DNA from: Actinomycetota bacterium
GTDB taxonomy: Bacteria; Actinomycetota; Acidimicrobiia; IMCC26256; PALSA-610
Assembly: GCA_003134555.1 (NCBI GenBank)
Contig: PLBO01000131.1
Span: 226 to 37,271 of the forward strand
Reading direction: 5' to 3'
DNA length: 37,046 nucleotides
Shown here: piece by piece, positions 1 to 37,046 of the stretch
Layout: every line of letters begins with the position of its first letter
How positions within the stretch are numbered: position 1 is the first letter of the stretch
The notes under the pieces: model-generated
Database searches by the model: none
What the model saw: only the letters and a program-made list of their open reading frames with translations
What the model was told of the DNA's origin: nothing
Program-made: the position numbers and the translations under genes

Positions 1-190
1 GCCCGACGAGCCGCTCGTCGTCGTAGCGCGGAATGCTGCCGTAGAGCGCGAAGCACAGCGCGTCGATGATCGTCGACTTCCCGGCGCCGGTCGGCCCGAC
101 CAGCGCGAAGTAGTCGACGTCGTCGAACGACAGCTCGACCGGAGCGCGGAACACGCCGAAGCCCTCGAGCTGCAGGTGCACCGGGCGCAT
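1..190 (-). CDS. sbcC: SbcC, exonuclease subunit (N-terminal fragment, cut by window edge)
   Basis: Only the first ~63 codons are present; the gene runs off the left edge. SbcC (Rad50-like) is the SMC-type ATPase partner of the SbcD nuclease, which processes hairpins and blocked DNA ends in the cytoplasm. The visible part has the N-terminal ABC/SMC layout: a short beta-strand start (RPVHLQLEGFG, residues 2-12), then a Walker A motif GPTGAGKST at about residues 32-40, followed by IIDALCFALYG, typical of SbcC/RecF/SMC ATPases. Its ATG shares one base with the sbcD stop codon (TGATG), so translation is very probably coupled. The coiled coil, zinc hook and Walker B lie outside the window and cannot be judged. 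Confidence 0.93.
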   Translation of the reverse strand, partial: MRPVHLQLEGFGVFRAPVELSFDDVDYFALVGPTGAGKSTIIDALCFALYGSIPRYDDERLVG

Positions 191-1344
191 CAGCGGACCT
201 CGGCGAGCGCGTCGTCGTAGAGGCGGGCGAAGAGTTGAAGCAGACGCTCGTCGTCGACGCCTTCGGACGCGGCGTACTCCGCGAACAGCTCGCGCGCGCT
301 CCGGCCGCGACGCGAGCGCGACGGCTCGGGCTGTCCCTCGGGTTCCGGACGCTCGACCCGCACGTCGACCGCACGTGGGAGCAGGGCGCGGACCTCGTCG
401 GCGAGACCGGCCCGGGTCGGTTCGTGCAGGACGACCCGCAACCACGCGTCGCCGACCTCCGGTGCCTGCGCCCGCACTTCGTCGAGCGTGCCTTCGAGCG
501 TGCGCAGCGTCCAGGCACTGCGCAACGGTCGCGTTTCGACGCGCGCCGGCGTTCCCGGCGCGGCCTCGACGAGCAGGACGTGCTTCACGTCGCGCTCCTC
601 GCCGAAGTCGACCTGGATGGGGGAGCCCGCGTACCAGGCCGGCGCGGGCGCCTCGATCCGCTGCGCGCGGTGCAGGTGGCCGAGCGCGACGTAGTGCGCA
701 CCCACCGGGAGCTGCACGCCCTCGATGCCGTACTCGTTCGCGACCTGCGCGTCGCGCTCGCCGCCGCCGAGCTTGGCGCCGCGCACGTAACAGTGCGCGG
801 CGAGCACGTTGACCGCGTCGGGACGGAACGCACGGCACAGGGCGTCGATGAGCACGCGCATGCGCTCGGCGTACAGGCCGGTGCTCTGCGCCATGTCGAG
901 CTCGAGCAGCTGCTCGGCGCGCACTGCGAACCGTTGCGAGACGAACGGCACCAACGCGATCACGGCCGGTTCACCGCTCGCCGTGGTGCACTCGACCACG
1001 CCTCCCGCGTCGGCACGAGTGGCGTGACCCAACACAGTGATCCCCGCGGCGTGGAACACCGGCGCCCACGCGTCGAACGCATATTGGTTGTCGTGGTTGC
1101 CGCCGATCGCGATCACCTGCGGGCACGCGTCGCGCAACGCGAGCAACGCCTCCCAGACGACGCGCTGCGCGTCGGGCGCGGGCGCGGCCGACTCGAACAG
1201 GTCGCCCGTGACCAGCACGATGTCGACCTGCTCGGTGCGCGCGATGCCGGCGATCTCCGCGAGCACCGCGCGATGCTCGTCGAGACGGGACATGCCCCTG
1301 AGTTGCTTGCCGACGTGCCAATCGGAGGTGTGCAGGATCTTCAC
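190..1344 (-). CDS. sbcD: SbcD, Mre11-like DNA exonuclease subunit
   Basis: Metallophosphoesterase subunit of the SbcCD nuclease, 384 residues from the chosen GTG. The Mre11/SbcD motif series is visible in order: HTSDWHVGKQL near the start (metal-binding Asp and His), VLVTGDLFE, IGGNHD, AAHCY and ALGHLH. The C-terminal third is the less conserved capping region. An in-frame start 22 codons upstream exists, but its extra residues are low-complexity and would overlap the preceding ATPase gene. The GTG at 1344 puts the protein start directly at the conserved first strand (VKILHTSDWH) and leaves a 4-base gap after the upstream stop. The order HerA-like ATPase, sbcD, sbcC on one strand suggests an operon for DNA end processing. 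Confidence 0.93.
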   Translation of the reverse strand: MKILHTSDWHVGKQLRGMSRLDEHRAVLAEIAGIARTEQVDIVLVTGDLFESAAPAPDAQRVVWEALLALRDACPQVIAIGGNHDNQYAFDAWAPVFHAAGITVLGHATRADAGGVVECTTASGEPAVIALVPFVSQRFAVRAEQLLELDMAQSTGLYAERMRVLIDALCRAFRPDAVNVLAAHCYVRGAKLGGGERDAQVANEYGIEGVQLPVGAHYVALGHLHRAQRIEAPAPAWYAGSPIQVDFGEERDVKHVLLVEAAPGTPARVETRPLRSAWTLRTLEGTLDEVRAQAPEVGDAWLRVVLHEPTRAGLADEVRALLPRAVDVRVERPEPEGQPEPSRSRRGRSARELFAEYAASEGVDDERLLQLFARLYDDALAEVR

Positions 1345-1348
1345 GAGG

Positions 1349-3088
1349 TCAGGCGGGTGGTTCGGAGCCGGGCAGCCCCGAGAACGGATCGTCGGGGAGC
1401 GCCGCCGCACCGGTGGCCGAGGGGTTGGCGCCGCGTTCGGACGGTCGGGTCGCCCATGCCGGGAAGGGAAACTCGACGACGAGGGGAACCGGGATCTCGG
1501 GCTGCATCACGAACATCGTCCCGGGCTTCGCGATGGTCGCCCGCTTCTGATGCGTGGTGGGCAGGAAGCCGTACTCCGGCCGGGTCGCCTCCGCGGGATC
1601 GAGGCGACCGACCACCCGAATCGACGAGTTGGAGATGATGCGCCGCTCGACCTCACTCGCGGTCTGTTGCGCGCCCACCAACACGATGCCGAGCGAACGA
1701 CCGCGCTCGGCCACGTCGAGAAGGATCTCCTTGATCGGCGAGTCGCCTTCACGCGGCGCGTACTTGTTCAGCTCGTCGAGCACCACGAAGAGCAGCGGCC
1801 GGGACGTACCCGACTGCTCCTTGCGGTCGAACGCGGTGCGCAGCGTCACGCCGACGACGAAGCGCTTGGCGCGGTCGGGAAGATTGTGGAGGTCGACGAC
1901 GGTCACCTGCGCGTCGTCGGTGTCGATACGGTGCTGCGCGGTCTCGGGAATGTCGGCGCGCACGAGCTGGTCGAGCGCGCGTTGCGACGTGAGCAGGCGC
2001 CGCACGAACGCGTTGACCGTGCCGGTGCCCGTGGCCGGACCAGCCCAGTCGCGGCGCACGAGATCGTCGTCGCTCTGCACCTTGGAGATCGCGAGGTCGA
2101 CGAGCTCGCGGTAGGTGCGCAACGTGCGGCCGTCGATCCGCCATCCGCCGTCGGCCGCGGCGACGCCGTCGCGTCGCAGCGCGGCGGCCACGTTGTGCAC
2201 GACCATCGTGTATTGCTGGCGGTCGTCCTCGGCGTCGGCGAACGCAAACGGCAAGAGTTCCTCTCCGACGAAGTCGGCGAGCGTCCAGTAGAAGGCGTGC
2301 ACGCCGAGCGTGCGGGTGGCGACGTCGGGGCGGGCGTTCACATCGCCCTTGCGGGGCGGCGCGAACACCGCGACCGACTTGAACGCGCCGGGCATGAGAC
2401 CGAGGTCGCGGTACTTGTCGCGATCGGAGTCGGAGAGCTCGACGTTGTCGTGGTCGAGGAAGAGGAGATCTTCACCTTTCACGTTGAACACGAGCGCCCG
2501 CGTGTTCAACGCCTCTTCGTCGAGCACGCCGGAGTGGAAGACGGCATACAGCAAGAAGGTCGCGTACGTCGTTTTCGTCGCGACGCCGGAGATCCCCGAG
2601 ATGTTGACGTGCGCGCCGCGGGTGCCGTCGAGGAACTCGAGGTTCGCGTACAGCGGGTGGCCGTCGCGACCGAGGCCGATCGGCAGCTTGCGCTTCATCT
2701 GGTCGAAGAACAGTGCGCGGTCGCGCGCCTCGCCACTCGCGCGGTGGACCGCGGTGCCCGGAGTTGGCGGAACGAACACCTCGGGCTCGACGCGCGTCGT
2801 GAGCACCTCGGCTGCCTCAACCGGCTCGGCGGGGAGTTGCCCGTCTTCGATCAGGAAGACGTCGGAGTCGAAACGCGCGCCCTCGTGGCGCGCCCGCACC
2901 TGCGTGACGATGCCCGACAGGTGTACCGGCTCGTCGCGGCCCGGCACCGTGCGCTCGCAGACGACGACATCGTCGAGTTGGAGGTACTGCTCGGGCGCGA
3001 TCGCGACCCAGAACGAGAGCGGAGTGGCGTCCTCGGTGCCGAGCACCCGCCCGACCGGCTCCGGACCGTCGATTGGGCGTTCGGGCAT
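1349..3088 (-). CDS. HerA-like DNA-translocase ATPase (HAS-barrel type)
   Basis: 579-residue ATPase of the HerA/FtsK-type superfamily (COG0433-like). The first ~100 residues are a beta-rich region compatible with a HAS barrel (family inference). The nucleotide-binding region follows at ~160-180. A clear Walker B, LLFVVLDELNKYAP, lies at ~432-445, followed by AERGRSLGIVLVGAQQTASE, which matches the sensor/Gln region of HerA-type motors, and ISNSSIRVVGRLDP. The P-loop is unusual: where GxxGxGKS/T is expected the sequence reads SGISGVATKTTYA, so the Gly before Lys is Thr and the spacing differs. HerA proteins normally act as hexameric pumps with a nuclease (NurA in archaea). Here the downstream neighbours are sbcD and sbcC, so Mre11/Rad50-type enzymes may be the partners. 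No membrane segments are seen. Confidence 0.85.
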   Translation of the reverse strand: MPERPIDGPEPVGRVLGTEDATPLSFWVAIAPEQYLQLDDVVVCERTVPGRDEPVHLSGIVTQVRARHEGARFDSDVFLIEDGQLPAEPVEAAEVLTTRVEPEVFVPPTPGTAVHRASGEARDRALFFDQMKRKLPIGLGRDGHPLYANLEFLDGTRGAHVNISGISGVATKTTYATFLLYAVFHSGVLDEEALNTRALVFNVKGEDLLFLDHDNVELSDSDRDKYRDLGLMPGAFKSVAVFAPPRKGDVNARPDVATRTLGVHAFYWTLADFVGEELLPFAFADAEDDRQQYTMVVHNVAAALRRDGVAAADGGWRIDGRTLRTYRELVDLAISKVQSDDDLVRRDWAGPATGTGTVNAFVRRLLTSQRALDQLVRADIPETAQHRIDTDDAQVTVVDLHNLPDRAKRFVVGVTLRTAFDRKEQSGTSRPLLFVVLDELNKYAPREGDSPIKEILLDVAERGRSLGIVLVGAQQTASEVERRIISNSSIRVVGRLDPAEATRPEYGFLPTTHQKRATIAKPGTMFVMQPEIPVPLVVEFPFPAWATRPSERGANPSATGAAALPDDPFSGLPGSEPPA

Positions 3089-3169
3089 GTACGGACCGTA
3101 CTGCCGGGGTGAGACAGAATCGCGGTTCCCGACGGCCTCGACGGTGCTGTCGGAGCCGTCAATCTCGGG

Positions 3170-3664
3170 CTATTCCATGAGGAACTCGCGGATCGCGCGT
3201 GGGCTGCGCAGCACGTGCACCTCGGCGTCGGGCGCCAGCTGCGCGATCGCGCGCACGACCGTGGGACGGCTGCGGTACCGATAGCGGAACACCCACCAGA
3301 CAAACTTCAGATCCAACCGTTCGGGACAGCCCTCCGCCTGTACCGCCCGGCCCCGGTTCCCGAGACTGCGCCGCATTACGCGTGGCAACGTCCGCCAGGT
3401 CGGAAAGTCGCAGAAGATGACGGTATCGGCGCGGGGGAGACGCTCGTCGAGCGTGGCGCTGTAGTTGCCGTCGGCGATCCATTCGTCGCCCGAGAACAGC
3501 TCCTGCTGCACGGCCCGCCACTCGTCGCGGGGCGTCTCGACCCAACCGGGATGCCAGAAGTGGTGGTCGAGGTGCACGACCGGCAGGCCCGTGAGCCGCC
3601 CGAGCTCGACGGCAAGCGTGGTCTTGCCCGCCCCGCCGGGCCCGACGATCACGACCCGTCGCAC
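3170..3664 (-). CDS. P-loop kinase-like protein (topology-modulation/FlaR family type)
   Basis: 164-residue single-domain P-loop protein starting at a GTG. Walker A GPGGAGKTT is at residues 8-16. It is followed by LDHHFWHPGW, EWIADGNYSATLDERLPRAD and VIFCDFPTW, the layout of the adenylate-kinase-like family often annotated as DNA topology modulation protein FlaR. The Arg-rich segment RVMRRSLGNRGR would be the lid region. It ends with a short helix, REFLME. The true substrate of this family is not established, so the topology label should not be taken literally. It lies about 80 bases upstream of the HerA-like gene on the same strand and may head that operon. It is divergent from the luciferase-like gene across a 121-base promoter region. 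Confidence 0.75.
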   Translation of the reverse strand: MRRVVIVGPGGAGKTTLAVELGRLTGLPVVHLDHHFWHPGWVETPRDEWRAVQQELFSGDEWIADGNYSATLDERLPRADTVIFCDFPTWRTLPRVMRRSLGNRGRAVQAEGCPERLDLKFVWWVFRYRYRSRPTVVRAIAQLAPDAEVHVLRSPRAIREFLME

Positions 3665-3701
3665 GGCCCCATCTTCCTCTCCGCCGGCCCGGACGGCGTA
3701 C

Positions 3702-3730
3702 TGGACACCGATCGACCGCTCCTCTAGGAT
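3702..3730 (+). promoter_or_regulatory. Sigma70-like promoter of the luciferase-like gene
   Basis: A -35-like TGGACA (3702-3707; 5 of 6 to TTGACA) and a -10-like TAGGAT (3725-3730; TAnnnT form, 4 of 6) are separated by exactly 17 bases. This predicts transcription starting near 3737, inside the palindrome at 3730-3747, so a bound repressor would block initiation. The leader to the ATG at 3786 would be ~50 bases and carries a purine-rich ribosome site (GGGGAGGA, 3769-3776). Read by eye; not measured. Confidence 0.55.
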
Positions 3731-3747
3731 TTAGAACACGTTCTAAA
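3730..3747. promoter_or_regulatory. KstR-type palindromic operator
   Basis: Perfect inverted repeat with 8-base arms and a 2-base spacer: TTTAGAAC-AC-GTTCTAAA. Its core TAGAACACGTTCTA fits the published mycobacterial KstR consensus TnnAACnnGTTnnA at every fixed position. KstR is the TetR-family repressor of cholesterol catabolism in mycobacteria and rhodococci. The site overlaps the predicted start of transcription for the luciferase-like gene. No regulator gene is in the window, so assigning it to a KstR homologue is inference from the motif. Confidence 0.72.
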
Positions 3748-3785
3748 AACGCCGGTCGGACGGCGAAGGGGAGGATCCACCGATC

Positions 3786-4907
3786 ATGGAATTCGGTCTG
3801 TTCCAAGGCGGCTTCGTCCACAAGGACACGGCGGCGAAGAACCCGAACGCCGAGCACGATCGGCTCATGAGCGAGATCGCGCTCTGCGAGGTGGGCGACC
3901 GCCACAACTGGAAGTACGCCTGGTTCACCGAGCACCACTTCCTCAAGGAGTACTCGCACATCTCCGCGAGCGAGACGCTCATGGCGTGGGTGCTGGCGCG
4001 CACGCAGAACATTCACGTCGCGTCGGGAATCATCAACATCACGCCGCCGGTGAACCACCCCGCGCGCGTCGCGGAGCGGGTCGCGATGATGGACCTCGTC
4101 TCGAACGGCCGCTTCGAGTTCGGTACCGGACGAGGTTCGTCGACCACGGAAATGGGTGGCTTCGGTATCACCGATCCCGAAGAGACCCGCGACATGTACG
4201 ACGAGGCGATCCGCGAGATCGTGCGTATGTGGCGCGACGAGCCCTACTCGTACGACGGCAAGTACTTCTCGATGCCCGAGCGCAACGTGTTGCCGAAGCC
4301 CTTCGTGAAACCGCACCCGCCGCTGTGGGTCGCGGCCGGCAATCCGGAAACGTTCGAGCGCGCGGCGCGCATGGGCATCGGCGTCATCTGTTTCACCGGT
4401 GGAACGCCCGAGAAGATGGCGCCGCTCGTCGACACCTACAAGAAGCACATCGCGAACGCGGAACCGGTGGGCGAGTACATCAACGACAACATCGCCATCA
4501 CTACGAGCTTCATGTGTCTCGAAGATCGCGACGAGGCGCGCAATTACATGGCGCATTCGGGGAACGGGCGCCAGCAGACGCTCGTGTTCCACTACCTCGA
4601 CACGTTCCCCAAGCCGCCGTTCGTGCCCGAGTGGCCCACCGAGATCCCCGACCCCACGCCCGAGGCGATCGAGAAAGGTTTCCGGAGCGGGGCCGCGATC
4701 GTGGGCACGCCCGACGACTGCGCCGAGGGTATCCAGAAGTGGGTCGACATCGGCGTCGACCAACTCATCATGGGACCGTCGGGCAGCACCTATCCGCACG
4801 AGTTGCTCGAGCGGACGGTGTCACTCTTCGGTGACGAGGTCATCCCGCGGTTCGACAAAGACCCCGAACACTCCACGTCGAAGTACCGGTCGGCCGCGGC
4901 CAACTGA
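3786..4907 (+). CDS. LLM-class flavin-dependent oxidoreductase (luciferase-like monooxygenase)
   Basis: 373-residue bacterial-luciferase-fold oxidoreductase, expected to use FMN or F420; the cofactor cannot be decided by eye. Family marks: FTEHHF near residue 50, TPPVNHPARVAERVAMMD, GRFEFGTGRGSS, PLWVAAGNPETFERAARMG, and a C-terminal IVGTPDDCAEGIQKWVDIGV segment typical of LLM enzymes. The start is supported by GGGGAGGA about 9 bases upstream. A KstR-like palindrome on its promoter suggests a role in sterol or related lipid degradation. In M. tuberculosis the KstR regulon contains an annotated F420-dependent oxidoreductase (Rv3520c) beside OB-fold and Ltp genes, a useful parallel rather than proof of orthology. 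Its stop codon overlaps the next start by one base. Confidence 0.9.
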   Translation: MEFGLFQGGFVHKDTAAKNPNAEHDRLMSEIALCEVGDRHNWKYAWFTEHHFLKEYSHISASETLMAWVLARTQNIHVASGIINITPPVNHPARVAERVAMMDLVSNGRFEFGTGRGSSTTEMGGFGITDPEETRDMYDEAIREIVRMWRDEPYSYDGKYFSMPERNVLPKPFVKPHPPLWVAAGNPETFERAARMGIGVICFTGGTPEKMAPLVDTYKKHIANAEPVGEYINDNIAITTSFMCLEDRDEARNYMAHSGNGRQQTLVFHYLDTFPKPPFVPEWPTEIPDPTPEAIEKGFRSGAAIVGTPDDCAEGIQKWVDIGVDQLIMGPSGSTYPHELLERTVSLFGDEVIPRFDKDPEHSTSKYRSAAAN

Positions 4908-5467
4908 TGGCCGCTCCCACGGACGGGAACGATCACACCGAGTACTCGGACCATCCCGATCTGACCGGCGTCGCCGGGGTGATGCGCGCGGAGTGGCGCG
5001 CGGAGCAGGAAGCCGCCACCGCCGACGCCGCGGCGCAGTGGCGTCACGGCCGCAGCCTCGCCGACTGGTTGTGCGAACGCATGCACGCGGGCGATCGCAT
5101 CGCGGTGACGGTTACGGAGCAGTCGTTCGTGGGGCTCGTCGAGGAGGTCGGCGACGACCTGCTCGCGCTGCGGTGCGCGTTCGGCCGGGTCGAGATCCAT
5201 GTTTGCGCCGGCATCCCGATCTCGTTCGAGCTCGTCGAGCACGCGACGCAGGGCGGGACGCGCTCGGTGTTGCGTCGCGGGTTTCGCGACGCGTTGGTCG
5301 CGCGTGACGCGCAAGACAGCGTGAGGGTCGGCACACTCCAGCAGCCCGACGGGATCGACGGAACGCTCCTCGTCAGTCGTGACTTCGTCGCAGTGGTGCC
5401 TCGCGCCGGTGCCGAATCGCTGGTCCTGATCGCCCAGGTCGCCTGGGTGACGGCCGCGCGGGCCTGA
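4907..5467 (+). CDS. Conserved actinobacterial hypothetical protein, Sm-like segment
   Basis: 186-residue protein of unknown function. The start overlaps the preceding stop by one base (TGATG), so it is translated with the luciferase-like gene. Residues ~1-50 are acidic and Ala-rich and probably helical. Residues ~60-100 (GDRIAVTVTEQSFVGLVEEV, then GDDLLALRCAFGRVEIHV) have the alternating Gly/hydrophobic pattern of a small beta-barrel of the LSm/SH3 type. The rest is beta-rich with a conserved-looking RDFVAVVPR stretch. No membrane segment, signal peptide or catalytic motif is seen. Proteins with such segments are frequently annotated as hypothetical in actinobacteria; no specific function is claimed. 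It is convergent with the esterase gene, with only 9 bases between them. Confidence 0.8.
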   Translation: MAAPTDGNDHTEYSDHPDLTGVAGVMRAEWRAEQEAATADAAAQWRHGRSLADWLCERMHAGDRIAVTVTEQSFVGLVEEVGDDLLALRCAFGRVEIHVCAGIPISFELVEHATQGGTRSVLRRGFRDALVARDAQDSVRVGTLQQPDGIDGTLLVSRDFVAVVPRAGAESLVLIAQVAWVTAARA

Positions 5468-5476
5468 TCGACCGCC

Positions 5477-6337
5477 TCAGCGGGGCGCGTCGAAGAGATA
5501 GCGCAGCGAGCGTGACAGGTTGGAGTGCTGGACGGTGACGTGCATCTCGTCGGGCAGGACGATGCTGTCGAGCTCGAGACTGGGGTAGTTCCGGCCGCGC
5601 AACGCCGCGACCATGCGCTCGGTGTCGGCGACCATGTCGATGTAGCGAAGACTGGCCTTCGCGCGTTCGTCGGCCGGGAGCCGGCTCGCCTCGCGTTGGC
5701 GACCGTCGTGGTCCTCGTGTGCGCCGACCGCGAAGAACACCTTCGCCGGCAAGTCGTCGCGCGCTTCGGCGCAGCGTGCCTCGTAGTCGAACATCATGTC
5801 GCCGTCCCACCACAGCGACGGGCTCCCGATGCCGTAGCGCCGGAACGTTCCCGGCGCGGTGAGGAGCACGTACGTCGCGAACAATCCGCCCAGTGAGTGC
5901 CCGAAGAAGGCGGAATGGTCGACGTCGACGCGGTATCGCGACTGCACCCAGGGCGTGAGCTCGTCGCGGATGAACGCCAAGAACTTCGGGGCACCACCCA
6001 TCATCGTGTGGGTCGGGAAGACGTGGGCGAAGCCGGCGTCGTACGTGGGTGTGAAGTCGCGGGCGCGAACCACGACTGTCTCGTCGATGGCGCCCATGCG
6101 ATAGCCGATCCCGACGACGAGCATCGGCGGGAGCTGTGCCGAGAGCTGCATGAAGCGAACGATGTCGACCGCGCTCGCGAACATCCCGTTCGCGTCGCCG
6201 ACGTAGAGCACCGCAGGAGGGGCCGAGTCGTGCGCGCCGCAATGTCCGACGAAGATCTTGAACTCGTCACCGACGTGCTCGGACCGGAGGTAGTGCACCT
6301 CGGTGTCGGCGAGCGGTGATCGATCGTTCGAAGACAC
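5477..6337 (-). CDS. Alpha/beta-hydrolase esterase (esterase D / enterochelin-esterase type)
   Basis: ~286-residue cytoplasmic serine hydrolase; no signal peptide is seen. The nucleophile elbow GHSLGG places the catalytic Ser at ~148. The acid is probably in the VGAHEDHD segment (~203-210), and the catalytic His in DEMHVTV at ~265. The fold order (LYVGDANGMF, GIGYR, FLAFIRDELTPWV, then GHSLGG) is that of the putative esterase/IroE-Fes group, which cleaves acyl or siderophore esters. The substrate is unknown. It lies upstream of nothing obvious on the same strand: 12 bases separate it from the end of the SDR gene, so it is probably the distal gene of the HTH-SDR-esterase transcript. Confidence 0.85.
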   Translation of the reverse strand: MSSNDRSPLADTEVHYLRSEHVGDEFKIFVGHCGAHDSAPPAVLYVGDANGMFASAVDIVRFMQLSAQLPPMLVVGIGYRMGAIDETVVVRARDFTPTYDAGFAHVFPTHTMMGGAPKFLAFIRDELTPWVQSRYRVDVDHSAFFGHSLGGLFATYVLLTAPGTFRRYGIGSPSLWWDGDMMFDYEARCAEARDDLPAKVFFAVGAHEDHDGRQREASRLPADERAKASLRYIDMVADTERMVAALRGRNYPSLELDSIVLPDEMHVTVQHSNLSRSLRYLFDAPR

Positions 6338-6349
6338 GGCCGCGACTAC

Positions 6350-7213
6350 TCAGACCACCGTGAGCTTCTCGCTGATCTCCCACAGGCGGGCGGCGGCCTC
6401 GTCGTCGAGCGCCTGCGCCGCGGGCTTCACGGCCTTGCCCTTGACGAAGTACTGGCCGGTGATGCCTTCGACGTCGGGAGACGACGCGAGATAGATCGAT
6501 GTGAGCGCGCCCTTCTCCGAGGAGATGGCGAACGGACGGATGATCGGCATGACGACCGTGCCGAGCAGGCCGAAGTCGCCTTCGCGCGCGAAGTTGCTGC
6601 CGACGAAACCGGGATGCAGCACATTGGCCGTGAGCACGTCGGGGTCGGAGCGGCGGGCGAGCTCGCGCGTGAACAAGATGTTCATGAGCTTCGTCGCGGA
6701 GTAGACGCCGAAACTGGCGTACCTCCGACGCTCCCAGTCGAGGTCGTCGAAGTCGAGACCCTTGCGCGCGGTCTGGTGCGCGAACGACGAGACGTTGATC
6801 ACGCGCGCGGGCGCGCCGTTCGCGAGCGCGTCGTGCAGCAGGTTCGTCAGCAGGAAGTGGCTGAGGTGGTTGACCTGGAACTGCGTCTCGTGCCCGTCGA
6901 CGGTCACATCGCGCTTGCGCAGCACGAGGCCGGCGTTGTTGAGCAAGACATCGAGCCGCTCGTGCTTGGCGGTGAACGCGCCGGCGAATTCCCGAACCGA
7001 CGCGAACGACGCGAGGTCGATCGGGATCGTCTCGACGCGACCGCGCGCGTCGGCGCGGGTCTCGATCTCAGTGAGCGCGGCCGCGGCCTTCGTAGGATTG
7101 CGGGCCGCGATCACTACATGCGCGCCCTGGCGGGCAATCTCGACCGCCGCCTCCTTGCCGATGCCGCTGTTGCCGCCGGTGATGACGACGACCTTGCCGG
7201 CGAGATCGCTCAC
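6350..7213 (-). CDS. Short-chain dehydrogenase/reductase (retinol-dehydrogenase-like)
   Basis: 287-residue classical SDR starting at GTG. Cofactor motif TGGNSGIG is at residues 12-19, NNAG at 102-105, catalytic Ser in NVSS (~152), and catalytic YSATK with Tyr181 and Lys185. ARNPTK at ~37-42 after the second strand has the Arg expected of NADP-preferring members. The C-terminal part (LHPGFVGSNF, then the insert and YLASSPDVEGITGQYFVKGK) matches the retinol dehydrogenase/WW-oxidoreductase-like group. The substrate is unknown. The start is fixed by a 4-base GTGA overlap with the upstream HTH gene, so expression is coupled to that regulator. Confidence 0.9.
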   Translation of the reverse strand: MSDLAGKVVVITGGNSGIGKEAAVEIARQGAHVVIAARNPTKAAAALTEIETRADARGRVETIPIDLASFASVREFAGAFTAKHERLDVLLNNAGLVLRKRDVTVDGHETQFQVNHLSHFLLTNLLHDALANGAPARVINVSSFAHQTARKGLDFDDLDWERRRYASFGVYSATKLMNILFTRELARRSDPDVLTANVLHPGFVGSNFAREGDFGLLGTVVMPIIRPFAISSEKGALTSIYLASSPDVEGITGQYFVKGKAVKPAAQALDDEAAARLWEISEKLTVV

Positions 7214-7464
7214 GACTGAGCCTTCTCGGCCGCGCTCGGGGAGCGGTCTTCGCCCGGCTGTTCGCGGACCCAGGCAATCAGCTCGTCACGCAGGAAGCGG
7301 ATCTCTCGCCCGCCCGGGAAGCGGTGCGCGGGGATACGGCCTTCCCGCACCATCCGCCGGAGGTACTCGACGTGCACGTGCAGCAGCTCGGCGGCGAGCG
7401 CGGTCGTGAGGATCTCGGGGTAGCGGCTGGCCGCGGCAGGCGAGTCGCCGTCGGGGGTCGGCAT
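7210..7464 (-). CDS. Excisionase/MerR-type helix-turn-helix DNA-binding protein
   Basis: 84-residue protein from the ATG at 7464. The core ILTTALAAELLHVHVEYLRR-MVREGRIPAHRFPGGREIRF-LRDELIAWVREQ is the HTH_17 layout: a winged helix with the recognition helix near HVEYLRRMV and the wing at FPGGREIRF. Such small proteins occur as phage excisionases and as chromosomal regulators; no phage genes are nearby. A further start at 7530 is possible, but would put a repeated operator-like sequence (7481-7514) inside the coding region. The 7464 start also sits at the distance expected for a leaderless message after a TAACGT -10. The stop overlaps the SDR start (GTGA), so the regulator and enzyme form one unit and the repeats upstream may be its own binding sites. 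Confidence 0.8.
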   Translation of the reverse strand: MPTPDGDSPAAASRYPEILTTALAAELLHVHVEYLRRMVREGRIPAHRFPGGREIRFLRDELIAWVREQPGEDRSPSAAEKAQS

Positions 7465-7478
7465 GAAGTCGGACGTTA
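7464..7478 (-). promoter_or_regulatory. Candidate leaderless promoter -10 for the HTH-SDR unit
   Basis: On the minus strand TAACGT (7478 down to 7473, TAnnnT form) lies 8 bases before the ATG at 7464. Transcription would then begin at or within two bases of the start codon, a leaderless arrangement common in actinobacteria. No Shine-Dalgarno sequence is visible. The repeat copy at 7481-7514 would cover the -35 region. Weak motif; listed because it agrees with the start choice. Confidence 0.35.
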
Positions 7479-7480
7479 GC

Positions 7481-7628
7481 CGCCATCTGGGACAACTTCG
7501 AGCTATCTGCGACACGCCGCGGCACCACACGTGCCGCCGAACCCAGCAAAACGGCTGCTCTGCACATGAGCGCGATATCGGATGAATTGCCCGTCGCCAT
7601 CTGCCGCAATCTCAAGTGATCTGCGACA
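7481..7628. repeat. Two 34-base direct repeats, each with two ATCTGssRCA boxes
   Basis: Copies at 7481-7514 and 7595-7628 agree at 25 of 34 positions. The best-kept parts are the ends, CGCCATCTG and ATCTGCGACA. Within each copy the box ATCTGssRCA occurs twice in the same direction, 20 bases apart (starts 7485, 7505, 7599, 7619), close to two helical turns. The repeats are 114 bases apart in the noncoding stretch upstream of the HTH gene. This looks like iterated binding sites for a regulator, most simply the HTH protein itself. The alternative is decayed mobile-element ends, but the copies are direct rather than inverted and no transposase is present. Confidence 0.65.
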
Positions 7629-7734
7629 TGACTGGTTTGTCCGGACGCTGCATCAGATCGATGCGGGGTGTGACTTGCGCCTCTGCTTCGATGCCCCCAG
7701 CTACGGAAGCTGAAATGGCGGGGACGGGGTATCG

Positions 7735-8427
7735 GTGGGGACCGGGCAGGGCACGGTGGTTGGTCGTACGCGGCGCGGGATCCGCTCTCGGGTGTCCACC
7801 GGTCATGTCGTCATGGTGCTCGCCGGCGCGCTCGGCATCCTGCTGACGCTCAGCGTTCTGCGCTCGGCCGACGATTCGCTGCCGGTCCTCGTCGCCGCGC
7901 ACGATCTGGCGCCCGGAACGGTCATCGGCGACGCGAGCGTTCACGTCGCGCGTGTCCACGTCGACGTGTCGGTGCTGGCGACCCTGTTTCGCGCCGAACA
8001 ACTCGGAGCCCTGCGCGGTCGGGTTGTCACCACGATCGTGCACGAGGGGGAGTTGGTCGTACGCGGCGCGATCAGCACTCTGGACGCGCATGCGTCGAAG
8101 CGCGTGATGAGCTTTCCGATTGCGCGAGCTCGAGCGGTTGGCGGCAAGCTGACTACCGGCGATCGGGTCGACGTTCTCGCCGTCGACCATGATTCCGGAC
8201 GCGCGGGCTACGTCGTGACCGACGCCGAAGTCGTCGCGGTCGACGGTCGCAACGGCGGCGCGCTATCGGGCGCATCGGACGACGTCACGATCACGCTCGT
8301 CGTGGAACCGGCAACTGCGCCGGTGCTCGCGTCCGCGATCGATGGCGGCAAGGTGATCCTCGTGCGCTCCACCGGGGCGCCCGCCGTGCACGGCCGAACA
8401 TCGTTCGCGCCCAAAAGCACCAAGTGA
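7735..8427 (+). CDS. cpaB: CpaB/RcpC-like Flp pilus assembly protein (SAF domain)
   Basis: 230-residue membrane-anchored protein, first gene of the Tad operon. A basic N-terminus (RTRRGIRSR) is followed by one membrane segment (VVMVLAGALGILLTLSVL, ~25-42). The periplasm-facing or external SAF domain then begins: LPVLVAAHDLAPGTVIGDAS (~49-68), as in CpaB/RcpC. In diderms CpaB works with the secretin; in Gram-positives it probably acts in the cell envelope around the pilus base. The start is GTG at 7735; the Met just before the hydrophobic stretch is an alternative. The stop overlaps the next GTG (GTGA). Confidence 0.82.
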   Translation: MGTGQGTVVGRTRRGIRSRVSTGHVVMVLAGALGILLTLSVLRSADDSLPVLVAAHDLAPGTVIGDASVHVARVHVDVSVLATLFRAEQLGALRGRVVTTIVHEGELVVRGAISTLDAHASKRVMSFPIARARAVGGKLTTGDRVDVLAVDHDSGRAGYVVTDAEVVAVDGRNGGALSGASDDVTITLVVEPATAPVLASAIDGGKVILVRSTGAPAVHGRTSFAPKSTK

Positions 8428-9602
8428 GAGAGCCGGAGGTCGCGCTCGCTTTCACGGCTGACTTGTGGGTGGAGGAGTTGCACCGACACCTCACCGACCA
8501 CGGTGGCGCGCGCGTGCGCACGCTGTTGGTCGAGCCCGAAGGCGCGCTCGAGGAGGCGTACGACGTTCTCGTCGCGGGGCATCGGTGGCCGGCGTTGACC
8601 CGAGCTCTGGTTGCCGACGTACATGCACACGGCCGTGCTGTTGTCGGCGTGCACGATCGCGAGGAGCTCGCGAGCCGGGAACACCTGCTCGCGCTCGGAG
8701 TCGACGCGCTCGTCGAATCAGATGCGGGCGCGGACGCGTTCGTGCGCGCGATCGCCAGCGTGGCGGCTCGGCGTGATGACCGCTTGGGAGCGCGGTCGAT
8801 CGTCGCTCCGACGCGTGCCGGACGGCTGGTGACAGTCGGTGGTCCGCCGGGTGTCGGGCGAACTGAAATCGCGATCGAGCTGGCGTTGGCCCTTGGCCGC
8901 CGGACGAGCGTCGTGCTCGTCGACGCCGACGACATCGCGCCGGCCGTCGCGCCGCGCTTGTACCTACCGATCGAACCGAACCTCCGAACGGCCATCGACG
9001 CGGTCGAGCACAGCCGCGGTGAGCTCGACAACTGCGTTCTTGTGGAGGCGACGTCGCACCTGCGGATCGTGAGTGGTTTGCCCAACGCAACTGCGTGGGC
9101 ACAGGTACGACCGGGTGAGGTCGTGCGCGTCGTCGACCGGCTTGCCGACGACAGCGACGTCGTCGTCGCCGACGGAGCGGGAATGCTCGAGGACGTCGGT
9201 ACCGGCACCGCGCGAGGGCGGTTCGCGACGGCGCGCACGATCCTCGGCGAGGCCGACGTGGTTATCGCGGTCTGTGACCCATCTCCGCACGCGGTGGGGC
9301 GCTTTCTCGGTTGGTCGGTCGATGCGCTCGCGCTGGCACCAGAAGCCTCGATCATCGTCGTGGTAAATCGTGCGCCGAGCGCACGGTTCCGACGGGCCGA
9401 GCTCTACGAAGTGATCACGAGGAACCTGCCACTACGCGACGTCGTCTTCGTCCCCGACGACCGGCGGGTCACCGATGCCGCGTGGAACGGGACGGCCGTG
9501 GGGCGAGGTTCTTTCACGCGGGCCGTAGATGCAATCGCGGATCGGGTCATGGCTCTACCGCGACGCTCGTCCGACGTAGTGGCGATGGACGAGGCGTCGT
9601 GA
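8424..9602 (+). CDS. TadZ/CpaE-like pilus localisation ATPase (degenerate P-loop)
   Basis: 392-residue protein of the CpaE/TadZ group: an N-terminal receiver-like domain (~1-125, with DVLVAGHRWPALTR and LALGVDALVESD) and a MinD/ParA-like domain (~135-390). The P-loop reads GGPPGVGRTE (~139-148), so the P-loop Lys is Arg and the signature Lys of MinD-type loops is absent. VVLVDADDIAP and VVVADGAGMLED correspond to the following switch regions. TadZ proteins mark the pole and recruit the pilus machinery; several are weak or inactive ATPases, which fits the loss of Lys. It is coupled on both sides by 4-base overlaps. Confidence 0.82.
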   Translation: MREPEVALAFTADLWVEELHRHLTDHGGARVRTLLVEPEGALEEAYDVLVAGHRWPALTRALVADVHAHGRAVVGVHDREELASREHLLALGVDALVESDAGADAFVRAIASVAARRDDRLGARSIVAPTRAGRLVTVGGPPGVGRTEIAIELALALGRRTSVVLVDADDIAPAVAPRLYLPIEPNLRTAIDAVEHSRGELDNCVLVEATSHLRIVSGLPNATAWAQVRPGEVVRVVDRLADDSDVVVADGAGMLEDVGTGTARGRFATARTILGEADVVIAVCDPSPHAVGRFLGWSVDALALAPEASIIVVVNRAPSARFRRAELYEVITRNLPLRDVVFVPDDRRVTDAAWNGTAVGRGSFTRAVDAIADRVMALPRRSSDVVAMDEAS

Positions 9603-10879
9603 CGGCGCGCACCGACGCTTACGACATCATTCGACGCGACGCAATCACCGGGATCGAGCGGCGGCGATTGCAGCCGGCCGCCCAGCTCGGCGAAGTGCGC
9701 GTCGAGATCGAGCGCGCGGTCGACGAGTATCAGCGCCGCGCTCGGCTGGGTGACGAGGTGCCCCTCGGTGACCCGCCGGAGATGGCGCAACGGGTCTTGC
9801 GTTCCATAACGGAGCTCGGACCGCTGAGCGAGCTTCTCGCGCGTCGCGACGTGGAGGAGGTGTTCGTCGAAGGAGCCCGCGTCACGTATCTCGATACGGA
9901 CGGTCGACTGCGCGGGCTCGCCGAGCCGACGACCGAGGAGGAGAACCGCCAGATCCTGGATCGACTTCTCGCCGCGACTGAACGTCAGCTCAATGCAAAA
10001 CACCCGCTCGTACAGGCACGCGTACTCGACGGCACCGCGCGGTTGACGGCCGCGATCGAACCCGTCGCCGATCGTCTCTCGGCGACCGTCCGACGCTACA
10101 CGGTCCGCGACGTGACGCTCGACGGACTCGTCGCTCGCGACGCGCTCACCACACAGGCTGCCGACTTCTTGTGGGCGACGATGCAGCTCCGCAGCCGGGT
10201 CGCGGTCTCGGGTGAACCCGGTGCCGGAAAGACAACTCTCGCGGCCGCGTTGTTGTCGGCGGTTCCGACCTCTCACTGCGTGCGTAGCTGTGAGGAAATC
10301 CGTGAACTCGCGGTGCCCGTACTGCACGGCGGCTACTACGAGATTCGACCGGCAGGGCTCGACGGCACCGGCGAGATCAGCCTGCGTGACCTCGTGAAGT
10401 TCGTGCTGGCGATGAGACCCGATCGGATAGTCGTGGGCGAAGTGCGCGGCGCCGAGGCGTTCGAGTTGACGCGTGCGATCAACGCGGGCTGTGGGTTCTT
10501 GTGCACGCTGCACGCCAACAGCGCTCGGGATGCCGTCAACGCGCTCGTCAACGCGGCGCTGATGGCGGGCGAGAACGTGACCGAGCGCATCGTCCGACGC
10601 ATCTTCGTCGAGGCACTCGACCTCGTCGTGCACGTCGATCGCGACGACATTGCCCGGGCTGACGGTCATGTACGCCGGCAGGTCACGGAGATCGCGGCGG
10701 TCGTGCCCAGTTTGACCGACGGAGAGACCTACGAGCCGATATTCGTGCGCGACGGTCTCGGTCGGCCACTCGAGTGGACGGGTGCGCTTCCACCTTCGTT
10801 CGAACGACGAGTCGACCGCGTCCTGCCCGAAGGAGCGGGTCTGCGACGCCTGCTCGAGCACGGGCGGGTATCGAGATGA
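9599..10879 (+). CDS. cpaF: CpaF/TadA secretion ATPase of Tad pilus
   Basis: 426-residue type II/IV secretion-type ATPase that powers Flp pilus assembly at the cytoplasmic membrane. Walker A GEPGAGKTT is at ~204-212. The Asp-box/Walker B region IVVGEVRGAEAFELTRA is near 276-292 with the family GEVRG signature, then LCTLHANSARDAVNAL holds the conserved His box. The N-terminal region has ITELGPLSELLARRDVEEVF, typical of the CpaF N-terminal domain. A longer reading frame extends upstream into tadZ, but the GTG at 9599 gives the usual CpaF length and the same 4-base overlap used through this operon. Confidence 0.93.
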   Translation: MTARTDAYDIIRRDAITGIERRRLQPAAQLGEVRVEIERAVDEYQRRARLGDEVPLGDPPEMAQRVLRSITELGPLSELLARRDVEEVFVEGARVTYLDTDGRLRGLAEPTTEEENRQILDRLLAATERQLNAKHPLVQARVLDGTARLTAAIEPVADRLSATVRRYTVRDVTLDGLVARDALTTQAADFLWATMQLRSRVAVSGEPGAGKTTLAAALLSAVPTSHCVRSCEEIRELAVPVLHGGYYEIRPAGLDGTGEISLRDLVKFVLAMRPDRIVVGEVRGAEAFELTRAINAGCGFLCTLHANSARDAVNALVNAALMAGENVTERIVRRIFVEALDLVVHVDRDDIARADGHVRRQVTEIAAVVPSLTDGETYEPIFVRDGLGRPLEWTGALPPSFERRVDRVLPEGAGLRRLLEHGRVSR

Positions 10880-11760
10880 GCATCCTTGCCGCGTGCGCGG
10901 TCGGCTTGTCTTGCGCACTGCTCGCAGGTTCGCTCATGGGAACGCTTCCGCATCTGCGATTCCCTTCGAAGATGTTCGCACCGCGCCGTGCCGACAATCG
11001 CCTGTGGCTCCAGCAGGCCGGCGCCGGTCTGACCCCGACGCGGTTTTGGGCGGGGAGCGCGGCCGCCGGCCTGTTCGCACTCCTTGTCCTCGTGGCCTTG
11101 ACCGGCTCGGTCTTCGTCGCGTTGGTGCCGTCGGTGGTGGTTGCGCTGTTTCCTCGTGGATACTTCGCGCGTCGGCGCCGGCTGCGGATGCGCGAAGTGC
11201 AAACCGCATGGCCCGACGGTCTGCGTGACGTCGTCGCTTCCATCTCGGCCGGACGCTCGCTGACTCAGGCAGTCAATTCTCTCGCCGCAACAGGTCCGCT
11301 CGCGCTGCGAGAAGCCTTCGCGCGCTTTCCCGAGCTGGCCCGCGTTCTCGGTACTGGGCCCGCACTGGAGCTCGTGAAGGAGGAGCTCGCCGATCCGACG
11401 AGCGACCGCGTGCTCGAAGTGCTGCTTCTCGCGCACGAGCGTGGCGGTCCGATTGTCCGGAGCATTCTCGAGGATCTGGTCGATGCCACAACGCGCGATC
11501 TGAAGCTTCTCGACGCGCTCGAGACCGAGGGACTCGAGATGCGTATCAACGCGCGCGCCGTCGTGGTCTTGCCGTGGTTCGTCCTGGTCGCGTTGACCGC
11601 GCGTCCCGGACCCTTTCGTGACTTCTACCGCTCGAGTGGGGGTTTCGCGACGCTCGTCGTTGCGGCGTGCCTCACGGCCGTCGGCATGTTCCTTCTCGGC
11701 CGGCTCGGGCGCGACGAGGAGGAAGACCGGGTATTCGGTACTTCGGCGGTTTCGCGATGA
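10876..11760 (+). CDS. tadB: TadB, type II secretion F-like inner-membrane pilus protein
   Basis: 294 residues from the ATG that overlaps the cpaF stop (ATGA). Hydrophobic segments are at ~1-20, ~60-95 (split by a short polar stretch), ~228-245 and ~258-275. The cytoplasmic T2SSF domain lies between them: WPDGLRDVVASISAGRSLTQ (~112-131), then a helical region and LDALETEGLEMRINARAVVV, the usual layout for TadB. It should form the membrane platform with TadC over the CpaF hexamer. Upstream in-frame extension would overlap cpaF by 100 bases and is rejected. Confidence 0.88.
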   Translation: MSILAACAVGLSCALLAGSLMGTLPHLRFPSKMFAPRRADNRLWLQQAGAGLTPTRFWAGSAAAGLFALLVLVALTGSVFVALVPSVVVALFPRGYFARRRRLRMREVQTAWPDGLRDVVASISAGRSLTQAVNSLAATGPLALREAFARFPELARVLGTGPALELVKEELADPTSDRVLEVLLLAHERGGPIVRSILEDLVDATTRDLKLLDALETEGLEMRINARAVVVLPWFVLVALTARPGPFRDFYRSSGGFATLVVAACLTAVGMFLLGRLGRDEEEDRVFGTSAVSR

Positions 11761-12695
11761 GTCTGCTGCCGTTCCTCGCCGCAGGAGCTGTCGGCGCGGG
11801 GACGGCTGGTGTCGTCGGCATGTGTCGGCCGCCGACCCGACGCCTCGCACCGCGTGTCCATCCCTACGCGGTAGTTGCGCGATCTGCGCTCGGACATGCT
11901 CCGGAACCCTTGGCGGCTCGTGAGCCTCACCGTGTCACCGACGCGACGTTGCCGCGGCTGTTCGGCCCGGCCCTACACGCCGGGGCGAAACGCCTGAGCA
12001 ACGCCATCGAGTCGCGCGGCGACGAACACCTCGAGCGGCTGCTGCGGCAGGCGGCGATCGACGATCTCACGCCCGAGCGTTATCGCGTGCAGCAGCTTGC
12101 GCACGCGGCGGTGTTCGCCATGCTTGCCGCCATCGTCGCGGCCGTGACGCTGAGGTCGCCGCTGATCGTGCTGGTCGGCGGTCTGGCCGGATTCGTCTAC
12201 GGGGCGAGCCGATCGCGCGCCCGCCTCGAGCGCACGATTGCGGCGCGCGCGGCTCGCATCCGGCTCGAGCTCTACACGGTGAACCATCTCCTCGCGATGC
12301 AGGTGCGAACCGGCTCGGGCGCGATGCAGGCCGTACAACGGGTGGTTGAGCGCGGCCGAGGCGCAGTGGTGCAGGAGCTGAGTGACGTGCTCACCTGGAC
12401 CCGAAGCGGCCTGGGCGAGGCCGAGGCGTTCCGGCGTGCCGCGGAGCTGACGCCCGAGCCGAGCGCGGCGCGCACGTACCAATTGCTCGCGGCCGGCGTC
12501 GAGCGAGGCGTCGATCTCGGCGGTGGGCTCCTCGCGCTGAGCAGTGACATACGCGACTCACGGCGCGAGCAGATGCACAAAGACGCCGTGCGGCGCCGCG
12601 CCGCGATGCTCGTGCCCACGATCGCGATCCTCGCTCCGATCATGTTGCTCTTCATCGCCGCACCGCTTCCTTCCATCGTTCTTGGACACCACTGA
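11757..12695 (+). CDS. tadC: TadC, type II secretion F-like inner-membrane pilus protein
   Basis: 312 residues, start ATG overlapping tadB stop (ATGA). It has an N-terminal membrane segment (LLPFLAAGAVGAGTAGVVG), a middle pair around AVFAMLAAIVAAVTLRSPLI, and a C-terminal segment AAMLVPTIAILAPIMLLFIA. The T2SSF domain lies at ~165-280 (NHLLAMQVRTGSGAMQAVQR, then RGVDLGGGLLALSSDIRDSR). Platform partner of TadB. After it the operon switches to small pilin-like genes, with a 14-base gap that holds an AGGAG ribosome site. Confidence 0.88.
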   Translation: MSLLPFLAAGAVGAGTAGVVGMCRPPTRRLAPRVHPYAVVARSALGHAPEPLAAREPHRVTDATLPRLFGPALHAGAKRLSNAIESRGDEHLERLLRQAAIDDLTPERYRVQQLAHAAVFAMLAAIVAAVTLRSPLIVLVGGLAGFVYGASRSRARLERTIAARAARIRLELYTVNHLLAMQVRTGSGAMQAVQRVVERGRGAVVQELSDVLTWTRSGLGEAEAFRRAAELTPEPSAARTYQLLAAGVERGVDLGGGLLALSSDIRDSRREQMHKDAVRRRAAMLVPTIAILAPIMLLFIAAPLPSIVLGHH

Positions 12696-12709
12696 ACCTG
12701 AGGAGATCC

Positions 12710-12865
12710 GTGACTTTCCGTAACCGCGACGAATCGGGAATGACCACCGCCGAGCTACTCGGCAACGCAGCTCTCGGAGTGCTCGCGCTCGTGGTGATCT
12801 GGGGCTTGCTCCAGACGCTCGGCGTCGACATCGTGAGGTCGCTGCGCGAGGCCCTGATCCGCTAG
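12710..12865 (+). CDS. 51-residue Flp/DUF4244-like prepilin
   Basis: Very short gene read from the sequence: GTG start with AGGAG four bases upstream, TAG at 12863. The peptide opens VTFRNRDESG and continues MTTAELLGNAALGVLAL with VVIWGLLQTLGV, ending in a charged tail REALIR. The N-terminal half has the class-III/type-IV prepilin pattern: a charged leader ending in Gly10, a predicted cut before Met11, Glu at mature +5 (Glu15), then one hydrophobic helix. GMTTAE is close to the DUF4244 actinobacterial pilin-like family. Position after tadC, where Flp pilins often lie, makes it the best candidate for the major pilus subunit. No peptidase gene (TadV/CpaA) is in the window, so processing depends on one elsewhere. 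Confidence 0.8.
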   Translation: MTFRNRDESGMTTAELLGNAALGVLALVVIWGLLQTLGVDIVRSLREALIR

Positions 12866-12867
12866 GC

Positions 12868-13242
12868 GTGCGACGGCGAGGTGAACGCGGCTTCACGACG
12901 ATGCAGTACCTCGTCGCGACCGGCTTCTCATTGTTGTTGTTCGTCCTGGTGGCGAACTTGCTTGTCGACCTCTACGAGCGCGGTGCCATGCGCGACGCGC
13001 TCGACGAGGGCGTGCGAGCCAGTGTTCCCGTCGCGACGGACGCAGGCGATTGTCTCGCTCGAACTCGCGAAGTGGTGCAGTCGATCGCGGGCGGTACTTC
13101 GCTGCGCGTCGTCGACCTGACCTGCGAGCGCGACGGCGACCGTGTCGTCGCGACCGCGCGGGTCGCGTTGCGCTCGTGGTTCCCGATGCTCCTTCCCGAT
13201 TGGCGCCTGACCTTGCACGCGTCGGCGCATCGTGAGGGCTGA
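12868..13242 (+). CDS. TadE-like minor pseudopilin 1
   Basis: 124 residues from a GTG two bases after the pilin stop. Leader MRRRGERG, then FTTMQYLVATGFSLLLFVLV: a predicted prepilin cut after Gly8. The +5 residue is Gln rather than the usual Glu (F-T-T-M-Q), a deviation. One N-terminal helix is followed by a small extracellular domain with two cysteines (DCLARTREVV and VVDLTCERDGD) that could form a disulfide. Such TadE-like proteins are minor components or scaffolds of Flp pili. The stop lies inside the start region of the next gene. Confidence 0.75.
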   Translation: MRRRGERGFTTMQYLVATGFSLLLFVLVANLLVDLYERGAMRDALDEGVRASVPVATDAGDCLARTREVVQSIAGGTSLRVVDLTCERDGDRVVATARVALRSWFPMLLPDWRLTLHASAHREG

Positions 13243-13663
13243 CGTGCGTGCCACCGACCGGAGAGGGTCCGAGCACGGCTTCGTCGCCATCGAATGGGTG
13301 GCGGCCATCGCGATATTGCTGCTCCCGATCGTCGTCCTGGTCGCCACCATGCCGGGTTGGGCCGAGCGCAGGCACGCAGCGACGGTCGCCGCACGTGAAG
13401 CCGCGCGCGATCTCGTCGACAATTGGCCGAATGGCAATTCGGACTCGGCCAAGCTCGTCGCGCTCGACGTTGCTGCGGATCACGGCGTCGATGCCACCGA
13501 CGTCGACATCCGCGTGCCTTCGGTAGGAGACGCACGCGGGGACGATGTGGTCGTCGAGGTCGAGGTGACGATGCCGGCGATCGGCGTCAGCGGGATGTCG
13601 GTTGGTTCGTGGCACTACGTCGCACGCGCGACTCGCCGGATCGACGACTTCCGGAGTCGATGA
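13232..13663 (+). CDS. TadE-like minor pseudopilin 2
   Basis: 143 residues. The start is taken at the GTG overlapping the previous stop by 11 bases; GTG at 13244 is an alternative. After a polar leader ending SEHG, the sequence FVAIEWVAAIAILLLPIVVL gives a textbook prepilin site: cut after Gly, Phe at +1 and Glu at +5. The rest is a soluble domain (AATVAAREAARDLVDNWPNG, DVVVEVEVTMPAIG) typical of the TadE family. It ends with the TGA inside ATGATG, overlapping the next gene. Confidence 0.78.
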   Translation: MRADVRATDRRGSEHGFVAIEWVAAIAILLLPIVVLVATMPGWAERRHAATVAAREAARDLVDNWPNGNSDSAKLVALDVAADHGVDATDVDIRVPSVGDARGDDVVVEVEVTMPAIGVSGMSVGSWHYVARATRRIDDFRSR

Positions 13664-14085
13664 TGCGACCGCAACGGGCGAACGAGCGCGGCACGATCAC
13701 GCTGTGGGTACTGGGCCTCTGCATTTCGCTGCTCTTCCTCGGCGGGTTGAGCCTCGACCTCTGGCGCGCCGTCGCCGACCGGCGCCAGCTTTCGTCGATG
13801 GCCGACACCGCGGCGACCGCGGCCGCGAACGGCGTCGACGTCGAGGCGTTGCGCGCGGGAGTTCTGCGGCTCGATCCGGTTCGAGCGCGTGCAGTCGCGC
13901 GGGCGTCGCTCGAAGGAGATGCGCATGGGCGCCACCTCGACGCGATCGACGTCGAGGTGGTCGGCAACCGCGTGACCGTGACATTGCGCGATCACGTCGA
14001 CTTCTCGTTGCTCGGCGTGTTCATGGGTGGCCAACGGTTCGACGTGCAGGTGCACGCGTCGGCTGAACCCGAGGAACGGTCGTAG
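13660..14085 (+). CDS. TadG-like pilus-associated protein
   Basis: 141 residues starting at ATGATG, overlapping the previous stop (ATGA). The N-terminus ERGTITLWVLGLCISLLFLG, then GLSLDLWRAVADRRQLSSMADTAATAAA, matches the N-terminal domain of TadG-like Flp pilus assembly proteins: one membrane helix, an Asp just after it, and the Arg-Gln/Ala-Asp-Ala-type helix. The usual large TadG C-terminal domain is missing; only ~90 residues follow, so this is a short form. Last gene of the pilus operon; 16 bases separate it from the convergent repeat-protein gene. Confidence 0.78.
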   Translation: MMRPQRANERGTITLWVLGLCISLLFLGGLSLDLWRAVADRRQLSSMADTAATAAANGVDVEALRAGVLRLDPVRARAVARASLEGDAHGRHLDAIDVEVVGNRVTVTLRDHVDFSLLGVFMGGQRFDVQVHASAEPEERS

Positions 14086-14101
14086 GAATCGGCAAAACGC
14101 T

Positions 14102-16153
14102 TTACGCGAAGCTCTCGATCAGTGTGCGATCACTTGCGTTGACGTGATACGTGCCGACGGCCTTGCAGTTGGTATTGCCGGCACACGCCACGCCGCTCAG
14201 GTTGGAATTCGTCGCGTCGGTCGGATCGGGGGTCGCGGCGATCGCCCAGCTCGTCCCGTTCCAACGTTCCAGCAGCATCTTGGTCGCGGACGAGTTCTGG
14301 TAGTCGCCCACGGCGAAACAGTTTGTCGCGCTGGCACACGAGACGCCGGCCAGAATCGAATTGGTCGCGCCGATCGGGTTCGGGCTGGTAGCGAGCGACC
14401 AGCTCGTCCCGTTCCAATGCTCCACCAAGGTCTTCTCGACTGCGTTGCGCAAGTAGGTGCCGACGGCGAAGCAGGTCGACGTATTCGGACACGACACCCC
14501 GTTCAGGATGGCGACGGCGTTGATCGGGGTCGGAGTGGCAACGATCGTCCAGCTCGTCCCGTTCCAATGCTCCACGAAGGTCTTGTCGCCGGCGCTACCG
14601 ACGGCGTTGCAGCTCCTGATGCTCGGACACGACACCCCCTGCAGCTGGACGAAGCTAGCGCTCGGGTTCGGGCTCGCGATGATCGCCCAGCTGGTCCCGT
14701 TCCAACGCTCGATCAACGTCTTGTCGCCCGCGCTGGTCGCGTACTCGCCGACGGCGAAGCAACTTGTTGCGCTGAGACACTTCACGCCGTTCAGGAATAC
14801 GGACGTTGCTCCGGCCGGGTTCGGGCTCGCGCTGATCGACCAGCTGGTCCCGTTCCAACGCTCGATCAACGTCTTGCTGGCCGAGCTGGTCGCGTACTCG
14901 CCGACGGCGAAGCAATTCGTTGCGCCGGAACAGGTGACGCCGTTGAGGGTGGCGGAGGTGGCGCCCGTCGGGTTGGGGGTATAGACCGTCGCCCAGCTTG
15001 TCCCGTTCCAGTGCTCCGCCAGCGTCTTTTGCACCGAACTGGTCTGATAGTTCCCTACGGCGAGGCAGTCCGTCGCGCTCGGGCACGCGACCTGTAGGAG
15101 TTGACTCTGCGAACTCCTGGCCGCGGGAGGCGAAATCGACCAACTCGCGCCGTTCCATTGCTCGACCAACGCCGCGTTTGCGGAGCTGGTGTCGTAGCTG
15201 CCGACGGCGAAGCAACTTGTGGTGGTGGGGCACCTCACGCCGCTCAGGCTGGCCGAGGTTGATCCCGGCGGGTCGGCGTTGGTGACGATGGTCCAGCTCG
15301 CGCCGTTCCATTTTTCGATCAACGTCGCGAAGGCCGAGCTGGTCTGGTAGACCCCGACCGCGTAGCAACTCGTTGTACTGGCACACGACACGTCGCTCAG
15401 GCCGGTGCTCGTCGTGCCGGTCGGGTTGGGGCTGGTGACGATCGCCCAGCTCGTGCCGTTCCAATGCTCTATCAAGGTCTTGCTTTCCGAGCTGGTCTGG
15501 TAGTCGCCGACGGCATTGCAGTCGGTCGTGCTCGCACACGACACCGCCGAGAGCAGCGAGATGGACCCGCTCGGATTGGCGCTGGCGAGGACCGCCCAGC
15601 TTCTCCCGTTCCAACGCTCGATCAATGTCCAGTGGGCCGTCGTGGTCGTCCAGTCGCCGACGGCGTAGCAGAGCGTCGTACTCGGGCACGCGACGCTGCT
15701 CAGGTAGCTGCCGGTCGCGCCGCGTCGGTTGGGGCTGGTGACGATCGACCAGTTCGCCCCGTCCCAGTGTTCCACCAGAGTCTGGTTTGGGGTCGAGCCG
15801 GTCAAGTAGTAGCCGACGGCGTAGCAGCTCGTGGTGCTCGGACACGACACACCGTTCAAGGTGGTCCAGGTCGCGCCGCTCGGGTTGGGACTGGTGATTA
15901 TCGACCAGGTCGTCCCGTTCCATTGCTCCACCAACGTGCTCCGTGCCGAGCTGGTCGAGTAGCCGCCGACGGCGAAGCAACTCGTGGCACTCGGACACGA
16001 GACGCCGCTCAACTCGCTGATGTTCGCGCCAAGGGGGTTCGGGCTCGCGGTGACCGACCAGTTGGTCCCGTTCCATTGCTCCACCAGGGTCGCCTGGTCG
16101 GAGTAGCCGACGGCGATGCAGCTGGTCGTGCTGAAACAGGACACGCCGAGGAG
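14102..16153 (-). repeat. Fourteen in-frame tandem repeats of ~150 bp
   Basis: The coding region of the secreted protein is a tandem array with a period of about 138-153 bases. Conserved DNA words such as AACGGGACGAG (minus strand, encoding NGTS) recur in nearly every unit. Units differ enough that they arose by old duplication followed by drift, except units 9 and 10, which remain closely similar. The array can recombine, so copy number may vary between strains and short-read assemblies may collapse it. Confidence 0.85.
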
Positions 16154-16324
16154 GACACCATTCGGTGGCCCGGCCGGACTCGTGCTCGTCTCGACAGTCC
16201 ACATCGGAGTCGCGCTGGCCGGTGTCGCGGCTGCACTCACCAAACACGCGACCAGACTCAGCGAGACAGCCAACCTGAAAGCGGCCGAAACGCACCGGCG
16301 TCGCCGACAGATCCGCCGCTCCAT
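14102..16324 (-). CDS. Secreted Cys-rich repeat protein, probably beta-propeller
   Basis: 740 residues from the ATG at 16324, chosen because it gives a normal Sec signal peptide: basic RRICRRRR, hydrophobic AVSLSLVACLVSAAA, and a likely cut after ATPASA. ATG 16342 and TTG 16417 are alternatives. The mature part is fourteen repeats of ~46-51 residues with consensus LsGVsCpStTsCyAVGxY, then TLvEhWNGTsWsIvtSPNPxGAT. Each repeat has two Cys five residues apart (CxxxxxC), 28 in all, probably one disulfide per repeat in an exported protein. Repeat 14 breaks off after TLIESFA, while the mature N-terminus begins with the missing piece (MWTVETSTSPAG), as in ring-closing propellers. No anchor motif or enzyme site is seen. 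It lies convergent to the pilus operon; a surface or adhesion role is only a guess. Confidence 0.85.
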   Translation of the reverse strand: MERRICRRRRCVSAAFRLAVSLSLVACLVSAAATPASATPMWTVETSTSPAGPPNGVLLGVSCFSTTSCIAVGYSDQATLVEQWNGTNWSVTASPNPLGANISELSGVSCPSATSCFAVGGYSTSSARSTLVEQWNGTTWSIITSPNPSGATWTTLNGVSCPSTTSCYAVGYYLTGSTPNQTLVEHWDGANWSIVTSPNRRGATGSYLSSVACPSTTLCYAVGDWTTTTAHWTLIERWNGRSWAVLASANPSGSISLLSAVSCASTTDCNAVGDYQTSSESKTLIEHWNGTSWAIVTSPNPTGTTSTGLSDVSCASTTSCYAVGVYQTSSAFATLIEKWNGASWTIVTNADPPGSTSASLSGVRCPTTTSCFAVGSYDTSSANAALVEQWNGASWSISPPAARSSQSQLLQVACPSATDCLAVGNYQTSSVQKTLAEHWNGTSWATVYTPNPTGATSATLNGVTCSGATNCFAVGEYATSSASKTLIERWNGTSWSISASPNPAGATSVFLNGVKCLSATSCFAVGEYATSAGDKTLIERWNGTSWAIIASPNPSASFVQLQGVSCPSIRSCNAVGSAGDKTFVEHWNGTSWTIVATPTPINAVAILNGVSCPNTSTCFAVGTYLRNAVEKTLVEHWNGTSWSLATSPNPIGATNSILAGVSCASATNCFAVGDYQNSSATKMLLERWNGTSWAIAATPDPTDATNSNLSGVACAGNTNCKAVGTYHVNASDRTLIESFA

Positions 16325-16489
16325 GGCACTGTCACGACGCATACCAAAGTCTCGCACACCCCGGAAACCGAAATTCCCTCGTCGGAACCGTACCGGGTGC
16401 CTCGACCCGACCGTCAAAGAGTGAAAGCGATCGTCCTTGTGCAGAACTGTGTTACGGCAGTGGGTGAGTGCTTATTGATTGACGCGCGT

Positions 16490-16642
16490 CTAACGGCCGC
16501 GACGGGCCGACGTCGCGACTGCCCGGAGCTGGGCGGCGACGCGGTCGGAACGCTCGATCAAACTGTCGACCTCGGCGTCGGTCGTCTTGGTCTTCTCATC
16601 GAGCTTCTCGAGCTGCTTGAGGAGCTTCCATTTGTTGGCCAT
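16490..16642 (-). CDS. 50-residue coiled-coil protein
   Basis: A short gene whose ATG shares one base with the stop of the membrane protein upstream (TGATG). The peptide begins MANKWKLLKQLEKLDEKTKT and ends ATSARRGR. Heptad-like Leu/Ile/Val spacing and many Lys/Glu suggest one amphipathic or coiled-coil helix. The coupling to a membrane protein that itself ends in a charged helix suggests the two interact. No known family recognised. Confidence 0.6.
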   Translation of the reverse strand: MANKWKLLKQLEKLDEKTKTTDAEVDSLIERSDRVAAQLRAVATSARRGR

Positions 16643-17046
16643 CAGGCCTCCAGAGCCGCTTTGGCGAGGGCCTTCGCCAAATCGCGTTCGGCCTGCACCG
16701 TTTTCAGCTTGCTCTTCAGGTCGGCGATCACGATTGCGCCGTCGGCGACGGCATCGGCGGCCGCGACACTTGGGCGGCTGAGGCCCCTGAGCCATCTCCC
16801 GCCGACCACGAGCGCCGGCACGCTGGCGATCACGTAGAGCGCGAGGAGCACGATGGCGAACCGGACGAAGCCGATGGTGGCTCGGTCCGAGAAGATCTGC
16901 TGGGTGAAGGACGGGTTCCCTCTCCTGGTGACGGGCAGGGTCTTGGCGAAGACCCACTTCTCCTGCCCGGCGATGACGAAGGCGGCGATCAGCGTGGCCG
17001 CCGCCGCGACCTCCTGCAATACCCGTCTGTCGATCCTGACTGTCAC
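16642..17046 (-). CDS. Small membrane protein with two membrane segments
   Basis: 134 residues from GTG 17046. Two hydrophobic stretches, EVAAAATLIAAFVIAG (~12-27) and FAIVLLALYVIASVPALVVG (~62-81), are joined by a ~35-residue loop (KWVFAKTLPVTRRGNPSFTQ). The C-terminal ~45 residues are helical and charged (LKSKLKTVQAERDLAKALAK), likely a cytoplasmic coiled coil. No known family recognised. It is divergent from the thiolase; the 151-base intergenic region carries the palindrome at 17117-17136, which may affect both. Confidence 0.65.
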   Translation of the reverse strand: MTVRIDRRVLQEVAAAATLIAAFVIAGQEKWVFAKTLPVTRRGNPSFTQQIFSDRATIGFVRFAIVLLALYVIASVPALVVGGRWLRGLSRPSVAAADAVADGAIVIADLKSKLKTVQAERDLAKALAKAALEA

Positions 17047-17116
17047 ATCGACCCACCCCCCAACCGAAGAATGACGGTTCGCGAAGGCGAACGCAAACAG
17101 TGGTTAACAAGCTGCA

Positions 17117-17136
17117 AGCTGACGCCGACGTCAGCT
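17117..17136. promoter_or_regulatory. Palindromic operator upstream of thiolase
   Basis: Inverted repeat AGCTGACG-CCGA-CGTCAGCT, with perfect 8-base arms and a 4-base spacer. Its core TGACGCCGACGTCA matches the cores at 30426-30439 and 33067-33080. A -10-like TACCAT (17136-17141) starts at its last base, so binding would interfere with the promoter. The ATG at 17198 has GGGGAG as ribosome site. The size and symmetry suit a TetR-family dimer; the regulator is not in the window. Confidence 0.65.
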
Positions 17137-17197
17137 ACCATTCCGCCCGATTCCGACCACCGGAATCCGAGCAACACCGCACGTACGGGGAGCACCA

Positions 17198-18376
17198 ATG
17201 CCTGACGCAGTTATCGTCGCCGCGGCCCGCACCGCGATCGGGACGGCCCGCAAGGGCACCCTCCTCGACGTGAGTGCTTTCGACCTCGCGAAGTACGCGG
17301 TCGGCGAGACGCTCAAGCGGTCGGGCATCCCCGCGCCCGACGTCGACGACCTCGCGCTGGGTGAGTCGCTGCAAGGTGGGGGAGACATCGCCCGCTACGC
17401 GGCCATCGAGCTCGGCCTGGTCGAGATCCCGGGCGTCGCGCTCAACCGGCACTGCGCGTCGGGCATGGCATCGGTGCAGGGCGCGGCCGCCAGCATCATG
17501 GCCGGCATGGACAAGGTCGTGATTGCCGGTGGTTCCGAGTCGATCTCCACCTCGCCGCAAACCACGAAGCGCACTCCCGGCACCGACGAGTGGGTGCAGT
17601 GGATGTCGCCGTCGCACCCCGCCACTCCCGACGCGCCGGCCTTCGACATGTCGATCACCGTCGGTTACAACACCGCGCAGTCGGCGGGCATCAATCGCGA
17701 AGACTGCGACGCGTGGGCGTTCCGTTCGCACCAGCGTGCGATCGCCGCGATCGACGAAGGTCGCCTGCAGGAAGAGATCGTGGCGATCGAGGTGACCATG
17801 CGCGACGGCACGACGAAGATCTTCGACACCGACGAGCACCCCCGCCGCGGCAGCACGATGGAGAAGATGGCGTCGCTGAAGCCGTTGCACCCAGAGATCG
17901 AGAACTTCCCGATCACGGCCGGCAACTCCTCGGGTCTCAACGACGCGGCGGCGGCGATGATGATCGTCAGCAGCGACTACGCCAAGGCGAACGGTCTCAC
18001 GCCGCTCGGCAAGATCGTCTCGTGGGCGTCGGCGGGCGTGCAGCCCCGCGACACCGGCCTCGGCCCGATCTCCGCGATCCCGAAGGCTCTCGAGCGCGCG
18101 GGCCTGACCATCGACGACATCGACCTCGCCGAGATCAACGAGGCGTTCGCGTCGGTGCCCGTCGCGGCCTGCCGGGTGCTCGGTCTCTCGGAAGACATCA
18201 CGAACCCGAACGGCTCGGGCTGCTCGCTCGGTCACCCCGTCGCCGCTACCGGCGCCCGCATGATCATCACCACCATGTACGAGCTGCGCCGGCGCGGTGG
18301 CGGCATCGGCCTCGCGAGCATGTGCGCGGGCGGCGGCATGGGTTCCGCGACCGTGTTCGAGGTATACCCGGGCTAG
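17198..18376 (+). CDS. Thiolase (acetyl-CoA C-acyltransferase)
   Basis: 392 residues, the standard length for degradative and biosynthetic thiolases. The nucleophile Cys86 is in LNRHCASGMASVQ. GGSESIS follows, then NEAFA (~307), the His motif NPNGSGCSLGHPVAATGAR, and the C-terminal acid/base Cys in MCAGGGMGSATVFE. All catalytic elements are present, so this is an active thiolase that cleaves 3-ketoacyl-CoA or condenses acetyl-CoA. The shared operator with the acyl-CoA dehydrogenase and MaoC genes favours a role in beta-oxidation. Substrate length cannot be told from sequence alone. The VOC gene follows after 18 bases and is probably co-transcribed. Confidence 0.93.
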   Translation: MPDAVIVAAARTAIGTARKGTLLDVSAFDLAKYAVGETLKRSGIPAPDVDDLALGESLQGGGDIARYAAIELGLVEIPGVALNRHCASGMASVQGAAASIMAGMDKVVIAGGSESISTSPQTTKRTPGTDEWVQWMSPSHPATPDAPAFDMSITVGYNTAQSAGINREDCDAWAFRSHQRAIAAIDEGRLQEEIVAIEVTMRDGTTKIFDTDEHPRRGSTMEKMASLKPLHPEIENFPITAGNSSGLNDAAAAMMIVSSDYAKANGLTPLGKIVSWASAGVQPRDTGLGPISAIPKALERAGLTIDDIDLAEINEAFASVPVAACRVLGLSEDITNPNGSGCSLGHPVAATGARMIITTMYELRRRGGGIGLASMCAGGGMGSATVFEVYPG

Positions 18377-18394
18377 TGCCTCGGGAGGTCGTGC

Positions 18395-18787
18395 GTGTCG
18401 TTTCTCCAGCGGGTCACGATCGTCGTCGACGAGTACGACCCGGCCATCGCGTTCTTCGTCGAGGTCCTGGGCTTCGACCTGGTCGACGACTCGTCGTCGC
18501 TCACGAACGACGGGCGGCAGAAACGGTGGGTCGTGGTTCGGCCACCCGGCGCCGAGACCGGCATCCTGCTCGCCCGCGCCGACGGCGACGCGCAAGCCGC
18601 GGTCGTCGGTAAGCAGCTAGCTGGTCGGGTCGGCTTCTTCCTCCAGGTCGACGACTTCGACGCCACCTACGAACGGATGCGCGCTGCGAACGTCGAGTTC
18701 GTCGGCTCACCGCGCGCGGAGCCCTACGGCCGAGTGGTGGTGTTCCTCGACATCGCGGGCAACCGCTGGGACTTGCTCGGTACCTGA
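18395..18787 (+). CDS. VOC-family (glyoxalase/bleomycin-resistance fold) protein
   Basis: 130 residues from GTG, with GGGAGG upstream. One betaalphabetabetabeta pair: VTIVVDEYDPAIAFFVEVLG at the start and GRVVVFLDIAGNRWDLLG at the end, with FFLQVDDFDATYERMRAANV in the middle, the common layout of VOC proteins. The usual metal positions are not all obvious, so binding or catalysis is open. Its place after the thiolase suggests a linked role but does not define it. Confidence 0.85.
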   Translation: MSFLQRVTIVVDEYDPAIAFFVEVLGFDLVDDSSSLTNDGRQKRWVVVRPPGAETGILLARADGDAQAAVVGKQLAGRVGFFLQVDDFDATYERMRAANVEFVGSPRAEPYGRVVVFLDIAGNRWDLLGT

Positions 18788-18803
18788 ACGATCACTCGCG
18801 AGC

Positions 18804-20168
18804 TCAGATCCCGAGGGTCTTGCCCTTGTAGAGCGCGAGACATTGCGCGGCGCCGCGCGGGTCGATGGTCGCGGCCGGGAGTTTCGGCGGCGTCGCGTAC
18901 GCCGGGTGGGAGAAGTCGAAGAAGTCGGTCATCGGCGCGGCCGCGGCGTCACGGCGCGAGAGTGCCTTGAGTCCGAACCGGATCTCGATCGTGCGCAGGA
19001 TGCTGGTGTGATCGTGGACGACGTGCGAAACGAAGTGCGGTCGCGACCACGGTGACATGACGAGCACGGGTACGCGCACTCCGTACTGGTCGAACGCCGC
19101 GGGAGCGTCACCCGGATTGCGGATGGGCGCGATGTCGTCGGGCTTCGGCGCCTTCGGCGGTGCCACGTGGTCGTAGGAGCCGCCGTGCTCGTCCCAAGTT
19201 TGGAAGAAGGCCGACGTCGACCAGTTCGGGCTGCGCATCAAAGCGCCGATCACCTTCGCGCTGAACTGCTGTCCGAGCTGGGGATTCGCGGGCGGGTGCT
19301 CGTCGTTCTCCTCCTGCACCTTGCCGATGAACGTCGGCTCGAGGAACGACACGTTCGGCAGCTTGCCGGCGGCCGCGTCGGCGTAATAGTCGGCGATTCC
19401 GACCACGTGACCCTTCGAGTGGTCGCGCACGTATGCGAACAGGAGGCTCTCGACGGAAATCTCGGAGTTGTAGATCTTCCAGCTGACGTGCGCGGCGTCG
19501 AGTTCCTCGAAGATGGTCTTCTGCGTCCATCCGTTGCCGGACGGGATCGCGTTGTCGACGTGGCCGAACGACGTGCCGGCGATGAGGTAATAGCGGTTCG
19601 GGTACGTCGGCCCCGGCACCGACGAGAAGTAGCGGTCGCCGATGCCGAAGGTGCGCGCGAGCCCGTAGTAGTAGGGAAGTTCGCTTGGTCCGAACTGCGC
19701 CATCGCGCGTGAGCCGGTCGGGTCGGTCGGGTCGACGTTGGTCGCGGTGAAGCCGTCCATCTTCCCGCCGTTGATCTGTTGGTGCACCGCGTCCCAGCCG
19801 TGCGCAAGGTCCGCGGTCTCACACATCTTCGGGTTGTTGAACGACAAGATCGGCGGCGCACTCTTGTCGACCGGATTCGGATTGCCCGCCTGCGACTGGT
19901 CGGTCGACCAAAGCCGACCGAAGTAGCTGTCGAACGACCGGTTCTCTTGCATCAGCACGACCAGATGGTCGATGTTCTGCCTCAGCCCCTTCGTCGGGGA
20001 AATGGTGGTGGTCGTCGTCGACGCCGCCGTCACGGGAGCCGGGGCAGTCTTCGATCCACCGCTGCTGCAGGCCGTGACCGCCAAGATGCCCAAGCAGACG
20101 ACTGAAACCGCCGGAGCCTTCACGGTCGCCATTGTGCGCCGCCCGACGAGGCCGAGGCGACTTCTCAT
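18804..20168 (-). CDS. Phospholipase C / acid phosphatase-like lipoprotein (phosphoesterase family)
   Basis: Up to 454 residues; Met13 (20132) is an equally good start. The signal region ends in a lipobox, LAVTAC, with Cys34 followed by SSGGSK and a Thr/Ser-rich linker, so it is probably a lipid-anchored surface protein. The catalytic domain has the PLC-family (PF04185-like) marks: HLVVLMQENRSFDSYFG (~68-84), FTATN, SVPGPTYPNRYYLIAGTS, FFQTWDEHGGSYDHVAPP, and DHTSILRTIEIRFG. It should hydrolyse phosphoester bonds of phospholipids or other phosphate esters outside the cell. Mycobacterial PLCs are Tat-exported; here the signal looks Sec/lipoprotein-like. Confidence 0.88.
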   Translation of the reverse strand: MRSRLGLVGRRTMATVKAPAVSVVCLGILAVTACSSGGSKTAPAPVTAASTTTTTISPTKGLRQNIDHLVVLMQENRSFDSYFGRLWSTDQSQAGNPNPVDKSAPPILSFNNPKMCETADLAHGWDAVHQQINGGKMDGFTATNVDPTDPTGSRAMAQFGPSELPYYYGLARTFGIGDRYFSSVPGPTYPNRYYLIAGTSFGHVDNAIPSGNGWTQKTIFEELDAAHVSWKIYNSEISVESLLFAYVRDHSKGHVVGIADYYADAAAGKLPNVSFLEPTFIGKVQEENDEHPPANPQLGQQFSAKVIGALMRSPNWSTSAFFQTWDEHGGSYDHVAPPKAPKPDDIAPIRNPGDAPAAFDQYGVRVPVLVMSPWSRPHFVSHVVHDHTSILRTIEIRFGLKALSRRDAAAAPMTDFFDFSHPAYATPPKLPAATIDPRGAAQCLALYKGKTLGI

Positions 20169-20237
20169 TCGTCACATCGCAGTCCAAAGGAACAGACCCC
20201 CCGTAAAGGCCGTGACGGATCGGTCCGATTGGAAGGC

Positions 20238-20943
20238 GTGACGATCGAAACCGACCGATCCGGCGCGCCGCCAGTGGCGGCGTCGTTTCAGAGCCTGGCG
20301 GCGAGGTTGTCGCGTGTGCTCGGCGTCGCGGATACGTCTTCGTTGGACGTCGCAGTCAGTACGTGTCTGGAGCAGCTGGGCGCGTTCGTCGACGTCGACC
20401 TGGCGTTCGTGACACTCGTCGACGACGACGAGTGCGTGAGCGACGACTGGCATTGGATCCGTCCCGGACGCGTTGCCGCCGCTCCCGAGATCGGCTCACC
20501 CATTGCCGCGACGTTCGGGTCGGCGACCGAGTTCCTGCGCCTCGGTCAACGTTCTCGTCGCCTTTTGCGATCTGGACGACTTCAAGACGATCAACGACGA
20601 CCTCGGCCATCACGCGGGCGACGAAGTTCTGTGTGTCGTCGCCGACGCGCTGCGCCGGGTGGTTCGCGGACGCGATCTCGTGGCGCGCTTCGGCGGCGAC
20701 GAGTTCGTAATTGTCGTCTCCGGCGTGGAAGGCGAGACCGAAGCGCGGCTCCTCGGCGAGCGGCTCGTCGTCAGCGTTCGTGAGCTCGACGCCCCGGTCT
20801 CGCTTTCCGTCGGCATTTGCGGACCCGGACCGGCGTCCGAGACGACGCTCATGCGAAGAGCCGCCGACGAAGCGATGTACGAGACGAAACGGGCCGGCAA
20901 GAACAGTTGGACCCACCGCCGATGGGAGCCAACCGCGGGTTGA
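20238..20943 (+). pseudogene. Broken GAF-GGDEF diguanylate cyclase
   Basis: Two reading frames that together resemble one gene. The first frame (from GTG 20238 or TTG 20229) gives SFQSLAARLSRVLGVADTSS and a GAF-like start (FVDVDLAFVTLVDDDECVSD, then WHWIRPGR), to about 20540. After that it becomes meaningless. From about 20548 a different frame gives NVLVAFCDLDDFKTINDDLG, GDEVLCVVADALRRVVRGRD and RFGGDEFVIVV to 20943. The GGDEF site and the inhibitory RxxD (RGRD, five residues before GGDEF) are intact. The last part of GAF and the first ~35-40 residues of the GGDEF domain (the usual D-x-L-T-G-L-x-N-R region) are missing. So this is a deletion plus frame change rather than a single-base error, and the gene is probably dead. 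Confidence 0.75.
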
Positions 20944-20946
20944 GCG

Positions 20947-21780
20947 TCAGCTCTCGCTGACCGCGGCGATGCGCGCGAACTGAGGCGTTCCGAGCTTCTC
21001 GAGCTTGGCTTCGAGCGAGAAGAGGTCGCGCCAGAACCGTCGGGTCGCGGGAAGCCCGGCGAACACGTCTTCGACGAAGAAGAAGACGTACAGGGCCACG
21101 GCGAGAACAAGACCGATCGCGAGCAGGGCCGAGAACAACAGCGTCAAGAGGTAGGCCAGGACATACGGAAGCACTCGATCTCGCCGGCCGAGCGCGATCG
21201 TGCCGCCGACCATCACCACCGCGGGCGCGACGATGATCGATGCGCCGAGCGTCTCGAGATCTCGTTGCAGGACGAGTGCGAAGAGCAGTGCGACGAGCGC
21301 AAGCACAACGAAGATCCGCCCGATCCAACGAAGGCGAGGGTTGCTGCGTCGTCCCGGCACGAGACTCGTCATCATCGTCGCCCAGCTGACCGCGCCCCAC
21401 ATCAACCGTCGCCGCAACCAGGGAACACCCAACTCCTCCATCACGAGGAGGAACACTTCGTCGGCGTCGGATCGATCGACGAGTGGGAGCAGGGAGAATA
21501 CGGCGGAGCCGACCGACGGGGCGTTACGAAAGTTCTGACAGAGATAGTCGTGCAGCACCGCCGCCTTCGTGTACTTGCCGTAGCGCGGAAACAGCCAGGT
21601 GAGGCTTCTCGGTACCGACGCAAGGTCGGTCGAGAACGGATGCTCCGGCGACGCGCGCACATCGACCTGACGCACCAAACCATGGAACGTCCCCGACCAC
21701 GTCAACGGCTCGGTCAGGAGCCACCCGTACGGGTCACCGGCTCCGGCCTCGTGCAGCCCGATCGACTCAGGTACGAACAC
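20947..21780 (-). CDS. DUF1353 protein with C-terminal membrane segments
   Basis: 277 residues. The first half matches DUF1353: TDLASVPRSLTWLFPRYGKY, then KAAVLHDYLCQ, with the Thr-Asp, Pro-Arg and His-Asp-Tyr positions kept. The second half has about three membrane segments: IFVVLALVALLFALVL, ASIIVAPAVVMVGGTIAL, and LTLLFSALLAIGLVLAVALY. It ends in a charged helix (SLEAKLEKLGTPQF). DUF1353 is often found alone in phage genomes as a small protein; here it is joined to a membrane part and sits among chromosomal genes. Function is unknown. It is convergent with the broken GGDEF gene, three bases apart. Confidence 0.8.
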   Translation of the reverse strand: MFVPESIGLHEAGAGDPYGWLLTEPLTWSGTFHGLVRQVDVRASPEHPFSTDLASVPRSLTWLFPRYGKYTKAAVLHDYLCQNFRNAPSVGSAVFSLLPLVDRSDADEVFLLVMEELGVPWLRRRLMWGAVSWATMMTSLVPGRRSNPRLRWIGRIFVVLALVALLFALVLQRDLETLGASIIVAPAVVMVGGTIALGRRDRVLPYVLAYLLTLLFSALLAIGLVLAVALYVFFFVEDVFAGLPATRRFWRDLFSLEAKLEKLGTPQFARIAAVSES

Positions 21781-21833
21781 GGATCAGCGCCGCTGCCGAA
21801 GACTCACAGGGCAAGTCTTGCGCGTCCGACCCT

Positions 21834-22568
21834 TTGGAGCACCTGGCGCCGGTCGTTAATGTCACGGTGGTGTCGTCTCGAAGGTTGCCGTCGGTCGAGC
21901 GCCTGACGCTCGCTCGGGTGACCGCGGTGCCGGACTGGCACCCGGAACACGCCACCTTCGAGCCTTTTCCCGTGCACGCTTGGGTGGTTCGTCATCGCGA
22001 CGGCGTGATCCTCGTCGACACCGGTATCGGGACCGGTAACGCGGTGATCGACACGTGGTATCAGCCGGAGGTCGTCTCACTTCGCGACGCGCTGGGGTCG
22101 GTGCGGCTCGAGCCGGCCGACATCACCGCGGTGGTTCTCTCGCATATGCATTTCGACCACTGCGGTCAGCAGCGGTTGCTCGACGCGCCGGTCTTCGTCC
22201 ACGCGAACGAGCACGTCGAAGCGCGAGATCCTCGATACACCGTCGCCGAGTGGGCCGCGATTCCGGCCGAGCGACTTCGACTCGTGCAGGGCGACGAAGA
22301 GATCGTCGAGGGCGTTCGCATCATCGCGACTCCAGGTCACACGCCCGGGCACCAGTCCGTCGTGATCGAGACGCGCGAGGGGCCCGTCGTGCTGGCCGCG
22401 CAGTGTGCATTCCGGGCGAGCGAACTGTTGTCGGGCGAGCCGGATGCGACGAACCTCCACGACGAGTCCTGGCGCGAGGCCGCTCACGTCTCGCTCGCTC
22501 GGATCCAAGCGCTGGGTCCCGCGGCGGCACACCTGAGCCATGACCCGCACATCGTGCGCCTCCAGTAG
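21834..22568 (+). CDS. MBL-fold metallohydrolase (lactonase-like)
   Basis: 244 residues from a TTG; a later GTG is possible. Metal-binding motif SHMHFDHCG (HxHxDH) is at ~105, with a second His in TPGHTPGHQSV (~165) and a C-terminal His in HLSHDPHI. An Asp in the VLAAQCAF region is not obvious: the expected bridging Asp position reads AAQ. The N-terminal PEHATFEPFPVHAWVVRH, then ILVDTGIG, is like AHL-lactonase and related quorum-quenching or lipid-lactone hydrolases. The substrate is unknown. HAD phosphatase follows after 42 bases. Confidence 0.83.
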   Translation: MEHLAPVVNVTVVSSRRLPSVERLTLARVTAVPDWHPEHATFEPFPVHAWVVRHRDGVILVDTGIGTGNAVIDTWYQPEVVSLRDALGSVRLEPADITAVVLSHMHFDHCGQQRLLDAPVFVHANEHVEARDPRYTVAEWAAIPAERLRLVQGDEEIVEGVRIIATPGHTPGHQSVVIETREGPVVLAAQCAFRASELLSGEPDATNLHDESWREAAHVSLARIQALGPAAAHLSHDPHIVRLQ

Positions 22569-22610
22569 AAACACGACCTCTACGATGTTCGGATTCGCTC
22601 GATCGCAATC

Positions 22611-23213
22611 TTGTCGGACCTCGACGGCACACTGATCGATTCCAAGGCCTCGGTCGTTCGTGCTTTCGAATGGTGGGCTGATCTCAGACACCTGGCGCCG
22701 GGAGTCGCCGAGCGACTGCCGCACGGGCGAACGTCGACCGCGGCCGCGGCAGAGCTCGCGCCGCACCTCGATGCTGCCGTCGAAGGGGCGATCCTCGACG
22801 AGCGTCAGCGCGTCGACACGGAAGGCGTCGTCGCGCTGCGGGGTGCCCGCCGGTTGCTCGAAAGCCATCCGCGGCTGGCCGTCGTGACCTCGTGTCCGAT
22901 ACCGCTCGCCCGTGCCCGTGTCGCCGCCGCCGGGCTGCCGTTGCCGGCGACGCTCGTCACTCCCGAGCTCACGAAGCGCGGCAAACCTGACCCAGAGCCC
23001 TATCTCCTCGGTGCCGAGCTGCTCGGCGCCGCGGTCGACGAATGTGTCGTCCTCGAAGACGCGCCCGCCGGCATCGCCTCGGGTCGAGCGGCCGGGATGG
23101 TCGTCATCGGCGTGCTCACGACCCATGGCCGCGAGGAGTTGAGTGGGGCAACGGCCTGCATCGCCGACCTCACCGAGCTGGCGGACGTGCTCGACGCACT
23201 TGGAATCAACTGA
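22611..23213 (+). CDS. HAD-superfamily hydrolase (phosphoglycolate/sugar-phosphatase type)
   Basis: 200 residues as drawn from a TTG; the open frame continues upstream (RSIAIL) and an ATT start at 22593 would restore the full first strand, so the start is uncertain. HAD motifs are in order: I SDLDGTLIDS, II VVTSCPI, III KRGKPDPEPY with the catalytic Lys, IV CVVLEDAPAGI. The helical cap lies between I and II, as in the GPP/DOG1 and phosphoglycolate phosphatase subgroup (HAD-IA). It probably dephosphorylates a small sugar phosphate. It is convergent with glutamate dehydrogenase. Confidence 0.85.
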   Translation: MSDLDGTLIDSKASVVRAFEWWADLRHLAPGVAERLPHGRTSTAAAAELAPHLDAAVEGAILDERQRVDTEGVVALRGARRLLESHPRLAVVTSCPIPLARARVAAAGLPLPATLVTPELTKRGKPDPEPYLLGAELLGAAVDECVVLEDAPAGIASGRAAGMVVIGVLTTHGREELSGATACIADLTELADVLDALGIN

Positions 23214-23218
23214 CCGTT

Positions 23219-23252
23219 CGCGGCCGCTGTCTCCCGCTCAGGTGAGGCCGCG
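23219..23252. terminator. Possible bidirectional terminator between HAD and GDH genes
   Basis: Inverted repeat CGCGGCC (23219-23225) and GGCCGCG (23246-23252) with a 20-base loop, lying between two convergent genes and covering the GDH stop. There is no T-run and the loop is long, so the assignment is weak. Confidence 0.25.
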
Positions 23253-26200
23253 GAGCTCGCGCAGCGCGACCGACAACGTTGCGACGTCGAAGACACCGTG
23301 GACTCGGATCTCGTCGAGCAACGCGAGCACACGGCCGACGACCGTTGCGCGCGGCTCGACCCACGTCTCGTAGGACTCGGCAGTCAACGCGGCGTCGACG
23401 ATGCGACGGAACTGCGCGGCCGCGTCCTCGCGCAACGCGTTGCGCGCCAGGTCGTCCCACCGATCGGCGCGGGGTAGCTCGACGATCCGGTCGCCGAGCC
23501 AGTCGAAACGGAGCTTGTCGCCGACATCGTCGTAAGTGGCCGCCACGGTCTCGACCTCGACCTTGTGGGCATCGGCCAGCTCGGCGATGTCGAGCGCGCG
23601 CGGCAGATTCGCGAGCGCGGCGATCCGTTGGGCGAGCTCACGGGGCACGCCCTGCGCGGCGTACTCCGCGGTGGCGGGTTCGATCTTGGGCGACACGCTC
23701 GCCATCGCGGCCAGGCGCGCGACCGGCACCGCGAAGAACGCGACCGTCACGGCGACGGGCAACGGTTGGGGACGATTCCGTAGCAGCCAGCGCGCGCCCC
23801 GCTCGACGAGCCGCCGGCTCGCGAGGTACACGCCGGTCTGCACGTCGACGTCGAGCGTGCGGTCGAGCGCCTCGATATCGCGCCACAGCGCGTCCTGGTC
23901 GAAGATCGCCCGCGCCGCCTCGTGCGCGCGCACGATGTCGGGTCCGTGGGCGCCGGTCTCCTCGCTCAGCCGGAACGCGAACGTCGTGCCGGCGCGGTTG
24001 ACCAGACCGTTGACGAGCGCGGTGGCCGTGATCTCGCGGCGCAGCGTGTGGGTGCGGATCCGATCGAGGAACCGTTCTCGCACCGCGTAGGGGAACGTCC
24101 GCACCAACTCGGGCATGAAGTCGGGGTCGTCCGGGAGCTCGGACGCGAGCAGCTCTTCTTCGAGCGCGATCTTCGCGTACGCGAGCAACACCGCCAGTTC
24201 CGGCGCGGTGAGCCCGAGCCCGAGTTGGTGCCGATCAGCGAGTTGTTCGTCCGTGGGAAGGCGCTCGAGATCGCGGTTGAGATGGCCGCCCGATTCCAGC
24301 GCGTGCATGAACCGCGTGTGCACCTGATCCATCACGACGGCCTGGGCGCGCGCATTGTCGAGCGCGCGATTCTGGCGGTAGTTGTCGCGCAGGACGAGCG
24401 CCGCGACCTCGTCGGTCATGCTGACGAGCAACACGTTGCGATCGATCTCGCCCAGTTCGCCGTCGCGCACCGCGCCGTCGAGCAGGATCTTGATGTTCAC
24501 CTCGTGGTCGGAGGTGTCGACACCCGCGCTGTTGTCGATCGCATCCGTGTTGATGCGGCCGCCGGCGAGCGCGTACTCGACGCGGCCGTCCTGGGTGAAG
24601 CCGAGGTTGCCCCCCTCGGCGACGCTTCGGCACCGCAAATCGTGGCCGTCGACGCGCACCGCGTCGTTGGACTTGTCCTCGACCGCGGCGTGGCTCTCGG
24701 TGCGTGCTTTGACGTAGGTGCCGATGCCGCCGTTGTAGAGCAGGTCGACCGGCGCCTGCAGCATCGCGCGGATGACCTCGGCCGGGGTGAGTGCGTCGAC
24801 GCCGTCGTCGATCGCGAGCCGCGCGCGCACCTCGGGCGTGATCGAGATCGACTTCAGCGTGCGCGCGTACACGCCGCCACCTGCGGAGATTTGTGCGATG
24901 TCGTAATCGGCCCACGACGAGCGTGGCAGGTCGAAAAGTCGGCGTCGTGCTGCGAATGATGTGGCCGGATCCGGGTCGGGATCGAGGAACACGTGCCGGT
25001 GGTCGAACGCGGCGACGAGCTGGATGTGCTCCGACAGCAACATCGCGTTGCCGAACACATCGCCCGACATGTCGCCGATGCCGACCACGGTGAAGTCGTC
25101 GTGGTCCGGATCGACCTTCAGGTGGCGGAAGTGGCGCCGCACCGACTCCCACGCACCCCGCGCCGTGATGCCCATCGCCTTGTGGTCGTAACCGTGCTTG
25201 CCGCCCGACGCGAACGCGTCGCCCAGCCAGAAGCCGCGCCCGCACGCGATCTCGTTGGCAATGTCGGAGAAAGCCGCGGTGCCCTTGTCGGCGGCGACCA
25301 CCAGATAGGGATCGTCGTCGTCGTAACGCACCACCTGATTCGGCGGTACGACCTTGCCGTCGACCAGGTTGTCGGTGACGTCGAGCAACGCCCCGATGAA
25401 CAGGCGGTAGCAAGCCTCGACCTCTTCGCGTAACCGCGCGGCATCGGCGGGCGGCCGATTGACGACGAAGCCGCCCTTGGCGCCGGCCGGCACGATCACC
25501 GCGTTCTTGACGCGCTGGGCCTTCATCAGCCCGAGTACCTCGGTGCGGAAGTCTTCGCGCCGGTCCGACCACCGGATCCCGCCGCGTGCGACCTTGCCCG
25601 CGCGCAGGTGCACACCTTCGACGCGCGGCGAGTACACGAAGATCTCGAACAGCGGCCGGGGCAGCGGAAGGTCGGGGATCGCACTTGGGTCGAATTTCAG
25701 CGCGACGCACGGCGGCGGATTGCCTTCGGCGTCACCTTCCTGGAACCAGTTCGTGCGCAGCGTCGCGAGCACGAGATGGAGCAGCGCCCGCAGGATGCGG
25801 TCTTGGTCGAGCGAGGTCACCGCGTCGAGCGCGGAGCGGATCTCGTCGGCCAGGCGTTCGGTCGCGCCCGTGTCGCCGCGGGCGCTCGCGCCGCTTTGTC
25901 GATCCGTGCCGACGACCCACGGATCGAGGCGCGCGACGAACAGCTCGACGAGCCGGCGTGCGATCTCATTGTGCTGACTCAGCGCGCCCTCGATATAGGT
26001 CAAGCTGAACCGAGTTGCGGTCTGGCGCAGATAGCGGCAGTAGGCACGTAAGAGCGCGACCTCTCGCCAGGCGAGCCCGGCGGTGAGGACGAGGCGGTTG
26101 AAACCGTCGTCCTCGGCGCGGCCGTCGACCACCGCGAGGAACGCCTCCTCGAAGAGTCGAAGCGCGGCGGGATCGATGACCGTGCCCGCGGGTGCGCGCA

Positions 26201-28010
26201 GGCGGAACCACTTCATCCAACGGCCGTCGAGACTTTTGGGCGTCAGCGCGTAGGGGTGCTCGTCGTCGACGATGACGCCCATGTTCGTCAGGCGCGGCAG
26301 CACCTCCGACAAAGACGGTTGCGCACCGATGCCGTACAGCTTCAGGTCGAGGTGATCGGTGCCGGTTGTGAGCCGCGCCGCGAGCGGCTTGGCGTCGCCG
26401 AGCTGTTCGAGCTGGGGCAGGTCGGCGAGTGCCTCGGCCGCGTCGAAGTCGTATTGATACGCACCGGGGTAGGCATCGGCCCAGACGCGCAACGCGTCGA
26501 GCCCCGTCTCCTCACCTCGCGACGCGATCAGCGCGTCGCGCAGGTCGTCGACCCACGCGCGCACCGCGGCCGCGACCGACTGCTCCAACTCGCCGACGTC
26601 GACGGTGTCGCCGCCCGGTTTCTCGAGGTGCAACACGAAGTGCAGCCGGGCGAGCACCGACTCGGATAGCCGCGTGTTCCACTCGTAGCCCTGCGATCCG
26701 TACGCGGCGGCGAGCAGCTGTGCGATGTGCTCGCGTACCTGGGTCGTGTACCGGTCGCGGGGGATGAAGACCAGACACGACACGAACCGGCCGTACGGTT
26801 CGCGATGCACGAACAGGCGAACCCGGCGCCGCTCCTGCAGGCGCAGGATGCCCATCGCGTTCTTGAACAGTTGGTCGACGTCGATCTGGAAGAGGTCGTC
26901 GCGTGGATACGTCTCGAGGATCTGCATGAGATCCTTCTGATCGTGGCTCGCAGGTAGGAATCCCGCCCGCTCGATGACGGCCGCGACTTTCCGGCGCAGC
27001 ACGGGCACGTCGAACGGACTCCCGGTGTACGCGCCCGACGAGTACAACCCGATGAACCGGTGTTCGCCGACGACCTCGCCCTGCGCGCCGTAACGCTTGA
27101 TCCCGATGTAGTCGAGGTGGGTCGGCCGGTGCACCGTCGAGCGGGCATTCGCCTTCGTCAACACCAGGAGGGTCTTCTCGCGTGCCTTGGCGCGGATCTC
27201 GGCCGGCAGGCGCGCGAAGCTCGCCGACGGTTGCTCCGGCGCCCCGCGCAACAATCCGAGCCCCGAACCCGGCACCGGCACCAACCGGTCGTCGTCGGTG
27301 AGCTCGTAATCGCGGTAGCCGAGGAACGCGAAGTGCTGATCGGCGAGCCACTCCAGGAGCGCCTTGCCCTCGGCGAGCTCCTTGACATCGCACGGTGGCG
27401 GCATCTGCTCGAGCTCGGTCACGAGGTGCTGCAGCGCGTCGAGCATCGGTCCCCAATCGCGTGTCGCGGCGCGCACGTCGTGCAGAACCGAGAGCAACTC
27501 GCTTCGCACCGTGTCGAGGATGTCGGTGTTGGTCTCGCGGTCGATCTCGATGTGCGTCCACGACTCGAGTAGCACCTGCTCGCCGTCTCGGGCCGGAGCG
27601 TCGTCGGGAGCCATCCCGATCAACTCGCCGTCGTGCGAACGGCGTACGCACAGGATCGGGTGCACGACGAGGTGCACGCCGAGATTGCGACGGTCGAGCG
27701 CCATCGTGAGGGAGTCGACGACGAACGGCATGTCGTCGAGCACGACGTCGACCGCGGTGTGACCGCGTGCGGGCGTGTAGACGCGCACGAGCACTTCTGC
27801 CGGGCCGCGCCGCGCGCCGAATCGCCAGTGCTCCAGCGCCGCGGCTGCGAGCTCCTCGGTCGTCCAGATCGCCAGGTCGTCGTCGCCGAGCTGTCCGTAA
27901 TAGGAATGGACGAATGCGTCGGCGCCCTCGGGATCCGACGCGCTCACGAGCTCGCAGATCCGCGCCATCACGTCATCGCGACGGGCCACGACGCCGACCA
28001 TACCGTGCAT
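23238..28010 (-). CDS. gdh: NAD-specific glutamate dehydrogenase, large (180-kDa class)
   Basis: About 1590 residues from the ATG at 28010. Converts L-glutamate to 2-oxoglutarate and ammonium with NAD, usually in amino-acid catabolism. The long N-terminal half contains the regulatory ACT-like regions of the class (VDVVLDDMPFVVDSLTMALD near the start; LFVHREPYGRFVSCLVFIPR in the middle). The catalytic core near residues 800-920 has RGGIRWSDRREDFRTEVLGL, then KNAVIVPAGAKGGFVV with the active-site Lys, then GDMSGDVFGNAMLLSEHI. The length agrees with the 1.6-kb-codon class of Streptomyces and mycobacteria. The start at 28010 is backed by GAGGA four bases upstream; a start at 28085 would run into the divergent hisN. 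Confidence 0.94.
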   Translation of the reverse strand: MHGMVGVVARRDDVMARICELVSASDPEGADAFVHSYYGQLGDDDLAIWTTEELAAAALEHWRFGARRGPAEVLVRVYTPARGHTAVDVVLDDMPFVVDSLTMALDRRNLGVHLVVHPILCVRRSHDGELIGMAPDDAPARDGEQVLLESWTHIEIDRETNTDILDTVRSELLSVLHDVRAATRDWGPMLDALQHLVTELEQMPPPCDVKELAEGKALLEWLADQHFAFLGYRDYELTDDDRLVPVPGSGLGLLRGAPEQPSASFARLPAEIRAKAREKTLLVLTKANARSTVHRPTHLDYIGIKRYGAQGEVVGEHRFIGLYSSGAYTGSPFDVPVLRRKVAAVIERAGFLPASHDQKDLMQILETYPRDDLFQIDVDQLFKNAMGILRLQERRRVRLFVHREPYGRFVSCLVFIPRDRYTTQVREHIAQLLAAAYGSQGYEWNTRLSESVLARLHFVLHLEKPGGDTVDVGELEQSVAAAVRAWVDDLRDALIASRGEETGLDALRVWADAYPGAYQYDFDAAEALADLPQLEQLGDAKPLAARLTTGTDHLDLKLYGIGAQPSLSEVLPRLTNMGVIVDDEHPYALTPKSLDGRWMKWFRLRAPAGTVIDPAALRLFEEAFLAVVDGRAEDDGFNRLVLTAGLAWREVALLRAYCRYLRQTATRFSLTYIEGALSQHNEIARRLVELFVARLDPWVVGTDRQSGASARGDTGATERLADEIRSALDAVTSLDQDRILRALLHLVLATLRTNWFQEGDAEGNPPPCVALKFDPSAIPDLPLPRPLFEIFVYSPRVEGVHLRAGKVARGGIRWSDRREDFRTEVLGLMKAQRVKNAVIVPAGAKGGFVVNRPPADAARLREEVEACYRLFIGALLDVTDNLVDGKVVPPNQVVRYDDDDPYLVVAADKGTAAFSDIANEIACGRGFWLGDAFASGGKHGYDHKAMGITARGAWESVRRHFRHLKVDPDHDDFTVVGIGDMSGDVFGNAMLLSEHIQLVAAFDHRHVFLDPDPDPATSFAARRRLFDLPRSSWADYDIAQISAGGGVYARTLKSISITPEVRARLAIDDGVDALTPAEVIRAMLQAPVDLLYNGGIGTYVKARTESHAAVEDKSNDAVRVDGHDLRCRSVAEGGNLGFTQDGRVEYALAGGRINTDAIDNSAGVDTSDHEVNIKILLDGAVRDGELGEIDRNVLLVSMTDEVAALVLRDNYRQNRALDNARAQAVVMDQVHTRFMHALESGGHLNRDLERLPTDEQLADRHQLGLGLTAPELAVLLAYAKIALEEELLASELPDDPDFMPELVRTFPYAVRERFLDRIRTHTLRREITATALVNGLVNRAGTTFAFRLSEETGAHGPDIVRAHEAARAIFDQDALWRDIEALDRTLDVDVQTGVYLASRRLVERGARWLLRNRPQPLPVAVTVAFFAVPVARLAAMASVSPKIEPATAEYAAQGVPRELAQRIAALANLPRALDIAELADAHKVEVETVAATYDDVGDKLRFDWLGDRIVELPRADRWDDLARNALREDAAAQFRRIVDAALTAESYETWVEPRATVVGRVLALLDEIRVHGVFDVATLSVALRELRGLT

Positions 28011-28054
28011 GGCGTCCTCATCGGCACGTTCGCGCGCTCCCGTATGCTCGCAAC

Positions 28055-28834
28055 GTGGACACCGCCGAGGCATTGGAGCTCGCATTGGAGCTCGCCGATC
28101 TGGCCGATGGCATCACGATGGAGCGGTTCCGCGCGCACGACTTGAAGGTCACCACGAAGCCTGATCTCACGCCGGTGAGCGAGGCCGACGAGGCGGTCGA
28201 GCGGGCGATCCGGGAGCGGCTCGGGGAGTCGACCGGTCACCTGGTGCTCGGCGAGGAGTTCGGAACCGTTGCCGGCGACGCCCTCGCCGACTCGGAATAC
28301 CGCTGGATCATCGACCCGATCGACGGCACCAAGAGCTACGTGCGGGGCGTGCCCATCTGGGCAACGCTCATCGGTCTGGAGCGCGCGGGCGAGCTGATCG
28401 TCGGTGTCGCGTCGGCGCCCGCGCTCGGCATGCGGTGGTGGGCGGGCCGGGGCCTCGGCGCGTTCCGAGACGGCGAACGCATCTCCGTGTCGTCGGTGGC
28501 GGCGCTCGACGACGCGCAACTCTCGTTCGCCTGGGACACCTCCGAACGGTTCTACGCCGACGGTGTCGGGAACAAGCTCGTCGACCTTTCGCATCGCTGC
28601 TGGCGCACGCGCGGCATCGGCGATTTCTGGCAGCACCTGCTCGTCGCGGAAGGCGCGTTCGACGTGGCGATCGACCCGATCGTCTCCCTGTGGGACATCG
28701 CCGCGCTCATACCGATCGTCGAAGAGGCGGGAGGCCGCTGGACCGCGGTCGACGGGCGCGCCGACGTCGACGCGGGCGGTTTCGTGTGCACCAACGGATT
28801 GCTGCACGACGCGGTCATCGCGTCGCTGACATAG
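28055..28834 (+). CDS. hisN: Histidinol-phosphatase, inositol-monophosphatase family
   Basis: 259 residues from GTG 28055. Mg-dependent phosphatase with the IMPase metal motifs: GEEFG (~69-73), IIDPIDGTKSYVRG (~89-102), and the C-terminal LWDIAAL aspartate. DPIDGTK followed by Y/F-VRG-VP-WATLI, and GDFWQHLLVAEGAFDVAID, is the form found in actinobacterial HisN rather than in CysQ or SuhB. It should make histidinol from histidinol phosphate. No other his genes are near, so a broader phosphatase role cannot be excluded. It is divergent from glutamate dehydrogenase across 44 bases. A longer upstream reading frame lies opposite GDH and is not used. Confidence 0.85.
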   Translation: MDTAEALELALELADLADGITMERFRAHDLKVTTKPDLTPVSEADEAVERAIRERLGESTGHLVLGEEFGTVAGDALADSEYRWIIDPIDGTKSYVRGVPIWATLIGLERAGELIVGVASAPALGMRWWAGRGLGAFRDGERISVSSVAALDDAQLSFAWDTSERFYADGVGNKLVDLSHRCWRTRGIGDFWQHLLVAEGAFDVAIDPIVSLWDIAALIPIVEEAGGRWTAVDGRADVDAGGFVCTNGLLHDAVIASLT

Positions 28835-28845
28835 TCTCGCCCGCC

Positions 28846-30183
28846 GTGTCCGAGCTCACGGTCGGGATCGACATCGGTACCTCCTCGGTGAAGGCCGTCG
28901 CGGCCGACGCCGACGGGAACATCGTCGCCCGCGCGCGCGTCCCGCATGAGTTCTTCGTTCCGTCGCCGCTCTGTTTCGAGCACGACGCGGCGCTCGCGTG
29001 GCACGAAGGCCCGCGCCGCGCGCTCGAGGCTCTCGGCGACGTGAATCCGCGCGCGGTGTCCGTCGCGGCGATGGTCCCGTCGCTGACGGCGGTCGACGCC
29101 GACGGCGTACCGTGTGCGCCCGGCCTGCTCTACGGCGACGAGCGCGGCCACGCCGATCGTCCGGGCGCGATCGCCGAGGCGGGTGAGCTCGCCCAGTTCC
29201 TGCAGTGGCAGTCGCACGAGTACCCGAACGCGCGCGGCTACTGGATGGCGCAAGCGGTTGCGAACCATGCGCTCTCGGGCGAACCCGTCGTTTCCACGAC
29301 GGTCGCGGCCACCGCGTACCCGCTCTTCGACTGGAAGCAGTGGGACGAGGAGCGCCTCGCCGAGTGCGGGGCGCGTCCCGACCAGATGCCGACCATCGGG
29401 CCCACGGGCCAGCCTCTCGCCGAGGTCCGCGGCCGGCCCGGCTGCGTGCTCGAGGGCGGAACGATCGACGCGATGGCCGAACAGCTCGTGGCCGGGAGCG
29501 ACGACGTCGGCGACGTGCTCGTGATCTGCGGCACGACGCTCATCGTGTGGGCGGTGATCCCCGAGCCGGTCGAGGTCGCGCGTCACTACACGATCCCGCA
29601 TACCGCGCGCGGCAAGTTCCTCGTCGGCGGTCCGAGCAACGCGGGTGGTCTGTTCCTCAACTGGGTCGACCGAATGTGCGCGACCGCGACCGCGGCCGAG
29701 GCCGGCGCGCCGGCGCGCGTTGTCGATCCGGGCCGGGTGCCGATCTGGGTGCCGTACCCGCGCGGCGAACGGGTGCCGTTCCAGGACTCGTCCCGGCGCG
29801 CGCAGCTCGTCGATCTCGCCCTCACACACGACGCCGCGTCGGTTCGACGCGCCGCGTTCGAGGCCGCCGGGTTCGTGACCCGCCGGATGATCGATGCCTC
29901 CCCGTCGCCCGCGCGCCGCATCGTCGCCACGGGTGGCGGCACGCGCGTCGAGGCGTGGATGCAGGCGCTCGCCGATTGCACCGCGTTGCCGGTGCACGTT
30001 TGCGCGGTGCCCGAAGGAGGCGCGCTGGGTGCGGCGTTCCTGGCCCGCCTCGCCGCGGGACTCGAGACGTCGACGAACGACGCGGCGCGCTGGGCGCGCA
30101 CCTCGCACGTGGTCGACCCCGATCCGACCTGGGTGCCTGCGGTCGCCGACCGCTACGCGCGCTTCTGCGAGGTCGCGGGTTGA
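28846..30183 (+). CDS. FGGY-family carbohydrate kinase
   Basis: 445 residues from a GTG 11 bases after hisN. The N-terminal domain begins GIDIGTSSVKAVAADADGNI, the phosphate-1 motif of the actin-like kinases. VICGTTLIVW and PSNAGGLFLNWVDRM lie in the middle. The C-terminal adenosine motif is RRIVATGGGTRVEAWMQALA, then GGALGAAFLA. Arrangement and length fit xylulokinase-like FGGY kinases, but the sugar is unclear and the chain is a little short for the group (~480-520). No sugar transporter or isomerase is adjacent. The ferredoxin gene follows closely. Confidence 0.87.
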   Translation: MSELTVGIDIGTSSVKAVAADADGNIVARARVPHEFFVPSPLCFEHDAALAWHEGPRRALEALGDVNPRAVSVAAMVPSLTAVDADGVPCAPGLLYGDERGHADRPGAIAEAGELAQFLQWQSHEYPNARGYWMAQAVANHALSGEPVVSTTVAATAYPLFDWKQWDEERLAECGARPDQMPTIGPTGQPLAEVRGRPGCVLEGGTIDAMAEQLVAGSDDVGDVLVICGTTLIVWAVIPEPVEVARHYTIPHTARGKFLVGGPSNAGGLFLNWVDRMCATATAAEAGAPARVVDPGRVPIWVPYPRGERVPFQDSSRRAQLVDLALTHDAASVRRAAFEAAGFVTRRMIDASPSPARRIVATGGGTRVEAWMQALADCTALPVHVCAVPEGGALGAAFLARLAAGLETSTNDAARWARTSHVVDPDPTWVPAVADRYARFCEVAG

Positions 30184-30201
30184 GGCGTTAGCGTGCCCGT
30201 G

Positions 30202-30411
30202 ATGGCGCTCGACATCTCGATCGACCGCGACGCGTGCATGGGCTCGGGCAACTGCTCGTTCTGGGCCCCCGGCGTCTTCGACCTCGACGACGACGGGATC
30301 GCGGTAGTCGTCGAACCCGCCGCGCAGCCCGACGACAAGGTGATCCTCGCCGCGCAGGGTTGCCCCACCCAGGCCATCACGATCATCCGCGACGGCGAAA
30401 AGATCGTCTGA
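30202..30411 (+). CDS. 3Fe-4S ferredoxin
   Basis: 69 residues from ATG 30202; GTG 30193 would add three residues. The cluster ligands are Cys12 and Cys18 (CMGSGNC) and Cys54 in GCPTQAI, the three-Cys pattern of single-cluster [3Fe-4S] ferredoxins that serve cytochrome P450s and oxygenases. An acidic middle (DLDDDGIAVVVEP) is typical. It lies directly upstream of the fused acyl-CoA dehydrogenase. In M. tuberculosis a ferredoxin gene (fdxD) also stands beside steroid acyl-CoA dehydrogenase genes, so electron transfer in this catabolic pathway is a fair guess. No P450 is in the window. Confidence 0.9.
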   Translation: MALDISIDRDACMGSGNCSFWAPGVFDLDDDGIAVVVEPAAQPDDKVILAAQGCPTQAITIIRDGEKIV

Positions 30412-30424
30412 ACCAGTCCCCGAG

Positions 30425-30454
30425 CTGACGTGGGCGTCAGGCGCGCGCGACTAT
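30425..30454 (+). promoter_or_regulatory. Promoter and palindromic operator of fused acyl-CoA dehydrogenase
   Basis: Palindrome CTGACG-TGGG-CGTCAG at 30425-30440 shares the core TGACG(4)CGTCA with the sites at 17117 and 33067. Its left arm CTGACG can serve as -35 (4 of 6). GACTAT (30449-30454) is a weak -10 after 18 bases, which would start transcription on the ATG at 30461, giving a leaderless message. A bound dimer would cover the -35. Confidence 0.6.
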
Positions 30455-30460
30455 CGACGA

Positions 30461-32620
30461 ATGCCGATCGGGATCACAGAGGAACACGAGCACCTGCGCC
30501 ACGCCGTCCGCCGTTTCGTCGACGACCACATCGATCCTGGTGTCGTCCGCGCCGCGCTGGACGCCGCGACGCAGGTCCGCCCTGCCTTCTGGGACGCGCT
30601 GGCCGAGCCGGGCTGGATCGGTCTCCACCTCGACGAGGCACACGGGGGCAGCGGCGCGGGTCTCCTCGAGCAAGCCGTCGTGATCGAGGAGCTCGGGCGA
30701 GCGTGCGCGCCCGGACCGTATGTTCCGACCGCGATCGTCGCCGCGCTGTTGCAAGCCGACGGTGGTCCTGCCGCCGTCGCGCTCCTCGCGAAGTTCGCAG
30801 CCGGTGAGCTCACCGGAGCCGTCGCGTTCGACGGCGCGGCGCTCGTGGCCGGCGGTTCCGCCGCCGACGTGATCGTCTGCGCGGTCGACGGCGCGTGGTA
30901 CGCACTCGACGCCTCAGCCGTCGGCGCAAAGGAAGTGAAGAGCGTCGACCTGACGCGCCGGCTGGCGCGCATCGACCTCGACGCCGCAATGAGTGCCGCC
31001 CGTTCGGCGCCCGAACGAAAGCTCTCGAATCTCACCGACGAGCGCGTGCGTCTGATCTCCGCCACGCTGTTCGCGGCGGAGGCGATCGGCGTCGCGCAGT
31101 GGTGCGTCGACACCGCGTCCGAATACGCGAAGGTGCGCGTGCAGTTCGGACGCCCGATCGGGCAGTTCCAGGGCGTGAAGCACCGGTGCGCAGAGATGTT
31201 GGCGCGTGTGGAGCTCGCACGCGCCGCGGTGTGGGACGCGGCGGCCGCGGCCGACGATCTCGACGATCCCGGTGCCCGGCTCGCAATCGCCGCGGCAGCC
31301 GCGCTCGCGTTCGGCGCCGCGTTCACGAACGCCAAGGATTGCGTGCAGACCCTCGGCGGCATCGGCTTCACCTGGGAGCACGACGCGCACATCTACCTCC
31401 GGCGCGCGATCACGCTGCACCTGCTCACCGGCACGCCCGACGAGTGGCGCGTCCGCGCGGCCCAGGCCGCGATTGGGGGCGCGCGCCGCCGCCTGGCCGT
31501 CGACCTTCCGGGCCACGGCGACGTCGACGGCGACGGCAAGGTCGACGCGTTCCGAGCCGAATTGCGGGCACTGCTCGCCGACATCAAGACCCGGCCCGCG
31601 AAGGAGCAGTTGAACCGGCTGGCCGAGGCGGGCTACGTCACGCCGGGTTGGCCCGCACCGTGGGGCCGCGACGCCAAAGCGCTCGAGCTACTCGTGGTCG
31701 AGGAGGAGTTCCGCGCCGCGAAGATCACGAAGCCGAACATCGGAGTCGGAGGTTGGGCGTTGCCCAACCTGATCGTGCACGGCACCGCGGCGCAACGCGA
31801 ACGTTGGATCATGCCGACGCTGCGCGGAGAGATCGGCTGGTGCCAGCTCTTCAGCGAACCGGGTGCAGGTTCCGACCTCGCGTCGTTGTCGACGCGCGCG
31901 ACGCGCGTCGAAGGCGGCTGGTTGTTGAACGGGCAGAAGGTCTGGACGTCGATGGCCAAGGAAGCCGACTGGGGCATCTGCCTGGCGCGCACCGATCCCG
32001 AGGCGGCGAAGCACGACGGCATCTCGTGCTTCATGGTCGACATGCGCATCCCCGGCATCGACATTCGTCCGCTGCGTGAGCTGACCGGCCAGGCGATGTT
32101 CAACGAGGTCTTCTTCGACGACGTGTTCGTGCCCGAGGACTGCCTGGTCGGTCGTGAGCACGACGGGTGGCGGTGCGCCCGCACGACCCTCGCGAACGAG
32201 CGCGTGTACATGGGCTCGGGCAACACGATCGGTGGCGGTGTGGTCGGAGTGCTGAAGGCGATCGAGGCCCGCGGCCTGGCCGACGACCGGCTCGCGCTCG
32301 CGGAGGCCGGCGACCTCGTGGTCACCGGCCACGCCCTGTCGGCGCTCGGGTTCCGACTGACGCTGGCGGCGCTCGCGGGCGCCGATCCGTCGGGCTCGGA
32401 AGCGGCCGTCCGCAAGCTGCTCGGCGTGCAGCACGATCAGCACGTTCAGGAGGTCGGCATGCTGGTCGCGGGCATCGAGGCCACGGCCGCGGAGGGTGAC
32501 GCCTCGGCCTGGTCGTCGTCGTTCCTGTTCAACCGGTGCCTCACCATCGCCGGGGGCACGAGCGACGTCCAGCGCAACGTGATTGCCGAACGTCTGCTCG
32601 GTTTGCCTCGGGATCCGTAG
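30461..32620 (+). CDS. Double-domain acyl-CoA dehydrogenase (FadE34-like length)
   Basis: 719 residues holding two acyl-CoA dehydrogenase domains in tandem. Domain 1 (~1-335) contains GRPIGQFQGVKHRCAEMLAR and TLGGIGFTWEHDAHIYLRRA. Domain 2 (~370-719) contains CQLFSEPGAGSDLASL, LLNGQKVWTSMAKEADW, NEVFFDDVFVPEDCLVG and GGTSDVQRNVIAERLLGLP. Mycobacterial FadE34, FadE22 and FadE6 are of the same size. Steroid-type dehydrogenases normally act as two-gene alpha2beta2 complexes, so fusion of both subunits is the simplest reading. The Glu found in YEGT of medium-chain enzymes is not at the matching place in either domain (TGT and GGT), so the base must lie elsewhere, as in the steroid group. The reaction would be FAD-dependent 2,3-dehydrogenation of an acyl-CoA. 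Confidence 0.9.
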   Translation: MPIGITEEHEHLRHAVRRFVDDHIDPGVVRAALDAATQVRPAFWDALAEPGWIGLHLDEAHGGSGAGLLEQAVVIEELGRACAPGPYVPTAIVAALLQADGGPAAVALLAKFAAGELTGAVAFDGAALVAGGSAADVIVCAVDGAWYALDASAVGAKEVKSVDLTRRLARIDLDAAMSAARSAPERKLSNLTDERVRLISATLFAAEAIGVAQWCVDTASEYAKVRVQFGRPIGQFQGVKHRCAEMLARVELARAAVWDAAAAADDLDDPGARLAIAAAAALAFGAAFTNAKDCVQTLGGIGFTWEHDAHIYLRRAITLHLLTGTPDEWRVRAAQAAIGGARRRLAVDLPGHGDVDGDGKVDAFRAELRALLADIKTRPAKEQLNRLAEAGYVTPGWPAPWGRDAKALELLVVEEEFRAAKITKPNIGVGGWALPNLIVHGTAAQRERWIMPTLRGEIGWCQLFSEPGAGSDLASLSTRATRVEGGWLLNGQKVWTSMAKEADWGICLARTDPEAAKHDGISCFMVDMRIPGIDIRPLRELTGQAMFNEVFFDDVFVPEDCLVGREHDGWRCARTTLANERVYMGSGNTIGGGVVGVLKAIEARGLADDRLALAEAGDLVVTGHALSALGFRLTLAALAGADPSGSEAAVRKLLGVQHDQHVQEVGMLVAGIEATAAEGDASAWSSSFLFNRCLTIAGGTSDVQRNVIAERLLGLPRDP

Positions 32621-32625
32621 CGAAT

Positions 32626-32750
32626 GTCCGAAAAGGACCGGTGGAGACGACCGGGCTCCTGAACTGGGGCGGCGCGACAGCCGTCGCAACTGTGGCAGTA
32701 GCCCGATTTCGTCCCATCCGAGTCCGCGGGCGGTCCCGTGTGAAGCGGGA
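32626..32750 (+). other. Noncoding stretch rich in stem-loops (possible structured leader)
   Basis: The ~212 bases between the fused dehydrogenase and the coiled-coil gene show no convincing gene on either strand, but four short perfect hairpins: GTCC/GGAC (32626-32638), CCGGT/ACCGG (32638-32654), GCGAC/GTCGC (32674-32687) and TCCCG/CGGGA (32734-32750). The word GCAACTGT at 32686-32693, after a GGTG-bearing hairpin, recalls the cobalamin-riboswitch core. The B12 box cannot be found, so no class is assigned. GC-rich DNA gives chance hairpins. Confidence 0.35.
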
Positions 32751-32832
32751 ATCCATTGACCTGGACTTGGTGCAAGAGGGTCTGCTTCGCGAGGAGGCAG
32801 CCGTGGACCGCGGGATGAGAAGGGAACGACCG

Positions 32833-33069
32833 ATGGCAATGTCAACGCAGCTTCCGATGAGTACAGCCAACGGACCGGCCGCCTCGGCCGCGCCGCCGAC
32901 GGGTCTGCCCGCCGAGCAGCTCTACACCTGGCTGGAATGGGTGCAGGACGACCTCCGCCGGCTCGAAGCGCGTCTCGACTACCTCGAGTCCGCGCGTTCG
33001 CAGCTGCGGGAGCAGGAACGACTGCTCAGCGAGCTCCTGCACGCGTCGGGTCCCTTCGCCAGAAGTTGA
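32833..33069 (+). CDS. Small protein with C-terminal coiled coil
   Basis: 78 residues from the ATG at 32833, with AAGGGA about 7 bases upstream. A flexible Ala/Pro/Ser-rich first third (PAASAAPPTGLPAEQLYTWL) is followed by a strongly heptad-like helix: WVQDDLRRLEARLDYLESAR, then SQLREQERLLSELLH. No known family is recognised. An open frame continues upstream but has no coding character. The TGA stop lies inside the operator of the MaoC gene. It may act as an assembly or partner protein, but nothing in the sequence proves it. Confidence 0.65.
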   Translation: MAMSTQLPMSTANGPAASAAPPTGLPAEQLYTWLEWVQDDLRRLEARLDYLESARSQLREQERLLSELLHASGPFARS

Positions 33070-33093
33070 CGCCGGCGTCAGGGAACCGATAGT
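33066..33093 (+). promoter_or_regulatory. Promoter and palindromic operator of the MaoC-Ltp operon
   Basis: Palindrome TGACG-CCGG-CGTCA at 33067-33080. TTGACG (33066-33071) is a good -35 (5 of 6) and GATAGT (33088-33093) a good -10 (4 of 6) with a 16-base spacer, so transcription would start about five bases before the ATG at 33105. The operator covers the -35 and part of the spacer. Third member of the TGACGynGrCGTCA set. Confidence 0.65.
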
Positions 33094-33104
33094 CGTAGCG
33101 CTCC

Positions 33105-33518
33105 ATGGGTGAGCGCGCGCGCGGCTACACACATCTGTCGGTCGGCGACACCGGACCGGCGATCAGCCACCCGCTCACGCGGACGGATCTCGTGATGTAC
33201 GCGGGCGCGAGCGGCGATTTCAATCCAATGCACCACGACGAGATCGCGGCGCAAAAGGCCGGCCTGCCTTCGGTCTTCGGCCACGGCATGTTCACTGCCG
33301 GCCTCCTCGCGACTGCGATCACCGACTACGTCGGGATCGGCAACCTGAAGTCGTACCGCGTCCGCTTCACGAAGCAGACGTGGCCCGGCGAAGTGTTGAC
33401 GACCAGCGTCACGGTGCGCGAGAAGCGCGCCGGCAACGAGGTCGTGCTCGACTGCTCGGTCGTCAACGAGCAGGGCGAGACCAAGATCCAGGGCGAGGCC
33501 GTGGCGGTTCTTCGGTGA
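33105..33518 (+). CDS. MaoC-like enoyl-CoA hydratase (hotdog fold)
   Basis: 137 residues, single hotdog domain. The hydratase motif YAGASGDFNPMHHDEIAAQK (~32-51) holds the catalytic Asp38 and His43, followed by the long central helix GLPSVFGHGMFTAGLLA. The C-terminal strands FTKQTWPGEVLTTSVTV and VVLDCSVVNEQGE complete the fold. It is expected to hydrate 2-enoyl-CoA to a 3-hydroxyacyl-CoA. In mycobacterial steroid side-chain degradation ChsH1/ChsH2 perform this step just before the Ltp2 aldolase, and this operon has the same logic. It could also be half of a heteromeric hydratase. First gene of the operon; 64 bases to the next. Confidence 0.88.
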   Translation: MGERARGYTHLSVGDTGPAISHPLTRTDLVMYAGASGDFNPMHHDEIAAQKAGLPSVFGHGMFTAGLLATAITDYVGIGNLKSYRVRFTKQTWPGEVLTTSVTVREKRAGNEVVLDCSVVNEQGETKIQGEAVAVLR

Positions 33519-33582
33519 GACGACAGCGCAGCGACCGAACGGGAGCGGAGCGTGGAGTCGACCCAGAATTGTCGGGAATGAA

Positions 33583-34002
33583 ATGACCACTGCTCGGTTC
33601 GACCTGCCGTCGACCGACCAAGAGACCCAGCCGTTCTGGGACGCGCTGAAGGAAGGCAAGTTCCTCATCCGGCACTGCAACGCCTGCGGCCGCGACCACT
33701 ACTACCCGCGCCCGTTCTGCCCGACCTGCTGGAGCGACGACGTCGAGTGGAAGCAGGCGTCGGGCCGGGGCACGATCTACACCTACTCCGTCGTGCACGT
33801 GAACGACCTGCCGCCCTTCCACGAGCGCGTCCCCTACGTCGCCGCGATCGTCGAGCTCGAGGAGGGCCCGCGGGTGATGACGAACATCGAGGGCGTCCCC
33901 TTCGACGAGCTGCGTGCCGACCTGCCCGTCGTCGTCGAGTTCAAGGCGATCTCGGACGACGTGACGATCCCCGTGTTCCTTCGGAATTCCGCTGACCGGT
34001 AG
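33583..34002 (+). CDS. OB-fold / zinc-ribbon (DUF35) protein 1
   Basis: 139 residues. An N-terminal helix QPFWDALKEGKFLIRHC leads into a zinc ribbon with Cys32, Cys35 (HCNACG) and Cys46, Cys49 (FCPTCW). Then comes an OB-fold (GRGTIYTYSVVHVND, VPYVAAIVELEEGPRVMTNI). DUF35 proteins are partner subunits of thiolase-like enzymes. In Ltp2-ChsH2 the DUF35 domain is needed for the retro-aldol cleavage and binds the CoA substrate. It is unclear which thiolase-like protein this copy pairs with; the Ltp gene downstream is the obvious candidate. Confidence 0.9.
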   Translation: MTTARFDLPSTDQETQPFWDALKEGKFLIRHCNACGRDHYYPRPFCPTCWSDDVEWKQASGRGTIYTYSVVHVNDLPPFHERVPYVAAIVELEEGPRVMTNIEGVPFDELRADLPVVVEFKAISDDVTIPVFLRNSADR

Positions 34003-34013
34003 CGTCACGCATC

Positions 34014-34361
34014 GTGAACGAGGACGAGCAGGACTGGAACTTTCCCTTCGAGGAACCGCTGCACGAGGTGTTCCCGCAGCTGCACGCCGCGCAGAACGCG
34101 TGGATGTCGCAGATCGATTCGATCTCTGCGCCCGACCGCAAGACGCACGAGCTCATCCGCCTGGTCGTGACCGTCGGATTGCGCAACCCCGAAGGCGTGC
34201 GACGGCACGCGCGTCTCGCGCGCGAGGTCGGTGCGTCGTGGGAGGAGATCCTCGGATCGATCATGTTGACCGTTCCGGGGCACGGGTTGTTGCCTGCGGT
34301 CGAAGCGATACCGCACGCGCGCCGCGGTTTCGAAGAAGCGCGCGAAGCCGAACAGGAGTGA
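34014..34361 (+). CDS. AhpD/carboxymuconolactone-decarboxylase-like protein without redox Cys
   Basis: 115 residues from GTG. The helical pattern DRKTHELIRLVVTVGLRNPE, then GVRRHARLAREVGASWEEI, fits the CMD/AhpD fold (the family segment is normally L-A-x-x-C-x-x-C-x-x-H). Here the two cysteines are replaced (R-N-P-E-G-V-R-R-H) and only the His is kept. It therefore cannot be a thiol peroxidase-reductase of the AhpD type. The N-terminus DWNFPFEEPLHEVFPQLHAA is unlike common members. It stands between two DUF35 genes, with 11 and 2 bases to its neighbours, so it is very likely co-translated and may be a structural or assembly partner. Confidence 0.78.
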   Translation: MNEDEQDWNFPFEEPLHEVFPQLHAAQNAWMSQIDSISAPDRKTHELIRLVVTVGLRNPEGVRRHARLAREVGASWEEILGSIMLTVPGHGLLPAVEAIPHARRGFEEAREAEQE

Positions 34362-34363
34362 CC

Positions 34364-34813
34364 GTGCCCGACGTGGAAGAGGCGGCGCCGCCGTTTCGCA
34401 TACTGCCCAAGCTCACCGATCGCAACCGCGACTTCTGGACGGCGGGCGCGCGCGGCGAGCTGCGCTTCTGGCGTTGCCAAGAGTGCGGCTTCTACATCCA
34501 TCCGCCGCAGCCGCTCTGCCCGATGTGCCACTCGAAAAACATGAAGACCGAAGCTGTGTCCGGGCGCGCGACGCTCGCGACCTTCTCGGTCAACCACCAA
34601 CCGTGGATGCCCGGACCGGAACTGCCCTACATCGTCGCGATCATCGAGATCGTCGAGCAGCCGTCGGTGCGGCTGACGACGAACCTCGTCGACTGCGCGC
34701 CCGACGACGCGCGCATCGAGATGCCGCTACGCGTCACGTTCGAACATCACCCCGATCCCGAAGGCGACATCTACATCCCGTTGTTCCGGCCGGACGTCGA
34801 GCGGGGGGAGTGA
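34364..34813 (+). CDS. OB-fold / zinc-ribbon (DUF35) protein 2
   Basis: 149 residues from GTG 34364. Helix LPKLTDRNRDFWTAGARGEL, zinc ribbon with Cys38, Cys41 (RCQECG) and Cys52, Cys55 (LCPMCH), then the OB-fold (SGRATLATFSVNHQPWMPG, YIVAIIEIVEQPSVRLTTNL). It lies four bases before the Ltp2-like gene and is therefore the most likely direct partner of that enzyme. It differs clearly from the first DUF35 copy in the operon, so the two are not a recent duplication. A longer upstream frame overlaps the AhpD-like gene and is rejected. Confidence 0.9.
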   Translation: MPDVEEAAPPFRILPKLTDRNRDFWTAGARGELRFWRCQECGFYIHPPQPLCPMCHSKNMKTEAVSGRATLATFSVNHQPWMPGPELPYIVAIIEIVEQPSVRLTTNLVDCAPDDARIEMPLRVTFEHHPDPEGDIYIPLFRPDVERGE

Positions 34814-34817
34814 CGTC

Positions 34818-36029
34818 GTGGACGAGAACGACATCATCGAGCGGCGCGCCTGTATCTCCGGAGTCGGCCAATCCGACATCGGCCGGCGGCTGTTCCGCGA
34901 TCCATTCGAGCTGACCCTCGACGGGTGCCTCGCGGCCATCGAGCACGCGGGCCTCACGACCGACGACATCGACGGCGTCTCGACCTATCCCGGTCCCATG
35001 GGGACACCGGCCGGTTTCTCGGGCGCCGGCGCGTACGACGTGATGGACGCGTTGCGGCTGAAGTGCGGTTGGTACGGCAGCGGCCTCGAGACGTCGGGCC
35101 AGCTCGGCTCGGTCGTGAATGCGTGTCTCGCGGTCGCGTCCGGGCTCGCGAACCACGTGCTCTGTTTCCGCTCGGTCTACGAGGGTTCGGCCCAGGGCGA
35201 GAAAGGGCGCGCCGCGGTGATGCCCGGTGGAGGCGGCGGAGGCGGTGGCGGGTTCAAGGCGTCGGGGTTCATGGAGTGGAACCTGCCGTTCGCGGCGCCG
35301 TCGGCCGCGATCTGGATCGCGATGTTCGCGCAACGCCATTTCCACCAGTACGGCACGACCCGCGAGCAGCTCGCGTGGATCGCGCTCAACGCGCGCCGCA
35401 ACGCCGTCCTCAATCCGAAGGCGATCTACCGTGACCCGATGTCGATGGACGACTACATGGCGGCGCGCATGATCTCGTCGCCCTTCTGTCTCTACGACTG
35501 CGACATCCCGTGCGACGGCGCCACCGCGGTGATCGTCTCTCGCCGCGATCGCGCCAAGGATCTGCGCAACCCGGCACTACGCGTCGAGGCCGTCGGCACC
35601 CGCATCGACGGTCGCCCGTCGTGGGATCAGTTCGACGACCTGTCGACGATGACGAACCGCGCCGCGGGCCAGCAGTTGTGGGAGCGCACGGAGTACAAGC
35701 CGGCCGATGTTCAGATGGCGCAGCTGTACGACGGCTTCTCGTGGATCACGATGTCGTGGCTCGAAGCGCTCGGACTTTGCGGCATTGGTGAGAGCGGGCC
35801 GTTCATCGAAGGCGGAACGCGCATCGCCCGCGACGGGCAGCTGCCCTTGAACACCCACGGCGGCCAGCTGTCGGCGGGTCGGCTGCACGGCTACGGCTTC
35901 CTGCACGAAGGCGCAACGCAGATGTGGGGGCAGGCGGGGGAGCGTCAGATCGCGACGCCACCCGAGGTCGGCGTGATCGCCGCCGGCGGCGGCAACACCT
36001 GCGGCTGCCTCCTCCTCGTACGCGAATAG
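34818..36029 (+). CDS. Ltp2-like thiolase-fold lipid-transfer protein (probable retro-aldolase)
   Basis: 403 residues, SCP-x/Ltp thiolase-like group. The N-terminal strand ACISGVGQSDIGRRLFRDPF and YPGPMGTP are typical. At the usual nucleophile position the protein has ETSGQLGSVVNACLAVASGL instead of C-A-S-G, so it lacks the thiolase Cys. The C-terminal LNTHGGQLSAGRLHGYGFLH keeps the His of the family, and it ends GNTCGCLLLVRE. In M. tuberculosis Ltp2 is an aldolase that, with the DUF35 part of ChsH2, removes propionyl-CoA from the sterol side chain; the neighbour set here suggests the same type of step. A run of nine Gly (residues 137-145) is unusual. Last gene of the operon. Confidence 0.88.
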   Translation: MDENDIIERRACISGVGQSDIGRRLFRDPFELTLDGCLAAIEHAGLTTDDIDGVSTYPGPMGTPAGFSGAGAYDVMDALRLKCGWYGSGLETSGQLGSVVNACLAVASGLANHVLCFRSVYEGSAQGEKGRAAVMPGGGGGGGGGFKASGFMEWNLPFAAPSAAIWIAMFAQRHFHQYGTTREQLAWIALNARRNAVLNPKAIYRDPMSMDDYMAARMISSPFCLYDCDIPCDGATAVIVSRRDRAKDLRNPALRVEAVGTRIDGRPSWDQFDDLSTMTNRAAGQQLWERTEYKPADVQMAQLYDGFSWITMSWLEALGLCGIGESGPFIEGGTRIARDGQLPLNTHGGQLSAGRLHGYGFLHEGATQMWGQAGERQIATPPEVGVIAAGGGNTCGCLLLVRE

Positions 36030-36047
36030 CGCCGCAGGTTCCGAGCC

Positions 36048-36509
36048 TCACTCCTGCGCGATGCCGAGACACCAATGTCGATGGACAGGGGTCGTCGGTG
36101 TGGTCCACGTCGTCCACAACGCGCGATCGACTCGGAACTCATAGAGAACGTGCGCATCGTCGATGTCGTCGAACGGCATGCGATCGCCGACCACGTCTCG
36201 TTCATGTGGATCGTCGACTCGCACGGCGTGGCCCGAGACGGAGAATGATTCGTCGCTCGGTCCGAGGACGCTATGAATCGCGTACCATCCGTCTCGGTCG
36301 AGATCTCGCTGCTTGGGCGAACGGATCACGAAGGCCCATAGCCGCCCGCCGACGACGGCGGGTATGAAGGGATGGATCCGAGGTCGCGCATCGGCGCCGA
36401 CCGAGGCGAGGAACGCGACTGTCGGTATTCCTGCTGGGTCCTCGAGCAGCCGTCGTCCGGCCGCGGCGATCTCGGGCTCCGCAATCACGAGTTGGGACCA
36501 AGGCACCAT
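36048..36509 (-). CDS. PNPOx-like (pyridoxamine-phosphate oxidase fold) flavin-binding protein
   Basis: 153 residues. A split-barrel start: IAAAGRRLLEDPAGIPTVAF, then LASVGADARPRIHPFIPAVV, GRLWAFVIRSPKQRDLDRDG and WYAIHSVLG. This is the pattern of the actinobacterial pyridoxamine 5-prime-phosphate oxidase-related family. Such proteins bind FMN, F420 or haem; the cofactor and substrate are unknown. It is convergent with the Ltp operon and begins 12 bases after the end of the acyl-CoA dehydrogenase gene on the same strand. Confidence 0.82.
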   Translation of the reverse strand: MVPWSQLVIAEPEIAAAGRRLLEDPAGIPTVAFLASVGADARPRIHPFIPAVVGGRLWAFVIRSPKQRDLDRDGWYAIHSVLGPSDESFSVSGHAVRVDDPHERDVVGDRMPFDDIDDAHVLYEFRVDRALWTTWTTPTTPVHRHWCLGIAQE

Positions 36510-36521
36510 CGAGCAACCAGC

Positions 36522-37046
36522 TCAGTCGATGGCGAGGGTCGCGAGCTCCTCGAGGTGGTCGTTCGCGGTGCCGAGCGCTTGCGCGACTGTGAGCAGTCGC
36601 TTGTAGTACAGGTGGATGTCGTGCTCCCAGGTGAAGCCGATGCCACCGAAGACCTGGATCGCCGTGCCGCCGACTTGCGGGAACGCGTCGGCTGCGAACG
36701 CGCGCGCCAAGGTCGACGCCCGGTGCGCCTCCTCGGGTGAGGCATCGTCGAGCGCCCAGCACGCGTAGTAGCCCGTGGCCCGGCCGAGCTCGACCGTGCG
36801 CAGCATGTCGGCGCACAGGTGCTGTACGGCTTGGAACGCGCCGATCGGCTTGCCGAACTGCTCGCGTTCCTTCGCGTACTCGACCGTGAGCTCGAGCGCG
36901 CGCTGCGCCGCGCCCACTCCGTCGACCGCGGCGGCCACACCGAGGCGGTCGAGCGTGCGCGCGATCGACGTTTCGGCGGCGGCGGCGCTCGAATCGATCC
37001 GGCGGCTCGAGGTCCCCGCGAGGACGATCCGCCCCTGCTTGCGCGA
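36522..37046 (-). CDS. Acyl-CoA dehydrogenase, C-terminal part (5-prime end outside window)
   Basis: About 175 codons of the C-terminal portion; the frame remains open to the right edge (RKQGRIVLAGTSSRRIDSSA is at the edge side). The helical C-terminal domain shows YAKEREQFGKPIGAFQAVQH, LCADMLRTVELGRATGYYA and GGTAIQVFGGIGFTWEHDIH followed by LYYKR, a FadE subunit of the steroid/short-chain type. The YEGT Glu of medium-chain enzymes is absent here too (ALGT). It is probably one subunit of a heteromeric dehydrogenase; the partner gene may lie just outside. Whether it shares the operator motif cannot be seen. Confidence 0.88.
   Translation of the reverse strand, partial: SRKQGRIVLAGTSSRRIDSSAAAAETSIARTLDRLGVAAAVDGVGAAQRALELTVEYAKEREQFGKPIGAFQAVQHLCADMLRTVELGRATGYYACWALDDASPEEAHRASTLARAFAADAFPQVGGTAIQVFGGIGFTWEHDIHLYYKRLLTVAQALGTANDHLEELATLAID

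Follow-up and report, generated by a model that had tools for sequence, protein, structure and literature searches.

A 14-blade exported protein of an Actinomycetota bacterium, predicted to fold into two seven-bladed beta-propellers, from a family with all-or-none cysteine pairs

The window analysed here (the whole stretch of 37,046 nucleotides from one contig of an Actinomycetota bacterium) carries on its reverse strand an ORF for an exported protein of 740 amino acids. The ORF ends 16 bp (14086-14101) from the stop, at 14085, of a TadE/G-like gene (13657-14085), which is the last of the Tad genes; the two genes are convergent. An alternative in-frame ATG lies 8 codons upstream of the assigned one, so that the exact start of the ORF is ambiguous. 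The features discussed below are the following.

14102..16324, reverse strand: coding sequence of the exported, predicted double beta-propeller protein, 740 amino acids from ATG (ORF reading and homologues)
16211..16324, reverse strand: Sec-type signal peptide, residues 1-38 (read from the sequence, with a putative cleavage site)
16190..16201, reverse strand: N-terminal strand W42-E45, predicted outer strand 14D closing ring 2 (DSSP strand at model residues 5-8; single-ring PDB chains aligned over model residues 1-703)
16160..16189, reverse strand: predicted 14D-1A connector, residues 46-55 (least confident part of the model, with its sole stretch of pLDDT <50, model residues 15-17)
15131..16159, reverse strand: predicted ring 1, blades 1-7, residues 56-398 (seven-bladed domain of CylK on model residues 14-362)
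15110..15130, reverse strand: predicted 7D-8A inter-ring connector PPAARSS, residues 399-405 (model block 361-370, next lowest in pLDDT after block 11-20; preceded by the intact C-D hairpin W390-W395)
14108..15109, reverse strand: predicted ring 2, blades 8-14, residues 406-739 together with the N-terminal strand (AlphaFold2 model and structure alignments)
14165..16138, reverse strand: 14 C-x5-C pairs, one per blade, from C63/C69 to C714/C720, each predicted to form a disulfide within the A-B hairpin of its blade (positions and both-or-neither conservation)

The signal peptide consists of an n-region (RRICRRRRC), a hydrophobic core and TPASA ahead of the mature TPMW. Three cysteines are located in the leader (C6, C11 and C27), the last of them within a lipobox-like LVAC27 that is absent from the same-genus ortholog L006 (59% identity to the 740-aa protein) and from another homologue, L002. 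The mature chain contains 28 cysteines, all inside C-x5-C pairs, and the motif C-x5-C-x-AVG occurs in it 14 times, compared with a maximum of one occurrence in any of 2000 shuffles of the same chain. An earlier note on this DNA, made from the sequence alone, had described 14 units that each carry this motif and WNGTSW; the former count is exact, but W-[ND]-G-x-x-W occurs only 13 times, with the variants WNGTNW, WDGANW, WNGRSW and WNGASW. The fourteenth strand is the lone N-terminal W42-T-V-E, and the detached W-T-V piece that was proposed to supply the missing part of the last unit is thus indeed there. The units, of about 51 residues, are spaced 46-52 residues apart, and a 153-bp period was found independently by Tandem Repeats Finder. 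With mean identities of only 54% between units at the protein level and 70% at the DNA level, these repeats do not result from a fresh DNA duplication. We also considered the second set of seven units as a copy of the first (unit i resembling unit i+7) and rejected it, given that in eight 14-blade proteins an offset of seven units does not give higher identity than the other offsets do; no trace of a recent duplication of a whole ring is thus seen in these eight. The aberrant end of unit 7 noted earlier at the midpoint of the chain is real (PPAARSSQSQ, residues 399-408, directly after the W-x-G-x-x-W hairpin of the seventh repeat) and is read here as part of the predicted 7D-8A connector. The irregularity stands out in the 740-aa protein and in the ortholog closest to it but not in most of the 14-blade relatives.

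Homologues were collected by iterating a profile of the repeat unit over loci from many genomes. Before curation, the distinct complete ORFs included 52 with 7 blades and 15 with 14 blades, so that seven-blade members prevail, and after curation, which involved judgement and in which degenerate blades were restored by inspection, the blade number is 7 or 14 in 71 of the 74 complete homologues. Most of the intermediate counts belong either to broken frames, the pieces of which again total 7 or 14 (L033 and L168, 2+5 each; L012, 3+11; L015, 12+2), or to proteins whose degenerate blades were brought up to 7 or 14 in this manner (L048, L051, L169 and L076). The true exceptions are L013 with 13 blades, L069 with 11 and L078 with 8. 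The lone tryptophan strand is N-terminal, just after the signal peptide, in 59 of the 80 distinct 7- or 14-blade proteins. A few proteins (L011, L020 and L027) start instead at strand A and have an extra W-x-G-x-x-W strand at the C-terminus, with the blade total unchanged; such a circular shift with a constant blade total is how a closed ring behaves. The family is represented in Actinomycetota, Chloroflexota and Dormibacterota and sporadically in other phyla. Phage records yielded no match, and plasmids only four weak ones. Close relatives include L006, from an Actinomycetota MAG, for which an ORF of equal length and with identical spacing of the units is present in a same-genus genome (G166), and L009, from an Acidimicrobiia MAG, which is matched by an ORF in a same-family genome (G020). 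These two matches make Acidimicrobiia the most likely class of origin for the window. Another same-family genome (G139) contains many matches to the 740-aa protein, 12 of them with E values of 1e-20 or lower and distributed over several contigs, which indicates an expansion of the family in that genome. The genome under study (G000) itself encodes a second 14-blade double propeller, on contig C116 (L192, 9890-12151, reverse strand); the two sequences share ∼45-56% identity over separate segments, and ∼0.6 kb from this second copy lies the gene for a collagen-repeat protein of 546 amino acids that has a BclA_C domain (L192, 7675-9315).

Structure prediction of the mature chain, one of the checks that the earlier note had suggested, yields a closed double propeller and no solenoid. 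From a 17-row alignment, made up of 14-blade homologues, AlphaFold2 produced a model with a pLDDT of 88.9, a pTM of 0.58 and 56 strands (14 x 4), compared with the poor, unusable model (pLDDT 42.8) of a single-sequence run. The pTM value fits two rigid bodies of uncertain mutual orientation. Foldseek searches with the model ranked GH74 xyloglucanases on top; Elp, Aip1 and further double propellers came next, and the single rings that were matched include Ycf48. In VIA-align superpositions, single seven-bladed rings aligned with the model over 276-337 residues at an rmsd of 2.3-2.8; the ring of CylK covers model residues 14-362 (337 residues, rmsd 2.7, Z 37), and those of streptogramin lyase, RACK1 and Gbeta align over 276-289 residues that span model residues 1-703. 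We consider it close to certain, on the basis of this model, that the protein forms two separately closed seven-bladed propellers, as had been proposed from the sequence and as the 7 or 14 blades of the homologues also suggest. Because CylK occupies residues 14-362 and the other single rings reach from 1 to 703, the simplest reading, drawn from the alignment ranges only, is that the N-terminal strand pairs with the last blade and would close ring 2. Ring closure by this strand had been proposed in the earlier note; the refinement made here is that the strand is assigned to the second ring and not to the first. Strand 7D is assigned to blade 7 because the seventh C-D turn has the normal length, and the dips of pLDDT, deepest in model residues 11-20 and then in 361-370, agree with the positions expected of the 14D-1A and 7D-8A connectors. 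The presence of 13 hairpins rather than 12 fits a single detached strand that serves both rings.

The predicted architecture has good precedent, so that the fold as such is unsurprising. Aip1 (1PGU), WRAP (2YMU) and Utp21 also consist of 14 blades in two seven-bladed rings, with the first strand paired with the last blade and the 14D-1A and 7D-8A loops linking the rings (PMC3897721, PMC6805158), and the simplest reading of our model is the same topology. Unlike these WD40 tandem propellers, the 740-aa protein shows no WD40 sequence match (none in Pfam up to E 10), is exported and carries a cysteine pair in every blade. The GH74 xyloglucanases (5FKT, 2CN2), the best whole-chain matches, are likewise extracellular and form two seven-bladed rings from continuous blades, but the protein has no detectable sequence similarity to them, no Asp-boxes, probably a different mode of closure and no sign of catalysis.

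No Pfam or NCBIfam family covers the protein, and phmmer and profile searches with the 740-aa sequence and the 17-row profile found no relatives in the PDB. Two Pfam families were considered and dismissed: DUF6087 passes its score cut-off only by summing short matches around W-x-G-x-x-W (the best stretch is 44-62 of 99 profile positions), and the matches to DUF2510 are of the same short kind and do not extend over the full profile. In the Asp-box/BNR supercluster (Ycf48, 5OJR; sialidases; Sortilin/Vps10), the position of the Asp-box is the one occupied here by W-x-G-x-x-W, and in the 17-row alignment the G and W of the Asp-box align with the G and W of W-N-G-T-S-W. The 740-aa protein has lost the Asp and Ser of the motif, however; S-x-D-x-G-x-T-W does not occur in it, and the BNR, PSII_BNR and Sortilin models fail to match it. 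In a homologue, L066, 8 true Asp-boxes replace W-x-G-x-x-W within 14 cysteine-type blades, and this protein matches four models (BNR_2, PSII_BNR, Sortilin-Vps10 and BNR). Because L066 retains real Asp-boxes and matches BNR-type models, the family is best seen as a likely derived branch of the Asp-box (BNR/Ycf48/GH74) supercluster. In a survey of highly repetitive propellers, Asp-box members are included and the blade numbers of WD40 peak at 7 and 14 (PMC9218822); our literature searches returned nothing on a 14-bladed ring or on the WNGTSW motif.

With respect to function, the relatives are fused to a variety of domains: SLH (L017, L018), dockerin (L008), LamG together with fn3 (L029), Ig-like Big_3_5 (L054), TIG (L058), RCC1 (L032) and the PF04185 phosphoesterase, which is joined to seven blades of this family in L034 and L075. 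From these SLH, dockerin, LamG, Ig and phosphoesterase fusions we infer an extracellular binding role, and tentatively describe the protein as a possible non-catalytic binding platform, a putative adhesin- or lectin-like binder whose ligand would probably be a glycan or another surface polymer. Conservation between the 740-aa protein and L006 is 29% in the B-C loops, 54-65% in the strands and 73% in the C-D turn. The low value for the B-C loops is as expected of a ligand-facing surface, but the D-A loops differ in this respect, being no more variable than the strands (56%). A PF04185 gene is also located near the double propeller in the window (18804-20168, reverse strand), with a thiolase gene on the other strand (17198-18376) in between; because of this intervening gene, a functional link between the two proteins is a weak lead.

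Several other interpretations have to be weighed against this one. The 13 hairpins and one detached strand would be equally compatible with a single closed ring of 14 blades, in which the N-terminal strand closes blade 14, but the superposition of complete seven-bladed rings on the model is impossible for half of such a ring, seven-blade homologues predominate, 14 near-identical blades form two seven-bladed rings in WRAP (PMC6805158) and natural rings are described with 4 to 12 blades (PMC8458387), so that the probability of this arrangement is practically negligible. A plain succession of two rings, ring 1 being closed by the N-terminal strand and ring 2 by the one that follows the seventh W-x-G turn, is how GH74 is described, as two single propellers in immediate succession (PMC2716378), and it is GH74 that tops the Foldseek ranking. 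It is nevertheless a very unlikely arrangement for the present protein: the seventh C-D turn (WNGASW) is normal in sequence as well as length, which most likely places 7D within blade 7, the model ranges give 14-362 as one ring and 1-703 as the other, and the two least confident blocks coincide with the connectors expected under closure of ring 2 by the N-terminal strand.

As for the role, the protein could be a secreted glycan-active enzyme, similar to GH74, sialidases or lyases, rather than a binder. The rank of the GH74 xyloglucanases among the structural matches and the matches of L066 to BNR_2, PSII_BNR and Sortilin point in this direction, as do the alignments with CylK and streptogramin lyase, which are catalytic propellers; however, the sequence matched no solved enzyme and no enzyme family, including those of Pfam, conservation peaks at the structural motifs common to all blades, and among the Asp-box-type propellers some, such as Ycf48 and Vps10, are not enzymes. 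An enzymatic role therefore appears unlikely to us, if not quite as unlikely as the plain succession of rings. The gap of 16 bp noted earlier between the ORF and the Tad operon is confirmed and, both systems acting outside the cell, might suggest a component or cargo of the Tad (Flp) pilus. The convergent orientation excludes co-transcription, though, and Tad is no conserved neighbour: the contig of L006 has no match to the Tad proteins of the window, its sole Pfam-matching neighbour being a tRNA methyltransferase, and the second copy in the same genome adjoins thiolase, ETF, P450 and amidohydrolase genes. A role in the pilus is accordingly highly improbable, and we regard the Tad neighbourhood as incidental.

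The cysteine pair is strictly all-or-none. Of the 859 distinct units taken from the whole set of homologues, 496 contain the two cysteines and 363 lack them both, and a unit with just one cysteine does not occur; the cysteine-free members mostly have Ala and Val at the two positions. Given this co-conservation in exported proteins, a disulfide in each blade, 14 in all, is very likely. The earlier note considered 28 cysteines unusual for an exported protein of such a bacterium; the count stands, but Actinobacteria generally fold exported proteins oxidatively (e.g. PMC9974433), so that exported cysteine pairs alone are no oddity in this phylum. Profile searches of the 98%-complete genome, with positive controls, did not find VKOR, DsbB or Thioredoxin_4, yet two exported proteins, each having a cysteine pair in all 14 blades, are encoded there; VKOR was found in none of the sampled same-family genomes either. 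The genome does contain DSBA-type matches, the best of which lacks a signal peptide and a C-x-x-C at the usual place, and a CcdA/DsbD-like membrane protein next to a thioredoxin-like protein that is exported and has a C-x-x-C motif. An undescribed extracytoplasmic oxidase, or spontaneous oxidation of the hairpins upon ring closure, would be a conceivable but rather doubtful solution. The titles and opening lines of abstracts returned by our literature search offered no clear precedent for a disulfide in every blade.

Taken as a whole, the explanation that we favour, and consider probable, is that the 14 four-stranded blades of the exported protein would form two consecutive, separately closed seven-bladed propellers, of which ring 1 (blades 1-7) would be uninterrupted in sequence and ring 2 (blades 8-14) would be completed by a last outer strand that the N-terminal end contributes, with the crossing 14D-1A and 7D-8A connectors holding the rings together. 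The C-x5-C pair across the A-B hairpin of each blade, most likely a disulfide, would staple the chain at 14 points in the oxidising extracellular environment. One face would carry the W-x-G-x-x-W turns (C-D) together with the cysteine hairpins (A-B), and the variable B-C and D-A loops would make up the opposite one, the putative binding face of a rigid, non-catalytic platform outside the cell. New here are the unnamed family, placed between Asp-box propellers and tandem double rings, the quantisation of its blade number at 7 and 14, and the all-or-none cysteine pair, with its putative disulfide, in each blade. The near-exclusive blade number amounts to an independent natural test of the notion that extra blades are retained only as whole rings, and the cysteine pair offers a clean system for the effect of a per-blade disulfide on propeller stability. 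The family also raises the question how bacteria in which VKOR and DsbB are not found make so many probable disulfides.

Matches on viral contigs were considered as members of the family and rejected as kelch-like look-alikes, one contig (L085) having been read closely. It encodes, at 1173-2996, 3338-5173 and 5176-6144, proteins built of kelch-like WNGTNWTEVNDLN repeats that have the size of one or two rings and start anew at the midpoint, and such look-alike double propellers are present on many viral contigs. These proteins share with the present family the WNG-x-x-W turns (WNGTNW), the one- or two-ring sizes and the midpoint restart but differ in having 46-residue units, a GG motif and no cysteines, and are look-alikes, not members. 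Elsewhere in the window, the reverse strand encodes a large NAD-glutamate dehydrogenase of 1615 amino acids (23238-28085) with all its Pfam modules present.
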